Assembly (NCBI RefSeq): GCF_014647195.1
Contig: NZ_BMOS01000016.1
Coordinates: forward strand, 1 to 48,735
DNA length: 48,735 bases
Direction of reading: 5' to 3'
Origin: Oceanobacillus indicireducens
GTDB taxonomy: Bacteria > Bacillota > Bacilli > Bacillales > Amphibacillaceae
In this document: in pieces, positions 1-48,735 of the stretch
Layout of the letters: each line of letters starts with the position of its first letter
How positions within the stretch are numbered: position 1 is the first letter of the stretch
The notes under the pieces: generated by a model
The model's database searches: none
Told to the model about the DNA's origin: nothing
What the model saw: only the letters and a program-made list of their open reading frames with translations
Translations under genes and position numbers: made by a program

Positions 1-50
1 TTTTGGCTATAAAGTTCTTTATAAAGACAACAGTTTAGACCGCAAACAGT

Positions 51-220
51 ATACAGGGAGTGACTCCCCATACAGGGAGTGACGTAAAACGTGGAGCCTG
101 TTCCTTTATGCATTATCTTATACAGGGAGTGACTCCCCATACAGGGAGTGACTGTGGTGGCAGTACCTAAAAGAGGACAAATCACGAATACAGGGAGTGA
201 CTCCCCATACAGGGAGTGAC
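51..220 (-). CRISPR. CRISPR array A, three hybrid repeats, two spacers
   Basis: Three identical 33-bp units lie at 51-83, 120-152 and 188-220, separated by spacers of 36 and 35 bp. Read on the minus strand, each unit is GTCACTCCCTGTAT, then GGGGA, then GTCACTCCCTGTAT again. The first 21 bases match the type I-C repeats elsewhere in the window, but the usual 3' end (GTGGATTGAAAT) is missing. The leader is on the right, starting at 221, so the array is read leftward. Bases 1-50 show no further repeat at the expected distance, so 51-83 is probably the oldest, trailer-end unit. No cas genes are adjacent; the cas operon at 40.6-48.4 kb would have to act in trans. Confidence 0.85.
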
Positions 221-377
221 TGCGAGATATTGACAAAAACATCTCTAACTTACTATATGTTGTATCGTATCATCTTCACTATCTATAAAACAAGTTAAAA
301 ACAGAAAATATCCATTGTTAATAGAAAGTATTATGTGCGAATCTTCCAGAGAAATCATGGGCACTTCAGGTTCGCAC
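221..377 (-). promoter_or_regulatory. CRISPR leader A with distal stem-loop
   Basis: The sequence beginning GCGAGATATTGACA next to the first repeat is shared with the leaders at 4677, 35901, 40016 and 48549. Similarity to the leader of array C continues for about 110 bp. At the far end, GTGCGAA (335-341) and TTCGCAC (371-377) form an inverted repeat with a 29-nt loop whose sequence is also conserved near arrays C, D and E. The leader should hold the array promoter and the spacer-integration signals; that role is inferred from position. Confidence 0.75.
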
Positions 378-789
378 GTTTAATTAACGTTTTCCAATAA
401 TTTCAAAGCCTATTACTACCTGAACATTGTTTTAACTTGTAGAACCTATTATTGGATGTGAAGACTGACATAAAAACTGAGGTTTTGATGTAGGTTATGA
501 GATGGATAAAAACTGGAAAAGTCTTACTGCGAGGTTTCTCTATGTTTAAATAAGTCTTTCGTTTCTTTTGAAGAAAAAAATTCCTAATACTAACTTTTTA
601 ATTGTATCAATAATAACATAAAAGTTCGGAAATCTACCATGCTAGAATAACATTTCTACGGTTAAGGCGAACTTTATAGGGAATATACATTTACTTTTTA
701 CATTATAATTAAAAGTACTGAAGATTTATTCGGTATTTAAGAATTTTTCAAGGTGTTCGTGTTATACTTAGAGTAAGGAGATGATGTAA
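378..789. other. AT-rich intergenic region
   Basis: About 400 bp of AT-rich DNA with no credible gene. TATACT at 763-768 could be a -10 box for the operon starting at 790, but I see no good -35 at the right distance. AAGGAG at 775-780 is the ribosome binding site of the next gene. Confidence 0.5.
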
Positions 790-1176
790 ATGACAAATTT
801 TCATGAACAATCATCATTAGATCGTCATGTAAAGCAAACATTGGAGAATATTAATACCTTTATTGACGGTGAAGGTTTAAAAAGAAAGCGACTTGCAAAG
901 AGGCTGGGGATGTCTGAATCAAATTTCTCTGATTATTTAAATGGGAAACGATCCAATATTCTTGACTTTTCTGTGAAATTAGCCGAAGTTTTAGGACTTG
1001 AAAAAAATTATTTTATGAATCCTAGATTCGATTATCAACCAGTGGAATCAGATACCAGATCAACTGTATTCTCATCAGGTGCCTTATCAAAGGAAGGCGA
1101 AGAAGGATTACACCAACTACTCCGTGTTTGTGAAATGATTGAAACGTATAACATGGAGGATAGGCCAAATGCCTGA
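790..1176 (+). CDS. XRE-family helix-turn-helix regulator
   Basis: This 128-residue protein has a Cro/C1-type helix-turn-helix at about residues 30-75 (RLAKRLGMSESNFSDYLNGKR), followed by a charged C-terminal tail. The ATG at 790 has AAGGAG nine bases upstream; two earlier ATGs run straight into a stop. It is the first of three overlapping genes, followed by an ImmA/IrrE-type protease and a PIN-like protein. In the ImmR/ImmA pairing known from Bacillus mobile elements, the regulator is a repressor cleaved by the protease. That role is a reasonable inference here, with the third gene as the controlled effector. The operon lies beside CRISPR array A. Confidence 0.85.
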   Translation: MTNFHEQSSLDRHVKQTLENINTFIDGEGLKRKRLAKRLGMSESNFSDYLNGKRSNILDFSVKLAEVLGLEKNYFMNPRFDYQPVESDTRSTVFSSGALSKEGEEGLHQLLRVCEMIETYNMEDRPNA

Positions 1177-1954
1177 ACTTACATTTAGTGATTTATCAAA
1201 AGTTTTGGAAGAAAATAGAGAAATTGGTTCAGAAATTCGTATGACGGTAAATTATTATTTACAAAACTATCATCCAAAAGGTTGGAACCTGATAGATGGA
1301 GCTAAAAAATATATAGATCAGAATCATTATTTAATTGAAGCACCTATACAGGATTTGGCTTTTGGTGGGTTTATAAGAACAACAAATACGGAAAGAATGA
1401 TTTGTTACATTAATACTGCCCAACCAAGAATGTATCAAAACTTCGTGGTGTTTCACGAGTTGTATCATCTAATTAATCGCTTTAAGAAAATAGAAAAAAT
1501 GCATCTTGTCCAAGCTGAGATGGACAATAGAAATGAAGAAAGAAAAGCAGATTACTTTGCTTCCTTGTTATTGCTTGATGAACATGCGTTACGTTCTTTC
1601 TTTACTGGACCCGAAAATAAGCGGGAAACTCTTTTTACAAAAATTCTACTCAGTATGCATGCATTCAAAGCACCTTATAAGGCAATTCTTATAAGGCTGT
1701 ATGAGCTTTCCCTAATTTCAATCGAGGATTTAGAGGAACTTTTTGATAAAAAGATAGACTTTGTAGAAGCATTTCGGAAACTTGGACTTGATACCTCTAT
1801 TCTTGAATCGAGTGGTGTGGTTAACTTTAGAAGCTTAGAAAACTTGATGGATTATCATACTCTCCCAGAAGTAGCTCAAACATCTAATAGGGAAATACTG
1901 GAAGAGGTACAGCGCTTCTTTTCAGGCATTGGAAAGGGGAAGCGGCTAGAATGA
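1169..1954 (+). CDS. ImmA/IrrE-family metallo-endopeptidase
   Basis: A 261-residue protein with a zinc-protease motif HELYH at residues 96-100 and a downstream ERKADYFASLLLL helix that normally supplies the third ligand, as in ImmA/IrrE proteases. I chose ATG 1169 because GGAGGA lies eight bases upstream; an earlier in-frame ATG at 1139 lies deep inside the previous gene. The start overlaps the regulator gene by 8 bp and the stop overlaps the next start as ATGA. Known members cleave XRE-type repressors, so the 790 product is the likely substrate. The C-terminal 100 residues are helical and may sense a signal; that is a guess. Confidence 0.85.
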   Translation: MPELTFSDLSKVLEENREIGSEIRMTVNYYLQNYHPKGWNLIDGAKKYIDQNHYLIEAPIQDLAFGGFIRTTNTERMICYINTAQPRMYQNFVVFHELYHLINRFKKIEKMHLVQAEMDNRNEERKADYFASLLLLDEHALRSFFTGPENKRETLFTKILLSMHAFKAPYKAILIRLYELSLISIEDLEELFDKKIDFVEAFRKLGLDTSILESSGVVNFRSLENLMDYHTLPEVAQTSNREILEEVQRFFSGIGKGKRLE

Positions 1955-2826
1955 GTGAAACGTTAGATGAATATATACAAACAAAAACTTCCTTTATTAC
2001 GGACATAGAAGAAGTCGTAGATATTCTCTATGATATGGGAAGTGTATTTTTATATGATACATCTGCCATATCTTCTCATGAACTCGTGTTTCAGCAAATT
2101 AATGATCTTACATTTCATAAATACACGCAAGGCTTCCCTATACTGTTGACAGACACCATTGCAAAAGAAATGAGACTTGTTGAAGACGTGGAACATCGAT
2201 ATCTGACTTACCTGTCACATTTTGATAAAGTTCTCTATATAAAGGAAGAAAACTTAATTGACTTACTAAAAACAGACTATGAATTAGGTTCTGCAAGAAG
2301 TAAATTCTTGATTGCTAGTGAAAGAGCCTTTAGGAGTATTCAACGACTAAAGGAACAAGTTAAGGCTGCGAAACAACGATTTTCGCAATCGGAAAAAATT
2401 ATATACCAAGCATTTGATTCCTTTTTCCAAGAGTCTACAAATGCTAATAGAGGGGAGCTATCCTTGCTATGGGTTGCCGCTATAATTGAGCAATTACCAG
2501 GAAAGACAACTGTATCATTTGTTGGAATGGATCATGATTTGTATGACTTTGTTGAAAGAAGCTATTTTTCTACAACAAATTTTAGTCCTTTTTCAAATGA
2601 TATCGTCTTGTTAAGCAATGACACACTCCTCCAGAGCTGTTACAGAATTAATGTCGATAAAGAAGCTTTGGCTAAGTTGATTCCTATCTTCAGAAAACCA
2701 GATAGAAAAACACGATATTTTAGAAAGATAAACAAGGTATTGAACTTAAATCAACAAAAAGAGAAAATGGATAACAGGGAATTTGAACAGCTAGTTATAA
2801 ATGATGAAATTGAAATTCTGTATTAG
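1951..2826 (+). CDS. PIN-domain-like protein, putative nuclease effector
   Basis: A 291-residue protein coupled by ATGA overlap to the protease gene. The acidic pattern fits a PIN ribonuclease fold: FLYDTSAI (D36) after a hydrophobic strand, LLTDTIAKEM (E73), NRGELSLLW (E169) and VGMDHDLYDF (D194/D196). A helical, lysine-rich insert (about 110-160) separates the halves. PIN proteins are often toxins, and DUF4411-type PIN proteins are known beside XRE/ImmA pairs, but I cannot place this one in that family by eye. It could equally be a fold of unknown function. The PIN reading is pattern recognition, not a search result. Confidence 0.6.
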   Translation: MSETLDEYIQTKTSFITDIEEVVDILYDMGSVFLYDTSAISSHELVFQQINDLTFHKYTQGFPILLTDTIAKEMRLVEDVEHRYLTYLSHFDKVLYIKEENLIDLLKTDYELGSARSKFLIASERAFRSIQRLKEQVKAAKQRFSQSEKIIYQAFDSFFQESTNANRGELSLLWVAAIIEQLPGKTTVSFVGMDHDLYDFVERSYFSTTNFSPFSNDIVLLSNDTLLQSCYRINVDKEALAKLIPIFRKPDRKTRYFRKINKVLNLNQQKEKMDNREFEQLVINDEIEILY

Positions 2827-3057
2827 AAGATACTGGGAGAGCGTCTCACCGCTTTGAAATGAGGTTTCAAAAATACAAGAAATTGAATATAAGGTGGAAC
2901 AATGATAGGGTTGAAAGATCAAGATCTAAATTTGGTATTTTATTTTGGGATTATCGAGATTTGATAAGTTACCAGGAAGATGAGGATATTAAGAATTGAA
3001 TTATTGTAGTTCGATATAGTTCAACTTAAAATCCCTTCACTGTAAACATTCTGTTTA
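2827..3057. other. Intergenic region
   Basis: About 230 bp without a credible gene. GAGAGCGTCTC at 2837-2847 is a short imperfect inverted repeat but has no following T-run, so I do not call a terminator. Confidence 0.4.
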
Positions 3058-3560
3058 TCACAGAGGCTTGCACCCTACGCGAGTTAAGCTATTGTGTACA
3101 GAGTGGCTACCGAATGTTACTACCAGCTGTAGCTTGTTTTTCATGGTTCCTATTTTCACAATGGCATGGCGTGTAGCAGGAGAAGGTGCGGCAACGGGCA
3201 ATTCTTCAATAATAAGTAGATTCGTCTTGACTTTGATGCGTGTGGCAAATTTTATTCCCTTTTCAGAATAGGCATCATACGTTTTAAAGTTGAAGTAACC
3301 ACGGTCGTCATGAGAAACATCTTTATCATGTTTGATTAATGCATCCAGTTGTGTCTCGTCTGCAGACCGGGCGGGAGTTGGAATCACTTTATTGAGAGAG
3401 ACATTTCCGTCGCATAACTAAATAGAAGCATGGATTCAATCCCCGACTTCCTTTCTCGAACCCGCTAAACACATGGAAATCTTCGGAGAATCAGTCAAAT
3501 GAAGCGACTTATCTAAACCCGCAACATCAATCATTTTTGGATTACTTTCGAATCTAATGG
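3058..3560 (-). pseudogene. IS4-type transposase relic
   Basis: On the minus strand 3387-3058 reads as an IS4-family DDE transposase segment, including HDDRGYFNFKTYDAY, EKGIKFATRIK and LQLVVTFGS. Further upstream (about 3400-3540), in broken frames, MIDVAGLDKSLHL resembles the preceding conserved strand with its Asp. Stops and frameshifts interrupt the reading, and the N- and C-terminal parts expected of a roughly 370-450 residue transposase are gone. It is a dead insertion sequence. I could not define its ends; an 8-bp inverted repeat (GGTATGGT 3592-3599, ACCATACC 3644-3651) lies just outside. Confidence 0.6.
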
Positions 3561-3666
3561 ATGAATGTATTCCTTAAATACCGTTTTTTAAGGTATGGTT
3601 ATCCATGGATGAACTCCTTATGATTAGGGATTTGGACTGGACTACCATACCCTATTTATAAGGTTT

Positions 3667-3940
3667 TTATTGATTTACGAAGTTAAAATTCCCATTATTT
3701 TTAATGTTGGGATAAACGGTTGTTAGTTGGACGGTGGTGATTACGATGTAGAAATGGGGCAAATTTTCATTTCGAGTCTTTTTTTCCATCAATTCTTGAG
3801 TATCATCAAAGTTAAGTTGGGAATGGTGCTCGATAACATGCTCATCTCCTAAGATTGAATGATACGTTTTGCTTGTTTGTTCTGTAAGGTTTGTTAATGG
3901 AAGTGTGTAAAAATAATGCGTTGCTTTTGAAATTCTTTTT
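3667..3940 (-). pseudogene. cas3 helicase fragment, inverted piece
   Basis: The minus strand is open across this stretch and reads like the Cas3 helicase segment just after the Walker A region. THYFYTLPLTNLTEQTSKTY matches the usual Y-T-L-P-x-T-x-x-x-E-Q-T motif, GDEHVIEHHSQLNFDD matches the histidine-containing segment after it, and YIVITTVQL matches the I-x-T-T-V-Q-L strand. The intact Cas3 at 40568 has equivalent motifs ([30 protein letters not shown]). The reading ends at a TAA at 3667-3669. It is in the opposite orientation to the Walker A fragment immediately to the right, so the gene has been rearranged as well as truncated. Confidence 0.65.
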
Positions 3941-4317
3941 TACGTTCCTATACCTTACCCAAAGCAGCAGAATTTTTACCAAAACTGCAACAACATATAA
4001 AAATACTAACCGAGAATTCTCTTTTAACCTCGCCCAATCTTATGCGGGGAACAGTTTTTGAAGCTTCAACAACACAGGCAGCTTTTAAAAAGGAAAACTT
4101 CTTTACCCTCCATGCGCCAACAGGAAGTGGAAAAACAATTGCAGCCTTAGAGAATAATGACCCTTCCAATAGTGTGTTGAACGACGCTGCCACGCTATTT
4201 GTGAGGGGAGTTGATATAAATGATGAAGGGTTTGCTTTTTTTACCTTGCTCATGCATAATGGCAGAAATTTTTCTCAAGGCAAATGGATCAAAGGTTTCA
4301 GTGAATTGATGAACTAA
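3931..4317 (+). pseudogene. cas3 helicase fragment with Walker A
   Basis: The plus strand is open from 3931 without a suitable start and reads KAAEFLPKLQQHIK, LMRGTVFEASTTQAAFKK and then FFTLHAPTGSGKTIAALE (Walker A at about 4114-4140). This is the Cas3 region linking the HD domain to helicase motif I. After about 4153 the similarity stops and the frame continues into about 50 unrecognised residues (containing FVRGVDINDEGFAFFTLL) up to 4317. The next part of the helicase lies just to the left on the other strand. It differs from the intact type I-C cas3, so it represents a second, lost system, possibly the one that used array B. Confidence 0.65.
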
Positions 4318-4486
4318 ACATTCAACAGTGGCTCTGCGGTCTTTTAAATTCTGTGGTTTTTGGAGCTGTTTGGGGAATTATGGGCAATATACATATTGAA
4401 ATTATTTTTCTTTATTTTATTATATAAAGAGGTAACTAATTAGTTTTTCAAAGATTAGGCTAGCCGTCAATGGAGAAAAAGAAAAA

Positions 4487-4510
4487 AGTGCCCGATTTTG
4501 GGCACTCTTT
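4487..4510 (+). terminator. Hairpin terminator
   Basis: AGTGCCC (4487-4493) and GGGCACT (4500-4506) form a perfect stem with a short ATTTTG-type loop, A-rich before and T-rich after. It could work in either direction. It sits between the cas3 relic and array B. Confidence 0.7.
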
Positions 4511-4537
4511 CAAAAGGTGGTTATAAAATAAGATAAA

Positions 4538-4676
4538 ATTTCAATCCACGCACTCATACAGGGTGCGACAGTCTGATAGTTAACTCCTTTAGTTACGGAG
4601 AGGCATTTCAGTCCTTTTTCATTATAAAGAGAGTAAATAAATCCATCAACCCACGCTCTCAATTTAGCCAATGAAC
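4538..4676 (-). CRISPR. Decayed CRISPR array B
   Basis: One good 32-bp repeat lies at 4538-4569 (minus strand: GTCGCACCCTGTAT, then GAGTGCGTGG, ATTGAAAT). A degraded copy begins at 4605 (ATTTCAGTCC), 35 bp further on. Another degraded copy precedes the leader (about 4644-4676, CCCACGCTCTCAA). The intact repeat is one base shorter and differs in its stem (GCAC/GTGC) from arrays C and E, so it may have belonged to the lost system represented by the cas3 fragments. No intact repeat lies next to the leader, so new spacers are unlikely to be added. Confidence 0.65.
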
Positions 4677-4765
4677 GCGAGATATTGACAAATCTATCTC
4701 TAACACTATATATACTATCGTATCATCTTCACTATCAATAAAACAAGTTAAAAATCAGAAAGTAT
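4677..4765 (-). promoter_or_regulatory. Orphan CRISPR leader B
   Basis: The sequence from GCGAGATATTGACA at 4677 to about 4765 matches leaders A and C almost base for base, including the CGTATCATCTTCACTAT block. Similarity ends after GTATGCATTA. The distal stem-loop found at leaders A, C, D and E is absent, so the copy is broken there. Confidence 0.7.
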
Positions 4766-4886
4766 GCATTATAGGAAAGATCGCGGAAGTGCGATTACAA
4801 ATGGCCGTCTGGATATTTCTATAGAAGGCTTGGGTGATGCTTTGGAATTGGGGGTGCGGGATCTGAAGGCTAAGGCTTGGATGTAG
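4766..4886 (+). pseudogene. Unrecognised 3' gene tail
   Basis: Immediately after the point where leader B loses similarity, the plus strand reads an open frame ending at TAG 4884-4886, including TNGRLDISIEGLGDALE and GVRDLKAKAWM. It is richer in G and C than its surroundings and has no start or ribosome binding site. It looks like the 3' end of a foreign gene joined to the leader by recombination. I do not recognise the family. Confidence 0.3.
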
Positions 4887-4974
4887 TATCGGCTAGAATC
4901 GTCTGCCCCAAAAATGTATTCTCAAAGGTGCGTTATAATGAATTTTAGTGCATAAGGTTTTTCACAGGTGGCGG

Positions 4975-5007
4975 CTCACTCCTTCATTTTTATGGGAAGG
5001 AGGTGAG
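4975..5007 (+). promoter_or_regulatory. Stem-loop hiding the toxin ribosome binding site
   Basis: CTCACTCCTTC (4975-4985) can pair with GAAGGAGGTGAG (4996-5007) with one bulged G. The right arm is the Shine-Dalgarno sequence of the small gene starting at 5012. Such sequestration is common in type I toxin mRNAs. A TATAAT at 4934-4939 is a plausible -10, but no good -35 is visible. Confidence 0.6.
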
Positions 5008-5011
5008 TGAT

Positions 5012-5095
5012 GTGACATTATTTCAAAGCCTAATTCTTTGCATATCCTTTGCATCATTAGTTGTCGCTATATTGTCTTTTCACCAAAAAAAATAA
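5012..5095 (+). CDS. Holin-like type I toxin peptide, 27 aa
   Basis: A GTG-started reading frame encodes 27 residues: a short N-terminus, one hydrophobic membrane span (SLILCISFASLVVAILSF) and a basic HQKK end. Size, layout and neighbouring hairpins match the putative holin-like toxin family of Bacillales, whose members are silenced by an antisense RNA. AAGGAGG at 4998-5004 gives an ideal spacing to GTG 5012; the ATG just before is followed at once by a stop. The stop codon lies within the left arm of the 5089-5133 terminator hairpin. The product would act at the cytoplasmic membrane. Confidence 0.65.
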   Translation: MTLFQSLILCISFASLVVAILSFHQKK

Positions 5096-5135
5096 CCACC
5101 CATAGCCTAGCAAGCAATTAGTGTGGTTATTTTTC
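5089..5135. terminator. Bidirectional terminator at toxin 3' end
   Basis: AAAATAACCAC (5089-5099) and GTGGTTATTTT (5123-5133) form a perfect 11-bp stem flanked by A-runs and T-runs. It begins inside the last codons of the toxin gene and could end transcription on both strands, as expected where a toxin mRNA and an antisense antitoxin overlap. Confidence 0.75.
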
Positions 5136-5176
5136 GTGCTAATATGTGAGTTGTCCCCTTGAAGGGCTATTGCACT

Positions 5177-5212
5177 AAACCGTTTGGCGTTGTCGCGTCA
5201 AACGGTTTTTAT
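5177..5212. terminator. Second hairpin terminator beyond toxin
   Basis: AAACCGTTTG (5177-5186) and CAAACGGTTT (5199-5208) form a perfect 10-bp stem followed by TTATTATTTT. The segment between the two hairpins is where a leftward antitoxin RNA could start; I see no decisive promoter. Confidence 0.7.
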
Positions 5213-6251
5213 TATTTTATGACTTTCTATACATATTATATCCCATTTTTGCATAAAAGAAAACCAATGTAGAAAATGGTAGGCATGAATCCTATTGGCC
5301 ACAGTGTTTTTTTTACCGATATAATCAGTTGTTAGTCTATAAATATAACTTAACAGCTGATTTAGTGATTATGTAACTGTTTGAATAGTCATTCGAAGGA
5401 AAGGGAATGTAGTGAGTGTCCTTGGCTTCACCTTACAGCGCGGGAGTTTTCCTTCTCCTATTTACGTTGATTTTTTATTATTCTTTTCATTTGTACATTA
5501 ACTTTATCTTCAATGATTACGGTATATTTTTAAACACATATTATCCATATATCAAGTATCTAACAACATTAAGTTTTTGATTTTTCGACGAAAGATGTTT
5601 ACAATTTTGAAGGCATTATATATAATACTGATTAATGGAATATTAAAGGTATTATTCCTTAAATAAAAAAAGAAAGCGAAAGGGGTTTTTGGGGGGTGAA
5701 ACATTAAATTAATAAATGATTGAGTGAAATAGGTGAAGGGATTCTGAGTGTGTAAAGACATTTCTCTGGGAAAATTCAGTCTAAACTTTCAGGAAGATAA
5801 AAAGCGCCTTTTTAAAAGGGTTGCTATGGGTGCGCTTTCATAACGGAGAGAAGATAAATAACACTCTGTATTTAAAATGGAAATGGTTATACAGTTTTTC
5901 AACTATATTGAATGATACATATGTGCAACGTAGAGACAAAACTATTGCAGTCTATCTCGTGAATTCTAATTATTTGTAATAGTCAATATACATGGGTTTT
6001 GAATTGTTAGCTACTCGTTAAATGAAAAAAGTGGTAAGGAATTAATTACTTGCCGTCTTAAATAAATTCCATTTATTCGGATGAAACGAATTGATAGATT
6101 TAATTCGGAAGTAAAATTAGATGAATGTTCAGAAAACAACGTGAAATATGTAATTTTATACCATTTGGACCTTTTTATATTTAATTAATAGACGGTTTGA
6201 TAGCGCTTTATATATCTAATAATGAATGTAGTATGGAAGGAGAAAGTATAA
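5213..6251. other. Long intergenic region
   Basis: About 1 kb with no convincing gene. An imperfect hairpin with arms AAGCGC and GCGCTT lies at about 5800-5840. TGATAGCGCTTTAT at 6198-6211 resembles a CcpA cre site with two mismatches, 40 bp before the abgB-like gene. GGAAGGAG at 6236-6243 is that gene's ribosome binding site. Confidence 0.4.
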
Positions 6252-7682
6252 ATGAAGGCATTTATCGAGGATTATTTAAAAGAAAATAATGCGTATTTTG
6301 AAAGTGTTTCTGAATATATCTTTAACCATCCAGAAACAAGATTTGAAGAATATAAATCTGCTGCGTTTCTTGCAGAAGCATGTGAAAATCAAGGATTTAC
6401 CGTAGAGCATAATGTGGCAAATATCGATACTGCCTTTGTTGCTACTTATGGGTCTGGTAAACCAGTAATTGGATTTTTAGGTGAATTTGATGCATTATCC
6501 GGACTCGGACAAAAACCAAATGAAGTCTCGTATCAGCCTACAGAAAATGATAATGGCCATGGTTGTGGTCATAATTTACTTGGAGCAGGTTCTTTTGCTG
6601 CTGCGTGTGCGGTGAAAAAGTATTTAGAAAAGAACGATTTACCAGGAACAGTGAAATTCTATGGTTGCCCTGGAGAGGAAGGCGGATCTGGTAAAACCTT
6701 TATGGTCCGAGAAGGTGTGTTTGAAGGTCTTGATATTGCGCTTACATGGCACCCGTCTCCTTCTAATTCTATTATGAGTTTATCGAGTTTAGCTAATTAT
6801 CAAGTATATTTCCGTTTTAAGGGAACGGCATCTCATGCTGCTAACTCTCCACATTTAGGACGGAGTGCATTAGATGCGGTCGAGCTAATGAACATGGGTG
6901 TCAACTACTTAAGGGAGCATGTAATTGAAGATGCAAGAATTCATTATGCTGTTACGAATACAGGCGGGACCTCCCCAAATGTGGTACAAGCAAACGCAGA
7001 GGTTCTTTACCTGATTCGTGCGCCAAAGCTTGATGAGGTGGATAGTATCTATAAACGGATTTGTAAGATTGCTGAGGGTGCTGCGCTAATGACCGAGACA
7101 GACGTATCGATCGACTTTGATAAAGCATGCTCTAATTATGTACCGAATCGTGAATTGGAAGAGGTTTTACATGAAAAGTTTGTAGAAACAGGGGTAGAAC
7201 CTTACACGGAAGAAGAAAAATCATTTGCTGAAAATATATGGAATACGCTTACAGATGGTGAAAAGAGTAGTTTTGTCAATGTGATGAAGGGCTTTGGTTA
7301 TGTTGGTGACGAGAAAGAATTTGAAGGAAAATATCTTTCTGATTCTATTTCTCCTTATCAAGCATCTGAACAAGTGTTGAAAGGCTCTACAGATGTAGGC
7401 GATGTCAGTTGGGTTGTGCCCACTGCGCAATTAACTTCAGCTACTTCTGTACTAGGGACGACCTTACATTCCTGGCAGATGACGAGTCAAGGATTAACGA
7501 CTATAGCCCATAAAGGTATGTTTCGTGCGGCACAGAGCATGGCTCTAACGGGTTTAGAAATGGTTACGAACCCACAAAGATTAGAAAGAGTCCAGCAAGA
7601 ATTTCAAGCATTTAGGAAGAAGAATAACTATTTTAATCCAATTCCGCAACATATTAAACCATCAAAGTTTAAGAAAGATTAA
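6252..7682 (+). CDS. abgB: M20 amidohydrolase, AbgB-like
   Basis: This 476-residue protein is an M20-family metallohydrolase. The metal-binding HGCGHNLLG motif starts at residue 103 and the catalytic GEEGGSGK segment has E142/E143. FRFKGTASHAANSPHLGRSA marks the dimerisation domain and TDVGDVSWVVPTAQL the C-terminal metal-site segment. Sequence and length match AbgB, one subunit of the enzyme that splits p-aminobenzoyl-glutamate into p-aminobenzoate and glutamate. It precedes an AbgT-type transporter and an AbgA-like gene, the same three functions as the E. coli abg operon in a different order. Natural substrates may be other N-acyl amino acids. Cytoplasmic; GGAAGGAG precedes the ATG. Confidence 0.82.
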   Translation: MKAFIEDYLKENNAYFESVSEYIFNHPETRFEEYKSAAFLAEACENQGFTVEHNVANIDTAFVATYGSGKPVIGFLGEFDALSGLGQKPNEVSYQPTENDNGHGCGHNLLGAGSFAAACAVKKYLEKNDLPGTVKFYGCPGEEGGSGKTFMVREGVFEGLDIALTWHPSPSNSIMSLSSLANYQVYFRFKGTASHAANSPHLGRSALDAVELMNMGVNYLREHVIEDARIHYAVTNTGGTSPNVVQANAEVLYLIRAPKLDEVDSIYKRICKIAEGAALMTETDVSIDFDKACSNYVPNRELEEVLHEKFVETGVEPYTEEEKSFAENIWNTLTDGEKSSFVNVMKGFGYVGDEKEFEGKYLSDSISPYQASEQVLKGSTDVGDVSWVVPTAQLTSATSVLGTTLHSWQMTSQGLTTIAHKGMFRAAQSMALTGLEMVTNPQRLERVQQEFQAFRKKNNYFNPIPQHIKPSKFKKD

Positions 7683-7707
7683 AGAAAATTAAAAAGCGGG
7701 TGATGAC

Positions 7708-9228
7708 ATGAAGAAAGAGAAGAAAGGCTTTTTTCAAAGGTTTTTAGATATTGTTGAAAAGGTCGGTAATAAACTTCCCGATCCATTTATTTTATTCGTA
7801 ATACTTGCAGTTGCAATGATTATTGTTTCATGGATTTTTAGTTTGTTTAATGCAAGTGTTGTTCATCCTGGGACTGGAGAAGAACTAGACATTAATAACT
7901 TGATTTCGGGTGAAGGGCTACAATTTATATTAACTTCGATGCTTGATAACTTTACTGGATTTGCGCCATTAGGTCTTGTACTATCTATGATGCTTGGTAT
8001 TGGGTTAGCAGAGAAGGTTGGTCTATTAGATTATGCGATTCGTAAGACAGTATTAAAGGCACCATCATTTTTGCTGACGTATGTTCTCGTGTTCGTTGGT
8101 ATTTTAGGTAACTTAGCATCTGATGCTGCGGTAGTAATTATTACACCACTAGCAGCGCTAGTGTTTTATAAAGTGGGAAGACACCCGCTTGCAGGTCTTG
8201 CTGCAGGTTTTGCTGGAGCAGGAGCTGGATTTACCGCGAATTTATTTATAGCTGGTACAGACGCACTACTGGCGGGTATTTCAACCGAAGCTGCAGCGAT
8301 TATTGATGAAACGCTTGTTATCACACCTTTAGCCAACTGGTACTTCAATATTATTTCAGTTTTCATATTAACAATCATAGGTGGTTTAATTACTGATAAA
8401 TTTGTTGAACCCCGATTAGGTAAATATAAAGGCGGGGCTGTAGAAAAAGATGGTAGTGAAGAAGAGTTACCAAATGCCAAAAAAGGTTTTATCAATGCAA
8501 TTATTGCTGGTTTAGCCTATATTGCTATTGTTGCAATTGTTATCTTCGTACCAAACAGTCCACTTACAAACGAACAAGGTGGGATTGTACCTTCCCCGTT
8601 TCTTGATGGAATCATCCCGATTATTTTAATACTCTTTATTACAATTGGTGTCGCCTTTGGTGTTACGGTTGGTAGAGTGAAGTCGGGTGCAGATGTTAGT
8701 CGTTATATGTCTGAGTCCATTAAAGAAATGTCGAGTTACATTGTACTAGTATTTGCGATCGCACAGTTTATTGCCTACTTCAATTGGTCGAACCTTGGGT
8801 TATGGGTAGCGGTGAACGGTGCAGAGTTCCTAACTAGTATTAACTTTACGGGATTTGGTTTAATATTTGGATACATTATCTTTACATCATTGCTTAACTT
8901 CTTAATTACATCTGGTTCCGCTAAATGGGCGATTGAAGCACCTATTTTCGTACCGATGTTTATGCAATTAGGATACCACCCTGCATTTACGCAGGTAGCA
9001 TACAGGGTAGCGGATTCTTCGACAAATATTATGACGCCACTATTTCCGTATATGGTTATCGTCCTCTCCTTTATGAGAAAGTACGATAAGAATGCAAACA
9101 TCGGAACATATATGTCATTAATGCTTCCATATTCGCTTGCTTTCTTGACCACATGGATTATTTTAATTGCAATCTTCTACTTCACTGGTATGCCACTAGG
9201 TCCAGGATCGCCAGTATTCTTAGAGTAG
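7708..9228 (+). CDS. abgT: AbgT-family transporter
   Basis: A 506-residue integral membrane protein with about 12 hydrophobic spans. It has typical AbgT motifs: GNLASDAAVVIITPLAALVF, GFAGAGAGFTANLFIAGTDALL, NFLITSGSAKWA and VADSSTNIMTPLFPYM. AbgT imports p-aminobenzoyl-glutamate in E. coli; other members export sulfonamides. The gene starts 25 bp after the AbgB-like gene and is followed by an AbgA-like hydrolase, which favours import of a conjugate that the two hydrolases then cleave. The ribosome binding site (GGGTGAT) is modest. Confidence 0.88.
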   Translation: MKKEKKGFFQRFLDIVEKVGNKLPDPFILFVILAVAMIIVSWIFSLFNASVVHPGTGEELDINNLISGEGLQFILTSMLDNFTGFAPLGLVLSMMLGIGLAEKVGLLDYAIRKTVLKAPSFLLTYVLVFVGILGNLASDAAVVIITPLAALVFYKVGRHPLAGLAAGFAGAGAGFTANLFIAGTDALLAGISTEAAAIIDETLVITPLANWYFNIISVFILTIIGGLITDKFVEPRLGKYKGGAVEKDGSEEELPNAKKGFINAIIAGLAYIAIVAIVIFVPNSPLTNEQGGIVPSPFLDGIIPIILILFITIGVAFGVTVGRVKSGADVSRYMSESIKEMSSYIVLVFAIAQFIAYFNWSNLGLWVAVNGAEFLTSINFTGFGLIFGYIIFTSLLNFLITSGSAKWAIEAPIFVPMFMQLGYHPAFTQVAYRVADSSTNIMTPLFPYMVIVLSFMRKYDKNANIGTYMSLMLPYSLAFLTTWIILIAIFYFTGMPLGPGSPVFLE

Positions 9229-9337
9229 AAATTAAAAACCAAACCAAATGGGATAAGATATCCATTTAGGGTTGAAACTAGTTAGGAAGCTAGTGATCTA
9301 GGATTTACATAGTTGATGTATAAGGAGAAGATTAATA

Positions 9338-10624
9338 GTGAACAAGTCATTAGCAGAAAAATTAATTCACTGGAGACGTGATTTTCACCAATATCCGGAA
9401 ACAGGATTCTTGGAAATGCGAACAGCATCCATTGTTGCTTCTACTTTAGATGAATTAGGTTATTCTCTACAGTTAGGAAAAGAGGTTATGGCAAAAGAGG
9501 CTTGTATGGGGAAGCCTAATGAGATGGAAACGACTAACCATTTGAAGTGGGCAAAAGAAAATGGCGCAATGGTTGGCTATTTGTATCAATTTGAAGAAGG
9601 TTATACAGGAATCGTTGCCACGTATGATACTGGGAAAAAAGGTCCTACCATTGCAGTTAGAGTTGACATGGATGCACTGGATATTGATGAAGTTTTAGAT
9701 GAAGAGCATGTTCCCGTAAAAGAAGGTTTCCGCTCAAAGGTTCCTCATAAGATGCATGCGTGTGGTCATGATGCACATACATCGATTGGATTGGGACTAG
9801 CAACCATGATTGCTGAGAATAAAGATAACCTTACCGGAGTTATAAAATTAATCTTTCAGCCTGCTGAAGAGGGAACTCGTGGTGCAAAGGCGATGGTAGA
9901 AGCAGATGTTGTAAAGGATGTTGATTATTTCATTGCCATCCACGTTGGAACAGGGGTTCCGCATCGGCATTTTGTTGCTTCGAATAATGGATTTTTAGCT
10001 ACATCTAAGCTAGACGTTACTTTTCATGGTGTTGCCTCTCACGCTGGTAGTAAACCGGAGGAAGGTCGTAATGCTTTACTCGCTGCGGCAACTGCTGCAT
10101 TAAATATTTATGCAATACCACGGCATTCCCATGGAGTAACACGTGTGAATATTGGAGAAATGCACGCAGGTTCAGGAAGAAACATTATTCCGAATCAGGC
10201 GACATTGAAAGTGGAGACACGTGGAGAGACATCCGAAATTAATCAATATGTAAGAAAGCAAATTGAATCAATTGTTCAGGGTGCAGCAAAAATGTATCAA
10301 AATGAATATGAGATTAAGGTTGTTGGTGAAGCGAAAAGTAGTACTGGATCGATAGAATTAGCAGAAATATTAAGTACAAGTGCAAAGGAACATCCTTTCT
10401 TTGAAAAATCATTGTTAGAAAGCAATGAAAGTGCTGGCTCTGAGGATGCGACCTTCTTCATGGAAGAAGTGAAGAAGAATGGTGGTTTGGCAACTTATTG
10501 CATCTTTGGAACGGAACTAGCAGCAGGACATCATAATGAAAGATTTGATATTAATGAAGAAACGCTCTTACCATCAGTTGAAGTGTTATATCATGCTCTT
10601 TTAAAATTGAGTAAGCATGTGTGA
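9338..10624 (+). CDS. abgA: M20 amidohydrolase, AbgA-like
   Basis: A 428-residue M20 amidohydrolase starting with GTG, with AAGGAGAAG upstream. It shows RRDFHQYPETGFLEMRTA at the N-terminus, the metal motif MHACGHDAHTSIG around residue 139, QPAEEGTRGAKAM with the catalytic Glu pair, the dimerisation segment HAGSKPEEGRNA, and C-terminal SEDATFFMEEV plus FGTELAAGHHNERFD. The N-terminal insert and the C-terminal HH motif match AbgA rather than HipO. With the AbgB-like protein it should form the aminobenzoyl-glutamate hydrolase. A terminator follows directly. Confidence 0.8.
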   Translation: MNKSLAEKLIHWRRDFHQYPETGFLEMRTASIVASTLDELGYSLQLGKEVMAKEACMGKPNEMETTNHLKWAKENGAMVGYLYQFEEGYTGIVATYDTGKKGPTIAVRVDMDALDIDEVLDEEHVPVKEGFRSKVPHKMHACGHDAHTSIGLGLATMIAENKDNLTGVIKLIFQPAEEGTRGAKAMVEADVVKDVDYFIAIHVGTGVPHRHFVASNNGFLATSKLDVTFHGVASHAGSKPEEGRNALLAAATAALNIYAIPRHSHGVTRVNIGEMHAGSGRNIIPNQATLKVETRGETSEINQYVRKQIESIVQGAAKMYQNEYEIKVVGEAKSSTGSIELAEILSTSAKEHPFFEKSLLESNESAGSEDATFFMEEVKKNGGLATYCIFGTELAAGHHNERFDINEETLLPSVEVLYHALLKLSKHV

Positions 10625-10627
10625 AAA

Positions 10628-10671
10628 ACAGAAAAAATCGTCCACGTTTATCTGTGGATGGTTTTTTCTGT
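10628..10671 (+). terminator. Terminator after abgA-like gene
   Basis: ACAGAAAAAATCGTCCAC (10628-10645) pairs with GTGGATGGTTTTTTCTGT (10654-10671), with one G-T wobble. The T-run lies inside the right arm. It separates the abg-like genes from the hydrolases beginning at 10986. Confidence 0.8.
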
Positions 10672-10985
10672 ATATGTAATAGAATTCGCATTTCCATATT
10701 TGAATAATGGTTCGTACTTTCCTGGTTTAAGGGGATTGGTTGTTTATTTCAAGTTCAACACTTATCTGACAATGGCTTGGATTGTTCGTTTAGTAGCAAC
10801 AACGTCGCTGAAGATTCGAACATGGCTTGCAAACCAATCTGTAAATTATCCAGCTGCCCAGAACGAAACAATTCCCTGAAGACAAACAACCTTCCTACAG
10901 TACTATACAAGTTAACAGATATTATGTATAATTTGAATAAAGGAATATATATGGACATTTTCCTATTTTGATGGAGGTTTTTATC
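10672..10985. other. Intergenic region before HipO-type gene
   Basis: About 310 bp with no convincing gene; short frames on both strands lack ribosome binding sites. TATAAT at 10927-10932 is a candidate -10 box. GGAGG at 10973-10977 is the ribosome binding site of the next gene. Confidence 0.45.
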
Positions 10986-12179
10986 GTGAAATTAAAGAAT
11001 TACGTGAATCAGATTGAAAAGGAAGTTATCGAGATAAGAAGACATCTTCACAAATATCCTGAGCTTAGTAACCAGGAAAAAGAAACTTCCAATTATATTC
11101 AACAAAAATTAACGGAATATGGAATTTCTTTTGAAACCGGATTTGCAACATATGGAGTGCTTGGCATTATTAAAGGGAAGCATTCTGGAAAAACGGTTGC
11201 TTTACGGGCAGATATGGATGCGCTTTCAATGCAGGAAGAGAACGATCATGACTTTGTATCCGTGCACCCGAACGTCATGCACGCATGTGGGCATGATGCG
11301 CATACGGCGATGTTACTTGGTGCAGGGTATGTACTAAAACAGATGGAGGAGAAGTTGCACGGGACCGTACTACTTGTTTTTCAACCGGCGGAAGAAGATT
11401 CGCCAATTGGTGGAGCACAAGTGATGATGGATGATGGGGTGTTCGATACCTACAAACCAGATGTTATTTACGGACAGCATGTATGGCCAACGCTTCCAAC
11501 TGGACAAGTAGGTGTAACCGACCGGGAAATGATGGGGGCATCTGACCGATTTAAGATTGTCTTAAAAGGCCGTGGAGGTCATGCAAGCATGCCACATCAG
11601 ACAAGTGATGTAGTCGTAGCTGCAGGGCATTTAATTACGAGCCTACAGACGATTGTGAGTAGAAATCTGGATCCATTAGAAGCATCTGTCGTTACGGTAA
11701 GTGTCCTCCGTGCTGGCAGTATGCCGAACGTCATTCCAACTGAGGTGGTTTTGGAAGGATCGATTCGAACGTACAGTGAAGCAATTCGTGAAAAGTTAAA
11801 ACACCGTTTTTTCACGATGGTTAATCAAGTTGCAGAAGCTTTTGAAGCAGAAGTAGCTATTCAATATAAAGATGGTTATCCAGCAACTGTGAATACGCCG
11901 GAATGGGCAGAGACAGTTAGGCAGTCTGCAAGAAAAGTGTTAGGAGAAGATGCGACCCCAGTTGTCAAACCTTCGATGGCTGGAGAAGACTTTGGACGTT
12001 TCCTAAAAAAATATCCTGGTTGCTTTATTTGGCTTGGTGTACAACTTGAGAATGAAGAGGAGCGAGTGCCACTACATGATCCCCATTTTAAAATAAATGA
12101 AGCTGCCTTGTCCAATGGAACCGGATTACTTGCGCAGGTTGCTGTGGATACATTAGAGAGATTACGGGGAGAAGAATAA
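10986..12179 (+). CDS. M20 N-acyl-amino-acid amidohydrolase, HipO-type
   Basis: A 397-residue M20D hydrolase. Motifs are RRHLHKYPELSNQEKET, ADMDALSMQEEN, MHACGHDAH at residues 98-106, QPAEEDSPIGGAQ, GQHVWPTLPTGQVG, GRGGHASMPHQT and SMAGEDFGRFL near the C-terminus. The family removes acyl groups such as hippurate, N-acetyl or indole-acetyl from amino acids. I use GTG 10986, eight bases after GGAGG; an ATG at 10968 has no ribosome binding site. It is followed at once by a decayed M20 gene and then an M20C hydrolase, so the operon processes several N-blocked amino acids. Substrate not determinable. Confidence 0.82.
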   Translation: MKLKNYVNQIEKEVIEIRRHLHKYPELSNQEKETSNYIQQKLTEYGISFETGFATYGVLGIIKGKHSGKTVALRADMDALSMQEENDHDFVSVHPNVMHACGHDAHTAMLLGAGYVLKQMEEKLHGTVLLVFQPAEEDSPIGGAQVMMDDGVFDTYKPDVIYGQHVWPTLPTGQVGVTDREMMGASDRFKIVLKGRGGHASMPHQTSDVVVAAGHLITSLQTIVSRNLDPLEASVVTVSVLRAGSMPNVIPTEVVLEGSIRTYSEAIREKLKHRFFTMVNQVAEAFEAEVAIQYKDGYPATVNTPEWAETVRQSARKVLGEDATPVVKPSMAGEDFGRFLKKYPGCFIWLGVQLENEEERVPLHDPHFKINEAALSNGTGLLAQVAVDTLERLRGEE

Positions 12180-12180
12180 A

Positions 12181-12741
12181 ATGAGTGGATTTCTAAATAA
12201 GTTAACACTGACGCCTTAGGGGTGGCGGCGAGATTTTTATCAGTTTCCAGAACTAGGGTTTATGGAATATGTGACCACGTATAAGTTGGATAAATAACTA
12301 CAGAAACTTAAGTTTAAGACATTTTATAGGTGAGAATGCCATAGATTTGTTCGCAGCGACTGCAGCAGCATCCATGCAGTGTGAAGTGATTCGCATCACA
12401 AGGCGACGGCGATGCATGATGTTGATTGTGAGATAGATCATATTGGTGTTATCGATCCATTTACATGTGATGATGCGATTATTCCTTTGGTCCAGCAGGC
12501 TTGTAAAGAGAGTTTCTATGCAAGAGAAATCTTCCCAGAAGTAGCTGTTTCTGGCTCTAAGGATTGCAGTTTTATGATAAACCGTGTTCAAGTGCGTGTA
12601 GGCAAGGCGACCTATATGATGTTTGGAATGAATTTAAATTATCCGCATCATCATCCCCCGTTTGATTTTCAGGAAGTAGTGTTGTCTGTAGCGATTGAGG
12701 CGTTTATAAATGTGATTAGGGAGGCGCATGGAAATGAATGA
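12181..12741 (+). pseudogene. Decayed AbgA-like M20 amidohydrolase
   Basis: The start (12181 onward) reads MSGFLNKLTLTP, a stop, then WRRDFYQFPELGFMEYVTTYKLDK and another stop, matching the N-terminus of AbgA-like proteins. The middle is missing. From 12409 a frame resumes with AMHDVDCEIDHIG and runs to SGSKDCSFMINRVQ, KATYMMFGMNLNYPHHHPPFDF and a stop at 12741, which is the C-terminal quarter. About 200 codons including the metal-binding motif are deleted. It resembles the AbgA-like protein at 9338 and not the adjacent HipO-type one. It still overlaps the next gene by 8 bp, preserving the operon. Confidence 0.8.
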
Positions 12742-13981
12742 ATTTCACGTATGGCTGGAAGAAAAATTGCTTGAACTAAACCTCACGAAAACGATGAATG
12801 TTCCTGATGGCTTTTCACGCCTCAGTTTTACCGAAGAGGAAAAAGAGGCGCATCAGCAATTTAAAAATATTGCAGTTGAACTTGAACTAACAACCTATCA
12901 GGATGTAATTGGAAACCAATGGGCATTGTGGGAAGTGAGCCCAGATGAAAAAATCATTGCGATGGGCTCTCACTTGGATACGGTGTATGGCGGTGGTGGC
13001 TATGATGGGACAGCTGGGATATTGGCGGCATTTGGAGTAATCAAGCTGATGAAAAGGGAAGGGTTTGTTCCGAAAAAGAATCTGGCAGTTATTTGTTTTG
13101 TGTCGGAAGAGTCCGCAAGATTTGCTGTATCTACCGTTGGAAGTAAAGCAGTTATAGGGAAACTGAATAAGGAAGAGATGGCGAAACTTCAAGATAAAGA
13201 TGGCATTTATCTAAAGGATGCAATGGAATCCTTTGGTGTCAAATGGGACTTGATTGACCAAGCAGAGGTCCCGGAAGAGAAAATTGAACGTTTTCTTGAA
13301 CTTCATATTGAACAGGGAACCATTTTAGAAGATGCAGGGGCCCAAATTGGTATTGTAAGTGGAATAGCCTGTCCGGTTCGACTAAAAGTTCAAGTAAAGG
13401 GTCACGCAAATCATACTGGTACAACACCGATGAACGAACGGAAAGATGCATTCGCGGCAATTGCTCCCTTAATTACCTTTGTTCGAGAAGAGGCCCTGAA
13501 ATGGAATGAAACATCAGATGTTCCACTTGTTGCAACCGTGAGTACAGTTCAATTGAAGCCCAATGCCATGAATGTGATCCCAGAAGAAGTTGAGCTTGGA
13601 ATTGACATTCGAAGTGTAGATGATGAACTAAAACGTACATTTGCAAGAGAAGTAACAGCATTTTGCAGTGACATTGAAAGAAAGGAACATGTAATGATAA
13701 AGGTTGAAACGTTGGTTGATAATGATTCAGTTATGCTTGATGATCGCGTCCATGAAAACTTATTAGAAGCAAGTCGTACCAAGGGATATAAGACGTTATC
13801 TATGAACAGTGGTGCTGGCCATGATGTCATGAATATGGCGCTAAAATGGCCAGCAGGGTTGATATTTATTCCTTGTAGAGACGGACTTAGCCACCACCCG
13901 AAGGAGCATGCAGAGATAGCTGATGTTGAAAAAGGTATCCGAACCATGGTATATTATTTAAAAAATGAAGCTGGTGAATAG
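12734..13981 (+). CDS. M20C hydrolase, allantoate / N-carbamoyl amino acid type
   Basis: A 415-residue Zn-dependent hydrolase of the HyuC/AmaB/AllC group. H80 and D82 lie in GSHLDTVYGGGGYDG; CFVSEESARFAVSTVGSKA has the catalytic and metal Glu residues. HIEQGTILEDAG, KGHANHTGTTPMNERKDA and SGAGHDVMNMA are family hallmarks. Members hydrolyse N-carbamoyl-L-amino acids, allantoate or beta-ureidopropionate. I prefer ATG 12734, nine bases after GGGAGG; ATG 12728 is only three bases from it. The position among other amidohydrolases favours N-carbamoyl or N-acyl amino acids. Confidence 0.82.
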   Translation: MNEFHVWLEEKLLELNLTKTMNVPDGFSRLSFTEEEKEAHQQFKNIAVELELTTYQDVIGNQWALWEVSPDEKIIAMGSHLDTVYGGGGYDGTAGILAAFGVIKLMKREGFVPKKNLAVICFVSEESARFAVSTVGSKAVIGKLNKEEMAKLQDKDGIYLKDAMESFGVKWDLIDQAEVPEEKIERFLELHIEQGTILEDAGAQIGIVSGIACPVRLKVQVKGHANHTGTTPMNERKDAFAAIAPLITFVREEALKWNETSDVPLVATVSTVQLKPNAMNVIPEEVELGIDIRSVDDELKRTFAREVTAFCSDIERKEHVMIKVETLVDNDSVMLDDRVHENLLEASRTKGYKTLSMNSGAGHDVMNMALKWPAGLIFIPCRDGLSHHPKEHAEIADVEKGIRTMVYYLKNEAGE

Positions 13982-13982
13982 C

Positions 13983-15278
13983 ATGAACATACGGATTGCT
14001 ATCGTAGGGCCTAAAGACTCAGTTGAAAAAATAAAAACTGTCACAAAAGGATTTCCAGAAGCTACTTTCGATGCTTTTATTTATGAAAAGCATAGCGAAC
14101 TGGATGCGATTCTAAAAGAAAATGGCCATCGATATGATCAATGGTACTTTTCTGGGATTTTGAATTATTCCTATGTTATTGAGAATCAGCTAATAGATAA
14201 AGACAGGGCAATCTATCCCAAACTATATGGTTCGAGTTTCCTGGAAACACTTCTAGAAGCGCAGGTGAAGGATAGAAAAATCTATAAGCATTTTAGTGTG
14301 GACGTTGTTAAATCGGAAGAAATGGATAACGTGTTACACTTTAGCAACCTGAGTAATCTGACTTTTTATAATAGCCAATGGAAAGGCTATCAAAATATTT
14401 CTGACTTAGTAGAATTTCATAAAGAACAATATGAAAGCGGACGAACAGAAATTGCAATCACATCTATTCGAGAAATTTGTACAGCGTTACAAAAAAAAGG
14501 AATCCCTGCCTACCGAGCAACTCCATCCTATCTTGCGATTCGATTTTCGCTTGAACTATTGATAGAGAGGGCGCAGACGAATCGTTATAAAAATGCACAA
14601 ATGGCTATTATCGGTTTTCGTGGAGAGTTTAATACAAGGGAGAAGGATGATCTCCATTATTCCTTTAAATTAAAGAATAAAGAACTTGATCTTAAACGTA
14701 CTTTGTTACATTTTACCGAAAAGGTAAATGGCTCTTTCATGCAGTTGGGGGATGGTCTGTTTTTTATATTCACAACAAGAGGAGAGCTTGGACCAGTTCG
14801 AGAAAAAGATTTATTTATCATCAAAGAAGATGTGAAACTTCAAAACAATATCGATTTGAGTATTTCCATTGGATATGGGGAAACTGCTCTCCAAGCAGAA
14901 CACCATGTAAGATATGGTTTTAATCAGAGCCAGGCAGATGAGTCGATCATAGTTGTAGAGAATGACCATTCTATTGTCGTAAAAGGTCCGGACGAGGTTA
15001 ATTTTTCTTATCGACCGGTTCAGCTAGGTGAAGCCTGGATGAATAAGCTGAATAACGTAAGTCCTGTAGTTGTTTCGAAAATTGAGGCATATACACAGCA
15101 ATATGGAAAGCTTGAATTTTCGTCCCAAGATGTTGCGCGCTGGGTTCAATGTACAGAGCGTAACGGTAGAAGGATTGTAAGTGAAATGCAAAAGGCAGGT
15201 ATTATAGAGCTATGTGGAGAAATGCAGTTAGGTTCTCGCGGTAGACCAAGAAAGCTTTATCGATTTATTACTGCCTAA
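13983..15278 (+). CDS. Putative transcriptional regulator, C-terminal winged helix
   Basis: A 431-residue protein one base after the M20C gene and thus in the same operon. The first 110 residues (RIAIVGPKDSVEKI) look like a receiver-like or ligand-binding alpha/beta domain. The middle (QMAIIGFRGEFNT to SISIGYGETALQAEHHVRYGFNQS) resembles a degenerate GGDEF or nucleotide-cyclase-like domain, with GYGE where GGDEF-type proteins have their signature spacing. The last 70 residues (FSSQDVARWVQCTERNGRRIVSEMQKAGII, then SRGRPRKLYRF) are a winged helix. I infer an operon-specific regulator that senses a substrate. No named family recognised. Confidence 0.6.
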   Translation: MNIRIAIVGPKDSVEKIKTVTKGFPEATFDAFIYEKHSELDAILKENGHRYDQWYFSGILNYSYVIENQLIDKDRAIYPKLYGSSFLETLLEAQVKDRKIYKHFSVDVVKSEEMDNVLHFSNLSNLTFYNSQWKGYQNISDLVEFHKEQYESGRTEIAITSIREICTALQKKGIPAYRATPSYLAIRFSLELLIERAQTNRYKNAQMAIIGFRGEFNTREKDDLHYSFKLKNKELDLKRTLLHFTEKVNGSFMQLGDGLFFIFTTRGELGPVREKDLFIIKEDVKLQNNIDLSISIGYGETALQAEHHVRYGFNQSQADESIIVVENDHSIVVKGPDEVNFSYRPVQLGEAWMNKLNNVSPVVVSKIEAYTQQYGKLEFSSQDVARWVQCTERNGRRIVSEMQKAGIIELCGEMQLGSRGRPRKLYRFITA

Positions 15279-15708
15279 TTGATATGAGGTGAATAGGTGT
15301 ATAGAAAAAGTTTTCTCTTGGTAATGTTTTGGGATGGTGTGAGAGTAACTGGAAATAAACTGCTGGAACCATTTATACCTTTCGTTATTTTAGATAGTTA
15401 CTCAGACTTTTCGTGGGAATCTCCCATGCTAGAAAGCGGCCAAATCAGGTATTGAAGAATATTATGTACACTAAAGGAAAAACACGTAGTCAGCACAAAA
15501 AGACGAAAAGAATCCTATTTTGATCTTTTCGTCTCTTTACATTATATTTTTCAGAGAGTGGATGCTTACATACTCACCCAATTATTTCTTCTTGCAGCAA
15601 GCACGGCATTCATCCGATAACCTTCAATTTCATCATGATAGAGGATGCATGATTCTTCAATGTCCTATCAGAAGTGGATTCAAAAGTATCTTAATTACTT
15701 TTTGTTAT
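15279..15708. other. Intergenic region between convergent operons
   Basis: About 430 bp without a gene. It holds the terminator at 15501-15538; the rest, up to the stop of the SolA-like gene at 15709, shows nothing I recognise. Confidence 0.5.
15501..15538 (+). terminator. Terminator of amidohydrolase operon
   Basis: AGACGAAAAGA (15501-15511) and TCTTTTCGTCT (15524-15534) form a perfect 11-bp stem followed by CTTTACATTAT and preceded by A-residues. It could serve both converging operons. Confidence 0.8.
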
Positions 15709-16848
15709 TCATTGTAGCTGAATGTTTGAGAACCTGTTCGGATCAAGGTGGGAAACATCATAATTTGTTTTCCCATGAATGATTAATTCAGAAATAATTT
15801 TACCAATGGTCGGGGCTAACTTGAATCCATGACCAGAAAATCCGCTTGCAATGAAGACATTTTTTAAATTTGACAGCGCTCCTAACATTGCGTGGTTGTC
15901 TGGTGTATATGCATCCATGTATGGGGTTGCCCGAACAGGATCTGGATACAAAACAGGTAAAAGTCTTTTTACGGATTCTGTAAGTTTTTCGATTTCTTCT
16001 GGGTAGACATCTCTATATAATAAATCGGGATCATCAATCGTTAACGGATCCTTCGTGTAAGAAGCTTTCACCATCGTTCCATCTAAAGTAGGAGCTCCTG
16101 TTAATCGAAAGTCCCCACGCAATCTGGCAAAGATAGGTAATTTATTAGGAAGAACAAGATCGAGATTTTTAGGTGCAAACCAGGTGAGTAATAATCTTTT
16201 AGGAATCAATTTATCTTTCAGTTCTGGAAGAAGTTTGAATGACCATGCTCCAGTTGTGACAACAACCTTTTTAACCTTGAAAGTTCTTCCAGAGGTAATA
16301 ATCTCTACGCCATCATCATCTGGTATAATTTGTTCAACACTGGAGTAGGGTTTTAATTCAGCACCATACTTTTTTGCTTGGTACGCTGCGGACACAACAG
16401 CCAACTCCGGTCGGATGAATCCAGCATTTTTATCAAGGATGACCACATCGTTATCGTATAATTTAAATTGGGGATAACGTTTTCTAGCTGCTTCTTTGTC
16501 TAAAATTTCATGTTCTAATTGGAACTCTTCGATGCTTTCTTTGATAACTTTTATTTCTGCGCTGTCTTCTTCTCCAATCATCAGTCCACCATTTAAAGTT
16601 AAGAGAGAGTTTTGACTTTCCTGCTCTAGGTCTCGCCAAAGTACTTTTGCTTCTTTAAGGAGGGGAACATATTCTGGTCCTTCCATGTAAGCTGTTCGAA
16701 ATAGCCTGGATTCGCCACCTGCTGCGGTTCTATCATTTCCTATTCCAAACTTTTCAAACCCAAGAACAGTAACTCTATTTTTAGCGAGTTGCCATGCTGT
16801 CATACTTCCCATCGTTCCTAAACCAATAATCCCAACCTCTGCATCCAC
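15709..16848 (-). CDS. SolA-like FAD-dependent amine oxidase
   Basis: A 379-residue flavoprotein related to monomeric sarcosine oxidase and N-methyltryptophan oxidase. It has an N-terminal dinucleotide motif GLGTMGS, then GGESRLFRTAY, and the C-terminal FAD segment ASGFSGHGFKLAPTIGK. The start is GTG with GAGGAGG upstream. In monomeric sarcosine oxidase FAD is bound covalently to a Cys before the C-MYT-like segment; here the aligned stretch is ATPYMDAYTPDNH, with Tyr in that place, so FAD is probably not covalently held. It is the last gene of the minus-strand operon, about 95 bp after the symporter. Substrate likely an N-methyl amino acid or secondary amine. Confidence 0.75.
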   Translation of the reverse strand: MDAEVGIIGLGTMGSMTAWQLAKNRVTVLGFEKFGIGNDRTAAGGESRLFRTAYMEGPEYVPLLKEAKVLWRDLEQESQNSLLTLNGGLMIGEEDSAEIKVIKESIEEFQLEHEILDKEAARKRYPQFKLYDNDVVILDKNAGFIRPELAVVSAAYQAKKYGAELKPYSSVEQIIPDDDGVEIITSGRTFKVKKVVVTTGAWSFKLLPELKDKLIPKRLLLTWFAPKNLDLVLPNKLPIFARLRGDFRLTGAPTLDGTMVKASYTKDPLTIDDPDLLYRDVYPEEIEKLTESVKRLLPVLYPDPVRATPYMDAYTPDNHAMLGALSNLKNVFIASGFSGHGFKLAPTIGKIISELIIHGKTNYDVSHLDPNRFSNIQLQ

Positions 16849-16942
16849 AATTATTCCTCCTCGTTTATTTGTACTTAGCTTACAATAATAAGTTTATTAT
16901 TCATTTTATAGTTTATTTTCTGGAAATTAAAAGTGTTGTATA

Positions 16943-18355
16943 CTAAGCTACTTTCTTCGTTTCTGTATTTTTTTCTTTAAAAATGAAGCTGAAGAATAGA
17001 AATCCGATTAAAGAACAAGCAATGCCATATACAGCATAGGGAATTGCAGCATCTACTATCTGAGCGATTCCTGCACCAAATATACCCGTAAAGATTCCTC
17101 CCAGAGCGCCTTTTGCTGAAAGAAATTTTGTTTTCCGTAAAGCAATACCAAGGAAGATTGGGACAAGTAATCCAGCAGCTGAATAAGCATAGGTTGCTTG
17201 TAGCCAGCCGAGTGCCTGAGGGTAAACTAAAGATAATAAAACAGCAACAACGATAATCCCTACGGAAAGTAGACGAGAATATACGAGTAAAGTTTTATCG
17301 CTTACTTCTGGGTTGATGTATGATTTATAAATATCATTAGTTAGATTCACTACTACTGATTGGATCGCGCTGCTTACAGTAGACATAATCGTTGCAATAA
17401 TGAATCCAGAGTAAAGTGCCAGAAACCAGGTTGGGATTTGTGTAAGAAACCATCCTGACGCCATTTCAGCATTTTCCATTCCAGGATTTTGGGAGAGAAT
17501 CGCAATACCCATAAAGGATGCCCATATTCCGCTAGTAATTGTTGCAAAAACTGCTAGGAAAAACCCTTGTTTAGCAGTTTTTGCATCTTTAGCAGAATAA
17601 ATTCTTTGATAAGACATTTGATTCGTAAGGGCCCCGGGGAAAATGGCAAAAATCCAAAGAATGATTGTTGTAAGTCCGACTGCTCCCATTCCTTCTGGGA
17701 ATCCAACAATTTCTTGTGGGACATTTGATACAATTTCTGACCAGCCTCCAGCTAGGTTTAACATATACACCCCGCTTGCCAAGGCAAGTATAAGCATAAA
17801 ACAACCGAATATAAAGTCTGTCCATGCAACTGAAGCCATTCCACCAGGCAGGACAAATAATAAGCTAATGGCTGCAAATATAACAACTAACAAGGTAAAG
17901 GAAACATTAGTGATTTCGGTATATAAATTACCAAAGGCTACTAGTTGTGTGCACAGCCAACCAAAAGGCACAATAATGGCCAGTAATGTAACAGTACTCA
18001 TCATTATTTTATGTTCTCCGTATAGCTTTTTAAAAATATCTGGTAGGGTAGAGAAGTCGTGTTTTTTTAGCCATCCTGCGAGCAATACAAGAAGTATAAT
18101 CCCCAATGAATAAAGTAAATTATAAGTAATAGCTGACCAACCTGCACTATACCCTATCCCCACGTGGGCTACGAGTACACCTCCCCCCATTCCTGTAGCA
18201 AATTGTGTTCCTGCAATAACATACATCGGTAGTGATCGACCTCCGACGTTCCAGTTCTCAATCCCTCTTTGCTTTCTCCCTACATAAATTGAAATACCTA
18301 CACCAATCCCCAAAATGACAATCGAACTAATAATAATTGCTGCTGTTTCACTCAT
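16943..18355 (-). CDS. Sodium:solute symporter (SSS family)
   Basis: A 470-residue membrane protein with about 12-13 spans. Typical SSS features are NVGGRSLPMYVIAGTQFATGMGGG near the N-terminus, GGMASVAWTDFIFGCFM, PGALTNQMSYQRIYSAKDAKTAK and ATIMSTVSSAIQSVVVNLTNDIYK with the Ser/Thr-rich sodium-site helix. AAGGAGG precedes the ATG. Its place between two amine or amino-acid oxidase genes suggests it imports their substrate, such as proline, hydroxyproline, a betaine or an opine. The exact substrate cannot be read from sequence. Confidence 0.85.
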   Translation of the reverse strand: MSETAAIIISSIVILGIGVGISIYVGRKQRGIENWNVGGRSLPMYVIAGTQFATGMGGGVLVAHVGIGYSAGWSAITYNLLYSLGIILLVLLAGWLKKHDFSTLPDIFKKLYGEHKIMMSTVTLLAIIVPFGWLCTQLVAFGNLYTEITNVSFTLLVVIFAAISLLFVLPGGMASVAWTDFIFGCFMLILALASGVYMLNLAGGWSEIVSNVPQEIVGFPEGMGAVGLTTIILWIFAIFPGALTNQMSYQRIYSAKDAKTAKQGFFLAVFATITSGIWASFMGIAILSQNPGMENAEMASGWFLTQIPTWFLALYSGFIIATIMSTVSSAIQSVVVNLTNDIYKSYINPEVSDKTLLVYSRLLSVGIIVVAVLLSLVYPQALGWLQATYAYSAAGLLVPIFLGIALRKTKFLSAKGALGGIFTGIFGAGIAQIVDAAIPYAVYGIACSLIGFLFFSFIFKEKNTETKKVA

Positions 18356-18372
18356 GATTTACCTCCTTTACT

Positions 18373-19473
18373 TTAAATAGATTTTATATTTGATTCATTA
18401 AATCGCTCTAGACTGTAACGGGAAAGATCGATGGATGTTTCTCCATCTATTAATAACTCGGTTAAAAGAGTACCTACAAGAGGGGATAAAGTTACTCCAC
18501 TATGCATTGCTGCTATATATGCACCTTCTACTTCCGGAATTTCACCGATAATGGGAAAACCGTCAAGGGGTATTACTCTGATCCCCGCAAATGAACGGAC
18601 TACATTTGCTCTTCTTAGATGGGGAATGAAATCAATGGCCATTTTTGCAGTTTGCTGAACAATATCTAATGTTGTTCTTCTATCGTATCCCACCTCTTCT
18701 TTTGAATAGCCAATCAATACTTCTCCATTGTCTGCTTGGCGAACTCCTCCAATGGTATGTTTTAAAAATGGCTGGAGTGGTTCTGTAATTAGAATTTGAC
18801 CTCGAACTTGTTTAATAGGAATGTTTACATTCAGCATTTCCCCAAGTTCTTTTGACCATGGTCCGCCAGCAATAACTAGCTTTTTCGTTTTAAAAGTGCC
18901 TTTGAGTGTTTCTAAGTGAAAGATATCTCCGTTCTTTTGAATGCTTATAACTTGATTATAAAATGAAGTCTGAACATCGTTCTTTTTTGCTGATTTTATA
19001 TATAGTTCAACAAGACGAAAAGGGTTGACATTTCCATCTATTTTACTGAAAGTTGCACCAGCAATATTCGGGGAAAGATATGGTTCTTTTTCAAGAACTT
19101 CATCCCTTGATAGCACCTCAATGTCTATCCCTACCTCTGCTTGTTTTTCGGCAAGTTTCAAAGCTTTTTCCTTTTCAGCTTCCGTGAAGAAAGGTGCTAT
19201 ACCTCCTGTTCTTTTATACTCTACATCGCCGATTTTTCTTTCTAAAAATGGATAAAGTTCTGCGCTATACAAACTTAATTCTCCATACCATGAAGGGACT
19301 TTGCTGTGAACCCAGACCCAAGCCTGAGTCGAACCAGATGTTCCGGAGAGTGGGAAACCCTTATCAATTAGCAAAATACTATGCTTTTTTCTTTCGGATA
19401 GATGGTAAGCGATACTGCTTCCAACAACACCACTTCCAACAATAATTACATCATGTGTCTTATCGATTCTCAT
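18373..19473 (-). CDS. FAD amino-acid/amine dehydrogenase, HcnC/DadA-like
   Basis: A 366-residue DAO-family flavoprotein: HDVIIVGSGVVGSSIAYHLSER at the N-terminus, SGTSGSTQAWVWV, YIKSAKKNDVQ, GGPWSKELG, and the C-terminal AGIRVIPLDGFPIIGEIPEVEGAY plus MHSGVTLSPLVG. It matches the catalytic subunit of HcnABC-type, opine oxidase and D-amino-acid or proline dehydrogenase complexes. I use the ATG at 19473, which has GGAGGAAGG just upstream; it overlaps the BFD-like gene by 14 bp. With the three genes before it, it should form a membrane-associated heteromeric dehydrogenase. Substrate uncertain. Confidence 0.8.
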   Translation of the reverse strand: MRIDKTHDVIIVGSGVVGSSIAYHLSERKKHSILLIDKGFPLSGTSGSTQAWVWVHSKVPSWYGELSLYSAELYPFLERKIGDVEYKRTGGIAPFFTEAEKEKALKLAEKQAEVGIDIEVLSRDEVLEKEPYLSPNIAGATFSKIDGNVNPFRLVELYIKSAKKNDVQTSFYNQVISIQKNGDIFHLETLKGTFKTKKLVIAGGPWSKELGEMLNVNIPIKQVRGQILITEPLQPFLKHTIGGVRQADNGEVLIGYSKEEVGYDRRTTLDIVQQTAKMAIDFIPHLRRANVVRSFAGIRVIPLDGFPIIGEIPEVEGAYIAAMHSGVTLSPLVGTLLTELLIDGETSIDLSRYSLERFNESNIKSI

Positions 19474-19786
19474 CACCTTCCTCCACAGACTCACCAAAGA
19501 CGGAAGCTACATTACTATCTTTGCTTTCGGTTGCAAGTGTTCCCATTCTGATTGGTTTTAAAGGAATCCTCATTCTTGAAATGCCAACATCTTGGAGGTC
19601 TTTATTATGATAATCGGCTATAATTTCTCTGACAGGGTGGAGGCAGACTTTTGACTGGCAAGAACCCATTCCGGTTCTTGTTAAACGCTTAATATCATCA
19701 AATGTTTGAGCTCCATTTTTTAAGGCATTTTCAATTTCATCAATATTAATTTCCTCACAGCGACAGACGATGGTTGATTTATCCAT
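19460..19786 (-). CDS. BFD-like [2Fe-2S]-binding subunit
   Basis: A 108-residue protein with four cysteines in the BFD pattern: VCRCEEI near the N-terminus and GMGSCQSKVC about 35 residues later. The C-terminal 50 residues (SRMRIPLKPIRMGTLA) are the tail usually found at the end of HcnB/OoxA subunits. In many bacteria this domain is fused to the preceding pyridine-nucleotide-fold subunit; here it is a separate gene overlapping it by 8 bp. ATG 19786 has AAGGAGG upstream; longer in-frame starts lie inside the previous gene. Role: electron transfer within the dehydrogenase complex. Confidence 0.8.
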   Translation of the reverse strand: MDKSTIVCRCEEINIDEIENALKNGAQTFDDIKRLTRTGMGSCQSKVCLHPVREIIADYHNKDLQDVGISRMRIPLKPIRMGTLATESKDSNVASVFGESVEEGDENR

Positions 19787-20885
19787 GGATTTGCCCTCCT
19801 TGTAGCTCAGTAAAATAGCTTTTTGGATTCCAATTATCTTGAAGTAGAGAATCCGCAATTATTTCAGTTCTTTTTTGGAATACATTATTATTCTCAAGCG
19901 TCATTAATTCTTCCCAGCACTCTTTTTTTTGATTATGGGCTTCTCGTGGGCTAATGAATTCTAGTTCTTCTAAAACACTCCAAGCAGCAATTTCTCCAGT
20001 TAATAAAATGGGGCCTAGAGTTGTGATACCTGCTGCACTTCCTGCTAGATAACAATTAGAATTTGTTGTTTGGAAATTCATGTTATATGCAGGTAACCAG
20101 CCACCAAGGATTTCTTTATAAGTGAATTTGCAATTCATTACTTCGAAGGGTTCAAGTATCGGTGTAAATCCATTTGAAATACAGATGAAGTCAGCTTCTA
20201 ATTCTTTTATACCGCTTGGAGTCCGAATAGAGACATGTTCTACCTCTCCAGAACCAGAAGCAAGTTCAATCGTACTATTTGTCAAAAAAGTGATGTTTCC
20301 AAGATCACTTAGTAAATCTTGCTTCTCACTTTGTAATTGATCCTTATCTTCAACTACTGCTTTTATTGAAACGCCACAAATTCTAAGTTGTTTAATTACT
20401 TCAAATGCAAAGTCATTCGAACCAACAATAACAGCATTTTTCCCGGGTAATACCAGTTCTCTATTAATGAGTATTTGAGCTGCGCCGGCAGTCATGACGC
20501 CAGGAAGTGTCCAACCTGGAAAAATCTTACCTTCCTCTTGAGCGCCTGTAGCAAGAATGTATTTTTTAGCATGGATTTCAAAAGTTTTAAATCCATCTGT
20601 TACACCAATATTTCCATTCAAGTAGGAGCCAACCATTGCATGATTTGAGAGTACTTTTACATTAGAAGCATTTAAACTTTCTACTAAATGGTTGTTTAAT
20701 GAGGTACCTCTAGTTTTCTTCTTATTTTTTGGTAAGTTAGAGAAAAGTTGTGTCTGCTGTCTTAATTGCCCTCCTGGCTGAAGTGATTCGTCGACAAGGA
20801 TTACTTCAGCTCCTGCTGCATCAGCTGTAAGTGCGGCATTAATACCAGCAGGGCCTGCCCCGATGATAAGTAAATCCGTTTTCAA
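19779..20885 (-). CDS. HcnB/OoxA-like FAD/NAD-binding subunit
   Basis: A 368-residue flavoprotein of the HcnB/opine oxidase subunit A/LhpE type: LLIIGAGPAGINAALTA at the N-terminus, VDESLQPGGQLRQQT, ATGAQEEGKIFPGWTLPGVMTAGAAQILIN, a second dinucleotide fold NAVIVGSNDFAFEVIKQL, and CYLAGSAAGITTLGPILLTGEIAA near the end. The start is TTG, overlapping the previous stop as TTGA, with a GGGGGG site upstream. The family's C-terminal BFD domain is encoded by the next gene. It would pass electrons between the catalytic FAD subunit and the iron-sulfur subunits. Confidence 0.8.
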   Translation of the reverse strand: MKTDLLIIGAGPAGINAALTADAAGAEVILVDESLQPGGQLRQQTQLFSNLPKNKKKTRGTSLNNHLVESLNASNVKVLSNHAMVGSYLNGNIGVTDGFKTFEIHAKKYILATGAQEEGKIFPGWTLPGVMTAGAAQILINRELVLPGKNAVIVGSNDFAFEVIKQLRICGVSIKAVVEDKDQLQSEKQDLLSDLGNITFLTNSTIELASGSGEVEHVSIRTPSGIKELEADFICISNGFTPILEPFEVMNCKFTYKEILGGWLPAYNMNFQTTNSNCYLAGSAAGITTLGPILLTGEIAAWSVLEELEFISPREAHNQKKECWEELMTLENNNVFQKRTEIIADSLLQDNWNPKSYFTELQGGQIHG

Positions 20886-21199
20886 TTATATATCCCCCCA
20901 ACATCTGGATCACTTTCATTTGAATGAACATTCATACCATCTTCTACAAGAGTGGAACAACTCAATACATGATCGAGTCCGTTGATAGTTACATAGCAAC
21001 TAGTGCACCTACCGTTTGCACAGTAAAGTCCGCGTGCTTTAAAAAGTTTTCGACTAACTCCAAATTTACGAATTCCATTTCTCATTAATGCTGCAGCTAC
21101 AGTTTGTCCTTTCATCGCTTTTAATGGCTTCTCATTGAAGTAAAATGTAATTTCTTCCGTGAACTTTTCTCCTAATATGGGATGTTTTTTTATTTGCAT
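20882..21199 (-). CDS. HcnA-like [2Fe-2S] ferredoxin subunit
   Basis: A 105-residue protein with the plant-type [2Fe-2S] pattern of HcnA-like small subunits: GLYCANGRCTSCYVTING, then HVLSCSTLV. FNEKPLKAMKGQTVAAALMRNG is the typical N-terminal fold. I use the second ATG (21199) because the first is directly against the AGGAGG. It is the first gene of the minus-strand operon and overlaps the HcnB-like gene by 4 bp. Confidence 0.82.
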   Translation of the reverse strand: MQIKKHPILGEKFTEEITFYFNEKPLKAMKGQTVAAALMRNGIRKFGVSRKLFKARGLYCANGRCTSCYVTINGLDHVLSCSTLVEDGMNVHSNESDPDVGGIYN

Positions 21200-21261
21200 T
21201 TCCATCCTCCTCTTAAGGTGATTGTAATATTAACTATAATCAGAAATTTTTAGTTACAAAT

Positions 21262-21290
21262 TATAATATTATAACGTTATACTATTTATG
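21262..21290 (-). promoter_or_regulatory. Palindromic operator at promoter of dehydrogenase operon
   Basis: TATAACGTTATA at 21270-21281 is a perfect 12-bp palindrome. On the minus strand it overlaps TATAAT (about 21266-21271 reversed), a likely -10 box for the operon starting at 21199. GntR-family regulators of the HutC/UTRA group bind short palindromes like this, and such a regulator is encoded just upstream, so it is a good operator candidate. Confidence 0.5.
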
Positions 21291-21321
21291 TTCATTCTTT
21301 GGTAGTTGTAAGAATATAAGT

Positions 21322-22044
21322 TTATAAATCTATTTCAAGATAGTACTGTGCATCTTTAAAAGGTGCTATGAAGCTTGAGTATTCCACGATAGTCTTTTGA
21401 TTTGTAGTAGTGAATCGATCCATCACAAGCAGTTGCTCTTTGATAGGTATGTTAAGGAGTGCGGCCTCATCCTTGCTAGCTGTCTGAGCGGAAATATACA
21501 CCTTTGCTTTATCCAGTTGAAGTCCATATTTCTTGGAAAAGATGTTATAAAAAAGTTTATTGTCAATGTCTTCCTGAGTTAAATTAGGAAATAACGACTT
21601 TGGAATCCAGGAATGTTCAATTACTGTAGGTTTTTCTTCTTCTAGTTTGAGTCGGGATATATAGTATAATTCGTCATTCTCTTTGAGTTGTAGGTTTTCT
21701 GCTAATCTGCAGTCTGCTTTTATTGTGCTAAAGTTCAGTAGGCGATGGGGATACGACTTTTCATCTTCGAATCTATTATGGATAGAAACAAGTTGTGATA
21801 AATTAGTTTCTTGACGCTTATTTACAAAGGTTCCTTTTCCGCTTTGTCGGTACAACTTACCGCTGTTGACTAAATCCAGAATAGCTCTTTTTACTGTTAT
21901 ATTACTTACTTTAAATAGGGATGAAAGTTCTTTTTCAGTTGGGATCTTAAAGCCAGGTTCCCACTCACCAGAGTCTATTTTACCTTCTAAATATTGTCTG
22001 ACTTGTCTATGCAAAGGAATCGGACTATTCTTTTCTAAAATCAT
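21322..22044 (-). CDS. GntR-family (HutC/UTRA) transcriptional regulator
   Basis: A 240-residue regulator. Residues 1-75 are the GntR winged helix (PLHRQVRQYLEGKIDSGEW, then IPTEKELSSLFKVSNITVKRAI and SGKGTFV). The rest is a UTRA ligand-binding domain, including ELYYISRLKLEEEKPTVIEHSWIP. I chose ATG 22044, preceded by GAGAGGTAGGTG, over ATG 22092, which lacks a ribosome binding site. It lies directly upstream of, and in the same direction as, the HcnA-like operon, so it probably controls that operon in response to its substrate. The operator at 21270-21281 is the suggested target. Confidence 0.85.
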   Translation of the reverse strand: MILEKNSPIPLHRQVRQYLEGKIDSGEWEPGFKIPTEKELSSLFKVSNITVKRAILDLVNSGKLYRQSGKGTFVNKRQETNLSQLVSIHNRFEDEKSYPHRLLNFSTIKADCRLAENLQLKENDELYYISRLKLEEEKPTVIEHSWIPKSLFPNLTQEDIDNKLFYNIFSKKYGLQLDKAKVYISAQTASKDEAALLNIPIKEQLLVMDRFTTTNQKTIVEYSSFIAPFKDAQYYLEIDL

Positions 22045-22553
22045 ATTATCACCTACCTCTCTTGCAATTGTATTAAAATTATCATCATTCACTTAATATT
22101 TTGTTTATTATAGCTATATTTCATTTATGAGTCAATAGTATTTTGGATATTTAGATAATTGTAAACCAATATGAAAAGTTGGATTGTGTATAGTAGTGTA
22201 ATTTATGGTTGGGAAAAGGGGAAAGGAATAGAGGTCTTATTTTCCTTGAACAACGCATTGAAGATAGAATCAGCGGATACGAAACGGTAAAGTTTGAGAT
22301 GCGCCGGCTACATATGTGTCTATCAAGGTGCCGCAAGAAGCTATGGGACAAAAACAGAAATTACAATCGGGGGGTTGTAAAAGTTTCTAGGTGGTATGTA
22401 GATTACATAAAAAGGATTAGATTATCCCCGTATCTTGAACACATCTTTATTACATCATTTTTCGAATTAAACAAGGCTAATCGCTCAAGATTTGATTATT
22501 ATTTTGCAGATCCGCTATAATAAGGAGCATATAATAAAAGGGAGTGTTTTAAA
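22045..22553. other. Intergenic region with promoter for VOC gene
   Basis: About 500 bp. A 103-codon frame at 22209-22520 has no ribosome binding site and no recognisable motif, so I do not call it. At 22492-22521, TTGATT, an 18-bp gap and TATAAT form a good sigma-A promoter for the gene at 22554; AAAAGGGAG follows as ribosome binding site. Confidence 0.55.
22492..22521 (+). promoter_or_regulatory. Sigma-A promoter of VOC gene
   Basis: TTGATT (22492-22497) and TATAAT (22516-22521) are separated by 18 bp, 32 bp upstream of the start codon. Confidence 0.6.
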
Positions 22554-22967
22554 ATGGCAGTAGAAGTTTATCTCGTATTTGACGGCAATTGTCGCCAAGC
22601 AGTGGAGTTTTATTCACAGGTGTTTGGAACGGAAATCACAGATCTAACTACTTTCGAGGATACACCACAGCATCCGGATTACACACTTCCCGAAGAGGCA
22701 AAAAACCGAATCATGCATGCCCGACTTGAAATTAGCGGGAGCAGGGCCATGTTCTCTGATACATTCCCAGGTCAGCCTTTCGAGCAGGGCAACAATGTAA
22801 CATTGGCATTGCTTAGTGACAAGCAGGACGAGTTAAAGGAATGGTTTGAAAAACTGAAAGATGGTGGAATCGTTGAGATGGAGTTACAGGAAACTTTCTG
22901 GAGTCAACTCTACGGACGTGTTACTGATAAATTTGGAATACATTGGCAGCTTAGTCACGAGGTATAA
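22554..22967 (+). CDS. VOC-family PhnB-like protein
   Basis: A 137-residue protein of the vicinal oxygen chelate superfamily, PhnB/YjdN-like branch. EVYLVFDGNCRQAVEFYSQVFG is the usual N-terminus, IMHARLEISGSRAMFSDTFPG the middle, and LYGRVTDKFGIHWQLS the end. Functions in this branch are mostly unknown; PhnB itself is linked to phosphonate operons by name only. It is a single-gene unit with its own promoter and terminator. Confidence 0.85.
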   Translation: MAVEVYLVFDGNCRQAVEFYSQVFGTEITDLTTFEDTPQHPDYTLPEEAKNRIMHARLEISGSRAMFSDTFPGQPFEQGNNVTLALLSDKQDELKEWFEKLKDGGIVEMELQETFWSQLYGRVTDKFGIHWQLSHEV

Positions 22968-22968
22968 T

Positions 22969-23004
22969 AAAATGCAGTCTCTAATTGAAGGGACTGCATT
23001 TTAT
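22969..23004 (+). terminator. Terminator of VOC gene
   Basis: AAAATGCAGTC (22969-22979) and GACTGCATTTT (22992-23002) form an 11-bp perfect stem starting one base after the stop codon. Confidence 0.85.
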
Positions 23005-23207
23005 TAGGATTTGAAAAATCGAAAGGAATTTGGGTGCAGCTTTCTTAGCTTTGTATAAATCATTGCAAGTAACTTTAAATTCTGCTGTTTTTAAATAATT
23101 TTCATCAAATGTCCAGATAGCAGTCTTCTCAATTACAAATTTTGACAATACATACAATACTTGCATCTGACTCCAAGTAGTAATAACTGCTCTCTAGTTC
23201 CTAACAC

Positions 23208-24847
23208 TCAAACCTCCACCCAAAAATTCTCCGTCACACTCGCCCGAATCGTTCCCCGCTCCTCTATGTAATTACTAATCAACTCCACCATATCCTGTTG
23301 AATTTCTTTTACAACCGGTTTGTTTTTAAACATATCGAAGTCGCCGCCTCCGCTTGCACGGTAATTATTCATGACGACATTGTAATTTCCTTCCATATCT
23401 AGTGGTTCGCCCTTGTACGTAATGTTTTCCACTTTGCTTCCTTTAGGGTTTGATACTCGTATGGAATACTCGATCCCTTCCCACATATCATAATTATAAT
23501 GCTCCGGCTTCGGAATGAGATAATCTGGGTTGACGGTCAACTCTCCATTCGCATCAAGCGTGAAATAATTTGCACTTTTTTCCAGTGCTTGTTTGATATC
23601 CTTTCCAGTTAGTGAAAGAACGACGAGTGTGTTCGGGAACTTATAGTTTGTAACAATATCACGCATCGTTATTCTCGAAGGAAATCCAGTTGCTTCATTC
23701 CCCAGCAGAGCTGTGACTGAAATATCTGCACCTGACGCCTCCATTTGCACCTTTTGCACCAGTTCAATAAAGGGATGCTTATTCACTCTCGCCTTGAATG
23801 GGTCCCTGATGATCATATCGCCTTCGATTTTTCCGATTGGTTCATCCAGCCAATTTTGCGTGGATTGCTCCAATTCTTCCATTTCTTCTAAAATAACTGG
23901 ATCCGCCTGTATCCCTTCTAACGTTTTCACGTCTGCTTGCTTATTTGCTATGACCCAGCTGTCTTCATCCCGCTTGAATGTTACATCAATTTCTCCGTAG
24001 GCCTCTCCATTATTTCCTGGCTGAATGACAAGACAATCACGAATTGTACCAGTTAAGGTTCGGTGTTGATGGCCGGTTAAAAGGATGTCGATCCCGTCTA
24101 TTTTATCCGCCATTTCATACCCTTGGTTTTCACCAGTTAAATTTTCTGTTATATCTCCTGTTTCAACATCCCTTTCGAATCCTCCGTGATAGAGGGCGAT
24201 GATGAGATCGTAGTCTTCGTTAGATTGTATTTCTTTTACGACATCTTTTAGAGTGGAAAAGGCATCCGCAAATTGTATCCCTTGAATATGTTCCGGTGCT
24301 TCCCAATTTGGAATATAATGCGTTGTCACGCCGGTTATCGCCACAACGCATTATGTTCCGGTGCTTCCCAATTTGGAATATAATGCGTTGTCACGCCGGT
24401 TATCGCCACTTTAATCCCATTACTTAATGTTTTAATGATGTAGGACGGACCAAAATAAGGTTCTCCCGTTTTTTTATCCAATATATTAGCGGATAGCCAC
24501 GGGTAGTTTGACTGATTGACAGCGTCCTGTAAAATCGTTTTACCAAAATTAAATTCATGATTGCCGGGGACACCTGCATCAAGACCGATTCGATTCATAA
24601 TTGCAATCATTGGATTCGGTTTTGCTGCATGATTTTTTACGTAATGGGACATCAGTGGCGTCCCTTGAATAAGGTCACCATTGTCGAGCACAATCAGATG
24701 CTCATTTTCCTGGCGTTTTTTCCGGGCAAGTGTAGCGTATGTTGCTAAACCGAGCTCTGCCTTTTCGTTTGTTCCATAGTTAATCGGGAGAATATTCCCG
24801 TGAATATCGCTTGTATAAAGCACTTTAATAGTCGTTTGTTCCGTCAA
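23208..24847 (-). pseudogene. 5'-nucleotidase / 2',3'-cyclic phosphodiesterase, frameshifted
   Basis: The two halves form one metallophosphatase. 24847-24335 carries VLYTSDIHGNILP, LDNGDLIQGTPL and GNHEFNFG. 24344-23208 carries ALYHGGFE, LTGHQHRTL and the C-terminal nucleotide domain (ALLGNEATGFPSR, SLTGKDIKQALEKSANYF, NNYRASGGGDFDMF). A 57-bp segment is tandemly duplicated (24288-24344 and 24353-24409) with 8 bp between; the 65-bp insertion shifts the frame after the VTTHYIPNWEAPEH segment. There is no signal peptide, so the intact enzyme would be cytoplasmic. Start TTG 24847. It may be a true mutation, a phase-variable state or an assembly error. Confidence 0.85.
24288..24409. repeat. 57-bp tandem duplication with 8-bp linker
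   Basis: 24288-24344 and 24353-24409 are identical 57-bp copies. The 8-bp linker AACGCATT (24345-24352) is the reverse complement of AATGCGTT inside each copy. With flanking bases, ACAACGCATTAT (24343-24354) is an exact inverted copy of ATAATGCGTTGT (24315-24326). It inactivates the 5'-nucleotidase gene. Confidence 0.95.
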
Positions 24848-24901
24848 GTGTGTTCATCCTTTCCTGGAGAAGTGTTCCTAATAATAGTTTACCAAAAGAA
24901 A

Positions 24902-24930
24902 GCTATATTTTTATAATAAAATATTGTCAA
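24902..24930 (-). promoter_or_regulatory. Promoter of 5'-nucleotidase gene
   Basis: Read on the minus strand, TTGACA (24930-24925) and TATAGC (24907-24902) are 17 bp apart, about 55 bp upstream of the TTG start. Confidence 0.5.
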
Positions 24931-25279
24931 AAACTGTGACATAAGACATAATGAGAATGTAGGGTTTGTCTATTAGTAATATACTTAAAAATAGCAAACG
25001 TTAAAACGTGATGGGTTGAGAAAAATGGGAAGCGTGCTAAGGGCAGCATTTGTTTAAACCTTAACACAAGTAGTAAATCTCGTAAAAGTATTGCGAATAA
25101 ACCGCAAGCACTTTCGTGGAGCTAACCCATTAGAAATTAATAGGTTTCTATATTTAGGAATCCCGTCACTTAAAACAGAAGGGGGCAATTACGAAGCGTT
25201 AGGGGAGAGGGAAGCAGCTACATATAATGATGATAATGGAAAAAGAAAACGTTTCAACGTAAAAAAACTTTTATAAAAA
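24931..25279. other. Intergenic region between nucleotidase and phosphonate operon
   Basis: A 61-codon frame at 25091-25276 has no ribosome binding site and no motif, so I do not call it. I see nothing else until the Pho-box-like repeats at 25280. Confidence 0.4.
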
Positions 25280-25330
25280 TTTACAAATGTTTACCTGCCG
25301 TTCATAGTTATTTAAGACTTATTTTATAAA
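25280..25330 (+). promoter_or_regulatory. PhoP-box-like repeats and -10 box before phnD
   Basis: Four TTTACA-like hexamers recur every 10-11 bp: TTTACA (25280), TTTACC (25290), TTCATA (25301) and TTTAAG (25311). TATAAA follows at 25325-25330. Bacillus PhoP binds direct TT(A/T/C)ACA repeats with this spacing just upstream of the -10 box, so induction under phosphate starvation is likely for the transporter operon. Confidence 0.5.
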
Positions 25331-25370
25331 CTAGTCTTTACCACCATTAAATAAAGAGAGGAAGATTGCT

Positions 25371-26414
25371 TTGAAGAAATTCTTATATTTATTCATGGTA
25401 AGTGCAATTATTGTTGTATTAGCGGCTTGTGGAGGAAAGGATGAAGGAGGATCTTCATCTGGAGAAGATGGGAAAACGTCGATTGACAAGCTATCCATCG
25501 GGTTTGTTCCATCAAGAGAGCCAGAAGAAATTATCACAGCAACAGAACCTTTGAAAGATTTATTGAAAGAGGAAATGTCTGCTCAAGGTTATGAAATAGG
25601 TGAAATCGATATTACAGTAGGGACAAACTACGAGGCGGTTGGTGAAGCACTTTCAGCTGGGACAACGGATATTGGGCTTATTCCTGGTGGTACATATGTG
25701 CTATATGATGATGGTGCAGAGGCTGTTTTGACAGCAACACGAGCTGGATTAAGTATTGAATCTGATGATGCAAAAGAGTGGAATGATAATAAGCCGACAG
25801 AAGACTCCGATGAACAGACGACAAGCTACCGTGCTTTGATTATCGCTGGTCCGTCTGCAAAAGGACAGGAATTGTCGGAAAAGGTAAATAATGGCGAAGA
25901 GTTAACGTGGGATGATGTGAATAGTGCATCTTGGGCTGTGATGTCTTCCTCTTCACCGGCAGGCTATATTTACCCTGCTCTATGGTTGGATGAAAACTAT
26001 GGAAATACGATTACGGACCTTGATAATGTAGTAAAATCTGATTCTTATGGAAGTTCATTTGCACGACTTGCAGCAGGTCAAATTGACGTCATGGTAGCAT
26101 ACGCAGATGCAAGACGTGACAATGAAGACCAGTGGCAAGATGAATTCGGCGGAGAAGGAACGATCTGGGATGAAACGAATGTCATTGGTGTAACTCCTGC
26201 TATTTATAATGACACGGTTAGTGTCAGTAAGAATTCTGAAATTATGGATGATGACTTGAAAGCAGCTATTCAGCAAGCCTTTATCAATATTGGTGAGTCA
26301 GAAGAAGGACAAGAAGTCATTTCTATCTACAACCACGAAGGATACCAAGAAGCTGATCCAGCCGATTATGACAATGAAAGAGATGCACAGGAAATGGTTC
26401 AAAGTCTGAACTAA
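25371..26414 (+). CDS. phnD: PhnD-like phosphonate/phosphate-binding lipoprotein
   Basis: A 347-residue ABC substrate-binding protein. The signal peptide ends in a lipobox (VLAAC, Cys20), so the mature protein is anchored outside the membrane. A PhnD pattern follows: LSIGFVPSREPEEIITATEPL, TVGTNYEAVGEALSAGTTDIGLIPGGTYVL, SSPAGYIYPALWLDEN and ARLAAGQIDVMVAYADARRD. The start is TTG with GAGAGGAAG upstream. It heads a phnD-phnC-phnE-phnE transporter operon. The ligand could be phosphonate, phosphite or phosphate; the Pho-box-like promoter fits any of these. Confidence 0.88.
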   Translation: MKKFLYLFMVSAIIVVLAACGGKDEGGSSSGEDGKTSIDKLSIGFVPSREPEEIITATEPLKDLLKEEMSAQGYEIGEIDITVGTNYEAVGEALSAGTTDIGLIPGGTYVLYDDGAEAVLTATRAGLSIESDDAKEWNDNKPTEDSDEQTTSYRALIIAGPSAKGQELSEKVNNGEELTWDDVNSASWAVMSSSSPAGYIYPALWLDENYGNTITDLDNVVKSDSYGSSFARLAAGQIDVMVAYADARRDNEDQWQDEFGGEGTIWDETNVIGVTPAIYNDTVSVSKNSEIMDDDLKAAIQQAFINIGESEEGQEVISIYNHEGYQEADPADYDNERDAQEMVQSLN

Positions 26415-26446
26415 TCAAACGCATCATTCAATAGAATGCTAGTTAA

Positions 26447-26479
26447 ATGAGAGCATCACTTGTTGATGTTCTCATTTTT
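26447..26479 (+). terminator. Partial terminator between phnD and phnC
   Basis: ATGAGAGCATCA and TGATGTTCTCAT form a stem of about 11 pairs with a short loop, followed by TTTTTC. Because the next gene starts 20 bp later in the same direction, it probably reduces read-through so that more binding protein than membrane complex is made. Confidence 0.65.
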
Positions 26480-26498
26480 CAAGATTGGAGAGTAAGAG

Positions 26499-27281
26499 AT
26501 GATAGAATTTATCGACGTTGGAAAAACTTATTCGAATAACATGAAAGCACTGGAAGATATTAATTTGCGGATTGAAAAAGGTGAATTCGTTGCGGTTATC
26601 GGTCCTTCAGGTGCTGGGAAATCTACATTGCTTCGTTGCATCAACCGAATGCATGATATATCTGAGGGAAAATTAATTGTTGACGGAGTGGAAGTAAACT
26701 CATTGAAAGGAAAAGAGATTCGCAAATTCAGGCAGCGTATTGGCATGATTTTTCAATCTTATAATCTTGTTACAAGAATCTCCGTTATAAAAAATGTCCT
26801 CGTGTCCTTCGCTCCAAAGCTTCCCTATTGGAGAAAAGTGCTCGGGCTGTATACTAAAGAGCATAAAGTGAAGGCGTTGACGGCACTTGACCAAGTTGGA
26901 ATTTTGGACAAAGCGTATGTCCGAGTTGATCAATTGTCTGGTGGACAACAGCAACGTGTGGCACTAGCACGAACACTTGCGCAGAACCCCGACATTATTC
27001 TAGCTGATGAGCCGATTGCATCCCTCGACCCTGTGACAGCTAAACAGGTAATGGATGATTTCACAAAAATAAATCGGGAAACGAATATTTCTGTCATTAT
27101 CAACATCCACCATGTCGAAATAGCGCTTGAATATGCGGACCGGATTATCGGGATTAGAAAAGGAAAAATTGTTTATGATGGAAAAGCGGAGGATTTAACA
27201 GAGGAAAATCTTAATTACATATATAAAGGGCAGACAGAAGAATTGCAATCAAATGAAATGGAGGGGAAAACGGATGTATGA
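26499..27281 (+). CDS. phnC: PhnC-type ABC transporter ATPase
   Basis: A 260-residue ABC ATPase. Walker A GPSGAGKS is at residues 35-42, the signature is LSGGQQQR, Walker B is DIILADEPIASLDP, and the switch His is in INIHHVEIALEYADRI. The FVAVIGPSGAGKSTLLRCINRM pattern and the IFQSYNLVTRISVIKNVL Q-loop match PhnC. It powers the permeases downstream and overlaps the first one by 8 bp. TTGGAGAG precedes the ATG. Confidence 0.9.
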   Translation: MIEFIDVGKTYSNNMKALEDINLRIEKGEFVAVIGPSGAGKSTLLRCINRMHDISEGKLIVDGVEVNSLKGKEIRKFRQRIGMIFQSYNLVTRISVIKNVLVSFAPKLPYWRKVLGLYTKEHKVKALTALDQVGILDKAYVRVDQLSGGQQQRVALARTLAQNPDIILADEPIASLDPVTAKQVMDDFTKINRETNISVIINIHHVEIALEYADRIIGIRKGKIVYDGKAEDLTEENLNYIYKGQTEELQSNEMEGKTDV

Positions 27282-28086
27282 TAGAATTTTCCCCCCAGCT
27301 AAAATTACACTCCCAAATGGAAAGATCGTTTATGAGAAAAAGTCGCGGGCACCGATCATTCTCGTACTGCTTGTGCTCGCTACGATTATTTCGGTCCGGT
27401 TTACAAATTTTGATTTGAATACATTGTTTAAGCGAGGGCATGAATTTTTTGTGATAATCGGTCAAATGATTCCACCAAAATGGGATTATTTAAATAATAT
27501 TTGGAAGCCGCTCCTCGATACCATTAAGATGTCATTATTGGGTTCCATTCTCGGCTCGATTGCTGCCGTTCCAGCAGCTTATTTCGCATCTTCTAATATC
27601 GTAAGTAAGCCAGTAGCTGCGGTGGCAAAGTTTTTCCTGAGTATTCTCCGCACATTGCCGACGCTTGTTACGGCATTGATTGCTACTTTTATATTCGGCC
27701 TCGGGACACTGGCAGGTACGGTAGCGATTTTTCTATTTACGATTGCTTATGTTGGGAAATTGCTATATGAACAAATTGAAAATGCCAACATGGGATCTTT
27801 TGAGGCGATGGAATCAATTGGAATGGGCCGTCTGCAAGCGTTCCGTTATGCGATTTTCCCCCAAGTCTTGCCTAACTACTTGTCAACCTCGCTATTTTCC
27901 TTTGAAGGAAACGTCAGGTATGCCGCAATTTTAGGGTATGTCGGTGCTGGCGGGATTGGACTATTGCTAGATGAATCACTTGGCTGGCGCGATTATTCAA
28001 GTGTTGGGATGATATTGCTCATGCTGATTATTACGGTATATCTCATTGAAAAAGTCAGCGAGCATTTTCGCAAAAAGTTAATCTAA
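27274..28086 (+). CDS. phnE: PhnE-type phosphonate ABC permease
   Basis: A 270-residue permease with six or so spans. Features are WKPLLDTIKMSLLGSILGSIAAVPAAYFAS, LRTLPTLVTALIATFIFGLG, the coupling-helix region IENANMGSFEAMESIGMGRLQAFRYAIFPQVLPNYL, and ILGYVGAGGIGLLLDESLGWRDYSSVGMIL. I use ATG 27274 after GGAGGGG rather than the in-frame ATG at 27253. It is one half of a heterodimeric membrane channel with the next gene. Confidence 0.88.
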   Translation: MYDRIFPPAKITLPNGKIVYEKKSRAPIILVLLVLATIISVRFTNFDLNTLFKRGHEFFVIIGQMIPPKWDYLNNIWKPLLDTIKMSLLGSILGSIAAVPAAYFASSNIVSKPVAAVAKFFLSILRTLPTLVTALIATFIFGLGTLAGTVAIFLFTIAYVGKLLYEQIENANMGSFEAMESIGMGRLQAFRYAIFPQVLPNYLSTSLFSFEGNVRYAAILGYVGAGGIGLLLDESLGWRDYSSVGMILLMLIITVYLIEKVSEHFRKKLI

Positions 28087-28100
28087 AGGAGTATATTCAT

Positions 28101-28907
28101 ATGGATGCAATCGAAAAACAGCTTCATGCTTCACCGCGAAATTTACGCTATATCTTTACCATAGCCATACTCATCCTGCTTTTATTTATTTGGTCGCTCA
28201 CTACTGTGAATCTAGATAATGTATCTGAAAGCGGGTTGGGGATTGCTGCAGGGATTATTGGAGGGATTCTGAATCCGGATTTAGATTTATTATTTAGTTT
28301 TACATCCCAGGGTGTGTTGTATTTACTTATTGAAACGATAGCAATTGCTTTTCTCGGTACGATTATGGGTTCGATATTGGCGATTCCGCTTGCGTTTCTA
28401 TCCGCCTCTAAGATTGTACCAAAACCTGTTGCGAGTGTTACGAGACTTTTATTAATTATCATTCGTACGATTCCGGCCCTTGTTTATGGATTAATGTTTA
28501 TTCGCGTCACAGGGCCAGGTCCATTTGCCGGTGTGTTGACCATTTCACTTGCATCAATCGGGATGCTCGCCAAATTATTCGTCGATGTGATTGAAGAGCT
28601 CGATACAAATATCTTGGAATCTCTTGACTCGATTGGCTGCAATACATTTGAGAAAATCCGTTACGGTATATGGCCACAGCTTTTTTCCATGTTTCTTTCC
28701 ATCATCATTTACCGTTTCGATATGAACTTAAGAGAAGCATCGATTCTTGGAATTGTAGGGGCAGGGGGAATTGGTGCGCCACTAATCTTTGCGATGAATG
28801 CTTACCGGTGGTCTGAGGTTGGTTCGATTCTTATTGGTTTAGTTGTGCTAATATTATTGGTCGAATTTTTCTCTAATCGAATTCGGAACAAACTCGTACG
28901 GGGGTAG
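28101..28907 (+). CDS. phnE: Second PhnE-type phosphonate ABC permease
   Basis: A 268-residue permease paralogous to the preceding one: LLIETIAIAFLGTIMGSILAIPLAFLSA, IIRTIPALVYGLMFIRVTGPGPFAGVL, the coupling region DTNILESLDSIGCNTFEKIRYGIWPQ and ASILGIVGAGGIGAPLIFAMNAYRWSEVG. It starts 14 bp after the first permease with AAAGGAG upstream. Last gene of the transporter operon. Confidence 0.88.
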   Translation: MDAIEKQLHASPRNLRYIFTIAILILLLFIWSLTTVNLDNVSESGLGIAAGIIGGILNPDLDLLFSFTSQGVLYLLIETIAIAFLGTIMGSILAIPLAFLSASKIVPKPVASVTRLLLIIIRTIPALVYGLMFIRVTGPGPFAGVLTISLASIGMLAKLFVDVIEELDTNILESLDSIGCNTFEKIRYGIWPQLFSMFLSIIIYRFDMNLREASILGIVGAGGIGAPLIFAMNAYRWSEVGSILIGLVVLILLVEFFSNRIRNKLVRG

Positions 28908-29025
28908 GATATCCATTTTGTTGTATAAACTATAATTTACAGATTTTTAACTAATTAAAACGAGAAGTCTCCCTCCTATTAGCATGGTGTGGTGGGAGAT
29001 GAATCGTTTGTTTTGTCAGAAATTA

Positions 29026-29067
29026 TTGATAGTTATTTTCTTTTCGGTTACAATAGAACGAACGTTC
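29026..29067 (+). promoter_or_regulatory. tnpB promoter with LexA box
   Basis: TTGATA (29026-29031), a 17-bp gap and TACAAT (29049-29054) form a near-consensus sigma-A promoter. GAACGAACGTTC at 29056-29067 immediately downstream fits the Bacillus LexA/DinR core (GAAC, four bases, GTTC, with purine/pyrimidine preferences satisfied). It would cover the transcription start, so LexA binding should repress tnpB until DNA damage. Confidence 0.55.
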
Positions 29068-29087
29068 CGATCGAGGGGGTGAGTATC

Positions 29088-30251
29088 ATGTATCGTGGAA
29101 AGCGAGTTTCTTTTCATGCATCGAAGGAAGCAATCGATCGCTTGTTTGCATGCAATCGTCTGTCCGCTTATGTGTGGAATGCTTGTTTAGAAGTTGCTAA
29201 AAACCATCATCTGCAAGCAGGTAAGTGGATCAATCGAACCCATTTACAACAAGCAATCAAGAAAATGGTCCCTCTTCACAGTCAAAGTATCCAAGCAGTG
29301 GCACATAATTACTTGGATGCCAGAGATAGCACGAAGAAAGCCAGAGAAAAAGGGATTTCTACTGCCCGCTATCCCTACAAGAAAAAACGCCATTATAATA
29401 CGAAGTGGGTGGACAAAGCCTTCAAAATAGAGGGAAACAAAATCACCTTATCCATGGGGGCTAAACGTAAACCGATTGTTGTCTTCGTCTCGGATTTACC
29501 ATCTGGCGATATCAAAGAAATCGAGCTTTGTTATGACAACGGCTTATATTTGTCCGTTTCCTTTGATGATGGCCAGCTTCCAGAAGAGCGAGTAGGAACC
29601 CAAGAGGCGGGTGTCGATATGGGAGAAATCCATTCCTTCGCTTCGATCGCTGAAAATGGGGAAGGTGTGATTCTGTCTGGCCGGAAGCTGCGAAGTATTC
29701 ACCGTTTCCGCAATCAAAAGCTAAAAGAACTGCAACGCAAAATGAGTAAATGTAAAAAAGGCTCGAACCAATGGAAAAAATACCAGCGTGCTAAAAAGTA
29801 CATCCTGTCAAAAAGTGATAAACAATTACGTGATGCGAGTCATAAAATTACGAGAAATTTCATGGAGTGGGCGGTGGAAGAATCGGTCCACACGTTACAT
29901 GTTGGTGACGCACGAAATGTCAGTAAACATACGAAAAAGAGAAAACGATTGAACAGAACCAATCGACAAAAAATGTCGAATTGGAATGTAGGACAGCTAC
30001 TAGGTTACCTCGTCTATAAGGCGGAGGCAACAGGTATCCAGGTCGTATTAGTAGATGAATCCTACACCACACAAACATGTCCTGTTTGTCAAAACAGACG
30101 AAAACCATCCGGAAGAACCTATACTTGTTCTTGTGGTTACGAGGCGCATCGTGATTTGCATGGTGCAGCGAACATCTTAACGAAATCCAAATACAAAAAG
30201 ATGCTGCCGGTACCGACAAGCAAGAAGATAACGTATCTACGAGTTGCATAA
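29088..30251 (+). CDS. tnpB: TnpB RNA-guided nuclease (IS605 OrfB family)
   Basis: A 387-residue TnpB. RuvC-I Asp is D177 (AGVDMG), the zinc finger has CPVC and TCSCG around residues 328-347, and RuvC-III Asp is D356 (HRDLHGAANI). At the usual RuvC-II position the sequence is LHVGDARNV (G273-D274), lacking the normal Glu; E324 in VDESYTTQTC could serve instead, as in TnpB groups with rearranged catalytic sites. I use ATG 29088, which has GGGGGTGAG upstream; an extension to 28989 would include the promoter. TnpB with its omega RNA cuts empty donor sites and so preserves the element. Confidence 0.85.
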   Translation: MYRGKRVSFHASKEAIDRLFACNRLSAYVWNACLEVAKNHHLQAGKWINRTHLQQAIKKMVPLHSQSIQAVAHNYLDARDSTKKAREKGISTARYPYKKKRHYNTKWVDKAFKIEGNKITLSMGAKRKPIVVFVSDLPSGDIKEIELCYDNGLYLSVSFDDGQLPEERVGTQEAGVDMGEIHSFASIAENGEGVILSGRKLRSIHRFRNQKLKELQRKMSKCKKGSNQWKKYQRAKKYILSKSDKQLRDASHKITRNFMEWAVEESVHTLHVGDARNVSKHTKKRKRLNRTNRQKMSNWNVGQLLGYLVYKAEATGIQVVLVDESYTTQTCPVCQNRRKPSGRTYTCSCGYEAHRDLHGAANILTKSKYKKMLPVPTSKKITYLRVA

Positions 30252-30440
30252 AACAATGAGTAGTAAATGGCGTGTTCCCGCCCACATGGATTGATGTGTT
30301 GCTTATTATGAGATAAAGAACACCCACCACCATCAGGTGGAGCGTCTCCTAACCGATGCGCACGGGAACTCTTTTTCTTTAAGATAAGAAACCCCCATTT
30401 CAAAAGATGTTCATCTTTAAGTGGAGGGAGGTTCATTAGG
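30252..30440 (+). ncRNA. Probable omega RNA / right-end region of TnpB element
   Basis: Downstream of tnpB there is no gene, but compact hairpins: CCACC-ATCA-GGTGG at 30327-30340 and a large nested hairpin at 30389-30433. In TnpB elements the guide (omega) RNA spans the 3' end of tnpB and the right end, with the guide taken from flanking DNA. That predicts a guide beginning just after about 30438. Position and structure support it; expression is not shown. Confidence 0.45.
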
Positions 30441-30503
30441 AATACAACAATGATTTGATAGAGTGGATATGAAAAAATAAATGATCTGACTAGGAGGGTA
30501 AAA

Positions 30504-33104
30504 GTGAAAAGAAATGCTTATGCTTTATGGATGTTGCTGCTCACGCTAATCGTAAGTATTACCGTTTTACCAATGCCATTTCAGGCGGAGACAATGGATG
30601 ACCCAGCTCCAATCATTCAGCCGGAAACCCCAAATGGAAAGAAAGTATTATTTGATAATACCCACGCACAAACGGCTGGACAAGCAGATTGGGTGATTGA
30701 TGGGGCTTTCTCCGATTTTGCGGAAGGGATAGCCGACAATGGGTATTATGTGGAAGAGTTTCGGAAAAACGGTCCGCTAGCTGTAGAGGACTTGGAGGAT
30801 TATGATGTGTTTGTCATCCCAGAGGCAAATATTCCGTTCAAGAAAGAAGAACAGGATGCGATGATTACGTATGTTGAAAATGGTGGAAGTATATTCTTTA
30901 TTTCCGATCATTATAATGCGGATCGCAATAAAAATCGCTGGGATTCTTCGGAAGTGATGAATGGATACCGTCGCGGAGCACATGATGATCCAACAAAAGG
31001 AATGTCAGAGGAAGAAAAGAACTCTGAAGCCATGCAAGGCGTGGAAGGGTCCGATTGGCTAAGTGATAACTTTGGTATCCGTTTCAGGTACAATGCCGCG
31101 GGGACAGTAATAGCAGATCAAGTAGTGGACCCAGCAGAAACATTTGGGATTACACAAGGTGTGAGCGAAGTAACGATGCATGCTGGTTCGACACTAGCTA
31201 TAACAGATCCAGAAATAGCAAAAGGAATTCTGTACTTGCCAGAAGGTCTTGATGAAAGCGATAAATGGGGACCAGCAGTGGATGAAGGAATTTATCATGG
31301 TGGTGGAGTAGAAGAAGGTCCATATGCCGCTATTTCCAAATTGAAGGAAGGTAAAGCTGCCTTTATTGGCGACTCCTCTCCTGTAGAAGATGCGACACCG
31401 AAATACCGAAATGAAGAAACCGGTGCAAAGAAAACAACGTATGATGGATTTAAAGATGCTGACAACGGAGAATTACTATTAAATATGATTGATTGGCTAG
31501 CGGAGGATGAATCCTATGAGAACTTTGCCGAGGTAGGTATCCCGTTAGATGAACCTTCGCCCTTCTTGGACAAGGAAATACCGGAAAATTCAACAGAACC
31601 CGAGGAGGAACCTTGGTCTACACCGTTAGAATCTTATGATTGGTTTGATCCAGCAACATTCGCACCAGGCTCTTTTGGTTCACCTGAAGATCCGGTTGCG
31701 GAACCGGAACTATCCTTGAGTTATCCATCTGTTTTACCAAAAAACGAGCTCTTTACCATTGAAGTTGTGGCAGAAGGTTTAAATCCCGGGCAAACGATTA
31801 CGGGGTATAACCTTGGTGTTTATTTAGATGGTGGAAAGCAAGTAGCCAAAGTTCAGAATGCTGATGGAAGCTGGCCTTCTGATTATGGTTATAGTGAACA
31901 ATTTTCACTTACAGCAAATAGTGACGGTATTGCAAAGCAAACCTTAAACGTACAGCTTGATAAAAATGCGGATGGAAATGCGAATGTACGCTTGCGTAAA
32001 GGTTCAACAAACGTCCTTACAAATCCCGCGCTGATTAGAGAAGCGGAAGAAACTGTAAAACTTTCAATTCAGGAAGCTCGTGCTTTAGCGGATGGTAAAC
32101 CTGTAGAAGTAGAGGGCGTTATTACGACAAAACCAGGACTATTCGGTGGGCAAGGTTTTTATTTACAAGATGAAACATCAGGAATCTATGTGTTTCAACA
32201 TGACGAGCAGTTTCGTCCTGGAGATAAAGTGAAGCTTGAAGGTGTCGTAACAACATTTCAAGGTTTAAAGCAAATTTCAGATCTGAAACAAATCGATGTA
32301 ATAGGTGAAAGTGAACTCCCGGAATTTGCAGTGGTCGACAAAATAGACGATGCCAACCAAGGGCAGCGTGTTACGATTCAGGGTGAAATTGAAAATATCG
32401 TGTCCCACTGGAATGCATTTGAATTTGATGTAAGAAACGGTGAAAATTTGACGAGAGTGCGAGTCGATGACCGAACGAATATATCCTATGAAGCGTTTGT
32501 AAGCAATTATGAAGAGGGAGAAAAAGTTTCGGTATCTGGTATCGCTTCGATTTTTCAAGATACGTATCAATTATTAGTAGTGGATGAAGACCATATCCAG
32601 AAGACGGCAGATTCTGGTTCTGCCCCAATCATTAACCCTATTCCAGATTTCACGACATTTGATATTACGGAATCTTATCAAATTCCGGTTGATGTGTATG
32701 ATGAAGATGGAGATTTAGCTCAGGTCATTATTGAGATGGAAGACAATACAATGGAAAATGATATTTCGATTGAGCCTCTAGATTATACACCTGGAAATTA
32801 TGAAATAAAAATTATTGCACGTGATGAGGCAGGGCATGTCACGGAAGAAGTGTTTCCTGTAGAAGCAATTCTCTCCCTATCTGAACTGGATGAATTAGTG
32901 GAATTAGGAGAAGATCAAGGTTATCTCGATGAAAAAATGGAAAAACGGTTATTGAAGAAAGCTATGGATGTTCAAACTGCTAAAAATGAACAAGCGAGAA
33001 ATGGGAAATGGAATGCATTGGTTAATCAGATTAGAGCGCAATCGGGTAAGAAAATAGAGCAGGGGTATATTGATTATTGGGAAATGCCGGTGGAGATGCG
33101 GTAG
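30504..33104 (+). CDS. Large secreted OB-fold protein
   Basis: An 866-residue protein with an N-terminal signal peptide (ALWMLLLTLIVSITVLP; cleavage near FQAETM). Residues about 45-330 look like a secreted GATase-like/DUF4350-type domain (KVLFDNTHAQTAGQADWVID, VFVIPEANIPF, VENGGSIFFISDHYNADR). Then come a proline/glutamate linker, an Ig-like part (395-500), two OB-fold modules as in YhcR-type nucleases (EGVITTKPGLFGGQGFYLQD; GQRVTIQGEIENIV), and a cadherin-like part (IPVDVYDEDGDLAQ). No catalytic nuclease domain is evident. Start GTG with AGGAGGG upstream. Its position beside nucleotidase and phosphonate genes suggests nucleic-acid or phosphate scavenging; that is inference. Confidence 0.65.
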   Translation: MKRNAYALWMLLLTLIVSITVLPMPFQAETMDDPAPIIQPETPNGKKVLFDNTHAQTAGQADWVIDGAFSDFAEGIADNGYYVEEFRKNGPLAVEDLEDYDVFVIPEANIPFKKEEQDAMITYVENGGSIFFISDHYNADRNKNRWDSSEVMNGYRRGAHDDPTKGMSEEEKNSEAMQGVEGSDWLSDNFGIRFRYNAAGTVIADQVVDPAETFGITQGVSEVTMHAGSTLAITDPEIAKGILYLPEGLDESDKWGPAVDEGIYHGGGVEEGPYAAISKLKEGKAAFIGDSSPVEDATPKYRNEETGAKKTTYDGFKDADNGELLLNMIDWLAEDESYENFAEVGIPLDEPSPFLDKEIPENSTEPEEEPWSTPLESYDWFDPATFAPGSFGSPEDPVAEPELSLSYPSVLPKNELFTIEVVAEGLNPGQTITGYNLGVYLDGGKQVAKVQNADGSWPSDYGYSEQFSLTANSDGIAKQTLNVQLDKNADGNANVRLRKGSTNVLTNPALIREAEETVKLSIQEARALADGKPVEVEGVITTKPGLFGGQGFYLQDETSGIYVFQHDEQFRPGDKVKLEGVVTTFQGLKQISDLKQIDVIGESELPEFAVVDKIDDANQGQRVTIQGEIENIVSHWNAFEFDVRNGENLTRVRVDDRTNISYEAFVSNYEEGEKVSVSGIASIFQDTYQLLVVDEDHIQKTADSGSAPIINPIPDFTTFDITESYQIPVDVYDEDGDLAQVIIEMEDNTMENDISIEPLDYTPGNYEIKIIARDEAGHVTEEVFPVEAILSLSELDELVELGEDQGYLDEKMEKRLLKKAMDVQTAKNEQARNGKWNALVNQIRAQSGKKIEQGYIDYWEMPVEMR

Positions 33105-33484
33105 GTGAATGGATTGGTGCGGTGTTTTATGGAGAATTTAAGATGATACAATGTTCGCTGCAACTGTCATGAAACGATACTGGCGCTCTGGGATAAATAG
33201 AATTAGTTGTTTAGCATTGAAGTGTGTTTAATAAGTATGGTAACAAAAGGTTAAAAAAAGGGAGCTGGCAGTGTAGTCGAGCTCCCTTTTTTTAGAGGAT
33301 GGTGCGGGCCGAATTGAGAGGGTGAATTGAAGTTTTAATTAGTAGTAGTGCACGTGCTTCTTAATCAAGTCGAGAAAAAAGTATACTGAACAAGCTAATT
33401 ATAATGCGAAATATTCGAAAAGTGAATGGAATAGAGGATTAAAAAATTGAAACAAATTTTAAAGACAGGACAAATAAACAAACA
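33105..33484. other. Intergenic region after secreted protein
   Basis: About 380 bp holding the terminator at 33253-33293. In frame with the small gene at 33485, the reading is open from 33443 (KIETNFKDRTNKQT), so that gene may be the remains of something longer. No other feature seen. Confidence 0.4.
33253..33293 (+). terminator. Strong terminator
   Basis: AAAAAAAGGGAGCT (33253-33266) pairs with AGCTCCCTTTTTTT (33280-33293) around a 13-nt loop. Symmetric A and T runs make it work on both strands. Confidence 0.85.
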
Positions 33485-33592
33485 ATGATAGCTAAAATGT
33501 TGAAGGAACTTGAAAATATGGGTATTTTAAATTTTATATCTAGATTACATTTTCAATTATATCTAATTTTTGAAGGGGAGAGGAAAAGATGA
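33485..33592 (+). CDS. Small orphan protein or helix-turn-helix remnant, 35 aa
   Basis: ATG 33485 to TGA 33592 encodes 35 residues (MIAKMLKELENMGILNF at the start). The stop overlaps the next start as ATGA, suggesting translational coupling. No ribosome binding site precedes the ATG, and the open frame extends upstream to 33443. KDRTNKQTMIAKMLKELENMGI resembles the recognition part of a winged helix, so this may be the C-terminal remnant of a regulator. Confidence 0.35.
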   Translation: MIAKMLKELENMGILNFISRLHFQLYLIFEGERKR

Positions 33593-33990
33593 ACAACCTT
33601 ATAAATGGCTATATTAAAGATGTGCTGCCTTCATTTTTTGCGAGATATAATATACCAAAGAATGTTATTGAAGTTGTTACTAAAGATATAGAAGATCGAA
33701 TTTATTCTCTTTTGATTCGTTGGAATGAGATTGAATTTAGGCGAGTCTTATTAACAACTGGGCTAGAAGAGGCAACCTTTTATGAACCTAATGTGAATTT
33801 AGAATTAAGATGTTTTGTTGTGGTTGCTATTAGAAATAGCTTGTTTGAAAATCTTGTTAGTAATCGAAAGGCTGCATTAGCATTGGGATTGAAAAAGTCA
33901 CCTATACCAGAAACTGATGTTAAAACTTTTACACAGGAAGCAATAAGGCATTTCAAGCAAACGGATTTTGACAAGGAATGTAATAATTAG
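33589..33990 (+). CDS. Hypothetical protein, 133 aa
   Basis: Unrecognised soluble, helical protein with GGGGAGAGG upstream of the ATG. It contains LINGYIKDVLPSFFARYNIP, RVLLTTGLEEATFYEPNVNLELRCFVVVAIRNS and AALALGLKKSPIPETDVKTFTQEAI. No signal peptide or membrane span. It overlaps the next gene by 23 bp, so the two are probably co-expressed. AT-rich, unlike the metabolic genes to the left. Confidence 0.6.
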   Translation: MNNLINGYIKDVLPSFFARYNIPKNVIEVVTKDIEDRIYSLLIRWNEIEFRRVLLTTGLEEATFYEPNVNLELRCFVVVAIRNSLFENLVSNRKAALALGLKKSPIPETDVKTFTQEAIRHFKQTDFDKECNN

Positions 33991-34519
33991 TGACAGTAAT
34001 GATCTCTACGGTGACTTAAAAGAGAAATATCCAGTAGCGTGGAAAGCCTTGTCAGAGTTGGGTAAATGGTCCAATAAAGCACAGGTTTTTGAAAGCCTTA
34101 AATATACACCATTAGAAATAGCTGAATTACGCCAGATAACAACTTCAATTAATCTGCAAAATAAAGTGGCCGTTACAGAAATACAAAGTGGAATCGATGA
34201 AAAGTTAGAAGAAGGTCTTTTAGAGGTTTTGATGCGCATATCGCCAGAATTACAACCAGTATTTTATACTGATTGCTTTAAAATGCTGACAAGGAATATC
34301 GATAAATTGTTTAAGGTAATAGAGTATGTTCTAAGAAAAAAATGCGTCTTTATAACGAGTAATTTTTATATAAGTAATGGTTATGTCTCAAAACGGAAAG
34401 CTTTACTTCGACCAGCACACTATGATGAAGATGTTGAAGAGAATTTAAAGCAATATAACGGATTACGTAAAACTCATTTGAAGGCGTTTAAAACTGTAAG
34501 CAATTTTATGCTAAACTGA
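33968..34519 (+). CDS. Hypothetical protein, 183 aa
   Basis: Unrecognised, helical, charged protein overlapping the preceding gene. The frame's first usable start is TTG 33968, but AAGGA at 33972-33976 lies inside it, so translation may begin a few codons later at a rare start. Segments include KYTPLEIAELRQITTSINLQNKV and VIEYVLRKKCVFITSNFYISNGYVSKRKALLRP. The second recalls in a loose way the strand-helix of serine recombinases but lacks their motifs. No function assigned. Confidence 0.55.
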   Translation: MTRNVIISDSNDLYGDLKEKYPVAWKALSELGKWSNKAQVFESLKYTPLEIAELRQITTSINLQNKVAVTEIQSGIDEKLEEGLLEVLMRISPELQPVFYTDCFKMLTRNIDKLFKVIEYVLRKKCVFITSNFYISNGYVSKRKALLRPAHYDEDVEENLKQYNGLRKTHLKAFKTVSNFMLN

Positions 34520-35113
34520 GATTTATTTTAGGTCTGTGATGTTTTCTGGTTTATAAAAAGCTAAAGACAGAAATAAAAATATTAAAATTAACTTCAAATG
34601 TACATCGTTCAAGTCTTAAAACATAGGAAGCGTTACAATAAGTTTCAGTACTTGCAAATACATATTTTGCATCTGTTAGTTCAGTTATGCTCAGAATGTG
34701 GATATTGAATTTCTACCGCTTTTTATCTTGGAATCAATTTACTATAACTAAGAAAAGTTATGATGTAACCAGTGAGCATATTCAAACACGGCTATCCGAT
34801 AAAGTTAATTATTCCAATTACTATCTCCCATCCAATAGTTCCATCATTTCCAAAACACAAGCAAATGAAGACAGTGTTTTCACTCGTAATGAACCTTTCA
34901 GAAAATAAAGCATATTTATGTATAGGTGAATCAAGCAAAGGAGAGTATGTAATAATTTAATATATTTTAAATTTATATTTAGAAGTGAGGCATAAAAGAT
35001 AACTTGAATGTCTCACTTCTTTTGTTTTATTTTGGTAAAATAGAAATATAATTTTTAAGTCTAAAATTTAAATACAAAAAACTTATAGAAAAGCTTCGAA
35101 GTGAGGGGATAGC
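34520..35113. other. Intergenic region
   Basis: About 590 bp. Short frames at 34687-34960 lack ribosome binding sites and motifs. The only clear element is the hairpin terminator at 34981-35025. GAAGTGAGGGG at 35098-35108 is the ribosome binding site of the next gene. Confidence 0.4.
34981..35025 (+). terminator. Hairpin terminator
   Basis: AGAAGTGAG (34981-34989) and CTCACTTCT (35012-35020) form a 9-bp stem with a 22-nt loop, followed by TTTGTTTT. Confidence 0.65.
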
Positions 35114-35472
35114 ATGTTAGCTCAAGAGAGGCACAAAATTATTCTGGATATGCTAGAAAGTGATAAGGTTGTAAAAGTCGCTAATTTGTGCACGATATTT
35201 AATGTTTCGATTGAAACAGTAAGAAGGGATTTAGAACATTTAGAAAGAGAAGGTAAATTAAAAAGAGTATATGGTGGAGCTGTACCACACAGTAAATCAG
35301 CTGCAGAACCTTCCTATCGTTCAAGGGAAAGAGTAAGCCCTAATGAAAAGCAGATGATTGGTAAACTTGCAGCTTCATTAATTCATGATGGGGAAACATT
35401 AATAATAGATCTTGGTACAACTACTTTAGAAGTTGCGAAATATTTAAAAGACAAGAAGGACTTAACGATTAA
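35114..35472 (+). pseudogene. DeoR-family regulator truncated by CRISPR array C
   Basis: The first 119 or so codons are a normal DeoR/GlpR regulator: MLAQERHKIILDMLESDKVVKV, a helix-turn-helix (LCTIFNVSIETVRRDLEHLEREGKLKRVYGGAV), KQMIGKLAASLIHDGETLII and DLGTTTLEVAKYLKDKKDLTI. At about 35470 the coding sequence passes directly into the trailer repeat of array C, and the remaining 130 or so residues of the sugar-binding domain are lost. The frame stays open by chance across array spacers to 35632. The DNA-binding half might still be made, but no effector domain remains. Confidence 0.85.
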
Positions 35473-35900
35473 ATCCACACTCCCAATACAGGGAGTGACA
35501 GATTGCATTGACTCCATTTCTTCTTTGGCAGATATTTCAATCCACACTCCCAATACAGGGAGTGACTTATTTTGCGTTTTTAGATGGAGACCCGATAGGA
35601 ATTTCAATCCACACTCCCAATACAGGGAGTGACTACCTTTTACGCTTATGGCACAAAGAGCAAAATAATTTCAATCCACACTCCCAATACAGGGAGTGAC
35701 CTTGCCTTCCCCAACTGCATTCCTCCTATTTTCTATTTCAATCCACACTCCCAATACAGGGAGTGACGGAAACAGAAACTACCGAAAACACAAATGATGA
35801 ATTTCAATCCACACTCCCAATACAGGGAGTGACCCAAGGTATGCACCTTTGTCTTGGTCCATCGTCGATTTCAATCCACACTCCCAATACAGGGAGTGAC
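35467..35900 (-). CRISPR. CRISPR array C, seven repeats, six spacers
   Basis: 33-bp repeats begin at 35467, 35534, 35601, 35668, 35735, 35801 and 35868, with spacers of 34, 34, 34, 34, 33 and 34 bp. On the minus strand the repeat is GTCACTCCCTGTATTGGGAG followed by TGTGGATTGAAAT, a type I-C repeat with stem ACTCCC/GGGAGT. The six leader-side copies are identical; the trailer copy (35467-35499) has three changes at its 3' end where it joins the deoR fragment. The leader lies to the right from 35901. There are no adjacent cas genes; the I-C operon 4.7 kb away should serve it. Confidence 0.97.
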
Positions 35901-36058
35901 AGCGAGATATTGATAAAAATATTTCTATCTTACTATATGTAGTATCGTATCACTTTCACTATCTATAAAACAAGGTATTAATCAGAAAGTATCCGTCTTA
36001 TATATTGGATTTTATGTGCGAATCTACCGGGGAATTCATGGGCGCTTCATGTTCGCGT
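35901..36058 (-). promoter_or_regulatory. CRISPR leader C with distal stem-loop
   Basis: Starts AGCGAGATATTGATAAA beside the first repeat and follows leader A closely for about 110 bp. The distal element is GTGCGAA (36016-36022) against TTCGCGT (36052-36058), which pairs if G-T wobbles are allowed, with a loop like those of the other leaders. Confidence 0.75.
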
Positions 36059-36373
36059 ATTTTGTTCATAGTTTTCAATTAAATTATTTTCATATCTTAG
36101 TTATAATAGATGTATAGTCTAAGTGCAGCACATTCAAATTAATGAGGATAGTAACTAAATATTAGAGAACTTAATCCGTTAGTCTTTACTAAAGGTGTAT
36201 TCAATCTAGTAAAGGCTTATTCCTGCTTCAAGCCAATAAAAATATGACAAATTCTGAGTCCTTCCAGGCACGAATAAGGTGTAAAACTAAAAGCAGCCAC
36301 TTTACTTGAAAAGGTTGGTGTGATAGTCTGAAAGACATCTATTTGTATTTTTAATTGTAAGGAGTTTTTTATT
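36059..36373. other. Intergenic region
   Basis: About 315 bp with no recognisable gene. AAGGAG at 36359-36364 is the ribosome binding site for the TTG start at 36374. Confidence 0.45.
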
Positions 36374-37318
36374 TTGATAGAAAATAAAAGAGAGTTTTAT
36401 CAATCAAAAGGGAAGCTTTTTCTCGGAATCATTTTTTCATTATTATTTGTTGCTTTTGGCGCTTTTATGGCATATCTTGCATATATGGAAGAATCGATAC
36501 TAATTATCACTTTGGCATTATTTATAATTGTTTTATTTAGTTTCTTTGCCGTTTCGAATATATTGAAAGTGATCCGAGGGTATCCTTATATTACGATCAC
36601 AGATGAATATCTTCAATTAGATTCGTTTACGAAAAGTGAAGTAAGCCTTTATTTTACGGATATTGAATACATAAAGGTATTTGAAATTACGTTTCAAAGT
36701 GTCATAGAGATTGCTTTATATAACGAAGGTGATTATTTTGCTCAACTATCGTTTCATAATAAAATGAGATTATTTATGAATCGGATAGCTGGGCTTTCTC
36801 TGTTTACGATTAATCCAAAAGCCGTTCGAAAACCGGAACGCCCTGCATTATTAAAAATGTTGGATCTTATTATTCAACAAAAACGAAGCGACACAGCTCC
36901 CGTCAATGACAATGCAATCAATGAAGAAGCAGACTTTATGAAAAAGTATGATCCATTCCAGCAGATTGATCGATCCATCAATCGTTCATACTTTTTAAAA
37001 TCTTACGGGTACGACCTTATTCTATTTGCTTTCCCGTTTATTTTGTTCTTACTTACTGGTAAAAATAATAATCATTTATTTTATATTATTGTAAGCTTCC
37101 TTTTATATCCTTTTGCGAAAGTGTTAATCGATAGGTTGTTTGGGTTTAAGTTAAGATATATACTTAAAAAGCAACAAGGCCCTACCCATAATCTTGAACA
37201 ATTAATGATTATTTTTGACCTTGTTATATTCCATCTGAGTTTATTCATTGCTCCAATTGGAATAGTATTCTTATTGATACGTTATATCGTTATGCGGATG
37301 GAGCGATCCGATAATTGA
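36374..37318 (+). CDS. STM3941-like membrane protein
   Basis: A 314-residue protein with two N-terminal spans (LFLGIIFSLLFVAFGAFMAYLA; LIITLALFIIVLFSFFAV), a soluble PH-like middle (GYPYITITDEYLQLDSFTKSEVSLYFTDIEYIKVFEI) and several C-terminal hydrophobic segments. The N-terminal half matches the STM3941 family of unknown function; the second half with further spans is an extension. Start TTG with AAGGAG nine bases upstream. Probably a single-gene unit. Confidence 0.6.
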   Translation: MIENKREFYQSKGKLFLGIIFSLLFVAFGAFMAYLAYMEESILIITLALFIIVLFSFFAVSNILKVIRGYPYITITDEYLQLDSFTKSEVSLYFTDIEYIKVFEITFQSVIEIALYNEGDYFAQLSFHNKMRLFMNRIAGLSLFTINPKAVRKPERPALLKMLDLIIQQKRSDTAPVNDNAINEEADFMKKYDPFQQIDRSINRSYFLKSYGYDLILFAFPFILFLLTGKNNNHLFYIIVSFLLYPFAKVLIDRLFGFKLRYILKKQQGPTHNLEQLMIIFDLVIFHLSLFIAPIGIVFLLIRYIVMRMERSDN

Positions 37319-37352
37319 AAGTTATTTCTCCGTGTGTTTCAAGGAGTTCAAT

Positions 37353-37451
37353 ATGAAGGATTATCTCATTCTATTCGATACTATTTTAGGTGAACGTATT
37401 GATCTGGAAAAAATAATAAAAAATTTAAGAAATGATATGCTTCCATTATAA
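37353..37451 (+). CDS. Possible small protein, 32 aa
   Basis: ATG 37353 has AAGGAG six bases upstream and reads 32 codons to TAA (MKDYLILFDTILGERIDLEK at the start). No homology is recognisable. It may be a genuine small gene or the decayed 5' end of a longer one. Confidence 0.35.
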   Translation: MKDYLILFDTILGERIDLEKIIKNLRNDMLPL

Positions 37452-37547
37452 ATGAACCTCCAATAAGCTCCCTAAGTACTTTATTCGTTATGTTAAAATA
37501 ATTTATGCACTCTTGTACTATAATTAAAAAAGATTGGAGCTATTTAC

Positions 37548-38192
37548 ATGAAAAAAAGAAATTCCTTAATTGCGGCATCTCTGCTAGTTATTTTATTAGT
37601 CGGAATGTCCGCTTGCAGCAGCAATTCATCTGATGATGACATTACCTCAACTAAAAATCAGTCAAACTCTGAAAGTACGCCACAGAGCAAAGATGATTCA
37701 TCTCAATCAAATGATACGCATTCTGAAAGTACTCAAGTAGAAGATAATCAAGAGCAGGCTGATAATACAGAAGATACTACTTCGGCAAATATCACAAGTG
37801 AAAGTCAAGAGGAAAAAGTAGAGGGAAGGAGAGCAGAGTTTCTTGAAAGACTAGACAATATCCAAAAGGAACTTGATGCTTTACCAGAAAAGGAACATGC
37901 TGATAAAGGTGTCACCAATGCTATGAAAAACTATTATGGGCGTGCTTATGAAATGTATGACGAGGAATTAAATGAGATTTATGCTTTACTAAAAAAAGAA
38001 TTGTCCCCAGAGACCATGGAGGATTTAAAAGCAGAACAAATTCAATGGATAGACCAAAAAGAAGATAAGGCAAATAAAGAAAGACTGGAATATGAAGGCG
38101 GAACTTTTGAAAATGTTGCATTATATATGTCTTTATACGAATCTACAAAGGACAGAAGTTATGAATTAGTAAACAAATATATGACAGATTAA
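37548..38192 (+). CDS. LprI-like (DUF1311) lipoprotein
   Basis: A 214-residue lipoprotein: signal peptide with lipobox MSAC at Cys23, then a Ser/Asp/Glu/Gln-rich linker (about 25-90), then a lysozyme-inhibitor LprI-type domain. The domain shows NAMKNYYGRAYEMYDEELNEIYALLKKELSPETMEDLKAEQIQWIDQKEDKAN and VALYMSLYESTKDRSYELVNKYM. LprI-type proteins are periplasmic or surface-exposed; some inhibit lysozyme, but most Firmicute members are uncharacterised. AAAGATTGGAG precedes the ATG. Confidence 0.75.
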   Translation: MKKRNSLIAASLLVILLVGMSACSSNSSDDDITSTKNQSNSESTPQSKDDSSQSNDTHSESTQVEDNQEQADNTEDTTSANITSESQEEKVEGRRAEFLERLDNIQKELDALPEKEHADKGVTNAMKNYYGRAYEMYDEELNEIYALLKKELSPETMEDLKAEQIQWIDQKEDKANKERLEYEGGTFENVALYMSLYESTKDRSYELVNKYMTD

Positions 38193-38414
38193 AAGCTGGA
38201 AGCATGGATTTGCAATGTTTGGGGAGAAAACAACCTTAAGATGATAGAAAATCAACTGAAATGCCTTATAAAAAAGGAGCATCCATAAGTACGATTGAAG
38301 CAGGAAATCAATGGATTTCATTGGTTCTATTTACTGATATTTTTTACAAAATGAAACCAATCCTCATGCTTCAACGTAATTAAAAACAGAACCTATATTT
38401 CTAGGAGGCATTTT

Positions 38415-39353
38415 ATGTATGCAGAAATAAATGGGAAATTGATTCGAGTCAGAGGTGCAATCAATAAGAAACTGAAGTGGGAAAAACAGCTTGCTGATTA
38501 TCATACGGAATTAATAGAGGTTGAAAATGAGATTAGTAGATTGGAAAAGGAGCTTATTGCTGAGAAAAAAGATGTTAGAAGGTTAGAGCGAATTGGTATA
38601 ACAAACCTGATACAAACATTTTTTGGATCGAAGCACGAAAAGCTGAGACAGGAAAAGCAAGAAGTAATTGCGATACAATTACAGCTTGAAGAAGCTGAAA
38701 AAACGAAGCAAGAAATTAATGAATCAATGAATGAATTGCATAATAAATTACAAGAGGTTATGAAGGCTGAGCAGAACTATCAATTCCTTTTAGCTGAAAA
38801 GGAAAGAATCATCAAGGAAAGAGATGCTGAATTCGGGAATCGTTTGTTCGAATTAAATGAGAATGAAGGAGATCTGGAAGCATACATGACGGAACTTGAT
38901 GAAGCTATAGAAGCTGGGAACAAAGTGAAGCATGCGCTTAGCAATGTTATAGAGTCACTAGAAAGTGCGGAAGGCTGGGGGACATTGGACATGTTTGGTG
39001 GTGGGATGATTTCAAGTATGGTAAAGCATGATCATATTGATAAGGCAACAGATTATATTCACCAAGCGCAAACGAGCATGCGGAACTTTCAAAAGGAATT
39101 ATTAGATGTTGATGATGTGTCGGATTTGCAAATAGATATTTCAGGAATGCTGAAATTTGCCGACTTTTTCTTTGATGGTTTCATTGTAGATTGGATGGTC
39201 CAAGGGAGAATTAAAGATTCCTTAGAGCAAGCTAGGGATCAACATGCTGGTGTCGTAACGATTATTCAAAAATTAGAAATGACTTTGGAGGGAAAATCAA
39301 AGGAGCTATCTGTCATACAAACAGAGAAAAAGGCATTAATAGAAGGACTTTAA
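38415..39353 (+). CDS. Coiled-coil protein of unknown function
   Basis: A 312-residue, highly charged protein. Residues about 20-150 are near-continuous coiled coil (DYHTELIEVENEISRLEKEL; EKQEVIAIQLQLEEAEKTKQEINESMNEL). A conserved-looking globular part (ESAEGWGTLDMFGGGMISSMVKHDHIDKATDYIHQAQTSM) follows, then a second helical region. No signal peptide, membrane span or catalytic motif. It resembles hypothetical proteins common in Bacillaceae. TAGGAGG precedes the ATG. Confidence 0.6.
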   Translation: MYAEINGKLIRVRGAINKKLKWEKQLADYHTELIEVENEISRLEKELIAEKKDVRRLERIGITNLIQTFFGSKHEKLRQEKQEVIAIQLQLEEAEKTKQEINESMNELHNKLQEVMKAEQNYQFLLAEKERIIKERDAEFGNRLFELNENEGDLEAYMTELDEAIEAGNKVKHALSNVIESLESAEGWGTLDMFGGGMISSMVKHDHIDKATDYIHQAQTSMRNFQKELLDVDDVSDLQIDISGMLKFADFFFDGFIVDWMVQGRIKDSLEQARDQHAGVVTIIQKLEMTLEGKSKELSVIQTEKKALIEGL

Positions 39354-39594
39354 GGGCGAGGTATGCTCACTAACTTCATGGTAATCAACAAATTCAAATT
39401 ATATGAAAATACAACAGGTTATAAATAGCTTTAACAGCGTTTACATTCCTTCTCGCGAAATGAGGAAAGCCTGTACTAAAGTGCTTAGAGCAAATGTAAT
39501 TATGCTGAAGATTTGAGAAAAGAATAACAAAATCAAACATGGCAACTGTCTCCTGTAAGCAATCATAGACCGTTATGAATATTTTGATCTTCAA

Positions 39595-39614
39595 ACTCCC
39601 AATATGGGAGTGAC
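39595..39614 (-). repeat. Isolated CRISPR half-repeat
   Basis: ACTCCCAATATGGGAGTGAC matches the hairpin half of the array A/C repeat with one base deleted. The 3' half (ATTTCAATCC) is degraded and no leader follows. It is probably left from a longer array D. Confidence 0.7.
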
Positions 39615-39739
39615 AAAGGGTTGTAAGAGAATTTCTCCTTACTAAGTGGAAGGTTCCCGCAAAAATCAGATAAAATAGGGGGCTTCTATCAGCAATATGA
39701 TAAGTAAAAAGCAAAATTAATATAGGTAAACACACTAAT

Positions 39740-39890
39740 TATCAGATAAAGTATCTTTTAAATTAATCGTTTTGGAAACGTAAGGCCTAATAAATGTGTG
39801 TGCTGTTCCATTTAGTTCGAACTGCAATTTCTCTATTAGTTGAGCATCTTCTAATTCTTTGAACCAACTGCTTATAGTTCTTGAAGATTA
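39740..39890 (-). pseudogene. Winged-helix protein remnant
   Basis: The minus strand reads SSWFKELEDAQLIEKLQFEL followed by NGTAHTFIRPYVSKTINLKD and a stop near 39740. It resembles the C-terminal part of a helix-turn-helix protein, such as those in plasmid replication or conjugation modules. The N-terminal portion is missing. Low certainty. Confidence 0.35.
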
Positions 39891-39919
39891 GTTGAAAGAG
39901 CTGGATATATAAAACTATG

Positions 39920-40015
39920 ATAACATTCCGTGCTCCCAATATAGCAACGCACAAGCTATGTCACCCAGCCCATTTAATTGCTATTTCAATCTACGCTCCC
40001 AAAACAGGGAGCGAC
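39920..40015 (-). CRISPR. Decayed CRISPR array D
   Basis: A nearly intact 33-bp repeat at 39983-40015 (minus strand GTCGCTCCCTGTTTTGGGAG, then CGTAGATTGAAAT) directly borders leader D. A degraded copy lies at about 39920-39952 with 30 bp between. The stem GCTCCC/GGGAGC is that of array E. One change (GTAGATT for GTGGATT) lies in the crRNA handle. With one usable repeat beside an intact leader, it could in principle still gain spacers. Confidence 0.75.
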
Positions 40016-40180
40016 ACGAGATATTGACAAACCTAACACCTCGCCTCTATATAGTAGTTTTATTCATTTCTTTTCCTTGATTCACGTCAAAAATTCACTC
40101 ATTTCATGCACATAACCTGCATTTTCTGCGCAAACCTCCCCACAAAACCATGTTCACTTCAGGTCCGCGCATTAGCAATA
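40016..40180 (-). promoter_or_regulatory. CRISPR leader D with distal stem-loop
   Basis: CGAGATATTGACAAA borders the repeat; TCGCCTCTATATAGTAGT further on is shared with leader E rather than A/C. The distal element is TGCGCAAACC (40136-40145) against GGTCCGCGCA (40171-40180), imperfectly paired, with the loop motif ACCATGTTCACTTC. D is an inverted copy of the E leader on the other side of the cas operon. Confidence 0.75.
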
Positions 40181-40567
40181 TAGTGGCACTTCTTGTTTCA
40201 ATACAGATTGTCACAAGTATTTTTTGATTCAGAATTGGTTCCGACGATAAGAATAGAGACTGTCAAACACAAGGTAATAAGTAAAGAACTTCATCCGCTA
40301 ATAGATGCTTTAAATATAGTAAAGGCTTTTTCAAGTTTCCATCTAACAAAAATATAACAAATATCGGGTCGTTTCAGGTATGAAAAAGCAAAAAATGGTA
40401 GAAATTACTCGGGTCTTAAGGTATGCTGTAAAGTAATGGGGATATTTTCTTTATTTCTGATAGTCTAGTATATTTTTTTTATAACATCTAAGGTATACAA
40501 TTTTTTGTAAGCGTTTTATTTTATAATAGAAATATGGAAAATTAATAAATTTAGAGGAGGGTGTCCT
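40181..40567 (+). other. Upstream region of cas operon
   Basis: About 390 bp without a gene between leader D and cas3. It holds TATAAT at 40522-40527 as a candidate -10 box, a cre-like site at 40506-40519, and the ribosome binding site AGAGGAGGGTG at 40553-40563. Confidence 0.5.
40506..40519 (+). promoter_or_regulatory. cre-like CcpA site at cas promoter
   Basis: TGTAAGCGTTTTAT agrees with the Bacillus cre consensus at about 12 of 14 positions, including the central CG. It lies two bases upstream of the TATAAT at 40522-40527, where CcpA binding would block transcription. Confidence 0.45.
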
Positions 40568-42928
40568 TTGTTTATAGCTCATATTCGCAAAAGTGATCAT
40601 GTAATCCAAACGGTTCAAGACCACCTTGAAGGGGTTGCCTGGCTAGCGCGGAGATATGGTAAATTGATAGCGCTAGCTGCTCACACAGAATTATCTGGTT
40701 TACTCCACGATATGGGTAAATACACGGAAGCTTTTACGACCTACATAAGAAACGCGGTGCTTTATGATGATGTGGCGAGCACTAAGATTGATCACTCCAC
40801 CGCAGGAGCAAAATATTTATATGAAAATTATTATGGGAAGGATCCCTTGCAAAATCTCGTAGTAGAAACGGTAGGGATGGCTATTTTATCTCACCACTCC
40901 GGCCTGCAGAATTTTATCCAGCCCGATACGAGTCAATCGGATTATATCCGCCGTGTGACAAATGTTGATTTACCACACTATCAAGAGGTAGTAGCCAACT
41001 TTGAGGCTGTTTCTGGAAACGTGGAAAAGGTAACTCAATTGATCGAAGAAGCTAAAAAAGAAGTCGAGGAATTTATGGAGCGGATTAAGCACCTAAATGG
41101 AAAAGAACGAACCATTCATTTAAATTATATGCAAAAACTCGTGTTTAGTTGCTTGATCGATGCGGACCGTACTGATACTCGCTGTTTTGAAGAGGATACG
41201 GAAGTAACGCTCTCAGATCATTCGGCTGTTTTTGAAGAAGGATATAAAAACCTGATGAATCAAGTGAACGAATGGGGAGAGGCGGTTCAACCCATTTATA
41301 AACTGCGGAACGAGATGTCCGAGAGTTGTGATAGAAAAGCGGATGAAGCCTCATCTATCATGACTTTATCCATCCCGACCGGGGGCGGGAAAACCTTTGC
41401 AAGCCTCCGTTACGCCTTAAAACATGCGATGCAGTACAAAAAAGAACGGATTATTTATGTAGTTCCTTACACAACCATTCTGGAACAAAATGCTACGGCC
41501 GTCCGCGATATTATCAAACAGCCAGAAGCTGTCCTTGAACATCATGCGAATGTCATTGATGACAGCGGTTTGGATGATGAACCGGACTATTATCAGGAGG
41601 CATATCATAAACAGTTGCAGCTCGGGCGTGATAATTGGGACTATCCGATTATCTTTACGACAATGGTGCAGTTTCTGGATGCCTTTTTCCAAAAAGGAAC
41701 GAGAAAAAGCCGGCGTCTCCATCATCTCACGAATAGCGTAATTATCGTGGATGAAGTACAGTCTGTTCCTTACAAACATTTCCATCTGTTTAATACAGCA
41801 ATGAATTTTCTCCAAATGGTCGGAAATAGCAGCATCTTGCTTTGTACAGCAACACAGCCGGAAGTAGCTGAAATGAAGTATAAAATACACCTGGGGAAAA
41901 ATGCGGAAATTGTACCAGACCTTGTGAAGACTGTCGACGCGTTTAAAAGAGTATCAATCATCAATAAAGTGGACAAGGGCGGTTGGAATCTCGAAAAAAT
42001 AGCATCATTCACAGAAGAAGTCATGTCAGAAAACCAATCACTTTTGATCATTTTAAATACAAAGTCAGAAGTCCGGAGGCTTTATAAGCTGCTGGAAGAA
42101 TTGAATATAGCGGAAGTTTATCATCTCAGCACCTCAATGTGCCCGGCGCACCGAATGGAGAAGCTGGATAAGATACGGGACAAATTGGGTAAAGAACGAA
42201 TCATATGTGTCAGTACACAATTGATTGAAGCTGGTGTCGATATTAGCTTTGAATCCGTGATCCGCTCTCAGGCGGGACTCGATTCGATTGCTCAAGCGGC
42301 TGGTCGCTGCAACCGAAATGGGGAGCGAGAAGAAGGGAAAGTTTATATCATCCGCTCCGCAGAAGAAAATCTTTCAAGACTGCCCGAAATCCGAATCGGC
42401 GGAGAAGTGCTGGCAAATTATATCTTGAATAATGAAGACTTTGACGGCAATTATTTAAGTCCTTTGGCAATCCAGACTTATTTCAGACATTTCGATGCCC
42501 AGGCTGGACGTGTGATAAAAGTAGTGCCACCACCGTTGGATTGCCCTCTTATTAGTCACCTGAACGGGAGACATCCTAACGCGGGAAAAGCAAGCACCAT
42601 CTCTAAAGGTATGTTTAAGACAGTAGAAAAGCATTTTGAAGCAATTGAATCGCCTACAACATCTGTGATCGTTCCTTACGCGGGAGGCGAAGATATTATT
42701 GCTTCACTCAACCAAGACCTCGACATCAAAGAATTCAGCAACATTATGAAACAGGCACAGCAATATTCCGTAAATCTCTTTGACTATGAAATACAGAAAC
42801 TCAGTCAAAATAACTTGCTCGTACCCCTTTACGACAATTCGATTTATTGTCTCACGGAGCGGGCGTATGATGAAGATTTCGGCGTCACGATAGATGGAGA
42901 AGGTTCGATGATGGATTATAACTTTTAA
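40568..42928 (+). CDS. cas3: Cas3 nuclease-helicase, type I-C
   Basis: A 786-residue Cas3 with an N-terminal HD nuclease domain ([12 protein letters not shown] with H47-D48; [19 protein letters not shown]) and a superfamily 2 helicase. Walker A is IPTGGGKT near residue 270, motif II is [11 protein letters not shown], motif III is LLCTATQP, and motif VI is [11 protein letters not shown]. Size and order match type I-C. Recruited by Cascade, it nicks and degrades target DNA. Start TTG with AGAGGAGGGTG upstream. First gene of the cas operon. Confidence 0.95.
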
Positions 42929-42941
42929 GGAGGTGATACCA

Positions 42942-43661
42942 ATGAGGAACCAGATTGAATTTGTTGTTCATGGCAAATATGCCTTGTTCACCGATCCCGT
43001 GACTCGGATTGGCGGGGAGAAATTTACATACCAAATCCCCACATACCAAGCTTTAAAGGGAATCGTAGAATCGGTGTACTGGAAGCCAACGCTGACTTGG
43101 TATATCGATGAGGTACGTGTCATGAACCCAATCCAGACAGAGGTTAAGGGAGTTCGTCCGATCAAATATCAAAGCAATTCCAATGATTTAATGTACTACA
43201 CCTACTTACGTGAGCCTGTCTACCAAGTACGGGCCCATTTTGAATTCAATGAAAACAGACCCGATCTTGCTTATGACAGAAACGAGCACAAACATCACAA
43301 CATCGCAAAGCGAGCGGTGAAAAAAGGCGGTCGGCGTGATGTATTTCTCGGAACACGTGAATGTCAGGGGTATGTAGAAGATTGCGCGTTTGGTGAAGGC
43401 GAAAGTTTTTATGATGATTATGGTGAAGTAAGTTTTGGTCCGATGTTCCACGGGTTTACTTATCCGGATGAGGGAGATCAGGAAACGCTCCAGGCACGAA
43501 TTTGGGTACCTACGATGAAAAACGGAATTATCCGATTCAAGCGCCCGGAGGAATGTGAAATCATCCGGGACGTCCGGAAAGGCTCCATGAAACAATTTAC
43601 CAAAGGAGAAAACTTCACCGATGTGGATCAAGAATACGAAGAGATGTTTAAGGAGGTGTGA
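42942..43661 (+). CDS. cas5c: Cas5c (Cas5d) crRNA-processing subunit
   Basis: A 239-residue type I-C Cas5. In this subtype it replaces Cas6: it cuts the pre-crRNA repeat and stays on the crRNA 5' handle. The RAMP start [28 protein letters not shown] is clear. The [33 protein letters not shown] segment holds the Lys-His pair expected at the RNA-cleavage site. I use ATG 42942 after AAGGAGGTGAT; a GTG at 42933 lies inside that site. 13 bp after cas3. Confidence 0.93.
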
Positions 43662-43663
43662 AA

Positions 43664-45562
43664 ATGAGCTGGATGCAGCAGTTAAGCAAAGTGTATGAAA
43701 ATAATATGGACCATGTTGGAGAGTTTGAGGAAAGGCAGAATCAGCGGATAACGTTGCTCCCTGTTTCTCACGTTATGCAGAGTGCCCAAATTGAAATTTT
43801 GATTAATAGAGATGGAGAATTTGTGAGTGCGAAAGTTATTGAGAAAGAGAATGCGCGGACGATTGTGCCTGCTACCTCCGCATCAGCAAACCGCAGTAAT
43901 TCGAGTGCGCCCCACTATATCCATGACAAATTGTTTTACGTTGCCGGCGACTACGTAGCTTATACCGGGGAGAATAAGCGTGAAAAACATCATCAGGATT
44001 ACCTAGGGCAAATGAAAGAATGGGCTGAATTTCCAAACGCACCAAAAAAAGTGAAAGCAATCTATCAATATGTCAAAAAAGGAAATGTGATAGAGGACCT
44101 AATTAATGAAAAAGTAATCCCGGTAGACAGCAACAATGAAGTAATCACCAAGTGGACTTCATCCGAGGAAAAGCCATTGATTTATAAAGTGGTACCTGGT
44201 GACATTCTATCTGCATTTGTTCGATTTGATGTGCTTCACGAAAGAGCAGATGATCCTTTTATCTGGGAAGATAAACAATTATTTGATGACTATATCGAAT
44301 ACCAGGAAACAATTGCAGAGATGGAAAAAGGCTACTGCTATGTTACGGGAAAGGAAACGATACTGACCACACAGCATGGCTCGCGGATTCGAAACGCCGG
44401 TGACATGTCGAAGTTGATTTCTGCCAATGACAACAGCGGTTACACATACCGCGGAAGATTCGCAAAACCAACCGAAGCAGTACAAATCGGCTACGATGTC
44501 TCTCAAAAAGCACATCATGCACTGCGTTGGCTCCTACAACGACAGGGGACTTATGTGGATTCCCGTTACTTTGTTTCATTTGGTGTAGAGGAAGTAGAGG
44601 TGGCTGATCCGCTTGAAGGAACAGCAAATCATTTATTCGATTTCTTCTCTGTGGAAATGGATGAAGATACTAAAACGCACATTTATACAGAAGAAATTGT
44701 AGCGAAGGAATTAAATAAGGCGCTGCAAGGAAAAAGGCATGAGCTGAAAAAAGATATGTTGGAAAATATTATCGTTATGTCCGTGGATGCTGCAACGCCA
44801 GGCAGGCTTGCTATTGTGTACTATCAGGAACAAAATGCGGATTTATATTATGAAGCACTAGCCCATTGGCATCGTACATGTTACTGGCTTATGAGTTTTA
44901 AAAATGAAAATAAATGGATTTCATATCATGGTGCTCCTTCCACCTATCAGATTGTAGAAGCTGTCTATGGGAGGAATGGAGATCCAAGGATGAAGAAAGA
45001 GTTATATACAAGGTTGCTCCCGAGTATTACAGAAAAGAAGGCAATCCCGAAAGATATCGTTCAGACGTTGTTTAATAGGGTAAAAAATCCATTTAGCTTT
45101 GAGGGATTGGGACAGTGGAATTCTGTTATAAACATTGCATGCGCACTGATTAATAAGCAATACGAAAAGGAGGGATTTACCGTGGCGTTACAGGGAGAGA
45201 ACTCATCAAGAGATTATTTGTTTGGAAGATTGCTGGGTATTGCGGAAGTAATGGAGCAAAGACAACTGAAAGAAAGAGATGAAGGTAGAGCAACGAATGC
45301 CACCAGATATTTTAATGCGTTTTCTCAGCATCCTGCCCGTACCTGGATGGTCATCCGAAAGCAGCTCAATCCATATTTTCAGCGTTCCGGAGGACAAACA
45401 GGATATTATGCAATGCTCATTCAGCAGATAGAAGATAAGCTGGCAGTGGAGAATATGACCGACGCCCCGCTCAGCCCAGTTTTCCTATTGGGGTACAGCA
45501 GTCAAATCCAACATTTATATACAAAAAAGGAGGAAAATGAAAATGACAGCGTTGCAGAATAA
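43664..45562 (+). CDS. cas8c: Cas8c large Cascade subunit
   Basis: A 632-residue type I-C Cas8 (Csd1). Landmarks are the N-terminal LSKVYENNMDHVGEFEE, TRYLVSFG-like SRYFVSFGVEEVEVADPLEG and HWHRTCYWLM in the centre, and LFNRVKNPFSFEGLGQWNSVINIACALINKQYEKEG before the small-subunit part. It recognises the PAM and holds the non-target strand. ATG 43664 follows AAGGAGG by seven bases. Its last 126 codons also encode Cas11c from an internal start. Confidence 0.93.
   Translation: MSWMQQLSKVYENNMDHVGEFEERQNQRITLLPVSHVMQSAQIEILINRDGEFVSAKVIEKENARTIVPATSASANRSNSSAPHYIHDKLFYVAGDYVAYTGENKREKHHQDYLGQMKEWAEFPNAPKKVKAIYQYVKKGNVIEDLINEKVIPVDSNNEVITKWTSSEEKPLIYKVVPGDILSAFVRFDVLHERADDPFIWEDKQLFDDYIEYQETIAEMEKGYCYVTGKETILTTQHGSRIRNAGDMSKLISANDNSGYTYRGRFAKPTEAVQIGYDVSQKAHHALRWLLQRQGTYVDSRYFVSFGVEEVEVADPLEGTANHLFDFFSVEMDEDTKTHIYTEEIVAKELNKALQGKRHELKKDMLENIIVMSVDAATPGRLAIVYYQEQNADLYYEALAHWHRTCYWLMSFKNENKWISYHGAPSTYQIVEAVYGRNGDPRMKKELYTRLLPSITEKKAIPKDIVQTLFNRVKNPFSFEGLGQWNSVINIACALINKQYEKEGFTVALQGENSSRDYLFGRLLGIAEVMEQRQLKERDEGRATNATRYFNAFSQHPARTWMVIRKQLNPYFQRSGGQTGYYAMLIQQIEDKLAVENMTDAPLSPVFLLGYSSQIQHLYTKKEENENDSVAE
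45182..45562 (+). CDS. cas11c: Cas11c small subunit from internal start in cas8c
   Basis: Within cas8c and in the same frame, a strong AAGGAGG (45167-45173) stands eight bases before GTG 45182. Translation there would give 126 residues (ALQGENSSRDYLFGRLLGIAE, then YFNAFSQHPARTWMVIRKQLNPYF). Type I-C Cascade is known to obtain its Cas11 small subunit this way. The site is as strong as those of the main cas genes, so internal initiation is well supported. Confidence 0.8.
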   Translation: MALQGENSSRDYLFGRLLGIAEVMEQRQLKERDEGRATNATRYFNAFSQHPARTWMVIRKQLNPYFQRSGGQTGYYAMLIQQIEDKLAVENMTDAPLSPVFLLGYSSQIQHLYTKKEENENDSVAE

Positions 45563-46418
45563 AATTGACTTTGCAGTAGTATTTACAGTCGATAAAGCAA
45601 ATCCAAACGGGGACCCGTTAAATGGTAATCGTCCACGTCAGGATTTTTTAGGATATGGAGAGGTATCTGATGTGGCAATTAAGCGGAAGTTACGTAACAG
45701 ATTACAGGATGATGGGGAGGAAATTCTTGTTCAGTCGGATGAAAGGCGATCTGATGCATTCCGTAGTATCAAAGACAGGGTAGATTCAGTGGAAGAATTG
45801 AAAAAATTACTGACCAAGTCGAAAGCAACAGGAGCAGACGAAGAATCAGCTGAAATGATAGCAAGCAACACCTGGTATGATGTGCGTGCTTTTGGACAAG
45901 TGTTTGCATTTAAAGGGACAAAAATGTCTATCGGCATCCGCGGTCCGGTATCTATTCATACTGCAACAAGTGTGGAGCCGGTAGATATATCTAGTATGCA
46001 GATTACAAAGAGTGTTAACTCGATCACAAATACAAAAGATCCGGGTCAAAAAACATCCGACACGATGGGGATGAAACATCGAGTAGATTTTGGTGTATAT
46101 GTATTTTACGGAAGCATTAATCCGCAGCTCGCTGAACGTACTGGATTTACTTATGAAGATGCACAAAAACTGAAAGAAGCGTTAAAAACATTGTTCGCAA
46201 ACGATGCATCTTCCGCACGACCAGACGGTAGTATGGAGGTAAATAAAGTATTCTGGTGGGAGCATGATTCGAAATTAGGAAATTATTCTTCTGCTAAAGT
46301 TCATCGGACCGTACACGTGAAAAAGGTAGAAGACAATCTTCCTCATTCTATTGAAAATTACAAGATTACAGTAGATGAGCTGGAAGGACTGCCAGTTGAA
46401 GAACATGACGGGCTATAA
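45543..46418 (+). CDS. cas7c: Cas7c backbone subunit
   Basis: A 291-residue type I-C Cas7 (Csd2). FAVVFTVDKANPNGDPLNGNRPRQDFLGYGEVSDVAIKRKLRNRLQD is the family's start; FAFKGTKMSIGIRGPVSIHTATSVEPVDISSMQITKSVNS and MGMKHRVDFGVYVFYGSINPQLAE are its core. Several copies line the crRNA spacer. I use ATG 45543, nine bases after AGGAGG; ATG 45537 is only three bases away. Overlaps cas8c by 20 bp. Confidence 0.94.
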   Translation: MTALQNKIDFAVVFTVDKANPNGDPLNGNRPRQDFLGYGEVSDVAIKRKLRNRLQDDGEEILVQSDERRSDAFRSIKDRVDSVEELKKLLTKSKATGADEESAEMIASNTWYDVRAFGQVFAFKGTKMSIGIRGPVSIHTATSVEPVDISSMQITKSVNSITNTKDPGQKTSDTMGMKHRVDFGVYVFYGSINPQLAERTGFTYEDAQKLKEALKTLFANDASSARPDGSMEVNKVFWWEHDSKLGNYSSAKVHRTVHVKKVEDNLPHSIENYKITVDELEGLPVEEHDGL

Positions 46419-47064
46419 TGAACAAGATTATCTGATGCTTTCAGGGATCCAGCATTTTGTATTCTGCAAGCGGCAGTGGGCGCTTATTCATGTGGAGCAG
46501 GAGTGGGCTGAGAATGTATTGACGGTAGAAGGAAATGCCCTCCATGAGAAGGCTGACGACCCTTTCATACGCGAAAAAAGGGGAGATACCATTTTTGTCC
46601 GCGCGCTGCCTGTTCATTCAAGCTCGCTTGGCATCAGTGGCATCTGCGATATGGTGGAATTTACAAGAGATGAAGACGGTATTCCTTTAGACAAAGAGGA
46701 AGGGCTGTATTCTGTAAAACCAATAGAATATAAAAAGGGCAAACCCAAAAAGCATGATGCCGATATTTTGCAGCTAGCTGCCCAGTCCCTGTGTCTCGAG
46801 GAAATGCTCGGAACAGTGATTGAGGAGGCTGCACTCTACTACCATGAAATCAAACGAAGGGAACCAGTCCCTATCACAAATAATCTCAGGAATAGAGCAA
46901 AAGAAATGTTAAAAGAAATGCATCATTACTATGGTAGAAAGCACACTCCAAGGGTAAAAACTGGAAAACATTGCTTAAGATGCTCATTACGGGATATCTG
47001 TTTGCCGGAAATGCTGGAAAGAGAAAAAGTATCTGCGTACATGAATAGGATGTTGGCGGAATGA
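46405..47064 (+). CDS. cas4: Cas4 RecB-like adaptation nuclease
   Basis: A 219-residue Cas4 with four Fe-S cysteines: FCKRQWAL near the N-terminus and HCLRCSLRDIC at the end. The RecB-type nuclease core shows PIEYKKGKPKKHDADILQLAAQSLCLEEML. Cas4 trims prespacers and selects PAM-bearing ends together with Cas1-Cas2. The start is uncertain; ATG 46405 overlaps cas7c by 14 bp and gives the length typical of type I-C, but its ribosome binding site (GAAGAA) is weak. Confidence 0.92.
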   Translation: MTGYNEQDYLMLSGIQHFVFCKRQWALIHVEQEWAENVLTVEGNALHEKADDPFIREKRGDTIFVRALPVHSSSLGISGICDMVEFTRDEDGIPLDKEEGLYSVKPIEYKKGKPKKHDADILQLAAQSLCLEEMLGTVIEEAALYYHEIKRREPVPITNNLRNRAKEMLKEMHHYYGRKHTPRVKTGKHCLRCSLRDICLPEMLEREKVSAYMNRMLAE

Positions 47065-48092
47065 AAAAATTACTTAATACTGTTTACGTTTCTCAGCCCG
47101 ATATCTATTTGGCTCTTAAAGGAAAAAATCTAAACCTTATAAAAGAAGATGAATCAATTGCACGTGTCCCGCTTCATAATATCCAGGCGATTTGTACCTT
47201 TGGACATCAAGGAGCAAGCCCAGCACTAATGGCTGAATGCATGGAACAAAATATTAGTCTCACCTTTTTCACAAGCGCGGGCAGATTTCGCGGGCGGCTA
47301 ACGGGAGAGTCGAATGGCAACGTTTTGTTGCGGAAAAAACAATATAGAATTTCCGACTCAGAAGATGAAAGCTTACGGGTAGCTAGACATATGATCGTTG
47401 GGAAAATCTTTAACAGTGAGCAACTGTTAAATCGTACGTGGAGAGACCATGTACTGCGCGTGAATTCAGAGCGGATTAAACATGCAATCAGTAGTCTTGC
47501 AAAAGCCCGACAGCACATACTTACATGCATCAATTTAGAAGATTTAAGAGGAATTGAAGGAAACGCCGCAAGTGTTTATTATAGTGTTTTTGACGAATGC
47601 ATTCTGCAGAATAAAGAAGATTTCACATTCTCGCATCGTAACCGGAGACCGCCATTAGACCGAATAAACGCCTTACTGTCTTTTTCGTATTCTTTACTGG
47701 CATCGGAAACAGCGGCTGCTCTAGAAGGGGTCGGACTTGATTCGTATGTAGGTTTTTTGCATCGTGACCGGCCAGGAAGAACTTCTCTTGCTTTAGATGT
47801 CATGGAAGAGTTGCGACCATTGATTGCAGACCGATTTGTTTTAAAGATAGTTAATAGAAAACAGATTCATGCAAAGGATTTTGTTATTAAAGAAAATGGT
47901 GCTGTCATCCTTAAAGATGATGCGAGAAGGAAATTTCTGCAGCTATGGCAGGAAAATAAGGAGTCTGAAATTACTCACCCGTATTTAAAAGAAAAAATCT
48001 CCTGGGGATTAATCCCGCATGTGCAAGCATTATTATTAGCCAGATTTTTAAGGGGAGACCTTGATGCATATCCTCCAATTTTACTTAGGTAG
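47061..48092 (+). CDS. cas1: Cas1 integrase
   Basis: A 343-residue type I-C Cas1. Metal-binding residues are the Glu in RGIEGNAASVYY, the His in YVGFLHRDRPGR and the acidic pair in LALDVMEELRPLI. The N-terminal beta domain begins LLNTVYVSQPDIYLALKGKNLNL. With Cas2 it inserts new spacers at the leader-repeat junction. The start overlaps the cas4 stop as ATGA. Confidence 0.96.
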   Translation: MKKLLNTVYVSQPDIYLALKGKNLNLIKEDESIARVPLHNIQAICTFGHQGASPALMAECMEQNISLTFFTSAGRFRGRLTGESNGNVLLRKKQYRISDSEDESLRVARHMIVGKIFNSEQLLNRTWRDHVLRVNSERIKHAISSLAKARQHILTCINLEDLRGIEGNAASVYYSVFDECILQNKEDFTFSHRNRRPPLDRINALLSFSYSLLASETAAALEGVGLDSYVGFLHRDRPGRTSLALDVMEELRPLIADRFVLKIVNRKQIHAKDFVIKENGAVILKDDARRKFLQLWQENKESEITHPYLKEKISWGLIPHVQALLLARFLRGDLDAYPPILLR

Positions 48093-48101
48093 GTGAAGAA
48101 A

Positions 48102-48392
48102 GTGTTAATACTAGTAACCTATGATGTCCAGACGGTGTCTGCGAGTGGCCAAAAGAGATTGAGAAAAGTAGCTAAGAAGTGTGAGGAATACGGGGTCCGA
48201 GTGCAGAATTCTGTATTTGAGTGTGTGGTGGACAGTACGCAATTACGCCAGTTGGAACTAAGCTTAGAATCAATCATCGATCCATCTGTTGATAGTCTTC
48301 GGTTCTATCGCTTAGGGAACAATTATGAAAATAAGGTGAAGCATATAGGTGCTAAACCGTCGCTTGAAGTAGAAAAGCCACTGATTTTTTAA
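48102..48392 (+). CDS. cas2: Cas2
   Basis: A 96-residue Cas2: LVTYDVQTVSASGQKRLRKVAKKCEEYGVRVQNSVFECVVD, then LRFYRLGNNYENKVKHIG. The core Asp (TYDV) and the arginine-rich helix are as expected. I use GTG 48102 with AGGTGAAG upstream, which gives the usual MLILVTYDV start; a GTG at 48093 would add three residues. Last gene of the operon. Confidence 0.95.
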   Translation: MLILVTYDVQTVSASGQKRLRKVAKKCEEYGVRVQNSVFECVVDSTQLRQLELSLESIIDPSVDSLRFYRLGNNYENKVKHIGAKPSLEVEKPLIF

Positions 48393-48437
48393 TGCGCGAA
48401 CCCGAAGTGACCATGATTTTCCAGGGAGGTTCGCGCA
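48393..48437. terminator. Stem-loop between cas2 and leader E
   Basis: TGCGCGAACC (48393-48402) and GGTTCGCGCA (48428-48437) are a perfect 10-bp inverted repeat with a 25-nt loop, starting directly after the cas2 stop. There is no T-run, so it is not a standard terminator. Its conservation near leaders A, C and D argues for a leader-related role, perhaps also limiting read-through from cas2. Confidence 0.6.
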
Positions 48438-48549
48438 GAATATGCATGTTTACTTAAGGAAATAGAAGGAATTTTGATTGAATTAGTGAAAAGTAATGGA
48501 TAGACTACTATATGTAGAGGCGAAATGTTGGATTTGTCAATATCTCGCA
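48438..48549 (+). promoter_or_regulatory. CRISPR leader E
   Basis: AT-rich leader ending TTTGTCAATATCTCGCA directly before the first repeat, the same motif as in leaders A-D. ACTACTATATGTAGAGGCGA (48505-48524) is shared with leader D. It should promote the array and guide spacer insertion. Confidence 0.8.
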
Positions 48550-48735
48550 GTCGCTCCCTGTATGGGGAGCGTGGATTGAAATAGATGCAGTCGCCTTACA
48601 GTGGAAAGATAATCCTGCGTCGCTCCCTGTATGGGGAGCGTGGATTGAAATAGTTTATCCAACAATTTGACATCATAATCGATGAACGTCGCTCCCTGTA
48701 TGGGGAGCGTGGATTGAAATATAAGAATGGAAATC
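48550..48735 (+). CRISPR. CRISPR array E, start (runs off window)
   Basis: Three identical 33-bp repeats at 48550-48582, 48619-48651 and 48688-48720, with 36-bp spacers at 48583-48618 and 48652-48687; a third spacer begins at 48721. The repeat GTCGCTCCCTGTATGGGGAG with CGTGGATTGAAAT is a type I-C repeat with stem GCTCCC/GGGAGC. It is read rightward directly from the cas operon and is likely the main active array. It continues past the window. Confidence 0.97.

Follow-up and report, generated by a model that had tools for sequence, protein, structure and literature searches.

Abnormal repeat units at the leader end of a type I-C CRISPR array in Oceanobacillus indicireducens and their bearing on how repeat length may be set

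The ruler studies of CRISPR types I-E and I-B, which we take to be those of Goren 2016 and Wang 2016, reportedly made use of engineered repeats. Ruler mechanisms have been described for these two types and shown for type II-A; in the I-E and I-B rulers a repeat-internal element fixes the distance at which the second integration site lies, and changes downstream of that element do not move the site (PMC6895254). One paper on type I-C brings up a ruler for prespacer cutting by Cas4 only (PMC6519985), and among the titles and abstract openings listed from the open literature, mostly without subscription papers, there was neither a type I-C ruler acting on the repeat nor a propagated hybrid unit of the kind described below.

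The window analysed here is a stretch of 48,735 nucleotides from Oceanobacillus indicireducens (contig NZ_BMOS01000016.1 of assembly GCF_014647195.1, hereafter C16); it starts at the first base of the contig, and a CRISPR array, array A, is cut there by the contig end. We consider it highly probable that a single accident in a functioning type I-C array lies behind the abnormal repeat units seen here and that these were propagated from it, a leader-proximal repeat of 52 bp arising first and copies of 33 bp following. The main argument rests on the ends of an insertion element with their target duplication, and on the comparison with the 52-bp unit.

Array A and the type I-C locus

Array A runs on the minus strand, and its units have the leader on their right:

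51-83, minus: abnormal repeat unit 3, the oldest of the three
84-119, minus: spacer S2, 36 bp, reading as terminase large subunit codons KIMHKGTGSTFY, with matches in viral contig L052 and phage Javan386
120-152, minus: abnormal repeat unit 2
153-187, minus: spacer S1, the newest, 35 bp, no target found
188-220, minus: abnormal repeat unit 1, adjoining the leader
221..420, minus: leader of array A, its length taken as 200 bp for comparison

Each unit reads GTCACTCCCTGTAT GGGGA GTCACTCCCTGTAT on the minus strand, is 33 bp long and is identical to the other two, exactly as the initial annotation had described them. The ordinary repeat, GTCACTCCCTGTATGGGGAGTGTGGATTGAAAT, has positions 1-21 in common with the abnormal unit; over positions 22-33 the two agree at only 2 of 12 bases and the usual 3' GTGGATTGAAAT is absent, which bears out the further claim that the native 3' handle sequence is gone. 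That it had been "replaced", as the annotation put it, holds for the loss of this sequence and not for an exchange in place, the abnormal unit being the leader-side 33 bp of the 52-bp unit. The body of array A, arrays D and E and the main array have repeats of the GTCGC...GTGGATTGAAAT type, which comprise a stem and a 3' handle, and the three abnormal units fall outside this type, having kept positions 1-21 and lost 22-33. The ordinary family occupies 121 places in the genome at two or fewer mismatches (90 forward, 31 reverse), and a genome search for the abnormal 33-mer with three mismatches allowed returned four places, all exact, namely the three units and one on a second contig, C47. Given these counts, chance is no issue for the abnormal 33-mer.

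The window also holds a complete type I-C operon in the order cas3-cas5c-cas8c-cas7-cas4-cas1-cas2, all seven of its ORFs scoring over the NCBIfam cut-off, together with two ordinary arrays:

40568..42928, plus: cas3 of the type I-C operon (TIGR01587 and TIGR01596, over cut-off)
42933..43661, plus: cas5c, the crRNA-processing nuclease (TIGR01876)
43658..45562, plus: cas8c/csd1 (TIGR01863)
45537..46418, plus: cas7/csd2 (TIGR02589)
46375..47064, plus: cas4 (TIGR00372)
47061..48092, plus: cas1, type I-C (TIGR03640)
48093..48392, plus: cas2 (TIGR01573)
48550..48735, plus: start of the main ordinary array (GTCGCTCCCTGTATGGGGAGCGTGGATTGAAAT), which runs on past the window and past a run of N
35467..35900, minus: ordinary array E, used for comparison, with its leader on the right and seven repeats, of which the last is degenerate

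The leader of array A is identical to that of array D, on C47, over 60 bp, and the two remain 99.2% identical over 120 bp and 96.5% over 200 bp.

Several further elements lie around these features. A relic array (4538-4569 and 4677-4770) consists of one I-C-like repeat with a copy of the leader that matches array A's at 88% identity, and a lone I-C-like repeat with its own leader (39983-40100) is located upstream of the cas operon and points away from it. Beside array A, three adjacent ORFs at 790-2826 were read by eye from the sequence, the first resembling a helix-turn-helix regulator and the second bearing an HExxH-like motif as in ImmA/IrrE proteases. The N run begins at C16:48736, right after the window end and inside the main array. 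In array D one spacer stands twice in succession, a repeat-spacer duplication (C47:4267-4402).

The 52-bp unit and the split of the array

The fourth place of the abnormal 33-mer is near the end of C47 (14,752 bp), inside a longer unit, and both this contig and C16 end in pieces of an insertion element:

C47:14612-14663: 52-bp unit, made up of 19 bp of repeat and, after them, one complete ordinary repeat
1..48, plus: right end of the insertion element (ending ...CCGCAAACA); the same end at C22 and C65, left ends at the contig ends of C47, C8 and C24
49..54, plus: 6-bp target duplication GTATAC, present also at the element's left end on C47

Within the 52-bp unit, bases 1-33 are exactly the abnormal unit and the final 33 bp are the ordinary repeat. 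Beyond it C47 carries at least 13 ordinary or diverged repeats, or 14 ordinary or older, diverged ones when the repeat inside the 52-bp unit is counted, by a search that allowed five mismatches in the 21-bp core and past which more degenerate repeats may lie. The last ordinary spacer adjoins the 52-bp unit, and the three abnormal units stand leader-ward of it, across the presumed contig join. At the old end of the array (C47:13840-13873, in locus L010) a truncated repeat has only its GTGTGGATTGAAAT part left, a loss opposite to that of the abnormal units.

The element pieces measure 49 bp at the end of C47 and 48 bp at the start of C16, and GTATAC is common to the left flank on the former and the right flank on the latter. 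In the window, positions 49-50 supply the two bases with which spacer S3 begins, and positions 51-54 are part of the third abnormal unit; when the element and one GTATAC are removed, unit 3 comes to 33 bp and S3 to 36 bp. The genome holds six strong matches to the element ends; every one is at the end of a contig, and they divide into three left ends (C47, C8, C24) and three right ends (C16, C22, C65), with seven further matches at E 0.67 or worse left out. A second copy of the element shows the 6-bp duplication GCTGAG on C24 and on C22/C65, the last two having one flank in common, and for the third left end, on C8 (duplication AAGTGA), the right ends found include no partner. No body of the element turned up in the assembly, and the join of C47 to C16 is inferred for that reason. 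The rve domain search gave one sub-threshold fragment, on C59, which is unlinked to the element.

The rest of array A very probably lies at the end of C47, and the inferred order runs leader, unit 1, S1 (35 bp), unit 2, S2 (36 bp), unit 3, S3 (36 bp), 52-bp unit, S4 (35 bp) and then ordinary repeats. The element would have split the array at the border of S3 and unit 3 at a later time. If the join is right, the minimum of two insertions after the change, proposed in the initial annotation from the window, becomes three acquisitions, S3 being the third spacer, and the successive copying that it had envisaged stands.

Misassembly of short reads might be suspected as the source of the abnormal units in an assembly of 89 contigs that breaks at array A itself and has an N run at the other end of the window. 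Against this, the three units lie between distinct spacers, the predicted intermediate stands at a fourth place, on a different contig, a repeated insertion element whose 6-bp duplication matches explains the break, and S2 and S3 resemble phage genes; we regard an artefact as most improbable.

Spacers S1-S3 and the search for similar arrays

Two of the three spacers show similarity to phage genes, S2 to a terminase gene and S3 to a gene for an Ig-like protein beside capsid genes, and in both cases the matches are to diverged relatives and not to source phages. S2 aligns at 29 of 36 bases, with a TTT flank, to L052 in an ORF that is named terminase-like by its motif and by the annotation of Javan386, and at 28 of 36, with a TAT flank and a blastn E of 1, to the annotated terminase large subunit of Streptococcus phage Javan386. 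A codon-degenerate pattern of S2 matched one viral contig (L052), about 2e-5 matches being expected if the collection holds 1e11 bases, an assumed size. S3 reads in frame as PKTNNLEVGAT, and its codon-degenerate pattern matches eight viral contigs (about 0.001 expected at random, assuming 1e11 bases in the collection). In L051 the agreement is 30 of 36 with TTC immediately 5', and TTC is the PAM reported for a type I-C system (PMC8406640). This flank is found in one (L051) of nine aligned S3 relatives and is absent from the other eight, the relative in genome G140 included; the nine are not all independent, the protospacer letters of L045 and L047 being the same as those of L051.

The first lead for S3 came from a query of the three spacers joined, searched against 159 genomes, which matched a gene in G140, a family member, with 87% identity over 38 bp and an E of 3e-6 for that genome; this value is flattering, as 4 of the 38 bases come from the end of S2 through the artificial join. 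S3 alone agrees with G140 at 29 of 36 bases, with an E of about 3e-4 for one genome of that size where 159 genomes were searched, and the G140 match by itself is modest. The gene concerned encodes a Big_2 Ig-like protein and lies beside genes for capsid, head-tail connector, head-completion and HK97 gp10-like proteins. Altogether, 9 of the 159 genomes, the own genome included, had a match at E 0.01 or better in the joined-spacer search. Besides G140 these comprise seven loci in other genomes, several of whose matches span artificial joins in the query; the five that were aligned (L035, L036, L037, L038, L040) reach at best 19 to 23 of 36 bases, L039 and L041 being outside the alignment. A fourth match in the own genome (C16:52452, E 0.001) was rejected, as it spans an artificial join.

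Neither exact 24-mers of S1, S2 and S3 nor the 21-bp repeat core matched the viral contigs, two codon-degenerate readings of S1 gave no match there, and the spacers gave none against plasmids. With blastn against phages, two weak matches were obtained, both in S2 (E 1 and 3), and S3 matched 30 records, E being 1 to 5 among the 20 of 30 listed. The phage search of the two window spacers that the initial annotation had proposed thus returned relatives of S2, namely L052 and Javan386, and no target for S1.

In length the three spacers (35, 36 and 36 bp) stand at or above the upper end of the 29 spacers measured in the body of array A and in arrays D and E, which are 33-35 bp; left out of the 29 are one 69-bp interval, the interval of zero length within the 52-bp unit and the terminal interval of each array. 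At its start the main array has intervals of 36, 36, a gap, 37, 36, 37, 36 and 37 bp and then falls to 33-35 bp, three intervals of 258-328 bp having been left out. Its seven intervals of 36-37 bp represent four distinct spacers (36, 36, 37 and 36 bp), two of which recur, one copy being off by a base. Array D, with nearly the same leader as array A, has none of the longer spacers at its leader end (34 bp). Resampling from the main-array lengths gave 0.03, which is not a clean probability because the seven long intervals are four distinct spacers. In length S1-S3 agree with these newest main-array spacers, and on this small sample they look like recent acquisitions by the same machinery. Within the main array the length step is abrupt, at 49397, the spacers that follow being mostly 33-35 bp, and the two recurring spacers recur as a block.

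The abnormal units might alternatively have been spread by recombination or gene conversion between repeats and not by new acquisitions. Slippage-type rearrangement of arrays has been discussed (PMC8047081), and a scan of species contigs for the 52-bp-type pattern (about 85,000 species, the own genome possibly outside them) did find partial-repeat duplications elsewhere. It returned four loci, of which L031 and L032 are chance spacer matches and L029 and L030 are real interior partial duplications in arrays unrelated to array A, both in metagenome-assembled sequences. In L029 a partial copy of 21 bp plus one G precedes a complete repeat, with 90 exact repeats on its 5' side and 3 at or after it; in L030 the partial copy is 18 bp, with 38 repeats on the 5' side and 21 at or after it. 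Both units lie in the array interior beside a duplicated spacer, and in neither was the partial copy spread onward. In array A, moreover, S1, S2 and S3 are mutually different, no second copy of any of them was found in the own genome, and the change stops exactly at the 52-bp unit. Spread by recombination is on these grounds very unlikely, and L029 and L030 fit the view that a lesion spreads only when it lies in the leader-proximal repeat.

The abnormal unit was found in none of 27 other genomes of the genus, and the same 27 gave no ordinary repeat of the family at two or fewer mismatches. A search of related genomes for the exact 33-bp unit had been suggested in the initial annotation, and hybrids arising separately beside normal repeats, which the annotation had held to be contrary to its reading, were seen in none of the 27, a weak result since 0/27 have the repeat family. 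At the level of the order, two scans covered 397 genomes, a sample of a larger group, with patterns for GTCRC-type repeats only. Outside the own genome they gave single matches in one genome (first scan) and in four genomes (second scan), none of them a CRISPR hybrid: the former is a 21-bp minisatellite without spacers and the latter four are one non-repeated sequence in one genus. The patterns used thus found a CRISPR hybrid in 0 of the 396 other genomes.

Repeat length, crRNAs and described systems

The 52-bp unit itself probably goes back to slippage or to a short deletion between adjacent repeats; in the deletion variant, these repeats would have shared a GT (19 bp plus GT in one, GTCACT starting the next) and the spacer between them would have been lost. 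With this unit leader-proximal at the time, Cas1-Cas2 (with Cas4) would have inserted S3 and copied 33 bp only, counted either from the leader border or from the adjacent stem within the repeat, and S2 and then S1 would have been added in the same way with the abnormal unit as template. In all three acquisitions the leader-side 33 bp would have been copied, and in two of them the template already lacked the native 3' end.

An integrase that reads the native 3' end would have copied 52 bp, and one that counts would have copied the leader-side 33 bp. The unit left beside S3 is the leader-side 33 bp of the 52-bp unit, and no drift in length accompanies S2 and S1. The copied length would hence appear to have been constant despite an altered and lengthened downstream sequence, first from the 52-bp unit to 33 bp and then over units lacking the native 3' end, and this argues that the last 12 bp may not be needed to place the second cut. 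Integration by a 33-bp ruler, as envisaged in the initial annotation, agrees with a copied length that stayed at 33 bp; counting from the leader border and counting from the stem are inseparable here because positions 1-21 are unchanged and both predict the same product.

The second cut could also be set by local sequence, the duplicated 14-mer offering CTGTAT, which ends in AT like GAAAT, at position 33. The last two bases (AT) are indeed the same in the abnormal unit and the ordinary repeat and make up the 2 of 12 that agree, and the cut may retain a weak preference for AT. However, a further CTGTAT, ending at position 14, went unused, the sequence departs from the native end at 10 of the 12 bases, and the length is 33 bp in all three units; we consider such a local determinant quite unlikely. 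Measurement of length, the reading preferred here, draws on three copying events in one genome, the first with the 52-bp unit as template and the other two with its product, and has the ancestral state read from array A alone because no related species searched has this array. On this evidence base, the sequences suggest that type I-C measures repeat length rather than reading the far end of the repeat.

The consequences for crRNAs can be approached through Cas5d, the type I-C processing enzyme, which recognises the hairpin and the 3' single strand and cuts at the hairpin base to leave an 11-nt 5' handle (PMC5965380, PMC3890593). When the abnormal unit is folded alone, the normal hairpin has a pair probability of about 0.63 and a competing hairpin about 0.37, against about 1.0 for the ordinary repeat; the 52-nt unit is computed to fold into one long hairpin. 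In a model of the whole-array transcript, the normal hairpin of unit 1 reaches 0.77 against 0.71 in the control, and units 2 and 3 pair together in both. Since the unit 1 hairpin is as good as that of the control, folding speaks less strongly for impairment, and the case for it rests mainly on the lost handle. The crRNAs of S1-S3 are probably without the normal 5' handle and their memories impaired, the older ones being normal.

It could be supposed that the abnormal repeat was retained because it is functional, this system or a second one loading crRNAs whose 5' handle is different. Three acquisitions were kept and the stem survives, with the hairpin probabilities just given (about 0.63 alone and 0.77 for unit 1 in the modelled array). 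Nevertheless, Cas5d reads both the hairpin and the 3' single strand (PMC3890593), 10 of 12 of those bases are changed, and the competing hairpin takes about 0.37 in the unit alone; retention for function seems unlikely. Rather improbable as a whole is a ratchet, set off by one lesion in the leader-proximal repeat, in which type I-C integration counts 33 bp without the last 12, phage memories go on being stored, and crRNAs from the handle-less repeat (with a ACUCCCUGUAU handle) are made and used, the handle sequence being non-essential here. With impaired memories as the probable outcome, array A points to a weak spot in CRISPR memory: the leader-proximal repeat is the template, and one small rearrangement in it can degrade every later memory in the array while acquisition continues.

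Compared with described systems, array A resembles the type I-E and I-B rulers in a second integration site at a fixed distance and in tolerance of a change in the downstream repeat, and it differs from them in its type, I-C, and in an alteration that arose naturally and is large, with 12 bp replaced and 19 bp extra. The Streptococcus thermophilus II-A ruler differs in its type, in its anchor motif and in the indels of 1-3 bases studied there (PMC6895254). A ruler also contributes to integration in the Francisella novicida V-A system, but there the spacer-proximal repeat end is needed as well and changes in length sharply cut full integration (PMC13034035), whereas array A reused a repeat without its native 3' end. 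The other I-C-type arrays L029 and L030 are alike in having a partial copy before a complete repeat, and unlike in that the copy is interior and was not copied onward. Array A can be seen as a record, laid down naturally in three steps, of what guides the type I-C integrase in setting repeat length; it is a known kind of system with a rare, informative accident, and offers CRISPR specialists a natural test and not a new system.
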